Assembly (NCBI RefSeq): GCF_013408335.1
Contig: NZ_JACBZR010000001.1
Span: 806,001-870,000 of the forward strand
Length of the DNA: 64,000 nucleotides
Source: Nocardioides panzhihuensis
GTDB taxonomy: Bacteria; Actinomycetota; Actinomycetes; Propionibacteriales; Nocardioidaceae
Direction of reading: 5' to 3'
Part shown: positions 1 through 64,000 of the stretch, piece after piece
Layout: each line of letters starts with the position of its first letter
Numbering within the stretch: the first letter of the stretch is position 1
The notes under the pieces: generated by a model
What the model saw: only the letters and a program-made list of their open reading frames with translations
Databases searched by the model: none
What the model was told of the DNA's origin: nothing
Made by a program: the position numbers and the translations under genes

Positions 1-1075
1 GTCCGATGGGGATCGCGATATAGGTCCCCAGCTGGTCGTAGGACGAGGCACGGGAGAGCAGCTCTGCAGGGACGTTCTCCTGCATCGAGAGCTGCCAGCC
101 GAGACTGAACACCTGGATGCCGGCGCCGGAGAGGGCGGCTGCGGGAAGCAGCACCGCCAGGTCGGTGGAGAAGCCGAGCGCCGCGATCGGCAGGCCGAAC
201 ACGGCCATGCCGATCATGCCGTAGAACAGGGGCCGTTCGAGCCGGACCTTCATCAGCACGAGCGTCGCGGCGAGGACGCCGATCCCCTGGAAGGTGAGGA
301 TCAGCCCCCAGCCGCCTGCGCCCAGCGACGAACCCTCCGCCCGCTGCGGACCGAGGGTGAGGAGCCCGCCTTCGTAGAGCGCGTTGAGCATGGTCGCGGC
401 GCCGACACAGAGCCACAGCCAGCTGGTCGTGCGGAAGTAGTCCCAGCCCAGACGCAGGTCGCCGACGATGGACGCCTTGGCGGCAGTGCCACTGAGCTTG
501 ACCGGCAGCAACAGCAGAGCCGCGATCAGCCAGGTGGCGGCGTCGATCGCGAGCGCCCAGCCCGCGCCGACGCTGAGGACGAGCAGGCCGGCGGTGCCGG
601 GGCCGGCGACCGCGACGACCGCCCGGGTCAGCGACAGCAGCACATTGGCTTCCTGCAACATGTTGCGCGGCACCACGAGCGGGATGATCCCCTGCTGGGC
701 CGGGAGGCCGGCGGCGGAGACGATGCCGTTGAGAGCCGAGAGGGCGATCAGGTGCCACAGCTCGGCGACGCCGGTGATGACGAGGACGGCGACGGCCGCC
801 TGGCTCAGGCCGGAGACCAGGTTGGAGGCGAACAGGATCCGGGCCCGGCCCATCCGGTCGGCGAGCACGCCGCCGATGAGCATGAAGACGATCATCGGGA
901 TGGTCCGGGCCGCGAGGACCGCGCCGATCGCGATCGGCGCGTCGCTCACTTCCATCACCGCGAAGGCCAGCGCGACGGGCGCCATGAAGTTGCCGACCAG
1001 GTTGATCGAGCGGGATGCGAAGAACCACCGAAAGAGGGGTTGGCGAAGAGGGGCTGTCGCCGAGATCGGAGCCAT
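1..1075 (-). CDS. MFS transporter, drug-exporter type (3' end beyond window)
   Basis: The minus-strand frame is open from an ATG at 1075 to the window edge (358 codons), so the C-terminus is missing. The translation begins MAPISATAPLRQPLFRWFF and is almost entirely hydrophobic helices. The loop after helix 2 reads GGVLADRMGRAR, matching the MFS signature G-x3-D-R-x-G-R. The layout resembles the EntS/MFS_3 exporters, whose proteins are about 400-420 residues, so roughly 50 residues are probably missing. It would move a small molecule across the cytoplasmic membrane by proton antiport; the substrate cannot be read from sequence. It starts 55 bp after the pncA stop on the same strand, so it may be co-transcribed with pncB-pncA. 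Family is confident, function is not. Confidence 0.85.
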   Translation of the reverse strand, partial: MAPISATAPLRQPLFRWFFASRSINLVGNFMAPVALAFAVMEVSDAPIAIGAVLAARTIPMIVFMLIGGVLADRMGRARILFASNLVSGLSQAAVAVLVITGVAELWHLIALSALNGIVSAAGLPAQQGIIPLVVPRNMLQEANVLLSLTRAVVAVAGPGTAGLLVLSVGAGWALAIDAATWLIAALLLLPVKLSGTAAKASIVGDLRLGWDYFRTTSWLWLCVGAATMLNALYEGGLLTLGPQRAEGSSLGAGGWGLILTFQGIGVLAATLVLMKVRLERPLFYGMIGMAVFGLPIAALGFSTDLAVLLPAAALSGAGIQVFSLGWQLSMQENVPAELLSRASSYDQLGTYIAIPIG

Positions 1076-1130
1076 TCGGAAGAGAATAGACCTTCAGACG
1101 TGCCTTATCGGCGGAAAGTTCCCAATTCTG

Positions 1131-1706
1131 TCATGAGACCGTTACCCCGGCGGCGCGCATCTCTTCGATGGCCGCCGCGGTGCTCTGCGCCGCCACTCCG
1201 GCGGCCAGGTCGGAGAGCAGCGTCGTGTGGAACCCGGCCGCTCGCGCGTCGAGCGCGGTGGCACGTACGCAGTAGTCGGTCGCCAACCCGCAGACGTCGA
1301 CCTCCTCCACGCCGCGACCGCGGAGCCAGTCGACCAGAGTGGCGCCGCCGTTGGCCGCGCCCTCGAAGCCGGAGTAGGCCGCGGCGTACTCGCCCTTGCG
1401 GAAGATCTCGTCGAAGGTCACCGGGTCCAGGTTGGGGTGGAAGGCCTCGCCGTCGGTGCCGACCACGCAGTGTGCCGGCCAGGAGTCGACGTAGTCCGGC
1501 GGGTTGCCGAAGTGGTCGCCCGGGTCGATGTGGTGGTCCTTGGTCGCGACGACCAGGCCGTACGTCGGCTCCGGCTCCTTGCTCGCCGCCCGCTCGCGCA
1601 GCAGCTGACCGATGTCGTAGGCCACCCGCGCCCCGCCGGCGACCGGCAGGGACCCGCCCTCGCAGAAGTCGTTCTGTACGTCGACCACGATCAGTGCACG
1701 CGTCAT
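1131..1706 (-). CDS. pncA: Nicotinamidase / pyrazinamidase
   Basis: The 191-residue product should hydrolyse nicotinamide to nicotinate for NAD salvage in the cytoplasm. The isochorismatase-fold triad is visible as D9 (VVDVQNDF), K104 (FRKGEY) and C146 (TDYCVRA). The metal ligands D57, H59, H65 and H79 have the same spacing (2, 6, 14) as in M. tuberculosis PncA. The start was set at ATG 1706 because MTRALIVVDVQ is the normal family N-terminus; the frame runs 51 codons further upstream but only as low-complexity sequence. It lies 40 bp after pncB on the same strand, so nicotinamidase and nicotinate phosphoribosyltransferase probably form one operon for consecutive steps. Confidence 0.93.
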   Translation of the reverse strand: MTRALIVVDVQNDFCEGGSLPVAGGARVAYDIGQLLRERAASKEPEPTYGLVVATKDHHIDPGDHFGNPPDYVDSWPAHCVVGTDGEAFHPNLDPVTFDEIFRKGEYAAAYSGFEGAANGGATLVDWLRGRGVEEVDVCGLATDYCVRATALDARAAGFHTTLLSDLAAGVAAQSTAAAIEEMRAAGVTVS

Positions 1707-1746
1707 GCTCGCCACACTAGCCCGAGCCTCACTGGAAGCCCGAGCC

Positions 1747-3045
1747 TCATTGGAAGAGCGTCGGGATGACCGGATCGCCCTTGAGGAGCGAGTGGGCGAC
1801 GACGGGGAGCTCGGCGACCGAGGCCTGGTGGCGTTCACGTGCCGCATCGAGCGGCTCACGGCCGACGACCTCGCCCTTCCTCAGGAGCTGGGTGAGGAGG
1901 GAGCGGTCGTTGTTGTCGCCCGCTGGCTGGGCGCCGATGCCGATCACCTCGGCGTCGGCGACGTCCTTGTCGTCGCGGCGGCGCAGGGCGTACTTCCGGC
2001 CGCCGATCGAGGCCTTGGACGCGCTCTTCTTGGCGACCGGCTCCAGGTCGCCGGAGGCACCCTCCCGGGCGACCAGCTTGTAGACGAAACCGGCGGTCGG
2101 GTGACCGGAGCCGGTGACCAGCTGGGTGCCGACGCCGTAGCCGTCGACCGGGGCGGCGGCCAGGCCGGCGATCGCGTACTCGTCCAGGTCGCTGGTCACG
2201 ATGATCTTGGTCTCGGTGGCGCCGAGGTCGTCGAGCTGGCGACGTACGTCATGGGCGAGCAGCCCCAGGTCACCGGAGTCGATCCGCACCGCACCGAGCT
2301 CGGGCCCGGCGATCTCGACCGCCTTCGCCACCGCCTCCGCGATGTCGTAGGTGTCCACCAGCAGCGTGGTGCCCTTGCCGAGGGAGGCGACCTGCGCCCG
2401 GAAGGCCTGCTCCTCGGTGTCGTGCAGGAGGGTGAAGGCGTGGGCGGAGGTGCCGGTGGTGGGCACGCCGAAGCGGGCGCGGGCGGCGAGGTTGGAGGTG
2501 GCGGTGAAGCCGGCCACGTAGGCAGCGCGGGCGGCCGCGACGGCGGCCGCCTCGTGGGTGCGCCTCGAACCCATCTCGATGCACGGGCGCTCCCCGGCCG
2601 CGAGCGTCATCCGGGAGGCCGCGGTGGCGATCGCCGAGTCGTGGTTGTAGATCGAGAGCAGCACCGTCTCCAGGAGGACCGCCTCGGCGAAGCTGGCCTC
2701 GACCACGAGCAGGGGCGAGTGCGGGAAGAAGGTCTCGCCCTCGGCGTACCCCCAGATGTCGCCGGTGAAGCGGTAACCGGCCAGCCACTCCAGGGTCGGG
2801 CCGTCGACGACCCCATCCAGGACGGCCAGCTGCTCCGGGCCGAACCGGAAGGCTTCGATGGCATCGAGCGCCCGCCCGACCCCGGCCACCACGCCGTAGC
2901 GGCGACCGCCGGCCAGCCGCCGGGGGAACAGCTCGAAGACCGCACGGCGCTCCGCGGTGCCGGCCTTGAGGGCTGCCTGGAGCATGGTCAGCTCGTAATG
3001 ATCTGTCAGGAGCGCGGTCGAGTCCGCTGTCGAGTCCACTGGCAC
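1747..3045 (-). CDS. pncB: Nicotinate phosphoribosyltransferase
   Basis: The 432-residue enzyme joins nicotinate and PRPP to give nicotinate mononucleotide, the step after PncA. The N-terminus holds the conserved [10 protein letters not shown], followed by [18 protein letters not shown] later stretch, GSRRTHEAA and [14 protein letters not shown], matches the active-site region of the family. Length is normal for actinobacterial PncB (about 430-450). The start codon is GTG. The gene is divergent from clpS, about 100 bp away. The pncB/clpS junction is also found in mycobacteria (Rv1330c/Rv1331), which supports the assignment. Confidence 0.93.
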
Positions 3046-3063
3046 ATCGTGGCACGATGGATG

Positions 3064-3140
3064 TCATGAGCGAGCGCAAGCGAGTGACCAACAAGGTCCT
3101 CATGTCGCCGAATCCGTATCCTTGCGCCTGCGCTACGGAG
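3064..3140 (+). repeat. Repeat R1, copy 1
   Basis: This stretch between pncB and clpS resembles 56372-56444 after mreC. Both start ATGAGCGAGCG-nn-AGCGAG, diverge in the middle, and end with TCCGTATnCTnGCGCnTGCGCTACGG. The R1 end runs directly into the clpS ribosome-binding site (GGAG at 3137-3140). Confidence 0.7.
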
Positions 3141-3148
3141 GCGGCGGC

Positions 3149-3442
3149 ATGAGTGCGCCAAGCCCCGTGGAGCTCGACGAGCCCGAGGTCGACGACCTCG
3201 TAGCGCCCGCGACCCCGTGGGTGACCATCGTCTGGAACGACCCGGTCAACCTGATGTCGTATGTCACCTTCGTCTTCCAGAAATACTTCGGCTACTCGAA
3301 GAAGAAGTCGGAGAAGCTGATGATGGAGGTTCACCACGACGGCAAGTCGGCCGTCTCCTCCGGATCGCGTGAGGAGATGGAGCGCGACGTGCAGGCGATG
3401 CACGAGTACGGCCTGTGGGCGACTCTGGAAAAGCAAGATTGA
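3149..3442 (+). CDS. clpS: ATP-dependent Clp protease adaptor ClpS
   Basis: The 97-residue adaptor carries N-degron substrates to the Clp unfoldase ClpC/ClpA. Family motifs are clear: [11 protein letters not shown], which forms the N-end-residue pocket, then [21 protein letters not shown]. The start was set at ATG 3149 because GGAG lies 8 nt upstream; an in-frame ATG at 3122 falls inside a repeat. The stop overlaps the next start (TGATG), so translation of the DUF2017 gene is probably coupled. The matching protease genes clpP1/clpP2 and clpX are 33 kb away in this window; no ClpC is present here. Confidence 0.95.
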
Positions 3443-4032
3443 TGGGCGGGTTCAGCTACCACCGCCGCAGCAAGCAGATCATCGCGAACTTCTCCGGGTT
3501 CGAGGCAGACCTGCTCCGTTCGCTGGCCTCTCAGCTCGTCGAGCTGTTGCGCAACGAGGTGGCCGCGCCGGCCGAGAGCGATGACCCGCTGGAGGCCATG
3601 CTCGACTTCTCGGGTCCGACCACCGAGCCCGAGGACCCGGTGCTGAAGCGGCTCTTCCCCTCGGCCTACGGCGACGACACCGAGGCGGCCGGGGAGTTCC
3701 GGCGGTTCACCGAGGGCGGGCTGCGCGACGGCAAGGCGCGGGCTGCCTCGACGATCATCGACGCGCTCGAGGAGGCCGGGCTGCCGCCCGAGCTGGACGA
3801 GGACGGGATGGTCATCGACGTCGAGCTCTCGATCGCCGACGCCGAGGCGTGGATGCGCTCGTTCACCGACGTCCGGCTCGCGCTCGCGACCCGGCTCGGG
3901 GTCGAGGACGGCGACGAGGACTTCTGGGACTCGCTGCCCGAGGACGACCCCGCGGGCCAGGTCTACGGGATCTACCAGTGGGTCGGGATCCTGCAGGAGA
4001 CCATCGTCGAAGCGCTCTGGGCGGCGTCCTGA
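3442..4032 (+). CDS. DUF2017 family protein
   Basis: A 196-residue acidic, soluble protein with no signal peptide or membrane segment. The order clpS-DUF2017-mec-cysO is the one known for Rv1331-Rv1335, which is the main reason for the family call. The start at ATG 3442 overlaps the clpS stop by one base; an upstream in-frame ATG at 3415 would sit inside clpS. The role is unknown. Its constant pairing with clpS suggests a link to Clp adaptor function, but the sequence shows no catalytic motif. Confidence 0.85.
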   Translation: MGGFSYHRRSKQIIANFSGFEADLLRSLASQLVELLRNEVAAPAESDDPLEAMLDFSGPTTEPEDPVLKRLFPSAYGDDTEAAGEFRRFTEGGLRDGKARAASTIIDALEEAGLPPELDEDGMVIDVELSIADAEAWMRSFTDVRLALATRLGVEDGDEDFWDSLPEDDPAGQVYGIYQWVGILQETIVEALWAAS

Positions 4033-4105
4033 CTACACCATCGCGGCGCGCGGTCGTCACCGTGTCCGGCACCCGGTCACGTACGTCGTCGCTGCTCGGC
4101 CCGCC

Positions 4106-4111
4106 TAGGCT
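4106..4111 (+). promoter_or_regulatory. -10 element for a leaderless mec transcript
   Basis: TAGGCT ends 6 nt before the GTG start at 4118, and no Shine-Dalgarno sequence precedes the gene. This spacing puts transcription start at or next to the start codon. Confidence 0.5.
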
Positions 4112-4117
4112 GATCCT

Positions 4118-4546
4118 GTGCTGACCATCGACCAGGCGACCTACGACGCGATCGTCGCCCACGCGAAGCGAGACCATCCCGACGAGGCATGCGGGATCGT
4201 CGCGGGCCCTGAGGGGTCCGACCGGCCGGAGCGGTTCATCGAGATGATCAACGCCGCCGGCTCGCCGACCTTCTACGAGTTCGACTCCAGCGATCTGCTC
4301 CAGCTCTACAAGGAGATGGACGCGAACGACGAGGAGCCGGTGATCGTCTACCACTCCCACACGGCGACCGAGGCCTACCCCTCGCGCACCGACATCGGCC
4401 TCGCGATGGAGCCGAACGCCCACTACGTGCTGGTCAGCACCCGCGAGCACGGGTCCGACGACGGACCGGTCGAGCTCCGATCGTTCCGCATCGTCGACGG
4501 CAACGTCACCGAGGAAGAAATCAGCATCGTCGCGACGTTGTCGTGA
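4118..4546 (+). CDS. mec: Mec-type JAMM metallopeptidase (M67 family)
   Basis: The 142-residue zinc peptidase releases cysteine from the CysO-cysteine adduct. The JAMM motif is complete: catalytic E23 in PDEACGI, then H79-S-H81 followed by the downstream PSRTD with D92. The GTG start at 4118 is chosen because a -10 hexamer lies 6 nt upstream and the N-terminus matches the fold. It is followed by cysO after 32 bp and, after an inserted module, by cysM, so the three-component CysM/CysO/Mec pathway is complete in this region. It may also trim the cysO product, whose C-terminus carries one residue after the diglycine. Confidence 0.92.
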   Translation: MLTIDQATYDAIVAHAKRDHPDEACGIVAGPEGSDRPERFIEMINAAGSPTFYEFDSSDLLQLYKEMDANDEEPVIVYHSHTATEAYPSRTDIGLAMEPNAHYVLVSTREHGSDDGPVELRSFRIVDGNVTEEEISIVATLS

Positions 4547-4578
4547 CGCGCCCGAGAAAAATCCAGCTAGGAGAACCC

Positions 4579-4854
4579 ATGGCCATCGAGGTCAAGATCC
4601 CGACCATCCTCCGCACCTACACCGCCGGTGAGAAGGCAGTCAGCGCCGAGGGCAAGACCCTGAGCGCGCTCATCGACGACCTCGAGGCGAACCACTCCGG
4701 CATCAAGGAGCGCCTCATCGACAACGGCGACCTGCGTCGTTTCGTCAACGTCTACATCAACGACGAGGACGTCCGCTTCATCGGCGGCCTGGACGCCGAG
4801 CTGAAAGACGGCGACCAGGTAGTAGTCCTCCCGGCAGTTGCCGGCGGCTGCTGA
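4579..4854 (+). CDS. cysO: Sulfur carrier protein CysO (ThiS/MoaD-like)
   Basis: The 91-residue ubiquitin-fold protein carries sulfur as a C-terminal thiocarboxylate for cysteine synthesis by CysM. It starts MAIEVKIPTILR and ends LPAVAGGC. The start at ATG 4579 is preceded by AGGAG with good spacing; the upstream in-frame ATG at 4543 overlaps the mec stop and adds 12 unusual residues. The odd point is the C-terminus. Carrier proteins of this type act with a terminal Gly-Gly, as I recall for M. tuberculosis CysO, but here a Cys follows, so one residue must be removed before activation. The neighbouring Mec peptidase is the obvious candidate. Confidence 0.9.
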   Translation: MAIEVKIPTILRTYTAGEKAVSAEGKTLSALIDDLEANHSGIKERLIDNGDLRRFVNVYINDEDVRFIGGLDAELKDGDQVVVLPAVAGGC

Positions 4855-4865
4855 CCCTCCCTCCC

Positions 4866-4949
4866 CGAGAGGTCAGCTTCTGACGCCGAAGCGTCAGTTT
4901 CTGACCGCGAGAGGTCGACTTCTGGTCGCGAGGCGTCGATTTCTGCTCG
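4866..4949 (+). repeat. Four tandem 21-bp hairpin units
   Basis: Four contiguous degenerate units start at 4866, 4887, 4908 and 4929, each beginning CGAg/aG. Most form a small stem such as GTCA-5 nt-TGAC, and the stem bases change together between units (GTCA/TGAC in units 1 and 2, CGAC/GTCG in unit 3). The array lies between cysO and the end of the response-regulator gene. An inverted array of the same family lies on the other side of that gene. Confidence 0.75.
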
Positions 4950-4964
4950 CAGAGAGACAGGGCG

Positions 4965-5585
4965 TCAGCCCAGGATGCCGCGGTCGTACGCTCGTGCGAC
5001 CGCGGCTGCTCTGTCTGTGACGCCGAGCTTGTCGAAGATGTGACCCAGGTGGGTCTTGACCGTCGCCTCGCTGACGAAGAGCTTCGCCGCGATCGCGCGG
5101 TTGGTCGTCCCGCCGGCGACGAGGGTGAGCACCTCGCGCTCGCGCGGGCTCAGCTGAGCCGTCGGTCCCGGCGAGCGGAGCCGGGAGGCGAGCCGGGTCG
5201 CCACCGCCGGGGAGAGGACGGTCTCGCCGGCGGCCGTCGCCCGGACGGCCCGGACCAGGTCCGGCGTGGGGGCGTCCTTGAGCAGGTAGCCGGTCGCCCC
5301 TGCCTCGATCGCGGCGACCACGTCGGTGTCCGTGTCGAACGTCGTCAGGACCAGTACGCCGGTGCGCGACTCCCGTGCCTGGAGCCGCTCGATCACCTCC
5401 ACGCCACCGGTCCCGGGCATCCGGAGGTCGAGGACGAGCACGTCCGGGTCGAGCTCCTCGACGAGGGCGATCGCCTCGGCGCCGTCGCCGGCTTGGCCGA
5501 CGACCTCGAAGCCCTGGGCGCGGAGCACTCCGACCACCCCGTCGCGTACGACCGGGTGGTCGTCTGCGACCACGATCTTGATCAC
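4965..5585 (-). CDS. NarL/LuxR-family response regulator
   Basis: The 206-residue regulator has a receiver domain (about 1-120) with the acidic pair D8/D9, phosphoacceptor D53 (VLDLRMPG), T81/T82 and K103 (YLLKDAP). A LuxR-type helix-turn-helix follows at about 140-200 (SPREREVLTLVAGG...NRAIA...VKTHL). It should bind DNA when phosphorylated by the adjacent HisKA_3 kinase encoded at 5665-6888. The permease and ATPase genes upstream on the same strand make it a probable regulator of the exporter. The gap to the kinase gene is filled by hairpin repeats, which may affect how much regulator is made from a shared mRNA. Confidence 0.93.
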   Translation of the reverse strand: MIKIVVADDHPVVRDGVVGVLRAQGFEVVGQAGDGAEAIALVEELDPDVLVLDLRMPGTGGVEVIERLQARESRTGVLVLTTFDTDTDVVAAIEAGATGYLLKDAPTPDLVRAVRATAAGETVLSPAVATRLASRLRSPGPTAQLSPREREVLTLVAGGTTNRAIAAKLFVSEATVKTHLGHIFDKLGVTDRAAAVARAYDRGILG

Positions 5586-5599
5586 TGTGGTCCTCTATC

Positions 5600-5661
5600 T
5601 GTCAGAAGGTGACTTCTCGCCGCCGAGAATCGACGCCTCGGCGTCAGAAAGTGACGCCTCG
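5600..5661 (-). repeat. Inverted array of the 21-bp hairpin units
   Basis: About three units, read on the minus strand, lie between the kinase stop and the regulator start. They include GGCGTCA-CTTTC-TGACGCC, a perfect 7-bp stem. They belong to the same family as 4866-4949 but point the other way, so the regulator gene is bracketed by inverted repeat arrays. Confidence 0.7.
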
Positions 5662-5664
5662 GGG

Positions 5665-6888
5665 TCATGCGGCGCCTTGGGGGAGGGCGGGGATGGTTGC
5701 GGAGATGGCCGTGCCGGTGCCTGGGGCGGACTCCAGTGTGAAGGTGCCGGTGAGGCGCTGGGCGCGGTTGCGCATCACTCCCAGGCCGAAGGCCGAGTCA
5801 CGGCGGGGAGCGGTGGGGTCGAAACCGCAACCGTCGTCGCGTACGTCGAGGATGACCTCGGACTCGTCGAAGGTGAGCGTGACGCCGACCCTCGATGCCC
5901 CGGCGTGCTTGGCCACGTTGGCGAGAGCCTCCTGGGCGATCCGCAACAGCGTCGCCTCGACCTCGGAGTGCAGCGCCGCGGCTTCGCCGACAACGACGAA
6001 GGAGGCCTCGACGTCGTGGTCGTCGCGCCAGGTCGCGACCGACGCCGACAAGGCATCGGGTAGACGCGCGTCGGCGAGCTCCGCGGGCGTGAGGTCCTGG
6101 ACGGACCGCCGGGCCTCGACGAGCGCGGTGCGCGCCATCTCGGTCGCCCGGGCGACCCGGCGGCGTACGTCTCCGGCGTCTCCAGCGTCCGCGGAGCCCT
6201 CCGCGGCCTGGAGCTGGGCCACGACACCGGCGAGCGACTGCGCGATGGTGTCGTGGATCTCGCGGGCGAGACGCTCGCGCTCGTCGCGTACGCCGCTCTC
6301 CCGCGACGTCGCGAGGAGCTGCTCCTGGAGGCGGGCGTTCTCGGCGAGGGCGTGCTCCAGACTGACGATCGTGTCGGCCCGCTCCTGGCTGACGGTGTCG
6401 AGATGGATGCTGTAGCGGCCCATCAACGAGGCCAGCCCGAAGTTGACCAGGAACAGCACCGGCAGAAGCGCGCCCTGCCACCGCTCGTCGTACGGCGGTG
6501 GCCCGCCGACCTGGCCGGTGGCCATGATCAACGCGGTGGCCGCCATCGCCACCCACCGCCACCGGCCCCGGAACGAATCGAAGGCGTCCAGGAACCCGAT
6601 CCAGGCGAAGATGCAGAACAGCGGGTGCAGCATCGTGAGGGCGGCGACCAGGACCGTACGTCCGATGTAGCCGACCGGGTGTGGGCGGGTGTGGACATAG
6701 GTCCATCGCCAGGTCCACACCGCGGTCGCGGCCACGAGCACGCCGAAGACGATCCGGGTCGTGACCGTGACCGGTCCCATCACCGGGAAGGTCGCGACGC
6801 AGACGGCGGTGGCGAGCGCGAGCAGCACGAAGGGCAGCACCTTCAGGTTGCGGTCCCACTGTTGCTCGAGCTCTATGGCCGAGGTCAT
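5665..6888 (-). CDS. Sensor histidine kinase, HisKA_3 (NarL-partner) type
   Basis: The 407-residue membrane kinase has an N-terminal block of about five or six hydrophobic helices (about 15-155) with no large extracytoplasmic sensor domain. This is followed by the dimerisation/phosphoacceptor helix with H212 (ERERLAREIHDTIAQSL) and an ATPase domain with NVAKHAGASRV, DVRDDGCGFDP and GLGVMRNRAQRL. The intramembrane-sensing layout is typical of kinases paired with ABC exporters of membrane-active compounds. The gene begins 12 bp after the permease stop, so ATPase, permease, kinase and regulator probably form one operon read leftward. Confidence 0.93.
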   Translation of the reverse strand: MTSAIELEQQWDRNLKVLPFVLLALATAVCVATFPVMGPVTVTTRIVFGVLVAATAVWTWRWTYVHTRPHPVGYIGRTVLVAALTMLHPLFCIFAWIGFLDAFDSFRGRWRWVAMAATALIMATGQVGGPPPYDERWQGALLPVLFLVNFGLASLMGRYSIHLDTVSQERADTIVSLEHALAENARLQEQLLATSRESGVRDERERLAREIHDTIAQSLAGVVAQLQAAEGSADAGDAGDVRRRVARATEMARTALVEARRSVQDLTPAELADARLPDALSASVATWRDDHDVEASFVVVGEAAALHSEVEATLLRIAQEALANVAKHAGASRVGVTLTFDESEVILDVRDDGCGFDPTAPRRDSAFGLGVMRNRAQRLTGTFTLESAPGTGTAISATIPALPQGAA

Positions 6889-6900
6889 GGTCAGACCCTC

Positions 6901-7640
6901 TCATTCCCAGCGGAAGATGCGCACGGCGATCAGGTAGAGCACGACCGCCCAGCCGCCCATCACCGCCAGGTCCACCAGCCCCGGAAAGCTCCCGCCGGTG
7001 GCGTCGTTGAGGGCGTTGGAGGCGGCGCCGAAGGGTGTGAGCGAGATGACGTCGCGCACCGTGCCGCCGAACACCTCGACCGGGAAGTAGACCCCGGCGG
7101 TGAACATGCACGGGAAGAAGACCACCATCCCCACGACCTGCCCGGTCTTGGCGTTCGGTGAGGCTGCCGTGATCGCGGCCCCGATCCCGAGCGAGACGAC
7201 CAGAGCCAGGACGTACGCCACCGCGTACCCGGCGATCGAGCCCGGCAGCGGCGTCCCGAACGCCACCCGGCCGAGAAGGATCACGATCACCGACGAGGCG
7301 GCGACCGCGGCGGCGTGCACCAGCACCTGGCCGAGCAGGATCGCGGCGGGCTTGGCCGGCGTGGTGCCGAGTCGTCGCAGGATCCCGTTCTCGCGGTAGC
7401 CGGTCAGCGTCGCCGGCATCGTCATGATCGACGCCATGATCATCGAGAGCAGCACGGTGACCGGGACGTAGAGGTCGATCAGGCTCCGGCCGCCGAAGTC
7501 GGCGCTCTCCTCGCGGAAGCTCGGGATGAGCCCGAGCACGCCCAGGAGCAGGCTCGGGAACAGGACGATCCAGAAGAGCGAGAGCCGTTCGCGGGCGAAG
7601 AGCCTGGACTCGGTCCGGATCACGGCTGCTGTCGGGCTGG

Positions 7641-7644
<4 letters not shown>
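6901..7644 (-). CDS. ABC-2 type exporter, permease subunit
   Basis: The 247-residue protein has about six transmembrane helices and the ABC-2 signature region TGYRENGILRRLGTTPAKP between helices 2 and 3, as in the daunorubicin-resistance DrrB family. It forms the membrane channel of an exporter with the ATPase encoded just upstream, whose reading frame overlaps it by 4 bp (ATGA-type junction). The substrate is unknown. The linked two-component system suggests induction by an envelope stress or an antibiotic. Confidence 0.9.
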
Positions 7645-9608
<1,964 letters not shown>

Positions 9609-9623
9609 GCGGCGCGGTCAGCC

Positions 9624-9959
9624 TCAGCGGCAGAAGGCGTAGACGACAAGACCGTGGTCCTCGCCCTCGAAGACCTGGTCGAGGGCCTTGCCGGTGAGGC
9701 CGGAGTCGACGTAGCGCGGCGTGGCGCCGGTGGCGATGATGGCGTGGCTGGGGAGCCTGCCGGTCATGTCGCCCGGGGCCTTCGCGCTCCAGCAGTCGTG
9801 CTGCGCGATGAGTGCGGCGGGGCTGCCGGGGGCGAGCGGCCGTCCGCTGCCGACCCCGGGACCGGAGCCGACCTGTGCCAGCGCTACGGCGATGGCGGCG
9901 GCGTACATCGTCCAGATGCCTAGCGCGATGAACCCTCTGCGTCCGGGGAAGGCTCTCAC
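9624..9959 (-). CDS. Small membrane-anchored or secreted protein, unknown function
   Basis: A 111-residue product with one hydrophobic N-terminal segment (about 9-29, GFIALGIWTMYAAAIAVAL) after a basic start, then a soluble domain with two cysteines (C56 and C110). The basic start suggests the soluble part faces outward, where the cysteines could form a disulphide. I recognise no family. Strand, length and coding bias fit a real gene, and it lies 30 bp after the FAD monooxygenase on the same strand, so they may share a transcript. Confidence 0.6.
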   Translation of the reverse strand: MRAFPGRRGFIALGIWTMYAAAIAVALAQVGSGPGVGSGRPLAPGSPAALIAQHDCWSAKAPGDMTGRLPSHAIIATGATPRYVDSGLTGKALDQVFEGEDHGLVVYAFCR

Positions 9960-9989
9960 ACCTTGGCAACGCCGAAGTGGGCCACGGAG

Positions 9990-11216
9990 TTACGGGCGGG
10001 GGAGGCCGGCCGCGGCGTCGTGCTCGTGGATCCAGGCGAGATGGCGGTCGTAGGCGTCAGGTGACCCGAGCCGCTTGTTGCGGGCCTGGGCGCGTGGGCC
10101 GTCGGGCAGGTGGAGGACGTCGGCAGCAGCCACGGCGGCGACCTGGATCCGGCGGGTGCGGTCGCGGCGGCGTACCTCATAGCTGGTTCGGGCACGATCC
10201 CAGTCGTCATCGGCAGCGAGGCAGCCGGCGAGGACGACGGCGTCCTCGATCGCCTGGGCGGCACCTTGGCAGTGGTGGGGGAGCGCCAGGTGAGCGGCAT
10301 CCCCCAAGAGCGTGACCCTGCCGCGCGACCAGGTGGACAGGGGTGGCCGGTGGAAGAGCGCCCAGTGCTCGGAGACCGGCGCCGCAGAGATCATCTGGAC
10401 CACGGCGGGATGCCAGCCGGCGTACGCGTGGATGTGCTCGTCCGGGTCGGCCGGCCAGCCCCACGGCTCCGGGGCCCAGGGCCCGGTCTGTCGCTTGACC
10501 AGGAGGAAGGCATGGTCGCCGCCGCCGACCGGATGGTGCATCAGATGGCCGTCGGCGCCGAGCCACAGCTGCAGCCGGTCGGGATCGGGGAGCAGGGTGA
10601 GCCGCGAGCGCGGGACGGTCCCGCGCCAGGCGAGGCAGCCGGAGAACTGGGCGTCGTCGTAGCCGATGACGAGCTCGCGCAGGATCGAGCGGGCGCCGTC
10701 GGCGCCGATGACCAGATCTGCCTCGACCGACTCGCCGCCGACGAGCTCCAGCACGGCCGGCCCGCCTCCGTCGTCGGCGAGACCGACCACGCGGTGGCCG
10801 AGGTGGAGCCCGTCGGTGCCGAACGCCTCGCGCAGGAGCGCGTGCAGGTCGGCGTGACCGATGCCGTACCCGGGCGCGCCGGTGCGAGCGGCGTAGCCCT
10901 CGGCGGAGAGCAGCCGGCCGATCGCGGCACCGGTGTGACCGTCGCGCCAGATCAGTCCGTCGACTCTCGCCGAGGCGTCACCGAGAGCGGGCTCGATGCC
11001 GATGCGCTCGAGGAGCCGGGTCGCGTTGGCCGGGAGGAAGACGGCGTCGCCGCTCGGTCGCGGATCGGTCGCGGCCTCGTACACCTCGACGTCGATGCCC
11101 AAGCGGCGCAGCTCGACGGCGAGCGTCAGTCCGCCTATGCCGGCTCCGATGATCGTGACCCGCTGCGCGCGTCGGCCCCTGTGCAATGCCGCTCGAGCGA
11201 TCCGGCTGACTGACAT
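9990..11216 (-). CDS. FAD-dependent monooxygenase (UbiH/PHBH family)
   Basis: The 408-residue flavoprotein has the dinucleotide-binding GAGIGGLTLAVELRRLG near the N-terminus and the second FAD motif GDAAHLALPHHCQGAAQAIED toward the C-terminus. The middle contains DLVIGADGARS, the family DG motif. This class hydroxylates aromatic or polyketide-like molecules using NAD(P)H and oxygen; the substrate cannot be assigned. The C-terminal 15 residues end in EHDAAAGLPRP, without a membrane segment. An ACGTT-CGA-AACGT palindrome 20 bp upstream of the start suggests repression by a TetR-type protein not encoded here. Confidence 0.88.
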   Translation of the reverse strand: MSVSRIARAALHRGRRAQRVTIIGAGIGGLTLAVELRRLGIDVEVYEAATDPRPSGDAVFLPANATRLLERIGIEPALGDASARVDGLIWRDGHTGAAIGRLLSAEGYAARTGAPGYGIGHADLHALLREAFGTDGLHLGHRVVGLADDGGGPAVLELVGGESVEADLVIGADGARSILRELVIGYDDAQFSGCLAWRGTVPRSRLTLLPDPDRLQLWLGADGHLMHHPVGGGDHAFLLVKRQTGPWAPEPWGWPADPDEHIHAYAGWHPAVVQMISAAPVSEHWALFHRPPLSTWSRGRVTLLGDAAHLALPHHCQGAAQAIEDAVVLAGCLAADDDWDRARTSYEVRRRDRTRRIQVAAVAAADVLHLPDGPRAQARNKRLGSPDAYDRHLAWIHEHDAAAGLPRP

Positions 11217-11236
11217 TCACGCTCCTTGGGGAGGGT

Positions 11237-11251
11237 TACGTTCGAAACGTA
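11237..11251. promoter_or_regulatory. Palindromic operator upstream of the FAD monooxygenase
   Basis: TACGTT-CGA-AACGTA is a perfect inverted repeat with 6-bp arms, 20-35 bp upstream of the monooxygenase start. The size and position fit a TetR-family operator. No TetR gene is adjacent. Confidence 0.45.
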
Positions 11252-11290
11252 CCTCAGAGACGTGCCTGCTCGTGGATGGTTTCGACAACG

Positions 11291-12304
11291 TCACTTCACG
11301 TCGAGTGTCTGCTCTTTGCCGATGTCGCTGGTCTCGATGGGGCCGAGGCCGAGGAGGTCCAGGGCCAGGTTGCCGAGGTCGGCGTTGCGTACGGGCTGAG
11401 GGCCTTCGTACCCGGGACGCCCCTTGCCCGGATCGCGGTAGTCGTCGGCGTTGAGCCGGTAGAGGTCCTCGCCGGCCCCGGCGTCGGGACCCCAGACGAT
11501 GAACGGGATCCGGTAGTTCTCGTAGACCTTCTCGGAGTGGTTGGTGATCCCGGCTCTGAAGCCGTGGTCGGCGGTCAGGATGACGTCCAGCTCCTTCTCG
11601 AGGCCCGGGTCGGCGTCGATGACATCGAGGAGCCGGCCGACCTGCACATCGGACTCCTCGACGGCGCTCAGGTATTCCGGCGACATCCCACCCGAGGCAT
11701 GGCCGGCGACGTCGGGAAGCGACAGATGTACGAAGGTGAGGTCCCGCTGCTCGGCGGCCAGGTCCTTCGCGGCCTCCGAGACCAGCCGGTCGTGGTCGTC
11801 CACGGCCGCGAAGAGGTCGATGTCGTCCTCCCAGGCGCGCTGCCACAGCTCGAACTTCTGCTTGGTCACGAAGACCCCGGTGCTGAGCCCGGCGTCGTGG
11901 GCGACGGTGAACACCGAGTCCTCCGTCGCCGCGATCGACCTCGACGGGTCGCCGACGTTCCAGGTGACCCCGTGGCCGCCGTCGTCGAGGTCGATCGGGT
12001 CGCCGGTGACCATCCCGGTGTGGTTGGGCAGGGTGATGTTCTTCTCGTAGGCCGTGCGGGCATTGAGCGTCGAGGCGCCCTCGTCGACCAGCCGGTGGAT
12101 GTTGGGCGTCTTCGCCTGCCCGAGCCTCGCGAGCGCGTCCGGGTTCAACCCGTCGATCGAGATCGCGAGCACCTTCCGGTCGACCTGGCTGGGCTCACGC
12201 TCCTCGCGGTCGGCACCGTCGGGCAGCGCGGTGAGCGCCACGACGAGCACGACGGCGATGAAGACACCGACGGAGACGAGCGGGAAGAGGCGACGCACCG
12301 GCAC
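11291..12304 (-). CDS. Alkaline-phosphatase-fold phosphodiesterase/nucleotide pyrophosphatase-like, membrane-anchored
   Basis: The 337-residue protein begins with a signal-anchor helix (about 5-28), so the catalytic domain faces outward. Metal-site motifs of the superfamily are visible: AISIDGLNPDAL with the first Asp, the nucleophile Thr in NITLPNHTGMVTG, SLPDVAGH, and the late ILTADHGF with the following H. These match type I phosphodiesterase/nucleotide pyrophosphatases. Substrates could be nucleotides, sugar-phosphates or lipids. It is divergent from murI over 170 bp. Confidence 0.85.
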   Translation of the reverse strand: MPVRRLFPLVSVGVFIAVVLVVALTALPDGADREEREPSQVDRKVLAISIDGLNPDALARLGQAKTPNIHRLVDEGASTLNARTAYEKNITLPNHTGMVTGDPIDLDDGGHGVTWNVGDPSRSIAATEDSVFTVAHDAGLSTGVFVTKQKFELWQRAWEDDIDLFAAVDDHDRLVSEAAKDLAAEQRDLTFVHLSLPDVAGHASGGMSPEYLSAVEESDVQVGRLLDVIDADPGLEKELDVILTADHGFRAGITNHSEKVYENYRIPFIVWGPDAGAGEDLYRLNADDYRDPGKGRPGYEGPQPVRNADLGNLALDLLGLGPIETSDIGKEQTLDVK

Positions 12305-12460
12305 ACCTTAAGTGAACCCGATGGCGCCCAAGGCGAACGTGCAGCGAATGTCCAGTGACTGAGTCGAGTTCGGTCTGCCGCGCGCCGCTCGTGAACGTGA
12401 GATGGATCTCGGGTGAGTCTCGAGTGACCCCCAGCACTGCGAAGAGGCGGTGTTTGGGCC

Positions 12461-12466
12461 TAGCCT
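12461..12466 (+). promoter_or_regulatory. -10 element for a leaderless murI transcript
   Basis: TAGCCT ends 8 nt before the GTG at 12475; no ribosome-binding site is present. It supports GTG 12475 rather than the ATG at 12355 as the start. Confidence 0.5.
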
Positions 12467-12474
12467 TGACGATC

Positions 12475-13332
12475 GTGCAGTCCGTCTCGTCCCTGGGTTC
12501 GCCCTCGCCCCTGGGTTCAGCCCAGCCCGATCGCGACGCCCCGATCGGGATCTTCGACTCGGGCTTCGGCGGTCTCACGGTGGCGCGGTCCGTGATCGAC
12601 CAGCTCGCCCACGAGTCGATCCTCTACGTCGGCGACACCGCCCGCGCCCCCTACGGTCCCAAGCCGATCGCCGAGGTCCGCGAGTATGCCCTCGAGTGCC
12701 TCGACCACCTCGTCGAGCAGGGCGTGAAAGCCCTGGTCATCGCCTGCAACTCCGCCTCGGCGGCGATGCTGCGCGACGCCCGTGAGCGCTACCGGCCGCT
12801 GCCAGTGGTCGAGGTCATCCTGCCCGCCACCCGTCGCGCCGTCGCCGCCTCCCGCACCGGTCGGATCGGGGTCATCTGCACCCGTGCGACGGCCGAGTCG
12901 ATGGCGTACGACGACGCCTTCGCCGCCGCGCCGCACGTCTCGCTGCACACCCGGGCCTGTCCTCGGTTCGTGCCCTTCGTCGAGGCCGGCACCACGGGAG
13001 GCGAGGAGCTTCTCGCCGCAGCGCACGAGTACCTGGATCCGCTGACCAGCGCCGGGGTCGACACGCTGATCCTCGGATGCACCCACTATCCGCTCCTGAC
13101 TGGTGTGATCTCTTATGTGATGGGCGACAACGTGACGTTGGTCAGCAGCGCCGAGGAGTCGGCGAAGGACGTCTACCGCGTCCTCGCCGAGAACGACCTG
13201 ATGCGCGAGGGCGGGGAGCCGACCTACACGTTCCTCACCACCGGCAACCCGGCCGAGTTCAAGGCGATCGGCGCCCGGTTCCTCGGCCCGGAGCTCGCGG
13301 CCGCGCAGCAGTTCGCCGGAGGCATGGGATGA
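12475..13332 (+). CDS. murI: Glutamate racemase
   Basis: The 285-residue enzyme converts L- to D-glutamate for peptidoglycan. Both catalytic cysteines are present, C91 (IACNSASAA) and C202 (GCTHYPLL, with H204), as is the N-terminal D28 in GIFDSGFGG and the loop [14 protein letters not shown] 12475 was chosen because a -10 hexamer lies just upstream and the N-terminal extension is then only about 20 residues. The stop overlaps the start of the next gene (ATGA), which couples it to the metallo-beta-lactamase-fold protein, as in mycobacteria. Confidence 0.95.
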
Positions 13333-14099
13333 CCTCCGGGATGCGGCTGACCATCATCGGGTGCTCGGGCTCCTATCCCGGACCCGACAGCCCGGCCTCC
13401 TGCTATCTCGTCGAGGCCGACGACTCGACGGGTCGGACTTGGCGGATCGTGCTCGACATGGGCAACGGCGCGCTCGGTGTTCTGCAGCGCTACGTCGACC
13501 CGCTGCTGATCGACGCGGTCCTGATCTCCCACCTGCACGCCGACCACTGTGTCGACATGACCTCCTACTACGTCCTACGCAAGTGGCACCCGACCGGCCC
13601 GCAGCCGCCGATCCCGGTCTACGGCCCCAAGGGCACCGGCCGCCGGTTGGCGAAGGCCTACGACCTGCCCAAGCGCCCCGGGATGCGCGAGGAGTTCGCG
13701 TTCTCGACCTACACCGGGCAGATCAACCTCGGGCCGTTCGTGATCACCCCGACCGCCGTGGAGCATCCGGTCGATGCGTACGGGCTCCGGATCGAGGCGA
13801 ACGGCAAGGTCATCGGCTACAGCGGTGACACCGCCGAGACCGAGGCGCTCCTCGACATCGCCGCGGACGCCGACCTGTTCCTGTGCGAGGCCGCCTTCCG
13901 CGACGGCGTCGACAACCCGCCCGGCGTGCACATCACCGGCGTCCACGCGGGCGAGTACGCCACCAAGGCCCGGGCCAAGAAGCTGATCGTCACCCACGTC
14001 CCGCCCTGGCACGACTCCGCCGACGCCGTGCGCGAGGCCCGCTCGGCATACGAGGGGCCGATCGAGCTGGCGGCCACGGGGGCCGTCTACGAGGTCTGA
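13329..14099 (+). CDS. Metallo-beta-lactamase-fold hydrolase, Rv1339-like (possible cAMP phosphodiesterase)
   Basis: The 256-residue protein has the MBL metal motif H68-L-H70-A-D72-H73 and a C-terminal VTHVPPWHD with further metal ligands. The short N-terminus [20 protein letters not shown] and its place after murI identify it as the orthologue of Rv1339, which from memory is reported as an atypical class II cAMP phosphodiesterase. It would act in the cytoplasm on cyclic nucleotides. The translation start overlaps the murI stop by 4 bp. Without that literature link it could only be called an MBL-fold (RNase Z-like) hydrolase. Confidence 0.88.
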
Positions 14100-14101
14100 G
14101 G

Positions 14102-14788
14102 CTAGACCAACCCGGCGTCGTGGACCGTGATCGCGATCTGGACGCGGTTGGTGGCGCCGAGCTTGTCGAAGAGACGGGAGACGTGCGCCTTGACGGTCGG
14201 GATCGAGAGGTAGAGCTCCTTGGCGATCTCGGCGTTGCTCAGCCCGCGCCCGACAGCGAGCGCGACCTCGTGCTCACGCTCGGTGAGGGTGTCGAGCCGG
14301 CGTACGGCGGCAGCGGCGCGCTCACCGGTCGGCTCGGCTCGGAGCCGGGTGATCAGGGTGCGCGTGGCCCTGGGGGAGAGGATCGCCTCCCCGACCATGA
14401 CCGTACGGATCGCGGCGACGATCTCGGGCGGAGGAGTGTCCTTGAGGAGGAACCCGTCGGCGCCTGCGGCGAGCGCGTCTACGACGTACTCGTCGGCGCC
14501 GAAGGTGGTCAGCACGATCACGTGCGGAGGTTTGGCCTCGGCCAGCACCCGACGGGTCGCCTCGAGCCCGTTGACCCGCGGCATCCGGATGTCCATCAGC
14601 ACCACATCAGGGGCGGCCGTACGGACCAGGGTGAGCGCCTCCTGGCCGTCGGTCGCCTCGCCGACGACCTCGATGTCGGCCTGACCGCCGAGCATCAGGC
14701 CGAGGGCTGAACGCACGAGCGGGTCGTCGTCGACGATCCCCACCTTGATCTTGATCGGGCTGTCCGGGCTGGCCTCTAGGCTGTTCAC
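14102..14788 (-). CDS. NarL/LuxR-family response regulator
   Basis: The 228-residue regulator has the receiver domain with DDD at 20-22, phosphoacceptor D66 (VVLMDIRMP) and K115 (FLLKDTP), then a LuxR helix-turn-helix at about 160-225 (LTEREHEVALAVGRGLSNAEIAKEL). The start is GTG 14788, which overlaps the kinase stop as GTGA, so kinase and regulator are translationally coupled. It probably controls the divergent ATPase/permease genes at 16082. It ends 2 bp past the stop of the convergent MBL gene. Confidence 0.93.
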   Translation of the reverse strand: MNSLEASPDSPIKIKVGIVDDDPLVRSALGLMLGGQADIEVVGEATDGQEALTLVRTAAPDVVLMDIRMPRVNGLEATRRVLAEAKPPHVIVLTTFGADEYVVDALAAGADGFLLKDTPPPEIVAAIRTVMVGEAILSPRATRTLITRLRAEPTGERAAAAVRRLDTLTEREHEVALAVGRGLSNAEIAKELYLSIPTVKAHVSRLFDKLGATNRVQIAITVHDAGLV

Positions 14789-15957
14789 TGGCCCCACGGT
14801 AGCCAGGCTTCGAGGATGAAGACATCCTTTTCCGTGCGGTGCGTGAGCCGACCGCCGGCGAGGTCGACGCGTTCGGTGAGCCCGATGAGGCCGAGGCCGG
14901 AGCCGGGAGTGTTGGAGTCGAAGCCGAGCCGGTTGCGCAGCAGCACGTCGATCCCGTGCTCCTCGGAGCCCCGCAACGACACCTTCAGGGCCGCGCCGGG
15001 CGCATGCTTGCGGGCGTTGGTGATGCCCTCCTGCACGACCCGGTAGATCGAGCGCCCGACCGCCTCCGGCGGGGATCCATCGACGTCGTCCTCCATGGTG
15101 ATGTTCATGCCGCCGGCACGAGTCTCCTCGACGAGACGGCCGAGATCTGCGTACGTCGGCTGGGGCGCGGTCTCGGGATCCTCGCCGTTGCCGCGGAGCA
15201 CCCCGAGGACGGTACGAAGGTCCTCGAGCGCCCGGTGGGCGCCGTCGCGGATGGTGCTCACCTCGGTCCGGAGCTGGTCGCCGGAGAGGTCCTCGCGGTA
15301 GGCGAGCGCCCCCGCCTGCATCGCGATGTGGGAGATCCGGTGGGCGAGCACGTCGTGCATCTCGCGAGCGATCCGCCGCCGCTCGGTCTCGCGCGCCTGG
15401 GCGACACGCAGCGCCTGCTCGGCCTCGGCGGTCTCGGCGCGGAGCCGGAGCGCGGCGATCAGCTCGCGCCGCGAGCCGATGTACATGCCCCAGGCGACCA
15501 TCGCCGCGATGATCACCACGCTGAGACCGATGTTGAGTCCCCACATCGCGAACGCCGAGGGTCCGATCGAGGGGGTGGAGGAGTCCATCACGCCGAACCA
15601 GAACATCCCGGCCGCGAAGCTGAGCAGCGAGACGGGGATGATCTCGCGCCAGCGCCGCCGCGTCGCCAGCGAGACCAGGGCGAGGGCGGACGCACCCGCT
15701 GCGAGGATCGAGAATGCGCTGGCGATGGTGACGATGGTGGTGATCGTGACCGGCCAGCGACGCCGCCAGAAGACCAGGACCAGGCTGATGAGGCCGAGGC
15801 CGAGGTCGAGCCCGAAACGCCAGTCCGGCCAGCCGCCGACGCTGCTGGTCAACCCGAGCGCACTGATTCCCAGCGCCGCGAGATAGCGCCAGACGTGTCC
15901 CCACAGACTCAGGCGCGGCTGATAGTCGTCGGGCGAGCGTTGTTGCACGCCCTCCAC
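14785..15957 (-). CDS. Sensor histidine kinase, HisKA_3 type
   Basis: The 390-residue kinase has five or six hydrophobic helices (about 22-160), a short coiled coil (about 165-195), the phosphoacceptor H201 (RRRIAREMHDVLAHRISH) and an ATPase domain with NARKHAPGAALKVSL and GSGLGLIGLTERV. The first Gly-rich box of the ATPase domain (normally DxGxG) reads LLRNRLGFDSN, so it is degenerate while the second is normal. It is divergent from the exporter ATPase gene with 124 bp between starts, where the regulator probably binds. Confidence 0.92.
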   Translation of the reverse strand: MEGVQQRSPDDYQPRLSLWGHVWRYLAALGISALGLTSSVGGWPDWRFGLDLGLGLISLVLVFWRRRWPVTITTIVTIASAFSILAAGASALALVSLATRRRWREIIPVSLLSFAAGMFWFGVMDSSTPSIGPSAFAMWGLNIGLSVVIIAAMVAWGMYIGSRRELIAALRLRAETAEAEQALRVAQARETERRRIAREMHDVLAHRISHIAMQAGALAYREDLSGDQLRTEVSTIRDGAHRALEDLRTVLGVLRGNGEDPETAPQPTYADLGRLVEETRAGGMNITMEDDVDGSPPEAVGRSIYRVVQEGITNARKHAPGAALKVSLRGSEEHGIDVLLRNRLGFDSNTPGSGLGLIGLTERVDLAGGRLTHRTEKDVFILEAWLPWGQ

Positions 15958-16081
15958 GTTAGTGAACCTGAGTCCGGCGGACCCGATGCCGCGGTCGAGA
16001 CCGGCCCCATACTTTCGTCGGGTCGCAGGTCATCCGTATGTCCGATGCAGTTCAGGCGGCTCGCAGGGCAGGATGTGCATC

Positions 16082-17011
16082 ATGATCAAAGTCGAAGGAC
16101 TGACGAGGGTCTACGGGACCTTCACCGCGGTCGACGACGTGTCGTTCACCGCCGAGGCCGGCAAAGTCACCGGCTTCCTCGGACCGAACGGCGCGGGTAA
16201 GTCGACCACCATGCGCATCATGGTCGGCCTGACCAACGCAACACGTGGTCGGGCAACGATCGACGGCAGCCTCTATGCCGACCTCCCCAACCCGGGCCGC
16301 CACGTCGGTGTGCTGCTCGACGCCAGCGCTCAGCACGACGGCCGCACCGGCCGCGAGGTGCTCACGCTCGCCGCGATGACGATGGGCCTGCCCAAGTCGC
16401 GCGTCGACGAGATGCTCGAGCTGGTCTCACTGACGCCGGCGGAGTCCAAGCGCCGCATCAAGAACTACTCCCTGGGCATGAAGCAGCGTCTGGGCATCGC
16501 GCACGCGCTGATCGGCGACCCCAAGGTGCTGATCCTGGACGAGCCGGCCAACGGTCTCGACCCGGCCGGCATCCGCTGGATGCGTGGCCTGCTGAAGGAG
16601 TACGCCGACCGCGGCGGCACCGTCCTGCTCTCGTCCCACCTGCTGCACGAGGTCGAGCAGATCGCCGACGAGCTGATCCTCATCGGCAACGGCCGCATCG
16701 TCGCCCAGGGCACCAAGGACACGATCCTGACCGGCCAGGGCGCCGCAGGCCAGGCGCTGGTCACCTCCCTGGACAACGAGGCGCTCACCGTCGCGCTCAA
16801 GGCCAAGGGCTACAGCGTCGAGCCGGTCGGCACCGGCATGCGCGTCTCCGCCGCGCCTGCTGAGGTCGGCAAGGCAGCGCTGGAGGCCAATGTCGTGCTC
16901 ACCGATCTTCGTGACGGCGGCGCCGGGCTCGAGGACATCTTCCTGCAGCTCACCGCGGAAACCCAGCGCGAGAGCACCGCCCAGATCCACGCCGAAGGAG
17001 CCTCCGCATGA
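16082..17011 (+). CDS. ABC-2 type exporter, ATP-binding subunit
   Basis: The 309-residue ATPase has Walker [10 protein letters not shown] (K40), signature SLGMKQR (a variant of LSGGQ; S130-L-G-M) and Walker B LILDEP with E154. The LGM signature is common in bacitracin/lantibiotic-type exporters (BcrA family). The start at ATG 16082 has AGGA 8 nt upstream; further in-frame ATGs upstream lie in non-coding-looking sequence. The stop overlaps the permease start (ATGA). Confidence 0.92.
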
Positions 17012-17844
17012 GCGCCGTATCCGTAGCGCCGTCGACCCCGATGCCCACCGCCACCAAGGTGCCGTTCGGCCGCCTGGTGCTGGTCGAGTGGCGAAAGATG
17101 ACCGACACCCGCGCCGGCCGCGTCATGCTGATGATCACCGGCGGGCTGATCGCCCTGGTCGCCGCCGTCATCCTGCTCATCACGGCGCTGGCCGACATGA
17201 CCGCGCTGCCCGCCTACACCTGGATGAGCGCGCTCTCCTTCCCGGTGTCGCTGCTGGTGCCGGTGCTGGCGATCATGATCGTGACCCAGGAGTGGGGCCA
17301 GCGCACCCACATGGTCACCTTCACCCTCGAGCCGAGCCGGCTCAAGATCGTGTTCGCGAAGCTCGTCGCGGTCTTCGTCCTCGGTGTCGTGACCATGGCC
17401 ATCGCCGTCGGCATCGGAGCGATCGGGACCGTGGCCGGCGCGGCGATCGCCGGGTCGGAGGCGAACTGGAACGTCACCGGCGAGGCGCTTGCCTGGACCC
17501 TGGCGACGCAGGTTCTCTACCTGCTCATGGGCTTCGGCTTCGCGATGCTGCTGCTCAACACCCCGGCCGCGCTGGTCATCTACTACGGCTACACGCTGAT
17601 CCTGGAGGCCTCGGTCTTCAGCGCCCTCTACTTCATCTTCGACTGGGCGCAGAACATCTTCCCGTGGATCTCGATGCAGGTCGCGATGATGCCGTTCATC
17701 GCAGGCAACGAGATGGAGGCGGCTGGAGTCACCGTCGAGGACGGGGCGCTCGGATACGCCAGGCTCTTCACCTCGATCGCGCTGTGGGTCGGGCTGCCGC
17801 TGGTGCTCGGCACGATGCGGGTCCTCAAGTCCGAGCTGAAGTAG
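17008..17844 (+). CDS. ABC-2 type permease (BcrB/lantibiotic-exporter-like)
   Basis: The 278-residue membrane protein has about six transmembrane helices after a 30-residue cytoplasmic N-terminus. The pattern [20 protein letters not shown] between helices 2 and 3 is typical of ABC-2 permeases that handle membrane-active peptides. It partners the ATPase encoded directly upstream. A strong hairpin 20 bp after the stop ends this two-gene operon. Confidence 0.88.
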
Positions 17845-17863
17845 CTCTTCGGCTGATCGCGAC

Positions 17864-17909
17864 ACGACACGCGGGGGTGGGTGCTTCGGCACCCGCCCCC
17901 GCGTGTCGT
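17864..17909 (+). terminator. Strong hairpin after the exporter operon
   Basis: A 21-bp stem (17864-17884 with 17889-17909, one G/T pair) closes over a TTCG tetraloop. No clear U-tract follows, which is common in actinobacteria. Confidence 0.8.
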
Positions 17910-17951
17910 CCGCTGTGCTCTGCGGACCGGAACCGTTGCGGATGTGAAGGA

Positions 17952-17972
17952 TGTGGCGCCTCAGGCGTCACA
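17952..17972. promoter_or_regulatory. Palindrome TGTGGCGCC-N3-GGCGTCACA, copy 1
   Basis: The arms are identical to those at 63845-63865, with a different 3-nt centre (TCA here, CCG there). This copy lies 49 bp upstream of rph. It could be an operator or a small hairpin. Confidence 0.45.
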
Positions 17973-18007
17973 GGCGTAACCATTACGGTCCACCTCGCTC
18001 GGTCCCC

Positions 18008-18013
18008 TAGGGT
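18008..18013 (+). promoter_or_regulatory. -10 element for a leaderless rph transcript
   Basis: TAGGGT ends 7 nt before the GTG start of rph at 18021. Confidence 0.5.
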
Positions 18014-18020
18014 GGTGCGC

Positions 18021-18728
18021 GTGACGAATCGAGCAGACGGGCGCGCCGACGACGAGCTGCGCCCCATCAAGATCACCCGCAACTGGCTCGACCACGCGGC
18101 CGGTTCCGTCCTCATCGAGTTCGGCAAGACCCGCGTCCTGTGCGCCGCCTCTGCCTCCGAGGGCGTGCCGCGCTGGCGCAAGGGCTCCGGGCTGGGCTGG
18201 GTGACGGCGGAGTACGCGATGCTCCCGGCCGCCACCCACGAGCGCTCCTCGCGCGAGTCGGTGAAGGGCAAGATCGGCGGACGTACCCACGAGATCTCCC
18301 GCCTGGTCGGGCGCTCGCTGCGCGCCGTGATCGACTACAAGGCGCTGGGCGAGAACACGATCAACATCGACTGCGACGTGCTGCAGGCCGACGGTGGGAC
18401 GCGCACCGCCGCGATCACCGGTGCCTACGTCGCCCTCGCAGACGCGGTCGCCTCGCTGGGCGTCTCGAAGGCGCTGACCGGCTCCGTCGCGGCGATCTCG
18501 GTCGGGATCATCGACGGCGCGCCGCGGCTCGACCTGCCCTACGAGGAGGATGTCCGCGCCGAGACCGACATGAACATCGTGATGACCGGCGAGGGCAAGT
18601 TCGTCGAGGTCCAGGGCACCGCCGAGGGCGTCGCCTTCGACCGCGCCGAGCTCGACGCCCTGCTGGTGCTGGGCGAGAAGGGCTGCGCCGACCTGACCAA
18701 GCTGCAGGAGGCCGCACTTGCCGGCTGA
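18021..18728 (+). CDS. rph: RNase PH (tRNA nucleotidyltransferase, phosphorolytic exonuclease)
   Basis: The 235-residue enzyme trims the 3' ends of tRNA precursors with inorganic phosphate. Family motifs include the start [30 protein letters not shown] and the phosphate-site region [23 protein letters not shown]. Length is normal. The frame is open much further upstream, through the exporter operon, but GTG 18021 lies right after a -10 hexamer and gives the family N-terminus. It overlaps the XTP pyrophosphatase gene by 11 bp. Confidence 0.96.
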
Positions 18729-19347
18729 GCCGAAGATCCACGTCGCCTCGCGCAACGCCAAGAAGCTGGGGGAGATGTTCCGCATCCTCTCGCCGCTGGT
18801 GCCCGGGGTCTCGGTCGTCGGCCTCGACGACGTCACCCACTACGACGAGCCCGTCGAGGACGCGCCGACGTTCGAGGGCAACGCGCTGATCAAGGCCAGG
18901 GCCGGCTTCTCGGCCACCGGGCTGCCGACCGTCGCGGACGACTCGGGCCTCTGCGTCGACGCGCTCAACGGCATGCCGGGCGTGCTCTCGGCCCGCTGGG
19001 GCGGCCCTCCGCTGGGCTCGAAGGATCTGGCCGACGAGCGCAACAACTCGCTGCTCCTGGCGCAGCTCTCCGACGTCCCCGACGACCGTCGCGGCGCCCA
19101 CTTCGCGTGCGCGATCGCGTTCGTCTGGGACGGCGGCGAGATCGTCGTCGAGGGCCGCATGGACGGGCGGGTTCTCCGTGAGATCCGTGGCTCCGGCGGT
19201 TTCGGCTACGACGTGCTGTTCGTCGCCGACGACACCGAGGACGGGCGTACGTCGGCCGAGCTCTCGATCGAGGAGAAGGACGCGATCTCCCACCGTGGCC
19301 GCGCCCTGCGGGAGATCGCTCCTCAGATCGCGTCGCTGCTGAGCTGA
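18718..19347 (+). CDS. rdgB: XTP/dITP diphosphatase (nucleoside-triphosphate pyrophosphatase, Ham1)
   Basis: The 209-residue enzyme removes deaminated purine nucleotides. Motifs are the N-terminal [12 protein letters not shown], the metal-binding [23 protein letters not shown] and the C-terminal [15 protein letters not shown]. The start codon is TTG at 18718, inside the rph end (11-bp overlap). The two housekeeping genes are also adjacent in mycobacteria (Rv1340/Rv1341). The 3' end overlaps that of the convergent CcdA gene by 25 bp. Confidence 0.94.
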
Positions 19348-20060
19348 TCCTCCAGCCCGATCTGCCAGTCGAAGAGGCCCTGCTCGACCAAGATGGTGAG
19401 CAGGGCCTTGTCGAGACCGGTCGCGATCGCGACACCGACGAGGACCAGCACGATGCCGAGCGCCTTGTGGAAGAGCCCCTCGGGGTCGATCGCCCACCGG
19501 AGCCTGGTGAGCAGCGCCCGCCCACCCGCCATGACCGCGGCCAGCAGGAGCGTCAGGCCGGCGACGTACGCGAGCAGGTAGCCCAGGCCGCGCAACGGCT
19601 CGGCCGGGAGGATGGCGGCGACGATCAGGGCGTACGTCGGACTGCAGGCGCTGAAGACCGGCCCCATGCTCGCGCCCAGGAGGATGTCGCCGCGGATCCC
19701 GCCGCGGTCGCTCGCACGGGCGAGCCGCTCCTGCGCACGAGAGCCGAGGCCGAGCCGGAACACCACCGTGTCCCAGAGTCGGGGCCAGATCATCACGACG
19801 CCGAAGACCGCCACGATCACGCCGGAGACGACGCTCCAGAACCGGGGCGGTACGTCGATGAGCAGCGTCGTCGACTTGAGCAGGATGCTGAACACTATGA
19901 CGGAGACGCCGAGCGCGGCCACCGCCACCCACGGCCGCCGCTCACCGGTCCCGCGGGAGAGGCTGGTCCCACGGGAGAGGAGGGCCGGCACGAACGCGAC
20001 CACGCACGGTGCGAGCACCGAGAGCGCGCCCGCCAGGAACGAGGCGAGCAGCAGGGTCAC
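19323..20060 (-). CDS. CcdA-type thiol-disulphide transporter
   Basis: The 245-residue protein has six predicted membrane helices. The two redox cysteines lie in proline-flanked motifs, C19 (SVLAPCVVAFVPALL) and C139 (GPVFSACSPTYAL), as in the CcdA/DsbD core. It passes electrons from cytoplasmic thioredoxin to the outer side of the membrane. The GTG start overlaps the stop of the thioredoxin-like lipoprotein gene (GTGA), so that lipoprotein is the likely acceptor. The frame stays open upstream, but that part overlaps other genes. A role in cytochrome c maturation is possible, but no ccsA/resB is present here. Confidence 0.87.
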   Translation of the reverse strand: MTLLLASFLAGALSVLAPCVVAFVPALLSRGTSLSRGTGERRPWVAVAALGVSVIVFSILLKSTTLLIDVPPRFWSVVSGVIVAVFGVVMIWPRLWDTVVFRLGLGSRAQERLARASDRGGIRGDILLGASMGPVFSACSPTYALIVAAILPAEPLRGLGYLLAYVAGLTLLLAAVMAGGRALLTRLRWAIDPEGLFHKALGIVLVLVGVAIATGLDKALLTILVEQGLFDWQIGLEDQLSSDAI

Positions 20061-20551
20061 TTGGTGTTCTCGAGAACGGCGTCGACCGACTTGTCCTCGC
20101 CGTAGCCCGACCACAGCTTGACGCGTTCGCCCGAGGAGTCGACGCGTACGAAGGTCGACTGGATCGTCACGTCGTGCTTCTTGCGAAGGTCGGTCGCGGA
20201 GTCGTAGTCGACCTTCAGGATCTGGGCGCCGTCGGGGACGGTGCTGCTCTTGATCGCCTCCTCGAACCCGCGGCACTCCGGGCACCAGGACGCGTGGAAG
20301 AAGAGGATCGTGTCGGTGTAGCACTCGTCCGCGACCGCCGCTGCGGAGTAGTCGGCGTAGCGGCCCTCGCAGGTGGCCTCTTCCGCGGGCGCCTCGGCCG
20401 GGGTGGACTCGGTGGTCGCCGGCGTCGAGGAGACGGCCGGAGTCGCGGGCTCCTCGGCAGAGTCGGCGCCAGAGTCGCCGGTGCCACCGCACCCGGCGGC
20501 GACGAGACAGACGAGGGCAAGTGCAGCGACGACTCGGTAGCTCATGTGCAT
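20057..20551 (-). CDS. Thioredoxin-like lipoprotein
   Basis: The 164-residue protein has a lipobox LVAAGC (C21), an Ala/Pro/Thr-rich linker (about 25-60) and a short thioredoxin domain with the redox motif W89-C90-P-E-C93. It would be anchored on the outer face of the membrane and exchange electrons with CcdA, to which it is translationally coupled. The domain is shorter than TlpA/ResA and lacks their central insertion. The start could be ATG 20551 or two codons later (MSYRVVA). Confidence 0.88.
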   Translation of the reverse strand: MHMSYRVVAALALVCLVAAGCGGTGDSGADSAEEPATPAVSSTPATTESTPAEAPAEEATCEGRYADYSAAAVADECYTDTILFFHASWCPECRGFEEAIKSSTVPDGAQILKVDYDSATDLRKKHDVTIQSTFVRVDSSGERVKLWSGYGEDKSVDAVLENTK

Positions 20552-20623
20552 GGGTTCGGAGCGTATGCCCTCCCGGACGGGTCGCGTCCGGAAGATGCCC
20601 GGACCGATCCAGCAGAGAGCGGA

Positions 20624-21916
20624 TCAGTCGGCCGGCAGATCCTCGAACCACGCCCAGGTGCCGTCGATCAGCTGCTTCTCGGTCAAGCCGTATGACGCCC
20701 GCAGGGCCTTCCCGGTCCCGTCGTGGAAGTCGTCGCTTCCAGCCGGCTTGTGCAGGAAGAAGTCGTTGCAGAACTCGAGGAACTTCTTCAGCCCGCCGTT
20801 GTCGTCGATCAGCCACGAGACCGCGCCGTGAGAGATGGCGTAGTCGATCGGGCCGTCCTCGCCCCACTCCTCGTCATCCGGGATCGCCCGCTCGTGCGCC
20901 AGCAACCGGTCGCGCTCCTCGTCCTCGCCGCAGATGTTGGATTCGCAGCCCGAGAGATACTCGGCGAGCCCTTCGTTGACCCAGGTGGGCACCAACGCCG
21001 GACCGTAGACGTGGCTCAGCTCGTGGCGCAGCGTGCGGTCATCGGCTGCCAGCCGGTTGCTCGCCGCGGGGTTGTCCTTGATGACCGCTCCTGCCAAGGT
21101 CGGCATGTCCGACCTCGGCGGGCCGACCGCATCCACCCAGTAGGTCACCGCCGCGGCGCCGTCGTCCCCCTCGAAGGTGTCTCCGGGCGGCTGGCCGTTG
21201 TAGGTCGAGTCGACGAGCAGCGGCGTCTCGCCGATCTCGCCACGCCATACGGGTTCGAGGGCTTCCTTGATAACGGTTCGTGCCGTCGAGAGCCGGTCAA
21301 GGAGCTCGGCTGCTCCGGTCGGGCCGTCGCGTTCGGTGACCACGACGACCGAGCGTCCGGTCGCCACTGCGATCGGACCGCCGAACCAGGGCCGGCTGTA
21401 TCGCCGGGACGGCGCAGGACGGTCCCGTCCGACTACCCAGCCGCCGTCGTGGCGTACGAAGGTCATGTCCGTCGGGTGGGCGACGGGGGCTCGGTGTGCC
21501 TCCTCGATCTGCGCGACCTCGACGACCTTCGGAGCGAACAGGACGCCGTCGTTGCGGACCTCGTCCGGGGTGCGCTCGGTCTCCTCCACCTCGTAGGCAA
21601 GGGACTTCATGGGTAGCCGCTGGAGATTGGTGAAGATCGTCTGCTGCTGGTCGACCAGCTTCTGGTCGCGGCGGTCGACCGTGGCGAGGAAACCGGCCTC
21701 GTCACCCTTCAGGGCGGCGCCGGCGCGCTGGGTGAGCAGGTCCTGGACCGCCTTGTAATCGGCGGGGGTCGGAGCGTACGGAGGGTGTGAGGGGGCAGGG
21801 GAGGGGCGGGCACCCTGGGGGAGCTCGGGAAGCTCCGCACAGCCGGCGGCAAGGACGGCCAGCGTGGCGACAAGGAGAACTCCGAGCCTGATGGGGACGC
21901 GGGCTCGGATTTTCAC
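20624..21916 (-). CDS. Lipoprotein with HExxH metallopeptidase-like domain
   Basis: The 430-residue protein has a lipobox VLAAGC (C26) and a proline-rich stretch. The C-terminal third holds H298-E-L-S-H302 followed by TWVNEGLAEYL with E315, the arrangement of gluzincin (M1-like, peptidase MA) zinc sites. The middle region (about 60-230) looks like a nuclear-transport-factor-2-like regulatory domain. It probably acts outside the cell on protein. The substrate is unknown. It lies next to the CcdA/thioredoxin pair on the same strand, 72 bp apart. Confidence 0.8.
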   Translation of the reverse strand: MKIRARVPIRLGVLLVATLAVLAAGCAELPELPQGARPSPAPSHPPYAPTPADYKAVQDLLTQRAGAALKGDEAGFLATVDRRDQKLVDQQQTIFTNLQRLPMKSLAYEVEETERTPDEVRNDGVLFAPKVVEVAQIEEAHRAPVAHPTDMTFVRHDGGWVVGRDRPAPSRRYSRPWFGGPIAVATGRSVVVVTERDGPTGAAELLDRLSTARTVIKEALEPVWRGEIGETPLLVDSTYNGQPPGDTFEGDDGAAAVTYWVDAVGPPRSDMPTLAGAVIKDNPAASNRLAADDRTLRHELSHVYGPALVPTWVNEGLAEYLSGCESNICGEDEERDRLLAHERAIPDDEEWGEDGPIDYAISHGAVSWLIDDNGGLKKFLEFCNDFFLHKPAGSDDFHDGTGKALRASYGLTEKQLIDGTWAWFEDLPAD

Positions 21917-21973
21917 ACGCGGGAGTCTAGAGAGCCCGGCAGGATCCTGCCCCGGAATTCTCCTGGGTGGCGC

Positions 21974-23440
21974 TCACTGGAGCGCGGCGGTCAGCCGCAG
22001 AACGTTGTCGGTGTACGCCGCGACCTTCGGCCGAGCGAGCCACTCCTCGAGCAGCAGCTCGCGCGACATGGCGCGATAGCTGTCCTCGACCTTGCGCATC
22101 TGGGCCACCGGGTCGCCGTCGAAGAGCATCAGCGAGATCTCGTAGTTGAGGGCGAAGGAGCGCATGTCCATGTTGCTCGAGCCCATCACCGCGACCTCGT
22201 CGTCGATGCTGAAGTGCTTGGAGTGCAGGACGGCGGGCTTGGGGTAGAGATAGATGCGGACCCCGGCCTCCAGCAGCGCCTCGTAGTAGGAGCGCTGGGC
22301 GTGGTAGACCATGAACTGGTCCTTGCCCTCGCTGACGAACAGCTCCACCGCGACACCTCGCCGGGCGGCGGTGGTGACGGCGTAGAGGAGCGACTCGTCG
22401 GGCACGAAGTAGGGACTGGTGATCGAGATCCGCTCCCGGGCGGCGTAGATCAGCGAGGTGAAGGCGCGCAGGTTGTTCTCGGCGTCGACGCCAGGTCCGC
22501 TCGGCACGACCTGGCCGGTGACGTCGCCGGCCGGCGCCCCGGAGACCCAGACCGACGACGACACGGCGAGCTCGGACCTCAGCAGCTCGCCGGTCTCGGT
22601 GTTCCAGTCGCTGGCGAAGACGACGTTGAGCGCCGAGACCAGCGGGCCCTCGATCTTCGCGGTGAGCTCGACCCACTCCCGGCCGGCCCTGTGGTTCTTC
22701 GGTTTGTTGTAACCGGGCTCGATGAGGTTCTGCGAGCCGGTGAAGGCGACCCGGCCGTCGACCACCAGGAGCTTGCGGTGGTTGCGCAGGTCGGGTCGGC
22801 GGATCTGGCCGCGCAGCGGGTGGATCGGGAGCAGCGGGTGCCAGTCGATGTCGGAGGCGTCGAGCCGCTTGACGAGCTGCCGCCAGACCGGGATGCCGCG
22901 CGAGCCCAGGTGGTCGAGGAGGAGCCGGACGCTCACGCCGCGTGCCGTGGCCCGGTCGAGAGCGTCGAAGAACGGCTCGGTGACGTGGTCGCAGGCGGTG
23001 ATGTAGAACTGCACGTGCACGTGGTGCTCGGCCTGGTCCACCGCTGCGGTCATCGCGTCGATCGAGCCGCGGTAGTCGGCGATGAGCTCGACCCGGTTCC
23101 CGGGGGTGGCGGGCAGCGAGCCGAGCCGTTCGTTGAGCTCGATCGTGGCGGAGTCGACCTGCGAGATCGACTCCGGGTGCGGTGGCCTCGGCAGCCCGCT
23201 GACATAGCGCGTGACCTCCTCGTTGAGCGCCCGCTGGCGCTCGTGACGGCGGCGGTCGAGCCGCGTCTGCCCGAGCAGCAGGTAGCCGATCAGGCCGACG
23301 CCCGGGATCAGGAAGATCGCCAGCAGCCACGCCATCGCGGTGCCGGGACGCCGGTTCTTGGGCACCACACCGAGCGCGACGATCTTGACCAGCAGGTCGA
23401 TGATGTAGATCGAGGTCCCCATGACCCCAGCCACTGTCAT
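21974..23440 (-). CDS. cls: Cardiolipin synthase-like phospholipase D
   Basis: The 488-residue protein starts with two membrane helices and the PLDc_N region (IFLIPGVGLIGYLLLG), followed by two HKD motifs, HRKLLVVDGRVAFTGSQN and HSKHFSIDDEVAVMGSSNMD. These features define bacterial cardiolipin synthases, which join two phosphatidylglycerol molecules. ATG 23440 was chosen; ATG 23452 (MLRRMTVAGV) is an alternative. The gene is divergent from the hydrolase at 23486, with the promoters packed into under 50 bp. The frame runs open far upstream, but that stretch is antisense to the hydrolase. Confidence 0.9.
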   Translation of the reverse strand: MTVAGVMGTSIYIIDLLVKIVALGVVPKNRRPGTAMAWLLAIFLIPGVGLIGYLLLGQTRLDRRRHERQRALNEEVTRYVSGLPRPPHPESISQVDSATIELNERLGSLPATPGNRVELIADYRGSIDAMTAAVDQAEHHVHVQFYITACDHVTEPFFDALDRATARGVSVRLLLDHLGSRGIPVWRQLVKRLDASDIDWHPLLPIHPLRGQIRRPDLRNHRKLLVVDGRVAFTGSQNLIEPGYNKPKNHRAGREWVELTAKIEGPLVSALNVVFASDWNTETGELLRSELAVSSSVWVSGAPAGDVTGQVVPSGPGVDAENNLRAFTSLIYAARERISITSPYFVPDESLLYAVTTAARRGVAVELFVSEGKDQFMVYHAQRSYYEALLEAGVRIYLYPKPAVLHSKHFSIDDEVAVMGSSNMDMRSFALNYEISLMLFDGDPVAQMRKVEDSYRAMSRELLLEEWLARPKVAAYTDNVLRLTAALQ

Positions 23441-23485
23441 GCGCCTCAGCATGCACCACCACTGCTTGTGTGGGAATCTTTCGAC

Positions 23486-24397
23486 ATGGTCCGTCTCTTC
23501 CCTGCCGCCCGCCGTGCCATCGCCGCCGAGGAGGCCTCGCCGCCTGTATGGGCGGTCGACATCGCCCACCAGCGCGACCAGGCCCGCACGCTGGCCGCGG
23601 CCGAGACGAAGGAGGAGGTCGCTGAGGTCGCCGGCATCGACGCCGACGGCGTTCCGTGCCGGCTCTACACCCCCGAGGACGTACGCGAGGGGCTGATCGT
23701 CCACCTCCACGGTGGCGGCTTCGTCTTCAACGACGTCGAGGTCCACGACACCGCAAGCCGGCGGCTGGCGAACCGCAGCGGGCTGCGGGTGCTGTCGGTC
23801 GACTACCGCAGGCCCCCGGAGCACCCCTATCCGGCGGCGCCCGACGACGTCGACACGGTCATCAAGTGGCTGGGCAACGACCCGTCGCTGAGCGCGCTGC
23901 CTGCCTACGTCCACGGTGACAGCGCCGGCGGAAACCTCGCCCTCGTCGCCGCGTTGCGCAACCCCGGCACGTTCGCCGCCATGGTGCTGGTCTACCCCTT
24001 CCTCGACCCGTCGATGAGCACCCCGGGCTACGCGGTGGAGGGCGGCTGGAGCGAGGAGGCCGCCTGGTACTGGAAGCAGTACGCCGCGAGCGAAGCCGAT
24101 CTGCGCAACCCCGACCTGGGCCCCTATCTCGCCGCCGACGAGGAGCTTCGCAACCTGCCGCCGACGCTCATCGTCAGCGCCGAGGGCGACATCCTGACCG
24201 ACGAGAACGAGGACTTCGCGCTCCGGCTGGCGGATCTCGGCGTCGAGGTGGTCGCGTTCCGTGCCGTCGGGCAGATCCACGGCTTCTGGCGCCACGGGAA
24301 GACCTTCCCCGCCGCGGAGTCGGTGATGGCGATGACCGCTGCGTTCTTGAACCAGCGGGTCTCGACAGGCTCGACCACCGGGGGCAGGCGCCGATGA
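23486..24397 (+). CDS. Alpha/beta hydrolase, hormone-sensitive-lipase family
   Basis: The 303-residue esterase has the oxyanion motif H75-G-G-G, the nucleophile S146 in GDSAGG, and D235/D239 and H265 (IHGFWRH) as the acid and base. Short-chain ester or lactone hydrolysis is expected; the physiological substrate is unknown. The last 15 residues (NQRVSTGSTTGGRRR) are encoded by a copy of a dispersed repeat at 24358-24379, so the natural C-terminus was probably shorter. The stop overlaps the methyltransferase start (ATGA). Confidence 0.9.
   Translation: MVRLFPAARRAIAAEEASPPVWAVDIAHQRDQARTLAAAETKEEVAEVAGIDADGVPCRLYTPEDVREGLIVHLHGGGFVFNDVEVHDTASRRLANRSGLRVLSVDYRRPPEHPYPAAPDDVDTVIKWLGNDPSLSALPAYVHGDSAGGNLALVAALRNPGTFAAMVLVYPFLDPSMSTPGYAVEGGWSEEAAWYWKQYAASEADLRNPDLGPYLAADEELRNLPPTLIVSAEGDILTDENEDFALRLADLGVEVVAFRAVGQIHGFWRHGKTFPAAESVMAMTAAFLNQRVSTGSTTGGRRR
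24358..24379 (-). repeat. GGTCGAGCCTGTCGAGACC-type repeat at a gene end
   Basis: On the minus strand it reads GGTGGTCGAGCCTGTCGAGA followed by CC. The same sequence occurs as a cluster at 26931-27058. Here it encodes the C-terminal tail of the hydrolase. Confidence 0.7.
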
Positions 24398-25038
24398 CGG
24401 AGCCCTACGACGTCACCGAGACCAGGGCCGCCTACGACACGGTCTCCAAGGCCTATGCCGAGATCGTCGACCCAACGGTCACCGAGACCTCCTTCGACGC
24501 CGGGGTCCTCGACACCTTCGCTGCCTACGTACGCAACGACGGCGGCGGGCTCGTCGGTGACATCGGCTGCGGGCCGGGGCGGGTGACCGCCTATCTGGCC
24601 GAGCGGGGGCTCGACGTCTTCGGGGTCGACCTGTCGACGGGCATGATCGCGCAGGCCGCGGAACGGCACCCCGACCTCAGGTTCGAGGTCGGCGACATGG
24701 AGCACCTTCCGCTGCGCGACGGGGAGCTCGCCGGCGCACTGGCCTGGTACTCGCTCATCCACACCCCACCTGCGCGCCGGCCCGCGGTCATCGCCGAGCT
24801 CGCCCGCGTGACCCGGCGCGGGGGTCGGTTCGTGACGGCGTTCCAGGTCGGCGACGAGCACGTCCGCCACATCGGCGCCTACGGCCACGACGTCACCTTC
24901 GACGGCTACCGGCTCCCCGTGGAGGCGACCAGCGCGCTGCTCGAGGAGGCGGGGTTCGAGGTCACCGCGACCGTGGTCCGCTCCGCGGAGGACTGGGAGC
25001 GCACGCCGCAGGCCTATCTCGTCGCGCGCCGGCGCTGA
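24394..25038 (+). CDS. Class I SAM-dependent methyltransferase
   Basis: The 214-residue protein has the SAM motif VGDIGCGPGRVTAYLAERG (motif I), FGVDLSTGMIAQA (motif II) and FEVGDMEHLPLRDGELAGALAWYSLIH, a typical Methyltransf_11/25 arrangement. The N-terminus (YDTVSKAYAE) is common in small-molecule methyltransferases. The substrate is unknown. It is translationally coupled to the hydrolase upstream, so the two may modify related molecules. Confidence 0.9.
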   Translation: MTEPYDVTETRAAYDTVSKAYAEIVDPTVTETSFDAGVLDTFAAYVRNDGGGLVGDIGCGPGRVTAYLAERGLDVFGVDLSTGMIAQAAERHPDLRFEVGDMEHLPLRDGELAGALAWYSLIHTPPARRPAVIAELARVTRRGGRFVTAFQVGDEHVRHIGAYGHDVTFDGYRLPVEATSALLEEAGFEVTATVVRSAEDWERTPQAYLVARRR

Positions 25039-25044
25039 CGACGA

Positions 25045-25050
25045 TAGGTT
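25045..25050 (+). promoter_or_regulatory. -10 element for a leaderless transcript
   Basis: TAGGTT ends 6 nt before the ATG at 25057. Confidence 0.5.
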
Positions 25051-25056
25051 GCGCGC

Positions 25057-25629
25057 ATGACGCAGCAGCCTTACCACGTACCCCGCTTCTTCCTTCGCCA
25101 GAAGGTCACGCCCTTCACCAACAAGTACGTGGCCCAGGCCGCCAACGCCGACGGCTCGGAGGGGCAGGTGCTCGCCTTCGCGCAGCAGAAGCGGCTGGCG
25201 TTCAAGGAGCAGGTGACGTTCTACGCCGACGAGTCGAAGTCGCAGGCGGTCTTCGCCTTCAAGGCGCGCGCGGTGATGGACCTCAACGCCGGCTACGACA
25301 TCACCGACCCGAGCGGCGCGGCGCTGGGCTTCTTCCGCAAGGACTTCGGCAAGAGCCTGTTGCGCTCGACCTTCCACATCGAGGGTCCTGGGTACGCCGG
25401 CACCGGGCAGGAGCGCAACCAGCTGGTCGCCATCCTGCGGCGGTTCAGCGAGACCGACTTCCTGCCGATCCACTTCGACTACGTGTCCGCCGAGGGGCAG
25501 CCGCTGCTCTCGGTCGAGCGGCGGTGGGCGTTTCGTGACAAGTACACCGTCACCGTCCAGGACCCGCGCGTCGACTTCCGGGTCGCCGCCGCTGTCGCGG
25601 TTGCGATGGACGCGTTGATGCAGCGCTGA
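25057..25629 (+). CDS. LURP-one/tubby-C-like protein
   Basis: The 190-residue cytoplasmic protein has no signal or membrane segment. Alternating short strands with DITDPSGAALGFFRKDFGKSL and a late amphipathic helix fit the LURP-one-related family (tubby-like barrel), which is common in actinobacteria. The biochemical role of bacterial members is not known; membrane-lipid binding has been proposed for the fold. A leaderless promoter lies immediately upstream. Confidence 0.75.
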   Translation: MTQQPYHVPRFFLRQKVTPFTNKYVAQAANADGSEGQVLAFAQQKRLAFKEQVTFYADESKSQAVFAFKARAVMDLNAGYDITDPSGAALGFFRKDFGKSLLRSTFHIEGPGYAGTGQERNQLVAILRRFSETDFLPIHFDYVSAEGQPLLSVERRWAFRDKYTVTVQDPRVDFRVAAAVAVAMDALMQR

Positions 25630-25638
25630 GCTCTTGGC

Positions 25639-26853
25639 TCAGGTCCGATCCGTCTGGCCCGTCCGGTCCAGGTGGGGGCGGACCAGGTCGAGGAGCTTGC
25701 GATGGGTGGCGGCGTCGGCCGCGGCGATCATCCCGCGGCCGGTGTGGATCGGGTCGCCGCTGAGGTCGGTGACGACGCAGCCGGCGGCCTGACACAGCGC
25801 GATGCCGGCGGTGAAGTGGACACTGCCCTCGAGATGGCCATCGGTGACGTACGCCGCCCGCCGGCCTGCCGCGACCCAGGCGACTGCGAGGGTCGAGGAC
25901 ATCACCCGCGGGCCGAACTCGGCTCGTAGGCGCGGGTCGGCGACGAGCTGTCCGCCGACGAACGGCCGGTCGAGCGGCCCGTCGGACTGGATGTCGACGA
26001 GGCGGGTGCGCGGAGTCGGGGAGAGGGCGGTGTCGCCGCCGCCCTTCCGCAACCAGGCGGCGGTGCCGTCGGTCCAGAAGATCTCCTCGCTGATCGGGTC
26101 CGCCGAGACCGCTGTGTGGACGCCGTCGGGCGTCACCAGCGCGACGTTCACCGCGGCGAGCGGGGTCTGCGCGGCGTAGTTGAGGGTGCCGCAGAGCGGG
26201 TCGACCAGCCATCGGCGCGCGCTGCTTCCGGTCCTGCCCGTCTCCTCGCCCTCGAAGGCGTCGTCGGGACGGTAGGTCGCGATGGTCTCCCGGATCGCCT
26301 TCTCCGAGGCGAGGTCGGCCTCGGTCGCGAAGTCGGTCGGAGACTTGTCGAAATGGCTCAGGTCGGTGCCGTACATCTCCCGCACCACCGCCGCCCCCGC
26401 CGTCGCCGCCGTGATCGCGACGGCCGAGTCCGGGAACGCTGCCCGGAAGGCATCGATCGCCGGGTCCGAGGAGCTCTCGGGCTCGTCGCCGATGAAGACC
26501 GCGACCACCTCGGCCTCGGGATTCGCTGTCAGCGCGGGCAGGAGCTTGTCGCGCCATCTCCACAGGTTGGGGTGGTCATACCCGACGTACGCCTCTGCCG
26601 GGGAGAGCAGCTCGATCGCCCGCTCGAGCTCCTGCCGGGTCAGCCGGTACGCCGCCGTCCCGCCCGTGTGCCCGACGACTGTCGCCATCACGACCGCCGG
26701 GAGGCGGTGGCCGTAGGCGTTGACCAGCGGAAAATGCTCCGCTGCCGGAGCGGACGCGGTCGACGGGACGATGCCTACGCCGTGCGCGGCTGGGGGCGCC
26801 CAGCCTTTGATCGCACTCTCGAACCTTGCTCTCGCCGCCAGGATCTCGTCCAT
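25639..26853 (-). CDS. Inositol monophosphatase-family protein with an extra N-terminal domain
   Basis: The 404-residue protein has two parts. Residues 1-130 form a domain I do not recognise. Residues 150-395 resemble inositol monophosphatases: DFATEADLASEKAIRE, E201-G-E-E-T-G and then VDPLCGTLNY where the family has DPLDGT. The second metal-binding Asp is thus Cys (C221). I recall this DPLCGT variant from other actinobacteria, so it may define a subfamily with altered or lost phosphatase activity. ATG 26853 is preferred over the far upstream ATG at 26976. Confidence 0.78.
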   Translation of the reverse strand: MDEILAARARFESAIKGWAPPAAHGVGIVPSTASAPAAEHFPLVNAYGHRLPAVVMATVVGHTGGTAAYRLTRQELERAIELLSPAEAYVGYDHPNLWRWRDKLLPALTANPEAEVVAVFIGDEPESSSDPAIDAFRAAFPDSAVAITAATAGAAVVREMYGTDLSHFDKSPTDFATEADLASEKAIRETIATYRPDDAFEGEETGRTGSSARRWLVDPLCGTLNYAAQTPLAAVNVALVTPDGVHTAVSADPISEEIFWTDGTAAWLRKGGGDTALSPTPRTRLVDIQSDGPLDRPFVGGQLVADPRLRAEFGPRVMSSTLAVAWVAAGRRAAYVTDGHLEGSVHFTAGIALCQAAGCVVTDLSGDPIHTGRGMIAAADAATHRKLLDLVRPHLDRTGQTDRT

Positions 26854-26930
26854 GGTCTTCCATCGGTCCACGCGGGGGAATCTATCGGCTGGGGTCGGTC
26901 TGAGAGGGCGTTTGGCGAGACCACCCGCCT

Positions 26931-27058
26931 GCTGGTCGAGCCGGCGTCGTGCTGGTCGAGTTCGTCGAGACCTCACCCCGCTGGTCGAGCCTGTCGAGAC
27001 CCCCTCGCCCCCGCTGGTCGAGCCGCCGGAGCCGCTAGGCGGAGGCGTGTCGAGACCA
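26931..27058 (+). repeat. Cluster of GCTGGTCGAG repeats
   Basis: Four copies start near 26931, 26951, 26980 and 27013, each GCTGGTCGAG followed by variants of CCTGTCGAGACC. They fill the gap between the IMPase-like gene and the island. I see no protein-coding gene on either strand here; the frames that stay open come from the repeat itself. Confidence 0.7.
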
Positions 27059-27098
27059 ACACAGTTCCCTGCCGGATCGTCCCACCCGAAGGCCGGCG

Positions 27099-27257
27099 TG
27101 GGCCGCCGACCCGGCTTCGAGGGTCTTCTCGACCTGCCCCGGAGTCAAGGACGCCCTCCGGGCGCCGGCTCCGCCGGCCGCTTACGCGGTCCTTGACACC
27201 GGACCACGTCGAGAAAAAATTTGGCTGGCTATCGGGGCGGCGGCCCGGGTGTGGCGC
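27099..27257 (+). repeat. Inverted island repeat, left copy
   Basis: This ~159-bp sequence matches the reverse complement of 30229-30383. It contains outer arms GTCAAGGAC (27144-27152) and GTCCTTGAC (27189-27197) around a GCCGGC-rich inner hairpin, then AATTTGGCTGGCTATCGGGG and GGGTGTGGCGC. Both copies have the GGGTGTGGCGC end facing the DUF222 gene, as inverted terminal repeats would. Confidence 0.8.
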
Positions 27258-27452
27258 GGAGGAATCTTGCTTGGGAAGGATGAGGTTGAAGGGGCGGGAG
27301 GGTGGCCCTTCGGGCCACTTATCATCCACAGGCTTGATGTCGTTCGCTCGCCACTAAAAGCGTATTTGACCTGCACAAATAGGTGTTCAAGAGCGCTTGG
27401 TCGGAGTAGAATCGGAGGCACTACGACACACCTTTGAAGGGAGGTAGCAGCC
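27258..27452 (+). promoter_or_regulatory. AT-richer leader of the DUF222 gene with candidate -10
   Basis: The 195 bp before the DUF222 start are clearly less GC-rich than the surroundings. TAGAAT (27407-27412) is a good -10 hexamer, and GGGAGG about 9 nt before ATG 27453 is a good ribosome-binding site. I see no gene in this stretch. Confidence 0.45.
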
Positions 27453-28607
27453 ATGAGCATCGACCACTGGGGCACCAACCCCGGAGACGTCATCGAGTCG
27501 GCTCTTGCTGCCATCGAAACCTCCCTGGAAGAGCTGCTCGCGATGGACCCGACCTACTGGCACACCAGCCAGAAGAAAGACTTCCTCGCCAAAATGGAGA
27601 AGCTCCAAGCCCAACAAGCGGCGTTGACGCTGCGGGTGCTGGCTGTCTCGGGTGATATCGCCGCAGAGACCGGTGACAAGGACGCCTCGGCCTGGATGCG
27701 TGCCGAGCTGCTGGTCGACAAAGGTGCCGCGAGGTCGCAGATCAAGCTCGCCAACGCGGTGACGAAGTACGAGTTGGTTGCCGCTGGCCTCGCTGAGGGT
27801 GTCGTCTCTGAGGCGAAGGCCCGAGTGATCACCAAGGCCCTCGACAAGGTCGAGGCCAACCCGGTCGCCACCGTCGAGGACTTGGTTCTGGCTGAGAAGC
27901 TGCTGGTCGAGTACGCGACCCAGTTCACCACCAAGGAACTGCGGGTCATCGGCAAACGGATCCTGCTCGAGGTCGACCCCGCCCGGTTCGAGGCAGCCGA
28001 AGCCAAAGCACTCCTCGCCGAAGAGGAACGCGCCCAGCAGAAGACCGCCCTGCGGGTCTGGGACAACCACGACGGCACCATCGGCTTCGACGGTGTCCTC
28101 CCTGTTTCGATCGGGATGAGGTTCAAGAAGCAGGTCGAGGCCTGGGCTCAGCCGCGTAAGCAGCAGCTCGTCGACAAAGGTGCCCCGTTGCCGCCGTGGG
28201 AGCGGTTGATGGGCCAGGGGTTCGCCCGGCTGATCGAGACCATCGACCCGAATGCGCTGCCCCGCCATGGTGGTGACGCGACCGTCGTCAACGTCGTGAT
28301 CTCGCTCGAGGAGCTCCGCAAGGAACTCGGCACCGCCACATTGGGCTACGACGAGATCAACGGCACCACCATCACCGCCGCCGAAGCCCGCCAGATGGCA
28401 TGCAACGCCACCATCATCCCCTGGGTCCTCGGCGGAAACAGCGAGATCCTCGACGCCGGCAGGGCCAGCAGATTCTTCCAGCCCATCCAACGCAAAGCCC
28501 TCCGACTCCAACAGAAGTGCTGCCAAGCCGAAGGCTGCGACATGCCACCGGAATGGTGCGACGCCCACAGAGAGGATGTCGGTGCGTCATCTCGTGTGGC
28601 GGCCTGA
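27453..28607 (+). pseudogene. DUF222/HNH (13E12-type) protein, 5' part, disrupted by IS110
   Basis: The frame encodes 372 residues of a DUF222 protein, then runs 12 codons into the insertion element and stops at 28607. The domain begins MSIDHWGTNPGDVIESALAAIET, and the end reads CQAEGCDMPPEWCDAH, the first half of a zinc-supported HNH nuclease. The second half is at 29920-30070. Joining 28570 to 29920 gives an uninterrupted 422-residue protein ending PHHHRLAHN...RFTRRP, so it was intact before insertion. Without the second half the HNH catalytic site is gone, so the nuclease should be inactive; the DUF222 part may still be expressed. These genes are usually present in many copies per genome. 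Confidence 0.92.
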
Positions 28608-28821
28608 CTCTGAGCGCTCATTGACGGCGCGAGCATGAAGCGCGCCTGTCCTGAAATGGATTGGTCGACCGTTGCACGAGGTGGCGTGCTGTCAGACCAC
28701 CGGCACGCTGGGCGTGACTTGATAGGAGCCTGCTAGGAACACGCCCATCTCTGTGTTGTCCGCCCTGGCGATGCCGGTGGTCTGTCCATCCACCCGACGA
28801 GGAGAGGACGGCATCACCAGC
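28571..28821 (+). ncRNA. Candidate bridge RNA region of the IS110 element
   Basis: The non-coding left end contains several potential stems, for example GGGCGTG at 28710-28716 with CACGCCC at 28740-28746. Short stretches resemble the insertion target: CGAGGTGG (28677-28684) matches the complement of the right flank CCACCTCG, and ACGCCCA (28741-28747) matches the left flank. In bridge-RNA elements such guides lie in internal loops. The order and pairing cannot be settled by eye, so only the region, not the folded RNA, is claimed. Confidence 0.5.
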
Positions 28822-29907
28822 ATGACGAATCGAAGCGAGGATCGCGAGGTGATCGGCGGCGTCGATACCCACGGCGCCACTCACCACTGCGCTGCGCTCG
28901 ACGCGCGAACAGGGAAGTTGCTGGGCGACAGCGAGTTCCCAGCAACTGCGAAGGGCTACGCCCAAGCCCTCAAGTGGCTGCAGCGGTACGGGAGGGTCGA
29001 AGCGGTCGGGGTCGAGGGAACCGGGTCTTACGGAGCAGGGCTCACCCGGTACCTCACCAGCCGCGACGTGGTCGTCATCGAGGTCGTCCGCGCGAACCGT
29101 CAGGCCCGGTATCTGCAGGGCAAGTCGGACCCTCTAGACGCGATCAATGCTGCGCGCGCCGTGCTGGCCGGCATGGCCACCACGGTCCCCAAGACACGCA
29201 ACGGGAACGTAGAAGCGATCCGAATGATCCAAACCACCAGGCGCAGCGCCTCGAAAGCACGCAAGGCCGCGATCAACCAGATGCACGGCCTGATCTACTC
29301 CGCTCCCGAACCACTGCGCGAACAGCTGCGAGGGCTCAACCGCGCCGCACTGGTTGCCCGCTGCTTACGCCTGCGACCAACGACCTCAACCCAGTCCGGG
29401 GAGCTGACAGTCATCGCCAAGACGATGCTGCGCCGACTCGCACGGCGCGTTCAAGCTCTCGATGAAGAGATCGAGGAAGCCAACCAGCAACTCACAGAAC
29501 TCGTTCAACACGCAGCGCCCGCCCTGCTCCAGGTCTTCGGCGCCGGACCTGAAGCAGCTGCGCAACTCCTGACCACCGCAGGAGAGAACCGCGACAGGAT
29601 CTCAACCGAGGCCTCACTCGCACGCCTCTGCGGTGTCGCCCCGATCCCAGCCAGCAGCGGCAACACAACCCGGCATCGACTCCACCGCGGCGGCGACCGG
29701 AGAGCCAACTCCGCGATTCACATGATCATCATCAACCGGCTCCGATGGCACGAACCCACCAAGGCCTACGTCACCCGCCGCACCGCCGAAGGAAAGACCA
29801 AAAGCGAGATCATCCGATGCCTCAAGCGCGCGGCCGTCCGCGAGCTCTACCGCGCTCTCCTGACAGACCTCAACAAACCAGCCGCAGAGCACGAACCCGC
29901 CGCTTGA
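28822..29907 (+). CDS. IS110-family transposase (bridge-RNA-guided recombinase type)
   Basis: The 361-residue protein has the DEDD RuvC-like domain, with D15 (GGVDTHGAT), E65 (GVEGTGSYG), D103 and D106 (KSDPLDAINAA), then a coiled-coil region (about 200-225). The C-terminal Transposase_20 domain carries the serine motif PASSGNTTRHRLHRGG (S279 the likely nucleophile). All residues expected for activity are present. ATG 28822 was chosen over the ATG at 28753, which lies in the non-coding end and adds 23 atypical residues. The gene is intact, so the element may still move. Confidence 0.93.
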   Translation: MTNRSEDREVIGGVDTHGATHHCAALDARTGKLLGDSEFPATAKGYAQALKWLQRYGRVEAVGVEGTGSYGAGLTRYLTSRDVVVIEVVRANRQARYLQGKSDPLDAINAARAVLAGMATTVPKTRNGNVEAIRMIQTTRRSASKARKAAINQMHGLIYSAPEPLREQLRGLNRAALVARCLRLRPTTSTQSGELTVIAKTMLRRLARRVQALDEEIEEANQQLTELVQHAAPALLQVFGAGPEAAAQLLTTAGENRDRISTEASLARLCGVAPIPASSGNTTRHRLHRGGDRRANSAIHMIIINRLRWHEPTKAYVTRRTAEGKTKSEIIRCLKRAAVRELYRALLTDLNKPAAEHEPAA

Positions 29908-29919
29908 CATGCATAGGAG

Positions 29920-30070
29920 CATCCACCTCGACCCATGGGCCGCAGGCGGAAGAACGGATCTGAAGGACGGGGTCTTGCTCTGCCCGCACCATCACCGACT
30001 GGCGCACAACCCTGCCTATGTTCATGAGCGGCTACCCGACGGCACGGTCCGGTTCACTCGCCGCCCCTAA
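29920..30070 (+). pseudogene. 3' remnant of the disrupted DUF222/HNH gene
   Basis: This fragment continues the HNH domain: after removal of the IS110 element, codons from the split AGC through the TAA at 30068-30070 encode SIHLDPWAAGG, then RTDLKDGVLLCPHHHRLAHN and a short tail. It contains the second zinc/catalytic half (C..HHH..N) of the nuclease. It has no start codon of its own in this frame. Confidence 0.9.
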
Positions 30071-30098
30071 ACCAGCAGCGTGAGACCCAACCCATCAG

Positions 30099-30114
30099 GC
30101 CCGCCTGCGCGGGC
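30099..30114 (+). terminator. Hairpin terminator of the DUF222/HNH unit
   Basis: GCCCGC-CTGC-GCGGGC followed by ATCTTT, 29 bp after the HNH stop. Confidence 0.6.
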
Positions 30115-30228
30115 ATCTTTCGCCTGCCCAGACCGTCAACGCCGCTTGGGCGCTCGATGCGGACCGGCCCCTGCCCCTCGCAGCACACCGGCCACGACCC
30201 CCAAACCCGTGCTCAACCGAAATCCGCT

Positions 30229-30383
30229 GCGCCACACCCCGCCGCCGACCCGATAGCCAGCCAAATTTCTCGCCGGATCACGGTGTCAAGGACCGCGATA
30301 GCGGCCGGCGAAGCCGGCGGCCGAAGGCCGTCCTTGACTCCGGGGGCCGGCGTGAACACCATCCATAACGGGTCGGCGGCCAC
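30229..30383 (-). repeat. Inverted island repeat, right copy
   Basis: The reverse complement of the left copy at 27099-27257: GGGTGTGGCGC faces the HNH gene, followed by the AATTTGGCTGGCTATCGGG block, the GTCAAGGAC/GTCCTTGAC arms (30285-30293 and 30330-30338) and GGCCGCCGACCC at the outer end. Between 30115 and 30448 I see no gene. Confidence 0.8.
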
Positions 30384-30448
30384 CAGCCCCTGCGAAACAC
30401 CAACCACCAAATCCGAAGTTGAGCCGAGCGTAAGAGAGGATGGACGCC

Positions 30449-30967
30449 ATGCGCGTCCACATCGGCTGTGACCATGCCGGTCTCGAACTGAAGTCCCATC
30501 TGATCAACCGTCTGACGGAGCTCGGCTATGAGCTTGTCGACCATGGCCCGTTCGTCTATGACGCACTCGACGACTACCCGGTCTTCTGCATCCGGGCAGC
30601 CGAGGGCGTGGTCCGTGACCGGGAGCAGGGGCTGGACAGCCTCGGGGTCGTGATCGGGGGGTCGGGCAACGGTGAGCAGATGGCGGCCAACAAGGTGACC
30701 GGCATCCGGTGTGCGCTCGCCTGGAGCGAGGAGACCGCCAAGCTCGCTCGTGACCATAACAACGCTCAGGTCGTCGCGGTCGGTGGCCGGATGCACAGTC
30801 TCGAGGACATGACGAAGTTCGTCGAGATCTTCCTGGCCGAGCCGTTCAGCGAGGAGGAGCGGCACGTACGCCGCATCGATCAGCTCCACGCCTACGACGC
30901 CGACGGCGTGCGGCCGGCGCTTCCCGAGTCGGCCAAGGGCCTGGGGCCGGCCGAGGACCAGGACTGA
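30449..30967 (+). CDS. rpiB: Ribose-5-phosphate isomerase B
   Basis: The 172-residue enzyme interconverts ribose-5-phosphate and ribulose-5-phosphate in the pentose phosphate pathway. Motifs are VHIGCDHAGLELK, VIGGSGNGEQMAANK with E76, which in mycobacterial RpiB serves as the base instead of the Cys of E. coli type B, and HNNAQVVAVGGRM. ATG 30449 has AGAGG at good distance; ATG 30440 (MDAM) is an alternative that overlaps this site. It is followed closely by nei, the same pair as Rv2465c/Rv2464c. Confidence 0.94.
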   Translation: MRVHIGCDHAGLELKSHLINRLTELGYELVDHGPFVYDALDDYPVFCIRAAEGVVRDREQGLDSLGVVIGGSGNGEQMAANKVTGIRCALAWSEETAKLARDHNNAQVVAVGGRMHSLEDMTKFVEIFLAEPFSEEERHVRRIDQLHAYDADGVRPALPESAKGLGPAEDQD

Positions 30968-30974
30968 TCCGGGG

Positions 30975-31832
30975 ATGCCCGAGGGGCACACCCTCCACCG
31001 CCTCGCTCTCGACCTGAGCGATGCGTTCGCCGGGGAGCAGGTCCGGGTCAGCAGCCCGCAGGGCAGGTTCGCCGACTCCGCCGCCCTCCTGGACGGTCAG
31101 GTCCTCGTCGGGGCCGAGGCCTGGGGCAAGCAGCTGTTCGTCGAGTTCCCGGGGGAGCAGTACGTCCACATCCACCTCGGCCTCTACGGCAAGCTCGACC
31201 TGAAGCCCCACACCGCCGAGCCTCCTCTTCCCGTCGGCCAGGTCAGGCTCCGCCTGGTCTCGGCCGGCTCGACGACCGGGAGCGGGACGTACGCAGACCT
31301 GCGTGGCGCCAACACCTGCAACCTGGTCACCGCGGCCCAGCGTGACGCCGTGGTCGCGAAGCTGGGGCCGGACCCGCTGCGCGACGACGCCGACCCTGGC
31401 CGGGCGTGGCTGCGGATCAGCCGGAGCCGGACGAGCATCGGCGCGCTGCTGATGGACCAGTCCGTCCTGGCCGGAGTGGGCAACGTCTACCGGGCCGAGG
31501 TGCTCTTCCGGCACCGGATCGACCCGATGCGACCGGGCAACACCCTGCGCAGGAAGCAGTGGGACGCCATCTGGGACGACCTGGTCGAGCTGATGAAGCT
31601 CGGCGTCCAGGTGAACCGCATCGACACCGTCCGCGAGGAGCACACGCCGGAGGCGATGGGTCGCGCGCCGCGCAAGGACGACCACGGCGGCGAGGTCTAC
31701 GTCTACCGCCGCAGCGGTCAACCCTGCCTGGTGTGCGGCACGAACGTACGCACCGTCGAGCTGCAACAGCGCAACCTCTTCTGGTGTCCGAAGTGCCAGC
31801 GCACCTACCGGCCCCGGACGAGCGCGAAGTAG
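30975..31832 (+). CDS. nei: Fpg/Nei-family DNA glycosylase/AP lyase
   Basis: The 285-residue repair enzyme starts PEGHTLHRLA with catalytic P2 and E3, has the H2TH region ending in DQSVLAGVGNVYRAEVLF, and ends with a four-cysteine zinc finger (CLVCG...FWCPKC). It removes oxidised bases. Its N-terminus and position after rpiB match mycobacterial Nei1. A stretch encoding SAGSTTGSG (near 31256-31277) resembles the dispersed GTCGAG repeat and may be an in-frame insertion. Confidence 0.93.
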   Translation: MPEGHTLHRLALDLSDAFAGEQVRVSSPQGRFADSAALLDGQVLVGAEAWGKQLFVEFPGEQYVHIHLGLYGKLDLKPHTAEPPLPVGQVRLRLVSAGSTTGSGTYADLRGANTCNLVTAAQRDAVVAKLGPDPLRDDADPGRAWLRISRSRTSIGALLMDQSVLAGVGNVYRAEVLFRHRIDPMRPGNTLRRKQWDAIWDDLVELMKLGVQVNRIDTVREEHTPEAMGRAPRKDDHGGEVYVYRRSGQPCLVCGTNVRTVELQQRNLFWCPKCQRTYRPRTSAK

Positions 31833-31889
31833 GAGCCCGCACTACTCTCCGGCCTGCGAGAACGACCACGCAGCCCCCACCTCGAGACC

Positions 31890-31895
31890 TAGAGT
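31890..31895 (+). promoter_or_regulatory. -10 element for a leaderless transcript
   Basis: TAGAGT ends 6 nt before the ATG at 31902. Confidence 0.5.
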
Positions 31896-31901
31896 GAGGC
31901 C

Positions 31902-32981
31902 ATGTCGAGCCATGCCTTCGCAGACCGTCTGCGGAGCAACGCGATCCGCCGCAGGTTCCGCGACCCGGAGCTGCGAGCGGTGCTGTGGCTCGGGTTGCTC
32001 ACTGTCCTGCTGACGGTGCTCGCGTCGGCTCAGGTCGGCTGGCTGCAGGTGGTCCCGGTGGCGGTCCTCACGGTGCCGTTGCTGCTCGGTGCGGTGCTGC
32101 TCGGCCCGCGTACGCTCAGCTGGTTCGTCGTCTTCGTGATGGTGATGATCGTGGTGGGCGCCAGCCGGGTCACGCTCTCCGACCGCGACGCCGCCGCCAT
32201 CGGGGTGCACTTCCTGCTCGGCGCGATCGTGCTGTCCGTCGCGATGCGCCGCACCTACCTCGGGGTCGGCGGGCTGAGCGACGAGCTCATGCTGCTCGAC
32301 CTGACCCACCGGCTCGACCAGGGTGCGATCCCCCCGATGCCTCCAGGGTGGCTCGCCGACTCGGCGGTCCTGCCTGCGGGCGGCACCCGGTTCGCGGGCG
32401 ACTTCGTGGTGGCCGCGCGGGTGGAGGACCGGCTGGAGATCGTCGTCGTGGACGTCTCCGGCAAGGGGGAGCGAGCAGGCACCAGGGCGCTCCAGCTGTC
32501 CGGAGCGTTCGGCGGCCTCCTCGGCGCGGTGCCGCCGGGCGACTTCCTGCCCGCCGCCAACCGCTACCTGCTCCGCCAGGACTGGCAGGAGGGCTTCGCA
32601 ACCGCGGTCTACCTCTCCATCGACCTCGGCGACGGCGCCTACGAGATCCGCACGGCCGGCCACCCGCCCGCGCTCGTACGCCGCGCGTCCACCGGCCGCT
32701 GGGAGGAGGCCGACAGCGTCGGCCCGGTGCTGGGGCTCATCGACGACGTCGACTTCGACGCCTGCGCGGGCGCGCTCGGTGTGGGGGACATGCTGATGCT
32801 CTACACCGACGGAGTCGTGGAGGCGCGGGGCATCGACCTCGAGGACGGCATCAGCAACCTGGTCGCCACCGCCGACCATCTCGCGGTCACCGGACGAGGT
32901 GGCGGGGCCCGCCGACTGCTCGAGGGGCTGAGCGCCAGCGCCGACGATCGTGCGCTCGTCGCGGTCGGAAGACGGCGCTGA
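31902..32981 (+). CDS. Membrane PP2C/SpoIIE-type serine phosphatase
   Basis: The 359-residue protein has an N-terminal membrane part of about four helices (about 25-115) and a cytoplasmic SpoIIE/RsbU-type phosphatase domain with FAGDFVVAARVEDRLEIVVVDVSGKG, TAGHPPALV and MLMLYTDGVVEARG, which hold the Asp metal ligands. Such phosphatases dephosphorylate anti-anti-sigma factors, but no sigma/anti-sigma gene is nearby. The input is unclear since no sensor domain other than the membrane part is visible. Confidence 0.88.
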   Translation: MSSHAFADRLRSNAIRRRFRDPELRAVLWLGLLTVLLTVLASAQVGWLQVVPVAVLTVPLLLGAVLLGPRTLSWFVVFVMVMIVVGASRVTLSDRDAAAIGVHFLLGAIVLSVAMRRTYLGVGGLSDELMLLDLTHRLDQGAIPPMPPGWLADSAVLPAGGTRFAGDFVVAARVEDRLEIVVVDVSGKGERAGTRALQLSGAFGGLLGAVPPGDFLPAANRYLLRQDWQEGFATAVYLSIDLGDGAYEIRTAGHPPALVRRASTGRWEEADSVGPVLGLIDDVDFDACAGALGVGDMLMLYTDGVVEARGIDLEDGISNLVATADHLAVTGRGGGARRLLEGLSASADDRALVAVGRRR

Positions 32982-33094
32982 GATCGGCACCGAAACAACC
33001 GGTCCAACCGGCCAGTAGGGGAGCCGGTTACAGGTGTGAGCCAGATCTATGGCAGGATTTCGCGGGTTGCACGAGGGCGTTGGCTCTCGCGTAC

Positions 33095-33168
33095 GCGGAT
33101 GTAGCTCAATGGTAGAGCCTCAGTCTTCCAAACTGATTACGCGGGTTCGATTCCCGTCATCCGCTCCA
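33095..33168 (+). tRNA. tRNA-Gly (TCC)
   Basis: Cloverleaf from GCGGATG to CATCCGC (33158-33164) with anticodon loop CTTCCAA (anticodon TCC) and T loop TTCGATT. The 3' CCA is encoded (33166-33168). Confidence 0.95.
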
Positions 33169-33203
33169 AGTGCCATTCCCGCTGATTGGGGAGGGGCTCT
33201 TGA

Positions 33204-33276
33204 CGGGGCGTAGCGTAGTGGCTAGCGCGCCTGCTTTGGGAGCAGGAGACCGCAGGTTCGAGTCCTGTCGCCCCGA
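33204..33276 (+). tRNA. tRNA-Pro (TGG)
   Basis: Cloverleaf from CGGGGCG to CGCCCCG (33269-33275) with anticodon loop TTTGGGA (anticodon TGG) and T loop TTCGAGT. CCA is not encoded. The usual CTT/TTT-type features of Pro tRNA are present. Confidence 0.95.
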
Positions 33277-33346
33277 CATCTCCCTCGAAATTTCATAACC
33301 CCTGCACGCGACATCATTCTCAGAAACAAACGACAGGAGACACCCT

Positions 33347-34744
33347 GTGAAGAGCGCCGTCGAGACGTTGAGCCCGACCCGGGCCAAGCTGACCGTCGAG
33401 GTGCCCTTCGAGGAGCTCAAGCCGAGCCTCGACGCGGCGTACAAGCAGATCGCCAAGCAGATCAACGTCCCCGGCTTCCGCCGTGGCAAGGTCCCGCCCC
33501 AGGTGATCGACAAGCAGGTCGGCCGCGGTGCGGTGCTCTCCGAGGCGGTCAACAACGTCCTCCCGCAGATGTACTTCGAAGCCCTCCAGGAGAACTCGCT
33601 CGAGCCGCTCGCGCAGCCCGAGATCGAGGTCACCAAGCTCGAGGACAACGAGGCTCTGGAGTTCACCGCCGAGGTCGACGTCAAGCCCGAGATCACGCTG
33701 CCCGACTACGAGGGCATCGAGGCGAAGGTCGAGGACATCGAGCTCACCGACGCTGACGTCGAGGAGCAGATCCAGGCGATGCGCGAGCGCTTCGGCACTC
33801 TCAAGGACATCGAGCGCCCCGCCGCCGACGGCGACTTCGTGGTCATCGACCTGAAGGCCACCCAGGACGGCGAGGACGTCGACGGCGCCGAGGCTGTCGG
33901 GATGAGCTACCAGGTCGGCAAGGGCGGCATGCTCGACGGTCTCGACGAGGCCCTCACCGGCCTGTCGGCCGGCGAGTCCGCGGACTTCAAGAGCACCCTC
34001 GTCGGCGGTGAGCTGGTCGGCCAGGAGGTCGACGTCAACGTCACCGTCAACCAGGTGCAGGAGCAGGAGCTCCCGGAGTACGACGACGAGTTCGCCCAGC
34101 TCGCCAGCGAGTTCGACACCGTCAAGGAGCTCGAGGAGGACGTTCGCGGCCGCCTCGGCAACGGCAAGCGCCTCGAGCAGGCCGCTGCCGCCCGCGACGC
34201 TGTCCTCGAGGCGCTCCTGGAGAAGGTCGAGATCCCGCTTCCGGAGACCCTGGTCGCCGACGAGCTCAACGCCCGTCGCGAGGGCATCGAGCAGCAGCTC
34301 GGCTTCGCCGGCCTCACCTTCGAGAAGTACCTCGAGGACGAGGAGCAGACGATCGAGGAGTTCGAGGCTGACCTCGAGCGCCGCGTTCGTGACGCCGTCG
34401 CCGCCCAGCTGATCCTCGACCAGATCGCCAAGGAGAAGGAGATCGGGGTCGAGCAGCAGGAGCTGACCGAGCACATGATGCGCCGTGCGCAGCAGTCCGG
34501 TCAGGACCCGCAGGAGTTCGTCAACCACATGCTCGAGCACAACCACGTGCCCGAGCTGGTCCAGGAGATCCTGCGCGGCAAGGCGCTCGCCCAGCTGGTC
34601 GAGGCCGCCACGGTCGTCGACGAGTCCGGCAGCCACGTCGAGCTGAAGAACCTCCGTCCTGACGGCACCATCGGCGAGCCCGAGGCAGAGGGCGCCGACG
34701 AGGACGTCGAGAGCGACGAGGCCCCCGAGAAGGCCGACGCCTGA
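33347..34744 (+). CDS. tig: Trigger factor, ribosome-associated chaperone/PPIase
   Basis: The 465-residue chaperone has the ribosome-binding signature GFRRGKVP in the N-terminal domain, an FKBP-like PPIase domain (about 150-245) and a long helical C-terminal domain. The acidic tail (EGADEDVESDEAPEKADA) is an actinobacterial feature. GTG 33347 is preceded by AGGAGA at good distance. It is followed by a strong terminator, so it is transcribed apart from the clp genes. The tig-clpP1-clpP2-clpX order is conserved in bacteria, although here two genes lie between tig and clpP1. Confidence 0.96.
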   Translation: MKSAVETLSPTRAKLTVEVPFEELKPSLDAAYKQIAKQINVPGFRRGKVPPQVIDKQVGRGAVLSEAVNNVLPQMYFEALQENSLEPLAQPEIEVTKLEDNEALEFTAEVDVKPEITLPDYEGIEAKVEDIELTDADVEEQIQAMRERFGTLKDIERPAADGDFVVIDLKATQDGEDVDGAEAVGMSYQVGKGGMLDGLDEALTGLSAGESADFKSTLVGGELVGQEVDVNVTVNQVQEQELPEYDDEFAQLASEFDTVKELEEDVRGRLGNGKRLEQAAAARDAVLEALLEKVEIPLPETLVADELNARREGIEQQLGFAGLTFEKYLEDEEQTIEEFEADLERRVRDAVAAQLILDQIAKEKEIGVEQQELTEHMMRRAQQSGQDPQEFVNHMLEHNHVPELVQEILRGKALAQLVEAATVVDESGSHVELKNLRPDGTIGEPEAEGADEDVESDEAPEKADA

Positions 34745-34758
34745 TCATCAGACGTACG

Positions 34759-34795
34759 CCGCCCCTGCCCGATTCGGGCAGGGGCGGTTTCGTTT
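34759..34795 (+). terminator. Rho-independent terminator of tig
   Basis: 12-bp stem CCGCCCCTGCCC with GGGCAGGGGCGG (34759-34770, 34776-34787), a 5-nt loop and TTTCGTTT. It lies between convergent genes and may serve both. Confidence 0.9.
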
Positions 34796-34809
34796 GAAAC
34801 GTGGCGGAT

Positions 34810-35577
34810 CTACTGGGCGTCGTAGTTGTCCGTCGGGTCGCCTGAGACCTCTAGACGCTTGGCCGCACAGTCGGTCCGGGACAGGCCCCGCTCCACGCAC
34901 CACTCCAACGCAGGCCCGGAGCTGTCGCTGGGATAGGGCACGACGACGGCGTACATCCCCGACTTCACGTACGAGCTGGGCCACTCGCCGGTGTCGAGGA
35001 GCAGCACGTCGGGGTGGTCCGTCTTGATCTCCTGATAGCGGTCCAGCGCCTTGTGCCAGTCGGCGTCGCCCCCGTCGCCGGCGCCGACCGCAGCGAGCTG
35101 CGGGATCCAGGTGTCGATGAGCTTGCTGGCGGCCTCGGTGTCGAGGCGGGAGATCCGGAGGAGCTGGTTCTCGGGAGGCGCGCTCGGGTCCACGGCGGGC
35201 TCGCTCGGTGGATTGCTCGCGGGCTCGCTCCTGGCGGGGCCGGTCGAAGGGTTCGCCTCGGGACGTGCGGCGCCGACCCCGTCCTTGCCGAAGATGAACC
35301 CGAGCGCTCCGGCCACGAGCACGAGCACCGCGATCACGGTCAGGATCGCGGCGGTGCGGCCCTTGCGTCCTGCCGGAGGAGGCGGGGGAGCGTCGTCGAA
35401 GAAGAAGCCGCGCGTGCTTCGTGGAAGGGACGACTCCTCGCCGACCTCGTCCACGAAGAGCGGGCGGTGAGGCTCTGGGGGAGCCAGCAGCGGAGCGCCG
35501 CAACCGATGCAGTAGATGGCCCCGGGAAGCCGCGAATCACCGCACGACGGGCAGTGTGACTCCAGCTCGTCGCCCAC
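34810..35577 (-). CDS. Zinc-ribbon membrane protein, unknown function
   Basis: The 255-residue protein has an N-terminal zinc ribbon (HCPSCGDSRLPGAIYCIGCG), a proline-rich stretch, one membrane helix (about 75-95) and an outer domain with a linker rich in Ser, Pro and Glu. The outer domain (about 135-255) has two cysteine-containing segments near the end (EWCVERGL and DCAAKRLE) and no catalytic motif that I recognise. The zinc ribbon is expected in the cytoplasm and the C-terminal domain outside. A regulatory or protein-interaction role is possible. Confidence 0.75.
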   Translation of the reverse strand: MGDELESHCPSCGDSRLPGAIYCIGCGAPLLAPPEPHRPLFVDEVGEESSLPRSTRGFFFDDAPPPPPAGRKGRTAAILTVIAVLVLVAGALGFIFGKDGVGAARPEANPSTGPARSEPASNPPSEPAVDPSAPPENQLLRISRLDTEAASKLIDTWIPQLAAVGAGDGGDADWHKALDRYQEIKTDHPDVLLLDTGEWPSSYVKSGMYAVVVPYPSDSSGPALEWCVERGLSRTDCAAKRLEVSGDPTDNYDAQ

Positions 35578-35787
35578 TGACCGACACCCCCTTCCCAGTC
35601 CGACGGTAACCCGTGAAGACCGCCATCGTCACGCAACATCCGTAACAACAGCATCACAGACACCATACGCGTGAGTGAACGCAAACGTACGTGATGCGTG
35701 CGATGCGATGTGATCTGAAGCACAGTCGTGCTTGCCAGGCGGCACGGGTGAGCCCTCGGCCCGAGCTCAGGCTCTACGCTTCCGAGC

Positions 35788-36798
35788 GTGAGCTCCAGCC
35801 CCGAGACCGTCCACGCCGTGGTCCTCAACGTCGAGGACGCCCCGGTGGATCCCGACGCCGAGGAGCAGCTCGATCGTGGTCAGGGCAGGGTGGCCGGCCT
35901 CGTCGGTCTGGCGAGGTTCGCCTGGCGCATCACCGCCTTCGCGCGGCGTCCGTTCGCGGCCCCGTTCGCGCTCGCGAACCCGATCGTCCGCGGCGTCGCC
36001 GGCACCGAGTCCGGGCCGGCCGTAGCGGTGCGCCACGACGGCCGCGCGATCAGCGTGCGGGAGTGGGCCGCTGCGCACCGGCTCGCCGGGGCGAGCCCGC
36101 GGGTCCTGGTCCTGGTCCCGCCGCCGGGCAAGAGCGAGACCGTGTGGGACGAAGGCTCCCAGATGACCGGTGCGACGTACGCCGGTCGGCTCGCCGAGCT
36201 GCTCGGCTGGCTGCCGCTGCACCTGCACGTGGCGGCCGGCACCAAGTCGGTGCCCGCCGCTGTCGCGCTCAGCAGCCGGATCCAGGAGTGCGTGGACGCC
36301 CTGGCGGCGGAGTCGGACGGCGATGCTGCCGGTTCGCCGCGCATCGTCCTGGTCGGGTACGCCGGTGGTGGTCTGATCGCCCGCAACGCGCTCGGGGTGG
36401 CCACCTCCGGAGACCGGCCGTGGACGACGTACGTCTCCGAGCTGATCGCGCTCGGCACGACTCCTTATGCGGTCACCTCCGCGCCGATCTCGCGCGGGGT
36501 CGGCAAGCAGATCGACGAGCATCTGGCCGGGATCGCGGTGGTCGGGCCGGACGAGGCGATGCTGCCGCCGCGGCCGGACGTCGACTATCTGCTGGTCACC
36601 GACAAGGCGACCTCGCGGCCCAACCGGGTCGGGCGCCTCTTCGGGGAGATGCTGTGGTGGCGACACAAGACTCCGCTGGGGTCGCGACGGGTGCGTGACC
36701 TGTTCCCGACCGCGGAGCGCTTCACGCTCTCGACCGCCGAGACGCCGCTGTCGAACCACCCGGCGGTGCACGACGCCCTGCTGCGCTGGCTCGCCTAG
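35788..36798 (+). CDS. PGAP1-like alpha/beta-hydrolase-fold protein without nucleophile Ser
   Basis: The 336-residue protein has the core of PGAP1-like hydrolases, but the nucleophile elbow that should read GxSxG is VGYAGGG (A replaces Ser). The preceding strand IVLV and the following helix are otherwise normal. Either it is a pseudo-hydrolase with a binding role or the nucleophile lies elsewhere. The start is GTG 35788, with TACGCT 7 nt upstream as a likely leaderless promoter. It precedes clpP1 but has its own promoter region between, so a functional link is only inferred. Confidence 0.72.
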
Positions 36799-36921
36799 CG
36801 CGACACTCGCACTCCTTCCGACTTCGCCACGCTGCGCGGATTGCGAAGCAATCGCCATCAGCACAGTTCTGCCGTCGGCGAACAACGGCACACCAGCCGT
36901 GGAACAACTGGCTTCGGCGGC

Positions 36922-36927
36922 TAGTGT
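36922..36927 (+). promoter_or_regulatory. -10 element for a leaderless clpP1 transcript
   Basis: TAGTGT ends 7 nt before the GTG at 36935. No ribosome-binding site is seen. It lies in the gap after the hydrolase-like gene. Confidence 0.5.
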
Positions 36928-36934
36928 CGATCCT

Positions 36935-37603
36935 GTGAACATCGACTCCAGCGCGGCTGACGCTCACGCCGGTGCCCCAGGGCTCTCCCCGAGCCTGGGC
37001 GGCAACGGCGGTGGTCTGAGCCTTCTCGACGACAACATCTACACCCGACTGCTGCGGGAGCGCATCGTCTTCCTCGGCTCCGAGGTCCGTGACGCGAACG
37101 CGAACGCGATCTGCGCGCAGCTCCTGCTGCTCTCCGCGGAGGACCCGGAGGCCGACATCTTCCTCCACATCAACTCTCCCGGTGGCTCGGTGGATGCCGG
37201 CATGGCCATCTACGACACGATGAACTACATCCCCAACGATGTCGCCACCGTCGGCATGGGGCTGGCCGCCTCGATGGGGCAGTTCCTGCTCTGCGCCGGC
37301 GCGAAGGGCAAGCGCTACGCGCTTCCCCACGCCCGGATCATGATGCACCAGCCCTCCTCGGGCATGGGTGGATCGGCCTCGGACATCAAGATCCAGGCCC
37401 AGCAGTCGCTGCACATCAAGAAGGTGCTGCTCGACCTGATCAGCGAGCACACCGGTCAGAGCGTCGAGCAGGTGACTGTCGACGCCGACCGCGACCGCTG
37501 GTTCACCGCTGCCGAGGCGCTCGACTACGGCCTGGTCGACCAGGTGATCCGGAGTGCCAAGGAAGCCTCTGACGAGGGCCGCCCCGCCCACAAGAAGGAC
37601 TGA
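36935..37603 (+). CDS. clpP1: ATP-dependent Clp protease proteolytic subunit 1
   Basis: The 222-residue serine protease has catalytic S113 (GLAASMGQ), H138 (MMHQP) and D187 (DRDRWF). The chain begins with a propeptide-like extension (about 1-25) that is probably removed on assembly. In actinobacteria ClpP1 and ClpP2 form a mixed two-ring tetradecamer. GTG 36935 is chosen because of the -10 hexamer 7 nt upstream. Only 4 bp separate it from clpP2. Confidence 0.96.
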
Positions 37604-37607
37604 CGAC

Positions 37608-38213
37608 ATGAACTACTACATCCCGCAGTGGGAGGAGCGTACGTCTTACGGCGTCCGCCGGATCGACCCCTACGCCAAGCTCTTCGAAGACCGGATCATC
37701 TACCTGGGCACCCCGATCAGCGACGATGTCGCCAACGCGGTCATCGCCCAGCTGCTCTGCCTGCAGTCGATGAACCCGGACCAGGACATCTCGATCTACA
37801 TCAACAGCCCGGGTGGCTCGTTCACCGCCTGCACCGCGATCTACGACACGATGCAGTTCATCAAGCCGGACGTGCAGACCGTCTGCATCGGCCAGGCCGC
37901 CTCGGCGGCCGCGATCCTGCTCGGCGCGGGCACGCACGGCAAGCGGATGGCGCTTCCCAACAGCCGCATCCTGATCCACCAGCCCTACACCGAGGGCACC
38001 TTCGGCCAGACCTCCGACATCGAGATCCAGGCCAACGAGATCCTCCGGATGCGTGAGCTGCTGGAGAAGATGATCGCCGACCACAGCGGCAAGTCGATGG
38101 ACGAGGTCAGCCACGACATCGAGCGCGACAAGATCCTCACCGCCGCTCAGGCAGTGGAGTACGGCCTGATCGACTCGGTGCTCGAGTCGCTCAAGACGCC
38201 GGCGCTCGTTTGA
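37608..38213 (+). CDS. clpP2: ATP-dependent Clp protease proteolytic subunit 2
   Basis: The 201-residue subunit has S99 (GQAASAAA), H124 (LIHQP) and D174 (ERDKIL). It starts MNYYIPQWEERTSYGVR, as typical for ClpP2 of actinobacteria. ATG 37608 follows the clpP1 stop by 4 bp; the in-frame ATG further upstream lies within clpP1. A hairpin follows before clpX, so part of the message may end here. Confidence 0.96.
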   Translation: MNYYIPQWEERTSYGVRRIDPYAKLFEDRIIYLGTPISDDVANAVIAQLLCLQSMNPDQDISIYINSPGGSFTACTAIYDTMQFIKPDVQTVCIGQAASAAAILLGAGTHGKRMALPNSRILIHQPYTEGTFGQTSDIEIQANEILRMRELLEKMIADHSGKSMDEVSHDIERDKILTAAQAVEYGLIDSVLESLKTPALV

Positions 38214-38221
38214 CCATCGGG

Positions 38222-38258
38222 CCCCGCGCCGCTCCCACATCGAAGGCGCGGCGCGGGG
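38222..38258 (+). terminator. Hairpin between clpP2 and clpX
   Basis: Arms CCCCGCGCCGC (38222-38232) and GCGGCGCGGGG (38248-38258) form an 11-bp stem with a 15-nt loop, without a U-tract. It may be a partial terminator or mRNA processing site. Confidence 0.55.
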
Positions 38259-38312
38259 TACCGTCAGTAACTATTCGGACCTAGCAGACAAGTCGGGGAA
38301 GGAAGGCCACTC

Positions 38313-39605
38313 GTGGCACGCATCGGCGACGGAGGTGACCTGCTGAAGTGCTCCTTCTGCGGGAAGAGCCAGAAACAGGTCAAGAAGCTCATCGCGGGTC
38401 CCGGCGTGTACATCTGCGACGAGTGCATCGACCTCTGCAACGAGATCATCGAGGAGGAGCTCAACGAGGGCTCCGAGGTGGAGATCGCCGACCTCCCCAA
38501 GCCGAAGGAGATCTTCGACTTCCTCAACTCCTACGTCATCGGTCAGGAGCAGGCGAAGAAGTCGCTCGCGGTGGCGGTCTACAACCACTACAAGCGCGTC
38601 CAGGCCGGTCTGCAGCCCGGAGGCCCGCAGGGCCCCGGTAAGCACGCCAAGGAGGAGCAGGTCGAGGTCGCCAAGTCCAACATCTTGGTGATCGGCCCGA
38701 CCGGGTGCGGCAAGACCTACCTGGCGCAGACGTTGGCTCGGATGCTCAACGTCCCGTTCGCGATCGCGGATGCCACCGCGCTCACCGAGGCCGGGTACGT
38801 CGGTGAGGACGTCGAGAACATCCTCCTCAAGCTGATCCAGGCCGCCGACTACGACGTCAAGAAGGCCGAGACCGGCATCATCTACATCGACGAGATCGAC
38901 AAGGTGGCCCGCAAGGCGGAGAACCCCTCGATCACGCGCGACGTCTCCGGTGAGGGCGTGCAGCAGGCGCTGCTGAAGATCATCGAGGGCACCACCGCCT
39001 CGGTGCCGCCGCAGGGCGGCCGCAAGCACCCGCACCAGGAGTTCATCCAGATCGACACCACCAACATCCTCTTCGTGGTGGGCGGCGCCTTCGCCGGTCT
39101 GGAGCACATCATCGAGCAGCGCGTCGGCAAGAAGACCCTCGGTTTCACCGCCGAGGTGCGTGGCAAGGCCGAGAAGGAGTCCGAGGACCTCCTCAAGCTC
39201 GTGCGCCCCGAGGATCTCACCAAATTCGGGCTGATCCCCGAGTTCATCGGCCGACTGCCGCTGATCGCGAGCGTGGAGAAGCTCGACCAAGCCGCGCTGG
39301 TGCAGATCCTGACGGAGCCGCGCAACGCGCTGGTCAAGCAGTACCAGAAGCTCTTCGACCTCGACGGCGTGGACCTCGAGTTCACCGAGGACGCGATCAC
39401 CGCCATCGCCGACAAGGCCCTCGAGCGCGGCACCGGCGCCCGTGGCCTGCGGGCGATCATCGAGGAGGTCCTCCTCTACGTGATGTACGACGTGCCCTCC
39501 CGCGGCGACGTCGGCAAGGTGATCGTCACCCGCGAGGTGGTCGATGACGGCGAGATGCCGACGCTCGTGACCCGCGAGAAGGAAACCAAGAAGAAGTCGG
39601 CCTAG
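38313..39605 (+). CDS. clpX: ATP-dependent Clp protease unfoldase ClpX
   Basis: The 430-residue AAA+ unfoldase has the N-terminal zinc domain (KCSFCGKSQ...[10 protein letters not shown]), Walker A GPTGCGKT, Walker B YIDEIDK, the pore loop GYVGEDVE and the sensor-2 GARGLRAI. It feeds substrates to ClpP1P2, encoded just upstream. The GTG start at 38313 has GGAAGGA upstream. Length and order are normal. Confidence 0.97.
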
Positions 39606-39749
39606 ACCTGGGACTCGAGAGTCACGGTCCTAGCCCGTTTGGGTCATTTTCGCTGTCCGGGTCGTTATCGGCCCGGGCGGTCGGACACAATACGCACTGA
39701 TGATCATCTGTACCTTTCCAGCTCCGTCACTCGGTAGGGAAGTGGGCGC

Positions 39750-40673
39750 GTGAGGTTCCAGAGAGGCCCGGGGATGGCCTATGCCGCCGTGGTGCTCATC
39801 GGCCTGCTCGTGATCATCCAGACCCTCAGCCCGGACGTCTCCTCGCTGCACCGAGTGCCGCGTACGCTCTCGGGCCAGGCCGAGTTCACCGTGATCCCGC
39901 CGGCACCGTCTCCCGGCGTCTCCGGGGTCTCCAAGATTCCGAGTGCAGCGCCGGGAGCGAACGCGGGCGACGACCGGGAGGCCGCCGCCGAGCCCGATGA
40001 GCAGGCGGAGAAGAACCCGGAGAAGGCGACGCCCGCGCCGCCTGCCGAGCAGCAGCCCGACGTGCCGTCCCCCGACCAGCCGGCGGAGCCGGCCGACCCC
40101 GGCGGGGACGAAGGCGAGACGAAACCGCCCGCGCTGGTGCCGCCCGTGGGGCCGATCCCGGGCATCATGGCGCCGCTGCTGTGGCCGTTCGTTGCCGAGA
40201 AGGACGCCAGACCGGTCGACCAGGCCGTGCCGATGTTCCTGCAGCAGCTGCTCGCCGCCGAGGCCGGCGTCCCGGTCGAGGCTCTTCCGATGGAGGACCC
40301 GAAGGACGCCCGCAAGACGGACGAGGCGACCGGGGAGGCGAAGGAGCCCGCCTCGGAGCAGGACGGGCGGGAGTCCGAGGCCGAGCGGATCGCCGAGGGC
40401 GCCTGCGAGATCACCGCCGCGATCGGCGAGGACGTCGAGGAGCTGCCGGGAGCGAGCGAGGCCCCCGAGCCGCGGGCCACGCCGGAGTGCGGCGAGGCGT
40501 GCACTGAGCCGAAGACCCCGGTAGGGTCGTCGCCCGCAGCCGACCCTGAGGTCACCACCACCGATTCCGCCGATCCGTCCGACGCTGAGACGACGGAGGC
40601 GCCGGATCGGGTGGAGGAGCCGAAGGACGGCAGCAAGGACGAGAAGACTTGCGCCGAGAAGTCGGTGCAGTAG
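39750..40673 (+). CDS. Membrane-anchored acidic Pro/Glu-rich protein, unknown function
   Basis: The 307-residue protein has one hydrophobic helix near the N-terminus (about 8-27, GMAYAAVVLIGLLVIIQ) and then a long low-complexity region rich in Pro, Glu, Ala and Asp, suggesting an extended outer stalk. A central stretch (about 135-200) is less biased, with VPPVGPIPGIMAPLLWPFV. I recognise no domain. Third-position composition and length support a coding frame. The GTG start at 39750 is the first in frame; the alternative is ATG 39774. Confidence 0.6.
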   Translation: MRFQRGPGMAYAAVVLIGLLVIIQTLSPDVSSLHRVPRTLSGQAEFTVIPPAPSPGVSGVSKIPSAAPGANAGDDREAAAEPDEQAEKNPEKATPAPPAEQQPDVPSPDQPAEPADPGGDEGETKPPALVPPVGPIPGIMAPLLWPFVAEKDARPVDQAVPMFLQQLLAAEAGVPVEALPMEDPKDARKTDEATGEAKEPASEQDGRESEAERIAEGACEITAAIGEDVEELPGASEAPEPRATPECGEACTEPKTPVGSSPAADPEVTTTDSADPSDAETTEAPDRVEEPKDGSKDEKTCAEKSVQ

Positions 40674-40759
40674 AGATCACTCCGATGGCGACCAGCACCA
40701 CGCCAGAGTGACCGGCCGAGCGAGTCCCCCCGGGCGCTGGGCCGGAGTGAGGGACGAGG

Positions 40760-40792
40760 CAGGCCCCGGACCGCATCGCGGTCCGGGGCCTG
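40760..40792. terminator. Perfect 15-bp hairpin between convergent genes
   Basis: CAGGCCCCGGACCGC, loop ATC, and the exact complement. It lies between the acidic protein gene and valS and probably stops transcription from both sides. Confidence 0.8.
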
Positions 40793-40816
40793 CTCCGTTC
40801 TGCTTCCGTCGGTGCC

Positions 40817-43447
40817 TCAGGCCTCGTCGGGGACCTCCGCCAGCTCAGCGGTGACGGAGATCGCCGTGGCGTTCTCGTCGACGGTGAAGAAGAGGTCGCC
40901 GACGATGTTGCCGACCCGCTTGAGGTCAGGCGCTGCGGCCTCGGCGTCCTTGACCAGCTTGGCCGGGCCGGTGACCTCGGCCTTGGCCAGCGGGTGACGC
41001 ATCTTCACCTTCGCGGTGGACTTCGCGCCGCGGATCCCGGTCAGGGTCGCCGCGACGGCGTCGAGCGCTGCCGGGTCCGCGGCCGCAGCGGTGCCGAGCT
41101 CGAGCTCACGAGGCCACGCCGAGGTGTGGACCGAACCGGTCTGCCACCACGACCAGACCTCCTCGGTGACGTACGGCAGGAAGGGGGCCAGCAGGCGGAG
41201 CTGGACGTGGAGAGCCGTGGCGAGGGTGGCGCGCGCGGACTCGGTGGCGAGGCCGCCGTCCTCGTCGTAGGCACGCTCCTTGACCAGCTCGAGATAGTCG
41301 TCGCAGAACTCCCAGAAGAACTTCTCCGAGGTCTCCAGCGCCGTGGAGTAGTCGTAGGCGGTGAAGGCGTCCGTCGACTTGGTGATCGTCTCCTTGAGGC
41401 GGGCCATCAGCGCGCAGTCGACCGGCTGGGTGATCGCGACCGGGTTGAGCGTGCTCGCGCCGACGTTGCCGAGGACGAACTTGGAGGCGTTGAGGATCTT
41501 CATCGCCAGTCGGCGACCGACCTTCATCTGGGTCTCGTCGAACGGCGAGTCCATCCCCGGACGGGTCAGCGCGGCACGCCAGCGGACCGCGTCGGCGCCG
41601 AACTTCTCGAGGATCTCGGTCGGGACGACGACGTTGCCCTTCGACTTCGACATCTTCTTGCGGTCGGGGTCGAGGATCCAGCCGGCGATCATCGCGTGGC
41701 TCCACGGGACGGTGCCGTCCTCGAGGTGGGCGCGGACGATGCGGCCGAAGAGCCAGGTGCGGATGATCTCGTGGCTCTGGGTGCACAGGTCCATCGGGTA
41801 GACCCGGCTGAACAGGTCGGGGTCGGCCTCCCAGCCGGCGGCGATCTGCGGGGTCAGCGACGAGGTCGCCCAGGTGTCCATCACGTCCGGGTCGCCCTGG
41901 AAGCCGCCGGGCTTGCCGCGCTGCGCCTCCTCGTATCCGGCCGGGACGTCCGTGGACGGGTCGATCGGCAGCTGGTCCTCGCTCGGCAGCAGCGGCTTGT
42001 CGTAGTCGGGGCTGCCCTCGGCGTCGAGCGCGTACCAGACCGGGAACGGGATGCCGAAGAAGCGCTGCCGGGAGATCAGCCAGTCGCCGGCCAGGCCGCC
42101 GACCCAGTTGTCGTAACGGTGGCGCATGTGCTCGGGAAGCCAGGTCAGCTCGCCGCCACGGGCCAGCAGCCGCTCCCGCAGCTCGGGGTTGCGGCCACCG
42201 TTGGTGATGTACCACTGCCGGCTGGCGACGATCTCGAGCGGCTTGTCGCCACGCTCGTAGAAGTTGGCCATCCGCTGGGTCTTCTTCGGCTCACCGTCGA
42301 GGTCGCCGGACTCGCGGATCATCGCGACGACGGCCTCGCGGGCCGAGTGGACGGTCTTGCCCTTCAGGTCCTCGTACGCAGCGATGCCGGCCTCGGTGGT
42401 GATCCACTCCGGGGTGTCGCGGGAGAACCGGCCGTCGCGGCCGATCAGGGCCCGAGCGGGCAGGTTGAGCTCACGCCACCACTGGACGTCGGTGAGGTCG
42501 CCCCAGGTGCAGGACATCGCGATGCCGGCGCCCTTGTCCATCTCCGCGGCCTCGTGGGGCAGGACCGGGATCTCGACCCCGAAGATCGGGCTCGTGACGG
42601 TGCTGCCGAACAGGTCCTTGTAACGGTCGTCGTCGGGGTGCGCGATCAGCGCGACGACGCTCGGGATCAGCTCGGGGCGGGTGGTCTCGATGTGGACCGG
42701 GGTGCCGTCAGCGCGGTGAAATGCGACCCGGTGGAAGAAGCCCGGGTAGTCCTTGGCCTCGAGCTCGGCCTGGGCGACGGCGGTCTGGAAGGTGACGTCC
42801 CACAGGGTCGGCGCCTCCTGCAGGTAGGCCTCACCGCGGGCGAGGTTGCGCAGGAAGGCCCTCTGCGAGGCGATCTGGGAGACCTTGCCGATGGTGGTGT
42901 ACTGCTGGTCCCAGTCGAAGGAGAGACCCAGCGTGCGCCACAGGTCCTCGAAGACCTTCTCGTCCTCGACGACAAGCTGGTTGCACAGCTCGACGAAGTT
43001 GGGGCGGCTGATGGAGATCTGGCGCTTCGGGTCCGGCTTCTCGGGCGGGGTGAAGTCGGGGTCGTAGGGGAGGCTCGGGTCGCAGCGGACGCCGAAGTAG
43101 TTCTGCACCCGGCGCTCGGTCGGCAGGCCGTTGTCGTCCCAGCCGATCGGGTAGAAGACCGACTTCCCGTTCATCCGCTGGAAGCGGGCGATCAGGTCGG
43201 GGTGGGTGTAGGAGAACACGTGGCCGACGTGCAGGCTGCCGGAGACGGTCGGCGGCGGGGTGTCGATCGAGTAGACGTTCTCGCGCGGCTGGGTGCGGTC
43301 GAAGGCGTAGGTCTTGTCGTTCTTCCACTGCTCGGCCCACTTGGCCTCCAGGCCCTCGAGGACCGGCTTGTCCGGTACGGCGACTACGCGCTGCTCAGCG
43401 GGCGTAGTCGTCTCCGGTGCGGTCTGCGTGGGCGCGGTCTCAGTCAT
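40817..43447 (-). CDS. valS: Valyl-tRNA synthetase, archaeal/type 2 form
   Basis: The 876-residue class Ia synthetase has HVGH ([18 protein letters not shown]), the editing domain and [16 protein letters not shown]. It differs from the usual bacterial ValS, as known from M. tuberculosis: it lacks the C-terminal coiled-coil arm and ends soon after [11 protein letters not shown]. Sequence features such as [13 protein letters not shown] and [25 protein letters not shown] match the archaeal/alphaproteobacterial type. It occupies the normal valS position between clpX and folC. The start is ATG 43447, with a -10 hexamer 8 nt upstream. Confidence 0.93.
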
Positions 43448-43455
43448 GGGACCAA

Positions 43456-43461
43456 ATCCTA
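43456..43461 (-). promoter_or_regulatory. -10 element for a leaderless valS transcript
   Basis: TAGGAT on the minus strand ends 8 nt before ATG 43447. Confidence 0.45.
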
Positions 43462-43527
43462 TGGGCGCGCGGTTGCTGGCGCGAAACCGGTTGAGACCGG
43501 CGTTGCGCACTCGCCATGCTTCGGTGC

Positions 43528-44397
43528 ATGGGCACCATCGAGTTCTTCACCGATCCAGCCGAGTTCCTCGCCGTCGCGGGGGACTACCTCGCTGGTGAGC
43601 CGGTGACCGCCAACGTGCTCGCCACCAACGCGGAGAAGGCGACCCGGGTGGAGCAGGAGGGGCCCTACCGCTGGTTCGCGGTCGCCCGAGAGGGTGGCCG
43701 GGTCGTGGGCGCGGCGATGAGGACGGCCAACTTCGAGCCGTACCCGCTCTACGTCTGCCCGATGCCCGAGTCGGCGGCGCTCGAGCTCGCGCGGGCTCTG
43801 CACGAGAGGGGCGAGTACGCCGGTGGGGCCAACGGCGCGCTGCCGGCCGCCCGGACGGTGGCGGAGGAGACCGTCCGGCTCGCCGGCGGACGGGTGAGCG
43901 TCGCGATGGCGTCGCGCCTGCACGAGCTCGGCTCGCTGGTGATGCCCTCGGGCGTGCCCGGGCACGCCCGCCCGGCGACGTACGACGATCTCGAGCTGTG
44001 TCGGGGATGGCTGAGCGACTTCGGTCATGCGGCCCGGGAGCAGTCCGAGAACGAGGACTACGCCCACGAGCACGCCGCGGTGAGCGATGACGAGGTGCGG
44101 CGCCGGATCGAGGAGTTCCTGCTGCTCTGGGAGGTCGACGGTGAGGTGGTGTCCCTGGTCGGCGCGACCCTGCCGGCGCACGGCGTGGTCCGGATCGCAC
44201 CGGTCTACACGCCGAAGGAGCAGCGGGGCCGCGGCTTCGGCACCGCGGTGACCGCCGAGGCCTCGCGTCTCCTCGGCGCGGACGGCACCCGGCTGTGCCT
44301 GTTCACCGACGTGGACAATCCCGTCTCCAACCACGTGTACGCCAAGATCGGCTTCCGCCCCGTCGTCGACATGGCCAACCACACGATCGTGCAGTGA
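43528..44397 (+). CDS. GNAT-family N-acetyltransferase
   Basis: The 289-residue protein has a poorly conserved N-terminal half and a C-terminal GNAT domain. The acetyl-CoA-binding motif V/I-x-x-V-Y-T-P-x-x-x-R-G-R-G-F-G is clear as [22 protein letters not shown], followed by [24 protein letters not shown]. The substrate is unknown. ATG 43528 is preferred; the in-frame ATG at 43516 adds four residues. The gene converges with the M48 peptidase gene, one base between their stop codons. Confidence 0.88.
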
Positions 44398-44398
44398 C

Positions 44399-46231
44399 TC
44401 AGTCGACGGTGAAGCGGCGGCCGAGGTAGTGGTCCACGGCCGGCCAGAGGTGGCCCTCCGCCTCGGCGGAGTCGGTCCAGTGCAGCGACCAGCCGTCGCC
44501 GGCGGCGGTGGTGATGTCGGCCGTGCGGCGGCCGTTGCTGCCGTGCTTGAGGTGGAGAGCGCGGATCCGGTCCCACGGCACGAAGGCGGCGTGGGGCGTG
44601 GCGGCGAGCTCGGCGGGTGACCTGTCCAGGGCTCGCTGGATCAGCTTCCTGCCGGGCGAGCCGGAGGCCACCGTGGCCAGCCCGGTGGCGAGACGGTCGG
44701 AGCCGGAGGGCTTGAGCAGCATCAGGCCGGCGTCGGTGGCCAGCAGCGTACGGAAGCCGTCGCCGGAGACCGGGGCCAAGGCGCCGATGTACCCGTCGGG
44801 CATCGGTGGCTGCGCTCGCGGGTCGGTGGCCCTGGCCCGCCGCTCGGTGTCGGCCTCCGCGTCGAGCTGGTACACCCAGGCGCGCAGCGCGGCGGCGTAG
44901 CCGGGGGCGTCGAGGGCCTCGTACGCGAGGTTCTCGGGGTCGACCTCCTGGCCGGCGATGTCGACCAGCCGCCACGGGCCTGCCCAGCTGAGCTCGTAGC
45001 GGGCCTTGTCCTCGCCGACCAGCTCGTGGGCGATGGCGGCGCCGAGGAGGCGGGCGATCACCCGCCGTCGAGTCTCGCCCGCCGTGTTACCAGCATCCTC
45101 TGCGGTCGTGGACTCGACCTCCACCAGACCCAAGAGGATGTCGAGGTTGCCGGAGGCGATCAGGTCGAGCGCGCCACGGACCGTGGCCGGTACGATCTGG
45201 TTCTCCCGCATCGCGTTCAGGAGGATCTCTGCGTCGACCGCCGCGGCACGGGCACCGGCGACGCTCACGATCTCGGCCATCGGCGCCGGGGTCAGGCCCG
45301 AGCCGGCGAACGTCTTGTCCTCGAGGGCGAGGAAGCATTGGGACGGATAGCGCAAGATGCTCGCGGCGTTGCCGGACTTGTCCGTCTCGTCCGCGGAGGC
45401 CATCGCCTCCAGTCGCTCGATCCGCTCCGACAGGGGCGGGTGCGAGTCGTAGGCCGACGCCGTCGTCTCGGGCGGCGCCGCGCTTATCCTGGCGAGCTCC
45501 TCGAGGCGCTCGGGGTCGCTCATCAGATGGGTGAAGCTGTCGAAGAAGCGGGTGGGTCGCAGCCCGTAGTGGGTGCCGGGTTCCACGTACTGCTCCAGGT
45601 AGATCCGCCAGGCGGCATCGAGCGCGGGAAGCGTGCGCAGAGCGACCGCCGCGGTCCGTGGGCCGGCGACCTTGGCGCTGAGCCGGTCGGCGTCGACCTC
45701 GTGGGAGTGCGCGAGCGGGCGGGTGAGGGCGAAGAAGAGACGGGCGTACGTCCGGAAGGGCCGCTTCGCCAGCGGGCTGGCGAGGCCGGCGGCGACCTCG
45801 GCGATCGCCAGACGGCTGCGGTGGACGAGGGCGCCGAGCCCGGAGAGGGTGGTGCTGTGGTGACCCAGCTCGTGGGCGAGCACCGCCTGGAGTTGGCTGC
45901 GGGAGAGCCCCTGGAGGAGAGGTACGCCGAGGAACATGCGCCGGGTGCCCGCCCGGAGCCCGAGGAGGCTGGTCTCCTCGCTGACCGCCGCGTTGACCTC
46001 CGGCACCAGACGGATCTCGTCGGGGGAGCGGGTCCCGACGGCGGCGGCGAGCTGGCGGACCTCCGCCCACAGCGCCGGCTGGTCCTGTTCGGTGAGCACG
46101 AGTCCACCGGGGTCGGCCGTGGTCCTGGAGCGGCGCCCGGGGAGCACCTGCTGGACGAGGAGGACGGTGGCAGCCGACACGTAGGCACCGGCCAGCAGCG
46201 AGAGCGCGAGAGCAGCCCGGAGCGTACGCAT
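44399..46231 (-). CDS. M48-family membrane metallopeptidase (HtpX-like) with C-terminal extension
   Basis: The 610-residue protein has an N-terminal membrane segment (about 7-30) and the zinc motif H120-E-L-G-H124 followed by E178 in SHEVDADRL, as in M48 peptidases. Residues about 320-610 have no clear family and repeat a pattern of short alpha/beta stretches, so this is longer than HtpX (about 290). It probably degrades membrane or envelope proteins. The start is ATG 46231. Confidence 0.85.
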   Translation of the reverse strand: MRTLRAALALSLLAGAYVSAATVLLVQQVLPGRRSRTTADPGGLVLTEQDQPALWAEVRQLAAAVGTRSPDEIRLVPEVNAAVSEETSLLGLRAGTRRMFLGVPLLQGLSRSQLQAVLAHELGHHSTTLSGLGALVHRSRLAIAEVAAGLASPLAKRPFRTYARLFFALTRPLAHSHEVDADRLSAKVAGPRTAAVALRTLPALDAAWRIYLEQYVEPGTHYGLRPTRFFDSFTHLMSDPERLEELARISAAPPETTASAYDSHPPLSERIERLEAMASADETDKSGNAASILRYPSQCFLALEDKTFAGSGLTPAPMAEIVSVAGARAAAVDAEILLNAMRENQIVPATVRGALDLIASGNLDILLGLVEVESTTAEDAGNTAGETRRRVIARLLGAAIAHELVGEDKARYELSWAGPWRLVDIAGQEVDPENLAYEALDAPGYAAALRAWVYQLDAEADTERRARATDPRAQPPMPDGYIGALAPVSGDGFRTLLATDAGLMLLKPSGSDRLATGLATVASGSPGRKLIQRALDRSPAELAATPHAAFVPWDRIRALHLKHGSNGRRTADITTAAGDGWSLHWTDSAEAEGHLWPAVDHYLGRRFTVD

Positions 46232-46334
46232 GAATGGTGGACCTTGTGGGGGAGGGGGATCAGTCCGAGATCAGGGGGAGGGTAGCGGGTCTGGCAATTC
46301 GCTAGGAAGCCCCTACACCATAGACTCAGGTCTG

Positions 46335-47777
46335 ATGAGTGAGACTCCCGCGCCGCGCCTGGCGGCCACGATCGAGGAGGTCTGGGAAGCGCTTCAGTCG
46401 CGCTGGCCCGAGACCCGCCTCGAGCCCTCCCTGGACCGGATCCGCGCCCTGCTCGAGATCCTGGGTGATCCGCAGAACGCCTTCCGGGTCATCCAGCTGA
46501 CCGGCACGAACGGCAAGACCTCCACCTCCCGGATGATCGACACGCTGCTGCGCTCCCTGGACCTGCGGGTGGGGAGGTTCACCTCGCCGCACGTCGAGCG
46601 GATCAACGAACGGATCTCGATCGACGGCGAGCCGCTGTCGGACGACGACTTCGTAGCCGCGTTCAACGACGTCGCCCACTACCTGAGCATGGTCGACGAC
46701 GACCAGCCGCACCCGCTCTCCTTCTTCGAGACGACGGTGGGGATGGCGTACGCGAAGTTCGCCGAGGCTCCGGTCGACGTCGCCGTCGTCGAGGTCGGGC
46801 TGGGCGGCGGCTGGGACGCCACGAACGTGGCCGATGCCGACGTGGCGGTGGTGACCCCGATCTCGATCGACCACGCGAAGTACCTCGGTGACACACCGGT
46901 CGCGATCGCCCGGGAGAAGGCCGGGATCATCAAGCCCGGAGGCGTCGCGGTGATCGCCGATCAGACCGTCGATGTCGCCGCCGTGCTGGACCAGCACGCC
47001 GCCGAGGTCGGCGCCCGGCTGCTGTGGGAGGGCACCGACTACGCGGTCGTGTCCCGGACTCCGGCCGTGGGCGGCCAGATCATCTCGCTGCGCGGGCTGC
47101 ACGGGACGTACGAGGACCTCTTCCTGCCCCTCTACGGCGCCCACCAGGCGCAGAACGCGGCAGCAGCCCTGGCCGCGGTCGAGGCGCTCCTGGGTGAGAC
47201 CGTGCTCGGCGACGAGATCGTGCGCGACGCCTTCGCCAAGGTCGACTCGCCCGGGCGGCTGGAGATCGTGCGATCGTCGCCGACGATCCTGCTCGACGCC
47301 GCCCACAACCCGGCCGGTGCCGAGGCGACCGTCGCCGCCCTCGAGGACTCGTTCTCCTTCTCCAATGTCGTCGGCGTCATCGGCGTGATGGAGGACAAGG
47401 ACGTCGAGGGGCTGCTCGCTGCCTTCGAGCCGGTGCTCGAGCATCTCGTCGTCACCCAGAACTCCACCGAGCGCGCGCTTCCCGCCGTCGAGCTCGCCAA
47501 GATCGCCGTCGAGCTCTTCGGCGAGGAGCGGGTCTCGGTGGTGCCTCGCCTCGCCGACGCCATCGACGCCGCGATGGGCCTGTCGGAGTCCTCCGCCGGC
47601 GGCTCGATCTCCGAGGGTGCGGTGCTCGTGACCGGCTCCGTGGTGACCGCAGGGGAGGCGCGTACGTTGCTGGGGACGCGCAGCTCGTCCGGCGTCACGG
47701 CGGCGACCGCTCGGGTCGTGCCGACCCAGGACCCCGAGCTGGCGGCCTATCTGGATGCTGACGCAGATGACGACTGA
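46335..47777 (+). CDS. folC: Dihydrofolate synthase/folylpolyglutamate synthase
   Basis: The 480-residue ligase has the P-loop GTNGKTSTSRM, the following RVGRFTSPHVERINERISIDG, and the second-domain ILLDAAHNPAG. It adds glutamate to dihydropteroate/folates. The start at ATG 46335 follows a -10-like TAGACT by 8 nt. The gene order valS-folC-DUF4233-ndk matches mycobacteria (Rv2448c-Rv2445c). The last 11 bp overlap the DUF4233 gene. Confidence 0.95.
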   Translation: MSETPAPRLAATIEEVWEALQSRWPETRLEPSLDRIRALLEILGDPQNAFRVIQLTGTNGKTSTSRMIDTLLRSLDLRVGRFTSPHVERINERISIDGEPLSDDDFVAAFNDVAHYLSMVDDDQPHPLSFFETTVGMAYAKFAEAPVDVAVVEVGLGGGWDATNVADADVAVVTPISIDHAKYLGDTPVAIAREKAGIIKPGGVAVIADQTVDVAAVLDQHAAEVGARLLWEGTDYAVVSRTPAVGGQIISLRGLHGTYEDLFLPLYGAHQAQNAAAALAAVEALLGETVLGDEIVRDAFAKVDSPGRLEIVRSSPTILLDAAHNPAGAEATVAALEDSFSFSNVVGVIGVMEDKDVEGLLAAFEPVLEHLVVTQNSTERALPAVELAKIAVELFGEERVSVVPRLADAIDAAMGLSESSAGGSISEGAVLVTGSVVTAGEARTLLGTRSSSGVTAATARVVPTQDPELAAYLDADADDD

Positions 47778-48174
47778 GCGGGAGAAGTCGCCGCGGCGCG
47801 GGATGTGCGCCGCGATCGTGTCGATGGAAGGGCTCGCGGTCGCGCTGGCCACACCGGTGATGATCTCCATCGGTGGGGTCCCCGCCGGGCTGGCGCTCCC
47901 GCTGGGCCTCGGTTTCTTCGTGGCCTGCATCGTCGTGGCCGGCCTCCTGCGTCGCCCGTGGGCCTACTGGCTCGGTTGGGCGCTGCAGGTCGTCGCGATC
48001 GGGATGGGCTTCCTGCTCCCCGTCATGTTCGTCGTCGGCGTGATCTTCGCGTTCCTGTGGGGCATGGCCGACTTCCTCGGTCGCAAGATCGAGCGTGAGC
48101 GCGCGGCCGCCTTCGAGGCGTTCGACCAGATCCTCGCCGAGGAATCGACCGGGGAAGAGTCCGAGCCCAGGTAG
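47767..48174 (+). CDS. DUF4233 small membrane protein (Rv2446c-like)
   Basis: The 135-residue protein has three or four membrane helices (about 15-100), with a basic start and an acidic C-terminal tail (EESTGEESEPR). It lies in the conserved folC-DUF4233 pair, which identifies the family; function is unknown. ATG 47767 lies 11 bp inside the folC end; the further upstream in-frame ATG at 47755 is less likely. Confidence 0.85.
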   Translation: MTTEREKSPRRGMCAAIVSMEGLAVALATPVMISIGGVPAGLALPLGLGFFVACIVVAGLLRRPWAYWLGWALQVVAIGMGFLLPVMFVVGVIFAFLWGMADFLGRKIERERAAAFEAFDQILAEESTGEESEPR

Positions 48175-48177
48175 GTT
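48172..48177 (+). promoter_or_regulatory. -10 element for a leaderless transcript
   Basis: TAGGTT overlaps the DUF4233 stop and ends 7 nt before the GTG at 48185. Confidence 0.45.
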
Positions 48178-48184
48178 TGCGGTC

Positions 48185-48451
48185 GTGGACGATCGCGACG
48201 AGCTGCAGATGGCGACGGACGAGGCGGCGACCGACTGGGCGCTGTGCCCGGCGTGCGGGAATGCGCTGGTGCTGCGGCGGCCGCGGACCCGGACGGCTCA
48301 CTACGCGCACAAGGCCGGGGAGTCCTGTCGGCTCGTCGGCGCGCAGCTGCGGCGCACCAGCACCGGCTGGTCCGTCGGTGGCGGCGAGGACGACCCGGAC
48401 AGCCTGGAGAACCTCTTCGACCTGATCGACGACGACGGGCCGGGCAGCTAA
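48185..48451 (+). CDS. Small zinc-ribbon protein, CoiA-N-like motif
   Basis: The 88-residue acidic protein contains CPACGNALVLRR...HYAHKAGESC, with the Cys/His pattern of the N-terminal zinc motif of competence proteins of the CoiA type (C-x2-C...HFAH...C). The remaining part has no known domain, and the nuclease half of CoiA is absent. Function is unknown; a nucleic-acid-binding role is possible. The start is GTG 48185, 7 nt after a -10 hexamer. Its end overlaps the convergent MocR gene by 4 bp. Confidence 0.65.
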   Translation: MDDRDELQMATDEAATDWALCPACGNALVLRRPRTRTAHYAHKAGESCRLVGAQLRRTSTGWSVGGGEDDPDSLENLFDLIDDDGPGS

Positions 48452-49872
48452 CTCCCGAGCGCGCCGGTGACGGCCGTGAGCGCCTGGTCCAGCTCGGTGT
48501 CGCTGACCCCGCCGAAGCCGATCACCAGGCCGGTCAGCCCGCTGGTGCGGGCGTAGCTGGAGAGCAGGTTGATCTCGAAGCCGGCGGCTCTCGCGGCGTC
48601 GCGCGCCCGGAGGGCGTCGACCTCGGGCAGCAGCCAGGTGGAGTACATGCCGGCCAGCGGACCGGCGAGAGCGGCGTAGGGGCTCATCGCCTCGGCCACC
48701 CGCGGGGCACGCTCGGCGTAGACGCGGCGGGCGGAGCGCACCGCCCGGTCGAGCCAGCCGTCGCGGAGCAGGGTGAGCAGCGCGCGCTGCGAGGGCCAGG
48801 CCGCGCCGGCGTGGGTGATGGCGCGGCGGCGCAGGACGAGCTCGTGCAGGTCGGGCGGGGCGACCAGCCAGCCCAGGCGGAGGGTCGGGACGACCGACTT
48901 CGCCGCGGTGCCGAGGTAGACGACGCGGCCGCGGTCCAGCGTCGCCATCGCTGGCACGGGCGCGACGTCGTAGCGGAACTCCGAGTCGTAGTCGTCCTCG
49001 ATCACGACCGCCTCCGCGCGCCGGGCGGCCTCGAGAAGCGCCAGCCGGTCGGTCGCCGGCATGACCCGTCCCAGGGGGTGCTGGTGTGCCGGGGTCACGT
49101 ACGCAGCCACGGCGTCGCCGAGGTCGCCGACCGTCTCCACGGCGGGCAGGTCGACGACCTCACGGCCGTAGGTGAGCACCGTCTCGGCTGCGGCCCGGTA
49201 GCCCGGATCCTCGACCGCCACCGGCCCCGGGCGCAGCTCGGGAAGGAGGGCACGGAGCCCGTCCGTGGTGCCCGCGGTCACGATGATCTCGTCCGGGTGG
49301 AGGTCCATGCCGCGGGTGCGTCCGAGCCTCGCCGCCAGCGCCTCGCGCAGCTCGGGCAGCCCCCGCGGGTCGTCGTATCCGCGCGGCGGGGCGGTCACCG
49401 AGACCTCCCGCCAGGCCCGCCGCCACCCCGGCTCCAGCCGCGGGTCGAAGAACGGCGTGCCCGTATCCAGCCGAGGCGACCGGAGCGAGGTCGAGCGGCG
49501 AGCTTGCTCGTCCGCTCGCGCCGAGCGAGGGAGTGACCGCGCGAAGCGCGGAGGCGTCACTCCGGTCGGCCGAGGCGTCACTCCGGTCGGCCGAGACGTC
49601 ATCTGGGGTGCTGCTGCGGTGGTCGTGGTGCGGGTCGTGGCGACGTACGTCCCGGACCCGCGGCGCGCCTCCAGCCAGCCCTCGGCGGTGAGCTGGTCGT
49701 AGGCCTGCTCGGTCACCGCGCGGGAGACGCCCAGGTCTGCGGCGAGCGCGCGGCTCGAGGGCAGCCGGTCGCCGGCCCCGAGAGTGCCGGAAAGCACGAG
49801 GGAGCGGACCTGGCCGGCGAGTTGGACGGGCAGCGGCTCGCTGGAGGTGCGGTCGAGGGTCACGGGGAGCAT
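48448..49872 (-). CDS. MocR/PdxR-type GntR regulator with aminotransferase domain
   Basis: The 474-residue regulator has a GntR winged helix (about 13-79, RLPSSRALAADLGVSRAVTEQAYDQL) and a class I aminotransferase domain with PLP lysine K325 (YLGTAAKSVVP) and IEDDYDSEF. Members such as PdxR sense PLP. The linker (about 90-134) is unusual: two RPTGVTP heptads (94-100, 101-107) followed by FARSLPRSARADEQARRSTS, which is encoded by the genomic repeat R2 read on the other strand. It is divergent from a PNPOx-like gene, which it probably regulates. Confidence 0.93.
   Translation of the reverse strand: MLPVTLDRTSSEPLPVQLAGQVRSLVLSGTLGAGDRLPSSRALAADLGVSRAVTEQAYDQLTAEGWLEARRGSGTYVATTRTTTTAAAPQMTSRPTGVTPRPTGVTPPRFARSLPRSARADEQARRSTSLRSPRLDTGTPFFDPRLEPGWRRAWREVSVTAPPRGYDDPRGLPELREALAARLGRTRGMDLHPDEIIVTAGTTDGLRALLPELRPGPVAVEDPGYRAAAETVLTYGREVVDLPAVETVGDLGDAVAAYVTPAHQHPLGRVMPATDRLALLEAARRAEAVVIEDDYDSEFRYDVAPVPAMATLDRGRVVYLGTAAKSVVPTLRLGWLVAPPDLHELVLRRRAITHAGAAWPSQRALLTLLRDGWLDRAVRSARRVYAERAPRVAEAMSPYAALAGPLAGMYSTWLLPEVDALRARDAARAAGFEINLLSSYARTSGLTGLVIGFGGVSDTELDQALTAVTGALGS
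49477..49538 (+). repeat. Repeat R2, copy inside the MocR gene
   Basis: 62 bases are identical to 56448-56509. Directly after comes the stem CCGCGC-GAA-GCGCGG; in the other copy the stem is CCCCGC-GAA-GCGGGG, so the third pair has covaried. Here the sequence is coding on the minus strand and forms the regulator linker. Confidence 0.9.
49552..49593 (-). repeat. Two in-frame 21-bp repeats in the MocR linker
   Basis: Two identical 21-bp units encode RPTGVTP twice (residues 94-107). The unit (GAGGCGTCACTCCGGTCGG-type on the plus strand) resembles the 21-bp hairpin units near 4.9 and 5.6 kb in length and in its GAGGCGTCACT start. Confidence 0.75.
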
Positions 49873-49877
49873 CGTTC

Positions 49878-49924
49878 GAATGGCCTGTCAGAGTCGATCG
49901 GAATTGGCCCGTGCGTACAGGCCA
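49878..49924. promoter_or_regulatory. Candidate MocR operator in the divergent gap
   Basis: GAATGGCCTGT (49878-49888) and GAATTGGCCCGT (49901-49912) are direct repeats, and ACAGGCCA (49917-49924) is an inverted third copy. Direct repeats between divergent genes are typical of MocR-type sites. Confidence 0.5.
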
Positions 49925-49945
49925 CTTCGCTCCCACGATGGTCTC

Positions 49946-50641
49946 ATGAGCACGACGTTGTCACCCACCCCACGCACCCAGGTCAGTCGAGGCAAGAACC
50001 GCGCCGTTCCCGACCGCGAGCGGCTCCACACCTTCCTCGGTGAGGCACTCGTCGCCCATCTCGGCGTCACCGTCGGTTCGGGGGAGGACGCCCATCCGGT
50101 CGTCCTGCCCACGGCGTACGGCTTCGATGTCGACGGCCCGGACGCCGGCGGCTCGCTCTACCTGCACGGTTCTGTGGCCGCCGGCTGGCTCGGACGGGCG
50201 CTGGAGCGCGACGTGTGCGTCACGATCACCGAGCTCGACGGTCTGGTCGCAGCGCGAAGCGCGTTCCACCACTCGATGAACTACCGCTCGGCCGTCGTCA
50301 TCGGCCGCCCACGTCTGGTCGAGGACCCCGACGAGCGCGAGCACGCCCTCGCGCTGGTCGTCGACCAGATGATCCCCGGTCGCTGGGCGACGCTGCGCCC
50401 CGCCACCCGAAAGGAGCTCGCCGCGACCGCCGTCATCGCCCTCCCGCTCGCCGAGGCGTCGATGAAGGCGCGCGCCGAGGGGCCGGTCGACGACCCGGAG
50501 GACATCGAGGCCGCCACCTGGGCGGGCGTGATCCCGATCCACCGGATAGCCGGTGTCCCGATCGCTGCCGAGGACGCTGAGGGCGCGCCCCCGGAGGATG
50601 TCGTACGCCGCGCGGTCCAGCTGGGCGCCACGGCGGGGTAG
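49946..50641 (+). CDS. Flavin/pyridoxamine-5'-phosphate-oxidase-like protein
   Basis: The 231-residue protein has a split-barrel layout with HLGVTVGSGEDAHPVVLPTAYG, GGSLYLHGSVAAGWL and FHHSMNYRSAVVIGRP, as in PNPOx-like (Pyridox_ox_2) proteins that bind FMN or F420. It may oxidise or trap a pyridoxine-related molecule. The divergent MocR regulator supports a link to vitamin B6 metabolism. The stop codon lies in the arm of a 21-bp inverted repeat. Confidence 0.82.
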   Translation: MSTTLSPTPRTQVSRGKNRAVPDRERLHTFLGEALVAHLGVTVGSGEDAHPVVLPTAYGFDVDGPDAGGSLYLHGSVAAGWLGRALERDVCVTITELDGLVAARSAFHHSMNYRSAVVIGRPRLVEDPDEREHALALVVDQMIPGRWATLRPATRKELAATAVIALPLAEASMKARAEGPVDDPEDIEAATWAGVIPIHRIAGVPIAAEDAEGAPPEDVVRRAVQLGATAG

Positions 50642-50697
50642 TCCAGGGAGTTTCCGTCGGTTACCGGCCGGTAGAACGACGGAAACTCCCTGGACTA
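50639..50697. terminator. Perfect 21-bp inverted repeat overlapping both stop codons
   Basis: Arms 50639-50659 and 50677-50697 are perfectly complementary, and the 17-nt loop contains ACCGGCCGGT. The TAG stops of both convergent genes are inside the arms. It can terminate transcription from both sides. Confidence 0.85.
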
Positions 50698-51060
50698 TCG
50701 GCTCAGCTCGCCGGATCGCCAGAACAACAATCCCGAGACCGCGAACAGGGCGGCGTACATCGCACTGATCATCACGATGTCCCTGGCGCCATCGAAGCCG
50801 TCGTGGAGCCCGGCGGCGATCGCGATCAGGCCGACGAGAAGGGTGGCGCCGGCAGCGGCGGCGACGGCGAACGCCATCCCGCGGGCCTGGAACCGGACCA
50901 CGAGCGCGCCGAGGACGACGACGGCGATGGGGGCGAGGTACATCATGTCCGCGCGCCCGCCGTCGCCGATGATCCCGAGCGCGCCTGCGCCGAGGACGAG
51001 GAGGATCGCGGTGCCGACGGCGGCGATCCCGCCGAGCACGTAGAGGTTCTTGGAGGTCAT
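50695..51060 (-). CDS. Small four-helix membrane protein, unknown function
   Basis: The 121-residue protein is almost entirely hydrophobic, with about four membrane helices and a short C-terminal SGELSR. No conserved domain is recognised. The gene ends inside a shared inverted repeat. It starts about 90 bp before the end of tex on the same strand, with a gap that could hold a promoter. Confidence 0.7.
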   Translation of the reverse strand: MTSKNLYVLGGIAAVGTAILLVLGAGALGIIGDGGRADMMYLAPIAVVVLGALVVRFQARGMAFAVAAAAGATLLVGLIAIAAGLHDGFDGARDIVMISAMYAALFAVSGLLFWRSGELSR

Positions 51061-51149
51061 CCTCCGAACCTAGGCCGCGGAGCCGGGAGGATGCGGGGAG
51101 GAGATGTGCAGGTCTCGTGCAGATCTCCTCCCCACATGCCCGCAGAGCC

Positions 51150-53573
51150 CTAGGAGAGCCCTGCTCGACGCAGGGCGTCGGCCATAGCGCTGTTGGCGGG
51201 AGCCGGAGCCGAGCCGCCGCGACCCTGCGGGCGAGCGCCGCCCTTGCCGTCCTTGCCGCGCGGCTGGCTCTTTCCGCCACCGCCGCCACCGCCACCGCCA
51301 CCGCGCTGACCACGCTGACCGCGGTCGCCGCCGGCAGCCTTCGGCTCGCCTGCCGCCGGAGCGTCGTCGGAGAGGCGGAGCGTGAGCGAGATCCGCTTGC
51401 GGGCCTCGTCGACCTCCATCACCTTCACGCGGACCACGTCGCCGGAGCGGACCACGTCGCGCGGGTCCTCGACGAACTTGTCCGACATCGCGGAGATGTG
51501 GACGAGACCGTCCTGGTGCACACCGATGTCGACGAAGGCACCGAAGGCGGCGACGTTGGTGACCGTGCCCTCCAGCACCATGCCCGGGCGCAGGTCGGAG
51601 ACGGCATGGACCGAGTCGTCGAAGGTCGCCGTCTTGAACTCCGGGCGCGGGTCGCGGCCGGGCTTCTCGAGCTCGGTCAGGATGTCGGTGACGGTCGGCA
51701 GACCGAACTTCTCGTCGACGAGCTCTGCCGGCTTCAGCGACTTCAGCACCTGCGGGTTGCCGATCACCGAGCCGATGTCGGCCGAGGCCTTGTCGAGGAT
51801 GCGCTTCACGACCGGGTAGGCCTCCGGGTGCACCCCGGACATGTCGAGCGGGTCGTCGCCGCCCCGGATCCGGAGGAACCCGGCCGCCTGCTCGAACGCC
51901 TTCGGGCCGAGCCGCGCCACCTTGGTGAGCTCCTTGCGGGTGCGGAAGGGCCCGTTGGTGTCTCGGTGCGTGACGATCGCGGACGCGAGCGACTCGGTGA
52001 TACCGGAGACCCGGCGCAGCAGCGGAGCCGAGGCCGTGTTGAGGTCGACGCCGACACCGTTCACACAGTCCTCCACGACTGCGTCGAGGGACTTGGAGAG
52101 ACCGTATTCGGGCAGGTCGTGCTGGTATTGCCCGACCCCGATCGACTTCGGCTCGATCTTCACCAGCTCGGCCAGCGGGTCCTGCAGCCGGCGCGCGATC
52201 GAGACGGCGCCTCGCAGCGACACGTCCAGCTCGGGGAGCTCGGCCGAGGCGTAGGCGGAGGCCGAGTAGACCGACGCCCCGGCCTCGGAGACCATCACCT
52301 TGGTCATCTTCTGGTCCGGCAGCAGCTTCAGCAGGTCGGCGGCGAGCTTGTCGGTCTCGCGCGAGGCGGTGCCGTTGCCGATCGCGATCAGGTCGACCGA
52401 ATGCTTCTTGGCCAGCTTCGCCAGCGTCGCCAGCGATCCGTCCCAGTCGCGCCGCGGCTCGTGTGGGTAGACCGTCGAGGTGTCGACGACCTTCCCGGTC
52501 GCGTCCACGACGGCCACCTTCACGCCCGTCCGGATGCCCGGGTCGAGGCCCATCGTCGCCCGGGTCCCGGCCGGTGCGGCCAGCAGCAGGTCACGCAGGT
52601 TGTCGGCGAAGACCGCGATCGCGGCCTCCTCGGCGGCCGTGCGGATCCGCGTGCGCATGTCGAGCTCGAGACGGAAGAGGATGCGCGTACGCCACGCCCA
52701 CCGCACCGTCTCGGCCAGCCACTTGTCGCCCGGCCGGCCGGAGTCGACGATCCCGAACCGCGCCGCGATCGAGCGCTCGTAGTCGGTCACCACGCCCGGC
52801 TCGGGCTCCTCGGCGTAGGGGGACAGGGTGACGTCGAGCACCTCCTCCTTCTCCGCCCGGAGCACGGCCATGGTGCGGTGGGAGGGGAGCGACGCGTACG
52901 CCTCGGAGAACTCGAAGTAGTCGGAGAACTTCGCCGCGGCCGGGTCGTTCTCGCGGCCCTCGCGGACGCGGGTCACGAGCCGGCCCTGCTTCCACATCCG
53001 CTCTCGCAGCGTGCCGATCAGGTCGGCGTCCTCGCCGAACCGCTCGACCAGGATCGCGCGGGCGCCGTCGAGCGCGGCCTTGGTGTCCGGGACCTGCTCC
53101 CCGAGGAACTTCTCGGCCTCGACGACCGGATCCAGGGTCGGGTCGGCGAGCAGGCCGTCGGCCAGCGGCTCGAGCCCGTTCTCGCGGGCGATCATGGCCT
53201 TCGTACGCCGCTTCGGCTTGAACGGCAGGTAGATGTCCTCGAGCCGCGCCTTGGTGTCGGCGGCGAGGATCGATGCCTGCAGCTCGGGAGTGAGCTTGTC
53301 CTGCTTCGCGATCTCGGCGAGGACGGCGGCACGCCGCTCCTCGAGGTCGCGCAGGTAGCCGAGCCGCTCCTCCAACGTACGCAGCTGGGCGTCGTCGAGG
53401 CCGCCGGTCACCTCCTTGCGGTAGCGCGCGATGAACGGCACCGTCGAGCCCTCGTCGAGCAGGGCGACCGCCGCCTTCACCTGCGCGGGGCGCACCCCGA
53501 GATCTTCGGCGATGCGGGCCGGAATCGCGGCCATCGAGTCTGCGAGCGTCGGAGCTGATGGAGTTGGTGTCAC
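51150..53573 (-). CDS. tex: RNA-binding transcription accessory protein Tex
   Basis: The 807-residue protein has the Tex order: N-terminal helical region (SMAAIPARIAEDLGVRPAQVKAAVALLDEG), YqgF/RuvX-like domain (MGLDPGIRTGVKVAVVDATGK), helix-hairpin-helix motifs and the S1 domain (PGMVLEGTVTNVAAFGAFVDIG). A Gly-rich tail (RGQRGQRGGGGGGGGGGK) follows, unusual for the family. It binds nucleic acid and affects transcription. The start is GTG 53573 with AGGA 9 nt upstream; an ATG at 53534 is the alternative. Confidence 0.94.
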   Translation of the reverse strand: MTPTPSAPTLADSMAAIPARIAEDLGVRPAQVKAAVALLDEGSTVPFIARYRKEVTGGLDDAQLRTLEERLGYLRDLEERRAAVLAEIAKQDKLTPELQASILAADTKARLEDIYLPFKPKRRTKAMIARENGLEPLADGLLADPTLDPVVEAEKFLGEQVPDTKAALDGARAILVERFGEDADLIGTLRERMWKQGRLVTRVREGRENDPAAAKFSDYFEFSEAYASLPSHRTMAVLRAEKEEVLDVTLSPYAEEPEPGVVTDYERSIAARFGIVDSGRPGDKWLAETVRWAWRTRILFRLELDMRTRIRTAAEEAAIAVFADNLRDLLLAAPAGTRATMGLDPGIRTGVKVAVVDATGKVVDTSTVYPHEPRRDWDGSLATLAKLAKKHSVDLIAIGNGTASRETDKLAADLLKLLPDQKMTKVMVSEAGASVYSASAYASAELPELDVSLRGAVSIARRLQDPLAELVKIEPKSIGVGQYQHDLPEYGLSKSLDAVVEDCVNGVGVDLNTASAPLLRRVSGITESLASAIVTHRDTNGPFRTRKELTKVARLGPKAFEQAAGFLRIRGGDDPLDMSGVHPEAYPVVKRILDKASADIGSVIGNPQVLKSLKPAELVDEKFGLPTVTDILTELEKPGRDPRPEFKTATFDDSVHAVSDLRPGMVLEGTVTNVAAFGAFVDIGVHQDGLVHISAMSDKFVEDPRDVVRSGDVVRVKVMEVDEARKRISLTLRLSDDAPAAGEPKAAGGDRGQRGQRGGGGGGGGGGKSQPRGKDGKGGARPQGRGGSAPAPANSAMADALRRAGLS

Positions 53574-53658
53574 GGGGCGCCATCCTGCCGTACGCCACCG
53601 ACATTCTCTCGGACGGCTCGACCACCGGCCCGAACGTGCCGGGGCCGGCCCGCCCCGA

Positions 53659-53664
53659 TACCCT
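53659..53664 (+). promoter_or_regulatory. -10 element for a leaderless ndk transcript
   Basis: TACCCT ends 6 nt before ATG 53671; the gene is divergent from tex with under 100 bp between starts. Confidence 0.5.
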
Positions 53665-53670
53665 CGACCC

Positions 53671-54075
53671 ATGACGCAGCGCACGTTCGTGATCCTGAAG
53701 CCCGACGCCGTACGCCGGGGCCTGGTGGGGGAGATCCTGTCCCGCTACGAGGCCAAGGGCCTCTCGATCGCGAGGCTGGAGCACCGCACCATCGACGCGG
53801 GCCTGGCCGATGAGCACTACGCCGAGCACGTCGAGCAGCCGTGGTACCCGCCGCTGCGTGACTTCGTCACCTCCGGCCCGCTCGTCGCGGCCGTCCTCGA
53901 GGGTGACGAGGCGATCGAGGCCGTCCGTGCGCTCAACGGCGCCACCGACGGCCGCAAGGCCGCCCCCGGGACCATCCGCGGCGACTTCTCGCTCTCCAAC
54001 CGCGAGAACCTCGTCCACGGCTCCGACTCTCCCGAGTCGGCCGACCGCGAGATCAAGCTCTGGTTCGGCGCCTGA
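53671..54075 (+). CDS. ndk: Nucleoside diphosphate kinase
   Basis: The 134-residue kinase has the active-site H116 in NLVHGSDSPESA, and the N-terminal TFVILKPDAVRRGLVGEILSRYE. It balances NTP pools. The start at ATG 53671 follows a -10 hexamer. It is in the conserved position after folC/DUF4233, although here tex and four other genes lie between. Confidence 0.97.
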   Translation: MTQRTFVILKPDAVRRGLVGEILSRYEAKGLSIARLEHRTIDAGLADEHYAEHVEQPWYPPLRDFVTSGPLVAAVLEGDEAIEAVRALNGATDGRKAAPGTIRGDFSLSNRENLVHGSDSPESADREIKLWFGA

Positions 54076-54322
54076 GACGACCGAAGCGCGGATCGACGAC
54101 CTGGAAGGGCATCGCCGAGACGAGTTTCCAGGGCCTCCGTGAGCCGTTCCACAACACCTCGTGAACACGGGCATCCCCTGCTTCGGCGACGTGGGCGCAC
54201 CCCGTATCGTTGCGGTTCGGCGAGCCTCTCCGGATTGAGGCTCGGACCTTCGTAGCCTCGTCGGCAGGCCCGCATCCTGCAGCACGTATCCCCGACGCGG
54301 CGCCCCGGGAACGCGAGGACGT
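54076..54322 (+). other. Non-coding stretch between ndk and mreB
   Basis: 247 bp with no convincing gene. CCTGGAA (54100-54106) and TTCCAGG (54126-54132) are a possible stem-loop terminator for ndk. The remainder should contain the mre operon promoter, but no clear hexamers stand out. Confidence 0.5.
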
Positions 54323-55348
54323 ATGGCGAGCATCATTGGACGCGACATGGCGGTGGACCTCGGCACCGCGAACACTCTCGTCTACGTCCGCGGCAAGGGT
54401 GTCCTCGTCGATGAGCCGAGTGTTGTCGCGCTCAACAAGAACACCGGCGAGATGGTCGCCGTCGGCCATGAGGCCAAGAAGATGCTGGGGCGTACGCCTG
54501 ACGACATCGTCGCGTTGCGGCCGCTGAAGGACGGCGTGATCGCCGACTTCGAGGCGACCGAGCAGATGCTTCGCTACTTCATCCAGCAGGTCCACCGGCG
54601 ACGCTACTTCGCCAAGCCGCGGATGGTCATCTGCGTCCCGTCCGGGATCACCGCGGTAGAGATCCGCGCGGTGAAGGAGGCCGGCTACCAGTCCGGCGCC
54701 CGGATGGTGAACATCATCGAGGAGCCGATGGCGGCCGCGATCGGCTCCGGCCTCCCGGTCCACCTGCCGACCGGCAACATGGTCGTCGACATCGGCGGCG
54801 GCACCACCGAGGTCGCGGTGATCAGCCTCGGCGGCATCGTCACGTCGCAGTCCATCAGGACCGCCGGTCATCAGCTCGACAACGCGATCATGACCTGGCT
54901 GAAGAAGGAGCACGCCCTGCTCCTGGGCGAGCGCACCGCCGAGGAGGTCAAGATGACCCTCGGGTCGGTCTGGCCGCTGCCCAACGAGCCCGAGGCCGAG
55001 ATCAGGGGAAGGGACCTGGTCAGCGGCCTGCCGCGCACCGTGAGCGTCTCCAGCGCCGAGGTGCGCAAGGCGATCGAGGAGCCCCTGCACGACATCTTCG
55101 ACGCGGTCCGCTCCACGCTCGACCAGACGCCGCCGGAGCTCGCGGGCGACATCATGGACCGCGGCATCGTGCTCACCGGCGGCGGCGCCCTCCTCCGCGG
55201 GCTCGACGAGCGTCTGCGCCACGAGACCGGTATGCCCGTGCACATCGCGGAGTCCCCGCTGACCTCGGTCGCGATGGGCGCCGGCCGCTGCGTCGAGGAC
55301 TACGACGTGCTCCGCCCCGTCCTGGTGAACGAGAACAGGAGATGGTGA
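54323..55348 (+). CDS. mreB: Rod shape-determining protein MreB
   Basis: The 341-residue actin-like ATPase has GRDMAVDLGTANTLVYVRGKG (phosphate 1), VVDIGGGTTEVAVISLGG (phosphate 2) and GIVLTGGGALLRGLD (adenosine). It polymerises under the membrane to guide cell-wall elongation. Following genes mreC, mreD, PBP2 and rodA complete the elongasome. Presence of MreB argues for a rod/coccoid actinobacterium with lateral growth, unlike mycobacteria, which lack it. ATG 54323 follows GAGGA. Confidence 0.97.
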   Translation: MASIIGRDMAVDLGTANTLVYVRGKGVLVDEPSVVALNKNTGEMVAVGHEAKKMLGRTPDDIVALRPLKDGVIADFEATEQMLRYFIQQVHRRRYFAKPRMVICVPSGITAVEIRAVKEAGYQSGARMVNIIEEPMAAAIGSGLPVHLPTGNMVVDIGGGTTEVAVISLGGIVTSQSIRTAGHQLDNAIMTWLKKEHALLLGERTAEEVKMTLGSVWPLPNEPEAEIRGRDLVSGLPRTVSVSSAEVRKAIEEPLHDIFDAVRSTLDQTPPELAGDIMDRGIVLTGGGALLRGLDERLRHETGMPVHIAESPLTSVAMGAGRCVEDYDVLRPVLVNENRRW

Positions 55349-55349
55349 C

Positions 55350-56375
55350 GTGTCGTTGCTGAGCCCCCGCCCGAGCGAACGTCTTCGCAGAGGGATGGAA
55401 CAACGCAAGGGCCCCAAACCCATGGTCCGTAAGCCGCGGGAGAGGCTCAACCGCCGCGGCAGCCTCGAGACGAGTGCCGGCGGCGGTGGCCCGAAGCGCT
55501 CCTGGCTGATCGTGCTCATCCTGTGCTGCGCGATCCTGGCCACGCTCGACCAGACCCCCGTCCTGGAGCCGGCGCGCACCGCGGTCGGCGAGGTGCTCTC
55601 CCCGCTGGAGACCGGCGCGGCGATGGTCGCCCGTCCGTTCACCGGGGTTCCGGAGTGGTTCGACACCCGTGACGACCTGCGTGAGCGGCTCGCCGGGCTC
55701 GAGGCCGAGAACTCCAAGCTGCGTCGCCAGGTCGAGGTCACCGACTACGGTCGGGCCAAGCTCGCCGAGTACGAGTCGATCACCCGAGCCGCTGAGGACC
55801 TCGGCTACGCCCTCGTCCCGGCGCGGGTCACCGCCTTCGGCCCGGCGCAGACCTTCAACCGCACCGTCACCATCGATGCCGGCAGCGCCGCCGGGATCAG
55901 GTCCGACATGTCGGTCGTGACCGGCGACGGCCTGGCCGGCCGGGTGCTGCGGGTGACGAAGACCTCGGCCACGGTCCTGCTGATCGTCGACGCGGCCTCG
56001 GTCGTCGGCGGCCGCGTCGGTGGTGCCGACACCGCCGGCAAGAAGTCGGGCCAGGTCGGCATGGTCCGCGGCTCCGGTGTGGTCGCCGGCCGCTCCGACG
56101 CCGGTCTGCTGACCCTGGACCTCATCGACCAGAGCGCCGCCCCTCTCAAGGGTGACACGGTCGTCACCTGGGGTGATGGCCGAGCCGCTCCGTACGTCTC
56201 CGGGCTGCCGATCGGCGAGGTGACCGACACCTTCTCGAGCGTGCGCGACTCCTCGCGGACGGTGCGGATCAAGCCGTACGTCGACTTCGGCTCGCTCGAT
56301 GTCGTCGGTGTGGTGGTGCCCAACGACACGCTGAGCGACCGCGCCGTGGTCACGCCGGAAGGGGAGCTGCGATGA
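55350..56375 (+). CDS. mreC: Rod shape-determining protein MreC
   Basis: The 341-residue protein has a basic cytoplasmic start (about 1-50), one membrane helix (about 51-67), a coiled coil (about 108-140) and the beta-rich MreC domain (about 145-335) with GLAGRVLRV. It links MreB filaments to the periplasmic synthases. The start is GTG 55350, 1 bp after the mreB stop. The stop codon opens repeat R1/R2. Confidence 0.95.
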   Translation: MSLLSPRPSERLRRGMEQRKGPKPMVRKPRERLNRRGSLETSAGGGGPKRSWLIVLILCCAILATLDQTPVLEPARTAVGEVLSPLETGAAMVARPFTGVPEWFDTRDDLRERLAGLEAENSKLRRQVEVTDYGRAKLAEYESITRAAEDLGYALVPARVTAFGPAQTFNRTVTIDAGSAAGIRSDMSVVTGDGLAGRVLRVTKTSATVLLIVDAASVVGGRVGGADTAGKKSGQVGMVRGSGVVAGRSDAGLLTLDLIDQSAAPLKGDTVVTWGDGRAAPYVSGLPIGEVTDTFSSVRDSSRTVRIKPYVDFGSLDVVGVVVPNDTLSDRAVVTPEGELR

Positions 56376-56525
56376 GCGAGCGTCAGCGAGCGAATCAGAC
56401 AGTCAACACGCCACCGCGTCCGTATTCTCGCGCTTGCGCTACGGCGACGACCGGAGCGAGGTCGAGCGGCGAGCTTGCTCGTCCGCTCGCGCCGAGCGAG
56501 GGAGTGACCCCGCGAAGCGGGGAGG
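56372..56525 (+). repeat. Fused repeats R1 and R2 between mreC and mreD
   Basis: R1 (56372-56444) starts at the mreC stop codon and R2 (56448-56509, identical to 49477-49538) follows directly. The covarying stem CCCCGC-GAA-GCGGGG ends in GGAGG (56521-56525), which is the ribosome-binding site of mreD. Confidence 0.85.
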
Positions 56526-56532
56526 TGGTGGC

Positions 56533-57075
56533 GTGAGCGAGATGGAAGCACGTGCTTCCGGCGCCGCCCCGGTGCTGCGCAACGTCCTGATCGGCATGCT
56601 GGTCGTGATCGCCGTCGTCCTCCAGCTGAGCGTGGCGCCGGCCTTCGCCATCCGCGGCATCACTCCCGACCTGGCCCTCCTCGTCGTCCTCGCGGTCGCG
56701 CTCAGCCGCGGTGGCCAGGCCGGCCTGGTGACCGGGTTCGCTGCGGGCGTACTCCTCGATCTGGCGCCGCCCGCAGACCACACCGCCGGCCGGTGGGCGC
56801 TCTCGCTGCTGATCGTCGGCTACGTCGCCGGCCGCGTACGCGAGAGCAGCAACACCCACAACGGCCCGGGCCGTCCCAACGCGCTGACCGTGATGGCCAC
56901 GGTGGCGGCCTGCTCGTTCATCGGAGTCAGCATCTTCGCCGTCAGCGGGCTGATCCTCGGTGAGGCGCCGCTCACGCTGCTGCCGACGGTGTTGATCAGC
57001 GTGGGCTACGACCTGCTGCTGGCGCCGCTGCTGATACCGATGCTACTCTGGTTGATCGGCAAGGGGGACTTCTAG
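56533..57075 (+). CDS. mreD: Rod shape-determining protein MreD
   Basis: The 180-residue protein has five or six membrane helices with no charged loops. The start is GTG 56533: GGAGG is 7 nt upstream and is supplied by the end of repeat R2. The frame is open further upstream but there it is repeat. The stop overlaps the PBP2 start (TAGTG). It completes the mreBCD set and is probably needed in equal amounts with MreC. Confidence 0.93.
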   Translation: MSEMEARASGAAPVLRNVLIGMLVVIAVVLQLSVAPAFAIRGITPDLALLVVLAVALSRGGQAGLVTGFAAGVLLDLAPPADHTAGRWALSLLIVGYVAGRVRESSNTHNGPGRPNALTVMATVAACSFIGVSIFAVSGLILGEAPLTLLPTVLISVGYDLLLAPLLIPMLLWLIGKGDF

Positions 57076-59162
57076 TGCCTCGAAGCAGACTTCCCACCGC
57101 GCAGGTCAGCCGGCTGCGGCTGATCGTGATCCAGGCTCTCGTCTTCTCCTTGCTGGCCACGCTCGGGGTCAGGCTCTTCTACCTGCAGGTGCGACACGGC
57201 GACGCCTACCAGGCGGCCGCCGCCTCCCAGTCCAAGCGCGAGGTCGTGCGCCAGCCGGTGCGCGGCATCATCGTCGACGCCCAGGGCCGGCCGATGGTGA
57301 CGAACCGCTCGGCCTGGGTGGTCAGCCTCGACCAGGGCGTGCTCGACGGACTGGAGGACGCGGACCGCAAGACGCTGATGGCGCGCGTCGCCAAGGCCGT
57401 CGACGTGTCCCCGAAGAAGCAGAACGAGGCGATCGCCAACTGGTCCGGCACCCGCTACCAGCCGGTGCCGATCGCCACCGACGTCTCCGAGTCGACCGCG
57501 CTGCGCATCCTCGAGCAGCCCGAGGACTTCCCCGGGGTGGTCGCGGAGAAGCAGACCCTGCGCTCCTATCCGAGCCCCCACGGCATCAACGCCGCCGGTG
57601 TGCTCGGCTATCTCTCCCCGATCACCGAGGACGAGAACAAGGACGCCCGGAAGCGCGGCGACGAGTCGCTCAACATCACCTCGATGGTGGGTCGCTCGGG
57701 CGTCGAGAAGCAGTACGACCAGTGGCTGCGCGGGATGCCCGGCTACGACACCGTCACCGTCGACTCGCTCGGCCGTGAGATCGGCCGCGGCGACTCGGTC
57801 GCCTCCCAGCCCGGCGACACACTGGTGACCAGCATCGACGCCAAGGTGCAGGGCCGCGCCGAGAAGCTGCTCTCCGAGTCGATCGAGACCGCCCGCAACA
57901 CCTTCGACAAGATCTCCGGCCGCAACTACGAGGCCGACTCCGGCTCGGTGGTGGTCATGGAGGCCCAGACCGGCCGGTTGGTCGCGATGGCGAACCAGCC
58001 GACGTACGACCCCGAGGAGTGGGTCGGCGGGATCACCCAGAAGCAGCTCGACCGGCTCTACTCCGAGAAGGCGGGCTACCCGCTGCTGCCGCGGGCGACG
58101 CAGGGACAGTTCGCGCCCGGTTCGACGTGGAAGCCGTTCATGACGGTTGGAGCCCTCAACAACGGCTACAGCCGCGACTCCCGGCTCGACTGCTCCAGCG
58201 GGCTCCAGGTCGGCAACCGCGTGTTCCAGAACTACGAGTCGGCCCCCTACGGCTACATCGACTTCGCCCAGGCGCTCCAGGTCTCCTGCAACACGTTCTT
58301 CTACCGGATCGCGGTCGACTACTGGCAGAAGTTCGGCTCCAACCCGGCCAATGTCAACGCCAAGGACCCGCTGGTCGAGACCGCCAAGGCGTTCGGCTTC
58401 GGCAAGCGCACCGGTATCGACCTGCCCGGTGAGTCGGCGGGCCGGATCGCGGACCGGAAGTGGAAGGCCGAGTACTACGAGGCCATGAAGGGCTACTACT
58501 GCCGGATGGACGAGAAGAAGAACGCGCCGTCCCAGTTCCTGCAGCTCTTCGCCCACGAGTTCTGCATCGAGGGCAACTACTACCGCACCGGCGACGCGGT
58601 GAACTTCTCCATCGGCCAGGGCGACACGATGGTCACCCCGATCCAGCTGGCCCGGGCCTACGCCTCGCTGGCCAACGGCGGCACGCTCTACGAGCCGCGG
58701 ATCGGGAAGGCGGTCGTCGGCGCCGACGGCACCGTGGTCGAGAAGATCGACCCCAAGGTCGCCGGCAAGGTGAAGATGTCGCCCAGGAGCATCGAGTACG
58801 TCAACGAGGCACTGCTCGGCACCACGCGGACCGGCACGCTGGCCTGGAAGTTCGGCGGATTCCCGCTCGACGAGGTGAAGGTGCGCGGCAAGACCGGCAC
58901 CGCGGAGGTCACCGGCAAGCAGACGACCGGCTGGGTCGCGACGTACAACAAGAAGTACGTCGTCATCATGACGATCTCCCAGGGCGGCACCGGCTCGGGC
59001 TCGGTCGGCGACTCCATGCGGAAGCTGTGGGAGTCGCTCTACGGAGTCGAGGAGGGCGGCGCCGAGGTCCGGCCCAACAAGGCCGCGATCAAGGGCATCG
59101 ACCCGCCGCGGAACCTGCCGGCGTTCGGCGCGGACGGCTCGATCGTCGCGCCGAAGGACTAG
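57075..59162 (+). CDS. mrdA: Penicillin-binding protein 2 (elongasome transpeptidase)
   Basis: The 695-residue class B PBP has one membrane helix near the N-terminus (about 16-36), a dimerisation domain (about 55-220) and a transpeptidase domain with S350-T-W-K353, S404-C-N406 and K606-T-G608. It cross-links peptidoglycan during elongation with RodA as glycosyltransferase. The start is GTG 57075, overlapping the mreD stop by one base. A 70-residue stretch with several cysteines (C478-C497 region) is an insertion relative to E. coli PBP2. Confidence 0.95.
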   Translation: MPRSRLPTAQVSRLRLIVIQALVFSLLATLGVRLFYLQVRHGDAYQAAAASQSKREVVRQPVRGIIVDAQGRPMVTNRSAWVVSLDQGVLDGLEDADRKTLMARVAKAVDVSPKKQNEAIANWSGTRYQPVPIATDVSESTALRILEQPEDFPGVVAEKQTLRSYPSPHGINAAGVLGYLSPITEDENKDARKRGDESLNITSMVGRSGVEKQYDQWLRGMPGYDTVTVDSLGREIGRGDSVASQPGDTLVTSIDAKVQGRAEKLLSESIETARNTFDKISGRNYEADSGSVVVMEAQTGRLVAMANQPTYDPEEWVGGITQKQLDRLYSEKAGYPLLPRATQGQFAPGSTWKPFMTVGALNNGYSRDSRLDCSSGLQVGNRVFQNYESAPYGYIDFAQALQVSCNTFFYRIAVDYWQKFGSNPANVNAKDPLVETAKAFGFGKRTGIDLPGESAGRIADRKWKAEYYEAMKGYYCRMDEKKNAPSQFLQLFAHEFCIEGNYYRTGDAVNFSIGQGDTMVTPIQLARAYASLANGGTLYEPRIGKAVVGADGTVVEKIDPKVAGKVKMSPRSIEYVNEALLGTTRTGTLAWKFGGFPLDEVKVRGKTGTAEVTGKQTTGWVATYNKKYVVIMTISQGGTGSGSVGDSMRKLWESLYGVEEGGAEVRPNKAAIKGIDPPRNLPAFGADGSIVAPKD

Positions 59163-59196
59163 GGACACGGACTGGGAACGGGGTGAACCGCAGAGC

Positions 59197-60420
59197 ATGA
59201 AGAACGACGTGATGGCCTTCGTACGCCGCATCGACCTGGTCCTCCTCGGCGCGGTGCTGGTCCTGGTGTCGCTGTCGATGCTGCTGGTCTGGTCCGCGAC
59301 CATCCACCGCGACGCGCTCACCGGCGGAGACACGACCGCCTACCTGCGCAAGCAGATGATCAACGTGGCCGCCGGGCTGGTGCTGATGGTGGGCGTGGTC
59401 GCCACCAACCATCGCTGGGTCCGGCTCCTGACGCCCGTGGTCTACCTGGGCGCGGTGGTCGGGTTGGTGCTGGTGCTCGTGATGGGCTCCACGGTCAACG
59501 GTTCGAAGTCGTGGGTGATCCTCGGGCCGGTCCAGGTCCAGCCCTCGGAGCTGGCCAAGCTGGCCGTGGTCATCGCGATGGCTCTGGTGCTCGCCGAGCG
59601 CAGCGAGGGTCGCTGGCAGGCCCGGGTGTCGCTGGGGGACGTGATCGCGATGATCCTGGTCGCCGCGGTGCCGATCGCGCTGGTCCTGCTCCAGCCCGAC
59701 CTCGGCACCACCCTGGTGCTCGGCGTCACCGTCTTCTGCGTCCTCGCGGCGGCGGGAACACCGCGACGGTGGCTGGCCCTGCTGGCGCTGATCGGCGCAT
59801 CGGCGGCAACGATCGTCGTCGCGGCCGGGGTGCTGAAGCAATATCAGATCAACCGGTTCATGGCGTTCACCGATCCGTCGCTGGACCCTCGCGGGGCCGG
59901 TTACAACGTGCAGCAGGCGCGGATCGCGATCGGAGACGGCGGCATCTTCGGCCAGGGGTTGTTCCAGGGTTCGCAGGTCCGTGCGGGCTTCGTCCCGGAG
60001 CAGCAGACCGACTTCATCTTCACGGTCGTGGGGGAGGAGCTCGGGTTGGTCGGCTCGCTGCTGGTGATCGGTCTGATCGGGGTCGTGCTGTGGCGCGGGC
60101 TGCGGATCGCGGCGCGCACCGACGACCTCTTCGGGCGTGTGGCCGCCGCCGGGATCGTGTGCTGGCTCGGCATCCAGAGCTTCCAGAACATCGGGATGTG
60201 CCTGGGCATCATGCCCGTCACAGGCGTGCCGTTGCCGTTCATCTCCTACGGCGGTTCCTCGATGATCGCGGCGCTGCTGGCGGTGGGCCTGCTGCTCGGG
60301 ATCTCGGGCCGCTCGCGGCGCACCGGTCTGGACCGGTCCGGACCACTTCATGAGCTCCGCTCGCGTGATCGCCTGCAGGTTGCTGCAGTGCGAAAAGATG
60401 CCGCGTTTCATCGAAATTAA
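59197..60420 (+). CDS. rodA: Peptidoglycan polymerase RodA (SEDS family)
   Basis: The 407-residue SEDS protein has about ten membrane helices. Family motifs are GSKSWVILGPVQVQPSELAKL, VLLQPDLGTT and GVPLPFISYGGSSM. It polymerises glycan strands with PBP2. The family normally ends shortly after LLLGISGRSRR; here a 30-residue tail (GLDRSGPLHELRSRDRLQVAAVRKD...) follows. The last part of this tail is encoded by the upstream element of the next gene, so the natural stop may have been lost. It starts 34 bp after PBP2. Confidence 0.95.
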   Translation: MKNDVMAFVRRIDLVLLGAVLVLVSLSMLLVWSATIHRDALTGGDTTAYLRKQMINVAAGLVLMVGVVATNHRWVRLLTPVVYLGAVVGLVLVLVMGSTVNGSKSWVILGPVQVQPSELAKLAVVIAMALVLAERSEGRWQARVSLGDVIAMILVAAVPIALVLLQPDLGTTLVLGVTVFCVLAAAGTPRRWLALLALIGASAATIVVAAGVLKQYQINRFMAFTDPSLDPRGAGYNVQQARIAIGDGGIFGQGLFQGSQVRAGFVPEQQTDFIFTVVGEELGLVGSLLVIGLIGVVLWRGLRIAARTDDLFGRVAAAGIVCWLGIQSFQNIGMCLGIMPVTGVPLPFISYGGSSMIAALLAVGLLLGISGRSRRTGLDRSGPLHELRSRDRLQVAAVRKDAAFHRN

Positions 60421-60448
60421 ACTCGATTACGTTCCCTCCCGGTTGCCC
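60373..60448 (+). promoter_or_regulatory. Shared subtilase upstream element, copy 1
   Basis: CTGCAGGTTGCTGCAGTGCG with GAAAAG (60373-60397), GATTACGT (60425-60432) and GGTTGCCC (60441-60448) match 62321-62389 in order and near-equal spacing. The first part lies within the rodA coding end. Confidence 0.7.
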
Positions 60449-60517
60449 TACAGGGCATCCGTGTGACCCCTTGCAGTCTCAAACCCGAGGCTGCTTGACG
60501 ACGGGAGCAGCAAGATC

Positions 60518-62200
60518 ATGAACCGACCCCACAGAAACCAGCGCCTCGGCGCGCTGGCTGCCGCGACGGTGACCGCCGTCGGTGCGGCTACCACCATCCT
60601 GGCCATGTCCGGCCCTGCCGGTGCGGCCGACAGCCCGGCACCGCTGATCGGTGCCGAGAAGTCGACGGCCATCGACAACTCCTACATCGTGGTGATGAAG
60701 GGCAACGGCTCGGCCGCGAAGGCCAACGCCGCCGAAGCCCGCGCGCTCGCCAAGAAGAAGGGCGGCTCGGTGAAGTACGCCTACGACAAGGCGATCACCG
60801 GCTTCTCCGCCACGCTCGACGCCGACGCGCTCGACGCGGTCCGCAACGACCCCGATGTCGACTACATCGAGGCCAACCAGAAGGTGTCGGCCAGCGGTGA
60901 CCAGGCCAACCCCACGTGGGGTCTCAACCGGATCGACCAGCGCAACCTGCCGCTGAACTCGAACTACCACTACGACTACACCGGGTCCGGGGTGAAGGCG
61001 TACATCCTCGACACCGGCATCCGCTCCGGGCACGCCGACTTCGGTGGCCGGGTGACCTCCGGCTACACCGCCATCGGCTCCAGCACCGAGGACGAGAACG
61101 GTCACGGCACCCACGTGGCCGGCACCGTCGGTGGTTCGACCTACGGAGTCGCCAAGGGCGTCACGCTCGTGCCCGTCCGGGTGCTCGACGCCTCCGGATC
61201 CGGCACGACCGCCGGCGTGATCGCGGGTGTGAACTGGGTGACCTCCAACCACACCTCTGGTCCCGCTGTCGCCAACATGTCGCTCGGAGGCGGGGCCTCC
61301 ACGACCCTCGACTCCGCGGTCTCGAACTCCATCGCCGACGGCGTCACCTACGCCGTCGCGGCGGGCAACGACTCCGGCGCCAACGCCTGCAACGGGTCAC
61401 CCGCCCGAGTCGGCGCGGCGCTGACCGTCGGCTCGACGACCAACACCGACGCCCGATCGAGCTTCTCCAACATCGGCTCGTGCCTCGACCTGTTCGCCCC
61501 GGGCTCGTCGATCACCTCGGCATGGCACACCTCCAACACCGCGACCAACACGATCTCCGGTACGTCGATGGCGACTCCGCACGTCGCCGGTGTGGCCGCG
61601 CTCTACCTGCAGGCGAACCCGTCGGCGTCTGCTTCCTCCGTCGCCTCGGCGGTCGTCTCCAACGCCACCACCGGCGTGGTCACCTCGCCCGGCACGGGAT
61701 CGCCCAACCGCCTCCTCTACTCCCTGTGGAGCGGTGGCACCGACCCGACGGACCCGCCGCCGACCGGCAACCTGCTGGCCAACCCGGGCTTCGAGTCGGG
61801 CGCGACCGGATGGAGCACCTCCTCGGGCGTGATCGACAACTCGACCGACACTCCGGCGCGATCGGGCTCCTACAAGGCGTGGTTGAACGGCTACGGGACC
61901 GCGCGCACCGACACGCTCTCGCAGTCGGTCACGCTGCCCACCACGGGCAAGACGCTCTCGTTCTACCTTCGGGTGATCTCCAACGAGACGACCACCACGA
62001 CGGCCTACGACAAGCTGACCGTCAAGATCGGCTCGACGACCCTGGCGACCTACTCCAACCTGAACGAGACCTCCTCGTACGCGTTGAAGTCGTTCTCCCT
62101 GGGCGCGTACGCGGGTAGCACCGTCACGCTGACGTTCACCGGCACCGAGGACTCCTCGCTCGGGACCAGCTTCCTGATCGACGACACCTCTATCGCCTGA
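60518..62200 (+). CDS. Secreted S8 serine peptidase with C-terminal beta-sandwich domain
   Basis: The 560-residue protein has a signal peptide (about 1-37, ending SGPAGAA), an I9-type propeptide (about 45-125), the subtilisin/proteinase K domain with D165, H196, N284 and S350 ([11 protein letters not shown]) and a C-terminal domain of about 140 residues ([19 protein letters not shown]), which resembles carbohydrate-binding or pre-peptidase C-terminal sandwiches. The mature enzyme should act outside the cell. The second subtilase downstream shares N-terminus, propeptide and core but lacks this last domain. Confidence 0.94.
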
Positions 62201-62221
62201 TCTGACCGACCGTCATCCAAG

Positions 62222-62258
62222 ACGCCGGGTCGCTCGCGTAACGCGAGCGGCCCGGCGT
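62222..62258 (+). terminator. Hairpin terminator of subtilase 1
   Basis: 17-bp arms 62222-62238 and 62242-62258 around TAA, with one mismatch, 21 bp after the stop. Confidence 0.8.
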
Positions 62259-62540
62259 GCTGGTTGCAGACGCTTTCACACCTTGTTTCCAGGCTGTTTA
62301 CAGGTGTTCACCTTTGGTATCTGCACGTTGCTGCAATGCGAAGAGTTGGGTGGTTACGGGCAATACGTAACGTGATTACGTGGTTGCCCGAACGCTTCGG
62401 GTTGCGGCCGTAGGGAGGGCGCAGGGCGTTCAGCCGGCACGTGTGAGGGCTGCACGGGGGACCGCCCACAGGCGGTTCTCGAGTCCGGTGCAATGAATGG
62501 TTGTGGCCTGATCGGGCCGCACGATGACGGGAGTCAGTTC
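62259..62540 (+). promoter_or_regulatory. Long leader of subtilase 2 with shared element
   Basis: 282 bp without a gene. The shared element (62321-62345, GATTACGT 62374-62381, GGTTGCCC 62382-62389) matches the one before subtilase 1. Upstream, AGGTG-TT-CACCT (near 62302-62313) is a palindrome. The stretch from 62400 to 62530 is GC-rich with several short stems and may be a structured 5' UTR, but I could not match it to a known riboswitch. Confidence 0.6.
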
Positions 62541-63758
62541 GTGAACCGAACCATCAAGAACCGGGCCTTCAAGGCGCCGGCAGTCATCTCAGCCGTAGCT
62601 GTCGGAGCAGCAGCCTCGGCGATCGCTTTCACCGTCCCGGCCGGAGCCGCGGACGGTCCGGCACCGCTGCGCGGCGCGGACGCCTCGACCGCAATCGAGG
62701 GTCAGTACATCGTCGTGATGGAGAAGCAGGGCCGCAGCGACGTGGCGAAGTCCGAGGCCAAGTCGGTCCGTGGCGACGCCCGCGACGCGGGTGGCGACGT
62801 ACGGGAGGTCTACAACACGGCGTTCAACGGCTTCTCGGCCTCGCTCGACAAGGACGCGCTCGCCGAGGTCCGCGACAACCCGGACGTCGCCTACGTGCAG
62901 GCCAACCACCGCTACACCACCCAGGGTGACCAGGCCGACCCGACCTGGGGCCTCGACCGGATCGACCAGGCCGCGCTGCCGCTCGACAAGAACTACCACT
63001 ACGAGCAGACCGGTGCGGGCGTGACCGCCTACATCATCGACACCGGCGTCGCGACCGACCACTCGGAGTTCAGCGGCCGGATCGGTGAAGGCTTCGACGC
63101 CGTCGACGGCGACACCGACGCGGCCGACGGCAACGGCCACGGCACCCACGTCGCGGGCACCGTCGCCGGCACCACCTACGGCGTGGCCAAGGAGGCCACG
63201 ATCGTTCCGGTCCGCGTCCTCGACGACCAGGGCTCCGGCACCACCGAGGGCGTCGTCGCCGGCATCGAGTGGGTCACCGAGAACCACACCGACGGCCCGG
63301 CCGTCGCCAACATGTCGCTCGGCGGCGGCAACGACCCAGCCCTCGACGCGGCCGTCCAGGCCTCGATCGCCGACGGCGTGACCTACGCCGTCGCGGCCGG
63401 CAACGAGAGCGCCGACGCCTGCGGCTCCTCGCCTGCGGCCGTTCCCGAGGCGATCACGGTCGGCGCCACCGACGACACCGACGCCACCGCGGACTTCTCC
63501 AACACCGGTGCGTGCCTCGACCTCTTCGCGCCGGGCGTCGACATCACCTCCGCCTGGAACGACGGTTCGACCAACACCATCTCCGGTACGTCGATGGCGA
63601 CCCCCCATGTCGCCGGCGCCGCCGCCCTCTTCCTCGAGGCGAACCCCTCGGCCACCCCGGCCGACGTCGCCACGGGCCTGACCGGCGCCGCCACCCCCGA
63701 CGTGGTCACCAACCCCGGCACCGGTTCCCCGAACCTGCTGCTCGCCACGCTGTTCTGA
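62541..63758 (+). CDS. Secreted S8 serine peptidase (subtilase), shorter paralogue
   Basis: The 405-residue protein has a signal peptide (about 1-37), I9 propeptide (about 50-125) and catalytic D167, H200, N288 and S351, and ends right after the peptidase domain. The GTG at 62541 is chosen because VNRTIKN aligns with MNRPHRN of subtilase 1, and the GACGGGAG ribosome-binding site precedes both. An ATG at 62493 is less likely. The domain is more acidic than in the paralogue. The two genes are a tandem duplication that has since diverged. Confidence 0.94.
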   Translation: MNRTIKNRAFKAPAVISAVAVGAAASAIAFTVPAGAADGPAPLRGADASTAIEGQYIVVMEKQGRSDVAKSEAKSVRGDARDAGGDVREVYNTAFNGFSASLDKDALAEVRDNPDVAYVQANHRYTTQGDQADPTWGLDRIDQAALPLDKNYHYEQTGAGVTAYIIDTGVATDHSEFSGRIGEGFDAVDGDTDAADGNGHGTHVAGTVAGTTYGVAKEATIVPVRVLDDQGSGTTEGVVAGIEWVTENHTDGPAVANMSLGGGNDPALDAAVQASIADGVTYAVAAGNESADACGSSPAAVPEAITVGATDDTDATADFSNTGACLDLFAPGVDITSAWNDGSTNTISGTSMATPHVAGAAALFLEANPSATPADVATGLTGAATPDVVTNPGTGSPNLLLATLF

Positions 63759-63779
63759 GCTGAACCAGCCAGCTGAAGC

Positions 63780-63813
63780 CGTTGGGGCCGTCCGGGAGGG
63801 GGCGGCCCCAACG
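63780..63813 (+). terminator. Hairpin terminator of subtilase 2
   Basis: Arms CGTTGGGGCCG and CGGCCCCAACG (63780-63790, 63803-63813), 11 bp, 21 bp after the stop. Confidence 0.8.
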
Positions 63814-63844
63814 CCTATCTCTCGAGCAGCTCACGCAAGGCAGT

Positions 63845-63865
63845 TGTGGCGCCCCGGGCGTCACA
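63845..63865. promoter_or_regulatory. Palindrome TGTGGCGCC-N3-GGCGTCACA, copy 2
   Basis: Same arms as 17952-17972. It lies between convergent genes, which speaks against a promoter operator here and for a small structural repeat. Confidence 0.4.
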
Positions 63866-63885
63866 GAGGCAGTGGTTCCGGTCCG

Positions 63886-64000
63886 TTACGAAGGCTTGGT
63901 CCAGGCGATGGTGTGCCGGAACCCGAGGCGGTGCCGGAGCGAGGCGCCCGGCATGACGTCCGTGAGGACGCCCTGCAGCTCGGCGAACGACATCGTCGGG
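63886..64000 (-). CDS. 3' end of a gene, possibly a class I methyltransferase (start beyond window)
   Basis: The minus strand is open from the window edge to a TAA at 63886-63888. It encodes 37 residues ending LRHRLGFRHTIAWTKPS. The final GFRHTIAWTKP pattern is reminiscent of the C-terminus of SAM-dependent methyltransferases (R-x-L-x-W-R-Y-S-L-V-W-T). The fragment is too short for a firm call. Confidence 0.5.
   Translation of the reverse strand, partial: PTMSFAELQGVLTDVMPGASLRHRLGFRHTIAWTKPS

What the first reader, a model, noticed from the sequence alone, without database searches (positions are those of the whole stretch)
28561..29930. IS110 element split the HNH active site with base-exact junctions and an AG core
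Seen: joining 28570 to 29920 restores a 422-residue DUF222/HNH frame through the catalytic motif to a TAA at 30068-30070. The two bases AG occur on both sides of the element and once in the restored target GCCCAC-AG-CATCC. Known: IS110-family elements recombine at a two-base core, leave no longer duplication and use a bridge RNA. Inferred: the element is young and probably active, since the transposase has all DEDD and Ser residues and the host gene has no further damage.
Basis: partly seen in the sequence, partly recalled or inferred. Interest (0 to 1): 0.72.

Follow-up and report, generated by a model that had tools for sequence, protein, structure and literature searches.

The report
Jumping gene targeting nuclease active sites
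A small jumping gene, probably steered by its own guide RNA, has landed in seven identical copies between the same two histidine codons of seven sister nuclease-like genes in one bacterial genome, so the case in this window is one hit of a repeated, targeted attack rather than a lone accident.

Summary
The IS110 element is real, but its ends and core were misread. Seven copies identical over 1355 bp exist in this genome. All seven sit at one point, GAYGCCCAY|CAYCTN, between two adjacent His codons (CDAH|HLDPW or HLEPW) of different DUF222/HNH paralogues. In the window the element is 28569-29923; the empty gene is 420 codons, not 422. The uninterrupted paralogue reads GCCCACCACCTCGACC, which refutes the AG core. 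Elements are 100% identical, host gene parts 81.6-95.9%, so the insertions look recent and separate. Seven of eight subfamily-A genes are occupied, none of 14 other DUF222 loci. Relatives hit the same gene family elsewhere; others of the clade hit catalytic-core codons of IS3/IS481-type transposases. A bridge RNA is predicted; guide-target pairing beats permutation across relatives, but this element's own guides match only partly and do not explain why subfamily B is spared. ISEc21 is a published precedent for catalytic-codon targeting. New member of a known kind.

The parts
28569..29923 (+). IS110-family element, 1355 bp (AGAGAGGATG...ATAGGAGCATC)
   Evidence: 7 identical copies in own genome with distinct flanks; empty paralogue
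27453..28568 (+). 5' part of the split DUF222/HNH gene, ending ...CDAH
   Evidence: Pfam DUF222 5.4e-15
29924..30070 (+). 3' part of the split gene, HLDPWAAGG...RRP stop
28567..28568 (+). inferred target core AY (positions 8-9), left side
   Evidence: position relative to crossover and IS621 cut site; inference
29922..29923 (+). inferred donor core TC, right side
   Evidence: as above; inference
28577..28790 (+). predicted bridge RNA, two long hairpins
   Evidence: fold -110.9 kcal/mol, z -5.68, 0 of 200 shuffles as stable
28582..28596 (+). 5' arm of basal stem of target-binding loop (3' arm 28675-28689)
28613..28621 (+). predicted left target guide AGCGCTCAT (vs target GAYGCCCAY)
   Evidence: similar position in relatives, 13 elements, 0 of 5000 permutations as high; coordinates
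28651..28658 (+). predicted right target guide CTGAAATG, before the conserved GATTGGTCGAC anchor (28659-28669)
   Evidence: 25 guide/target pairs, 0 of 10000 permutations as high; coordinates
28722..28729 (+). predicted left donor guide ATAGGAGC, same as right end 29913-29920
   Evidence: changes together with the right end in relatives; coordinates
28746..28753 (+). predicted right donor guide CATCTCTG (TCTCTG pairs CAGAGA at the circle junction)
   Evidence: sequence reading; coordinates
28822..29907 (+). IS110 recombinase CDS, 361 aa, D15 E65 D103 D106 S279
29904..29909 (+). -35-like TTGACA; with GAGGAT of the left end at 17 bp in the predicted circle
27101..27244 (+). left arm of inverted repeat around the DUF222/HNH gene (with 54-bp palindrome 27144-27197)
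30241..30381 (-). right arm of that inverted repeat (palindrome 30285-30338)

Best explanation
An IS110-group insertion sequence with a 5' non-coding bridge (seek) RNA recombines as a circle into one short DNA site that encodes two adjacent histidines of the HNH motif of a multicopy DUF222/HNH (13E12-type) gene family. Shown: one element, seven identical copies, one codon boundary in seven paralogues, no duplication or loss of host bases, host frames otherwise open, relatives at the same or a nearby place in the same gene family elsewhere. Inferred: the RNA guides (left guide 28613-28621, right guide 28651-28658) choose the site, the circle junction makes the promoter, strand exchange occurs after target position 9 (the Y of the first His codon). 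Using codons of a catalytic motif as address gives the element a conserved target in many family members, and each insertion separates the two His codons (that they are catalytic rests on the general knowledge of HNH motifs).
For: 7 of 7 full copies at GAYGCCCAY|CAYCTNGA in DUF222 genes; intact sister site; 7 of 8 subfamily-A loci occupied versus 0 of 14 others, hypergeometric 4.7e-5; host copies 84.8-94.2% (left part) and 81.6-95.9% (right part) identical, elements 100%; 3 of 3 Mycolicibacterium sp. P1-18 right ends followed by HTIPWP of the HNH motif; L094 at WCQAH|HAVTDW and L093 at LACGPD|NRM with Pfam DUF222 on the left; RNA fold z -5.68; guide/target permutation tests; donor guide changes with right end; TTGAC in 13 of 13 right ends examined.
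Against: This element's own guides pair only partly with its sites (10.5-12 of 16 counting wobble as half; the empty site 10.0). Subfamily-B sites (7 of 8 scored) reach 9-11 yet carry no copy, and the best unrelated sites among 125,258 window positions score 11.5-12.5, so the guides as read do not explain the specificity alone. In the permutation tests several relatives pair poorly with their own site (right guide 2.5-3.5 of 7 in L048, L051, L217, L219, L233, L234, L093 and others; own target ranks first for only 4 of 13 left guides). The anchor for the right guide was chosen, and rows share guides or targets. My first guide assignment proved to be a stem and was dropped. Target and donor cores differ under every placement of the crossover. 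No RNA, circle or transposition was observed.
Confidence: 0.85

Rival explanations
1. One insertion followed by duplication or transposition of the whole DUF222::IS110 unit, so that the seven copies are passengers of the DUF222 family.
For: DUF222 units are multicopy, share a 5' hairpin and often have an inverted repeat on the other side, so they may move themselves. Upstream of the ATG the copies L005, L006 and L007 are nearly identical over about 320 nt.
Against: Host gene parts differ by 4-18% between copies while the elements differ at 0 of 1355 positions; one close paralogue is empty.
Confidence: 0.06
2. The element entered one paralogue and was copied to others by gene conversion between homologous DUF222 genes.
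For: Paralogues are similar enough for homologous recombination, conversion would keep the site identical, and the near-identical upstream stretches of L005, L006 and L007 suggest that exchange between copies does happen.
Against: Differences between host copies lie right up to the junction (last base C or T on the left, third base on the right), so each tract would have to end almost exactly at the element; relatives elsewhere use the same site.
Confidence: 0.07
3. Ordinary IS110 insertion with an AG core at 28570/29920.
For: The join keeps an open frame and AG occurs on both sides.
Against: Uninterrupted paralogue lacks the six bases; base 28568 varies between copies while 28569 onward does not.
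Confidence: 0.01

Closest known systems
ISEc21 (IS110 family), seekRNA paper PMC11187229 (passages seen)
   Same: IS110 group, upstream non-coding RNA, circle with promoter, target traced to codons for and around a catalytic residue (second D of DDE) of certain IS3-family transposases
   Different: Here the host gene is a DUF222/HNH endonuclease-like family, the codons are two adjacent His of the HNH motif, and 7 of 8 close paralogues in one genome are occupied
IS621 and bridge RNA (PMC11208160: abstract and outline, sections 4, 6, 7, 12, passages; PMC11208158: passages)
   Same: Order of target-binding then donor-binding loop, guides on both sides of internal loops, recombinase catalytic residues, junction promoter
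   Different: IS621 has matching CT cores (its REP target is recalled); here target core AY and donor core TC do not match, and no 5' stem-loop before the target loop is evident
REP13E12 / DUF222-HNH repeats as neighbours or targets of mobile elements (phage integration, PMC2323391, passages; REP13E12/HNH/DUF222 among repeats lying near insertion sequences, PMC10589994, passages)
   Same: The same gene family serves as an address or neighbour of mobile DNA
   Different: Neither set of passages names an IS110 element or an insertion between HNH codons

Membership tests
IS110 family, IS110 group | DEDD (RuvC-like) domain plus Transposase_20 domain | tested here: met
IS110 family, IS110 group | Catalytic residues D, E, D, D and Ser | tested here: met
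   E65, D103, D106 and S279 fall at the motif positions in the phmmer alignment to IS621 (the first segment is weak, 6.5 bits); D15 by inspection of GGVDTH only
IS110 family, IS110 group | Long left non-coding end with structured RNA, short right end (IS1111 has the reverse) | tested here: met
   253 bp before the CDS, 16 bp after (and ends above); fold z -5.68
IS110 family, IS110 group | No target duplication, sequence-specific site, fixed orientation | tested here: met
   7 of 7 copies, same orientation relative to the gene
IS110 family, IS110 group | Matching two-base core in target and donor | tested here: not met
   No dinucleotide is shared by the empty paralogue and both element ends in register; only C9 is shared, and only where Y is C. 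IS621 tolerates some core variation, so I keep membership on the protein and the architecture
IS110 family, IS110 group | Guides complementary to target and donor | tested here: inconclusive
   Above permutation across relatives (donor) but partial for this element and not discriminating
IS110 family, IS110 group | Circular intermediate, RNA expression, transposition | not testable with these tools
   -
DUF222/HNH (13E12-type) host gene | DUF222 domain followed by HNH motif | tested here: met
   Pfam DUF222. The HNH residues were read by eye: Pfam HNH is not reached at 0.001 in the intact paralogue or in the right part of L094 (no family), but is in L093 (2.7e-6)

The most novel reading that the evidence does not exclude
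A clade of IS110 elements makes a living on the catalytic codons of other selfish genes: HNH motifs of hairpin-flanked DUF222 units and DDE motifs of IS3/IS481-type transposases. Catalytic residues with NAY codons (His, Asp, Asn) supply the AY core, and guide bases such as U at third codon positions accept synonymous C/T changes, so the address stays legible across a whole gene family; each hit disarms a competing mobile gene.
Probability: 0.4. Interest if true: 0.65.

Novelty: new member of a known kind. Interest (0 to 1): 0.5.

Why it matters
It gives a natural experiment for RNA-guided insertion: one element, 22 candidate paralogues in one genome, seven hits, one close sister still empty and 14 spared relatives, so specificity rules can be tested directly. 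It adds an HNH endonuclease-like family to the published case of IS110 elements aimed at catalytic codons, and it offers a reason why catalytic motifs make good addresses. It also shows that IS110 ends cannot be read safely from one copy.

Tried and rejected
Guide assignment: I first read CGAGGTG (28678 region) as right guide and GCGTCAT (5' arm) as left guide; the fold and the positions in relatives showed that these lie in the two arms of the basal stem, so they were dropped. The broad search test (25 elements, cognate 5.98 versus 5.38, p 0.0004 in 5000 permutations) rested on mixed positions, including that stem, and is superseded. Guides do not separate subfamilies A and B: negative. Core: placements CA/AG, YC/CA and AY/TC were compared; AY/TC is preferred only by analogy with the IS621 cut site. 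Plasmid records: 1080 with a match, all below 60% identity, not followed. Closest proteins (95%, 78%, 74% identical) are on contigs of 1414, 1417 and 1355 bases, perhaps collapsed repeats; their sites could not be read. Literature: searches listed no paper that ties IS110 to DUF222/13E12; the library holds only open-licence papers.

Full report
Observation. The window copy at 28.57-29.92 kb encodes an IS110-type recombinase (Pfam PF01548 and PF02371) inside a DUF222 gene (PF02720). Which is right was settled by other copies.

Copies. A DNA search of the window's own assembly (6.31 Mb, 3 contigs) found 7 full copies at 100% identity over 1355 bp and one 223-bp remnant at 67% on contig 2. All 7 full copies lie in the same orientation at the same point of a DUF222/HNH gene, GAYGCCCAY|CAYCTNGA. 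On the left the base next to the element is C in four copies and T in three; on the right the third base is the first to vary. Joined flanks give a stop-to-stop frame of 425 codons in 7 of 7. The window copy is L007.

The gene family. The genome holds 23 matches to the DUF222 part, which I count as 22 loci (two rows are neighbouring halves of one locus with a stop): 8 in subfamily A (88-100% identical to the window protein), 8 in B (58-60%), 6 in C (41-43%). Seven of eight A loci carry the element; the eighth is empty and reads TGCGATGCCCACCACCTCGACCCC. None of the 14 B and C loci carries it, since all 7 full copies are in A (7 of 8 versus 0 of 14, 4.7e-5; versus 0 of 8 B alone 7.0e-4). All 8 B loci have the same His-His codons (GARGCMCAYCAY); four of six C loci were read and have EAHHW.

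Age and mode. Host parts of the 8 A copies are 84.8-94.2% (left, 1116 nt) and 81.6-95.9% (right, 147 nt) identical pairwise, the elements 100%. That argues for separate recent insertions and against duplication of an occupied unit; gene conversion would need tracts ending almost exactly at the element every time. Against this reading, copies L005, L006 and L007 are nearly identical over about 320 nt upstream of the ATG, so some exchange between copies has happened.

Relatives. Of 294 genomes of the same family 138 have a recombinase match; the best over most of the length is 54%, short pieces reach 57%. Of 394 of the class 149 match; best over most of the length 55-56%, pieces to 60%. Of 297 of genus g31 (unnamed in the tool) 3 match at E<=1e-110, at 65%, 63% and 53%. 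Named relatives: Mycolicibacterium sp. P1-18, three contig-end fragments, 79-81% over 53 residues, all three followed by the HNH motif HTIPWPCGPT (one, L065, lacks one C at the junction). L094 (63%) sits at WCQAH|HAVTDW, the same codon boundary, and L093 (65%) further on at LACGPD|NRM; their left parts are DUF222 by Pfam. The 53% one (L095) is not at such a site by the frames printed.

Wider clade. I examined 74 loci (72 plus L063 and L066 added by hand); 47 rows, 43 distinct places, had a recognisable right end. By the frame that follows, 4 are HNH genes (L007, L094, L093, L063), 9 read N-A/S-x-x-E as in IS3-type integrase cores, 2 read E-R-F as in IS481, 4 are REP-like GGTCTCGATAC or GATCTCGATAC sites in one genome, and the rest I did not assign. 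Pfam found rve in 6 of 6 tested left parts of the IS3/IS481-type sites and rve_2/rve_3 in 8 of 9 tested right parts (the L050 right part gave none; L046 and L066 were not tested). So 15 of 43 places, the query itself included, are in motif codons of nuclease or transposase genes; the sample is of near relatives and is not unbiased. That the IS3 and IS481 motifs hold the DDE glutamate is recalled knowledge.

RNA. The left end folds into two long hairpins (z -3.84 for the whole left end; -5.68 for 28577-28790). In 13 elements with known left junction, target bases before the junction were matched to the first 75 nt of the left end: the best match starts 35-45 nt in for 11 of 13 (29 and 67 in the others), is 9 of 9 identical in L069, L216 and L227, and 9 of 9 with two wobbles in L094; the mean score exceeded all 5000 permutations, though the own target ranks first in only 4 of 13. 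In 25 distinct guide/target pairs (72 loci given; 43 dropped for lack of a right end or anchor, 4 duplicates) the bases before a conserved GA...GTCGGC-like anchor pair with the right target: 4.54 versus 2.76 (sd 0.26) of 7, 0 of 10000 permutations as high. The anchor was picked, and rows are not independent, since several share a guide or a target; pairing is poor in some (2.5-3.5 of 7 in L048, L051, L217, L233 and others). The donor guide ATAGGAGC changes with the right end (ATAGGACC, ATAGGGGC, ATAGGAAC in relatives), within a search pattern that already fixed TAGG. TTGAC occurs in 13 of 13 right ends, with GAG[GAC]AT of the left end 17 or 18 bp on in 7 of 13 predicted circle junctions, the window element included.

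Limits. For this element the left guide AGCGCTCAT against GAYGCCCAY has one to two mismatches plus wobbles, and the right guide scores 4.5 of 7 in the window copy. B sites (7 of 8 scored) reach 9-11, A sites 10-12, and chance sites in the window up to 12.5. So the RNA-guided step is supported by homology and by the clade-wide tests, not by this element alone, and the sparing of B is unexplained.

Known background. IS110/IS1111 use bridge or seek RNAs (PMC11208160, PMC11208158, PMC11187229; parts seen are named under Closest known systems). ISEc21 was traced to codons around the second D of DDE in IS3-family transposases (PMC11187229, passages), so catalytic-codon targeting is in print; DUF222/HNH as a target of IS110 was not found in the searches listed under Tried and rejected.

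The DUF222 units. In the window the gene lies between arms of an inverted repeat (27101-27244 and 30241-30381), each with a palindrome. All 8 A loci have the first palindrome arm 307-312 bp before the ATG, and 5 of 8 A and 3 of 8 B loci show a detectable inverted partner downstream. The strict palindrome occurs 17 times in the genome, 11 of them next to DUF222 loci. The units may be mobile themselves; this was not pursued.

Noticed in passing
window 27101-27244 and 30241-30381; 27144-27197 and 30285-30338: Inverted repeat with internal GTCAAGGAC...GTCCTTGAC palindromes around the DUF222/HNH gene; 17 such palindromes in the genome, 11 at DUF222 loci and six elsewhere. Suggests DUF222 units with cognate hairpins, perhaps mobile.
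   Followed up: partly
L222, L224, L226, L046, L050, L058, L060, L092, L066: IS110 relatives inserted before N-A/S-x-x-E codons of IS3-type transposases.
   Followed up: partly
L034, L035: IS110 relatives before the ERF codons of IS481-type transposases; the left junction of L035 is out of frame with the right one, unexplained.
   Followed up: no
L216-L221: Six copies of a 51% relative at TCTCGATAC|GCC, a REP-like repeat.
   Followed up: no
L065 contig end: Right end GGAGGATC followed by ATACG, one base shorter than in L063 and L064.
   Followed up: no
G000 contig 2, 10117-10339 (L008): Remnant, 67% identical to the element over 223 bp.
   Followed up: no
L048: Left flank looks like the IS3-type D codon site but the right flank is unrelated, so the locus was probably rearranged.
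   Followed up: no
L005, L006, L007 upstream of the DUF222 ATG: Nearly identical over about 320 nt although the genes differ by 7-9%, a sign of recent exchange between copies.
   Followed up: no
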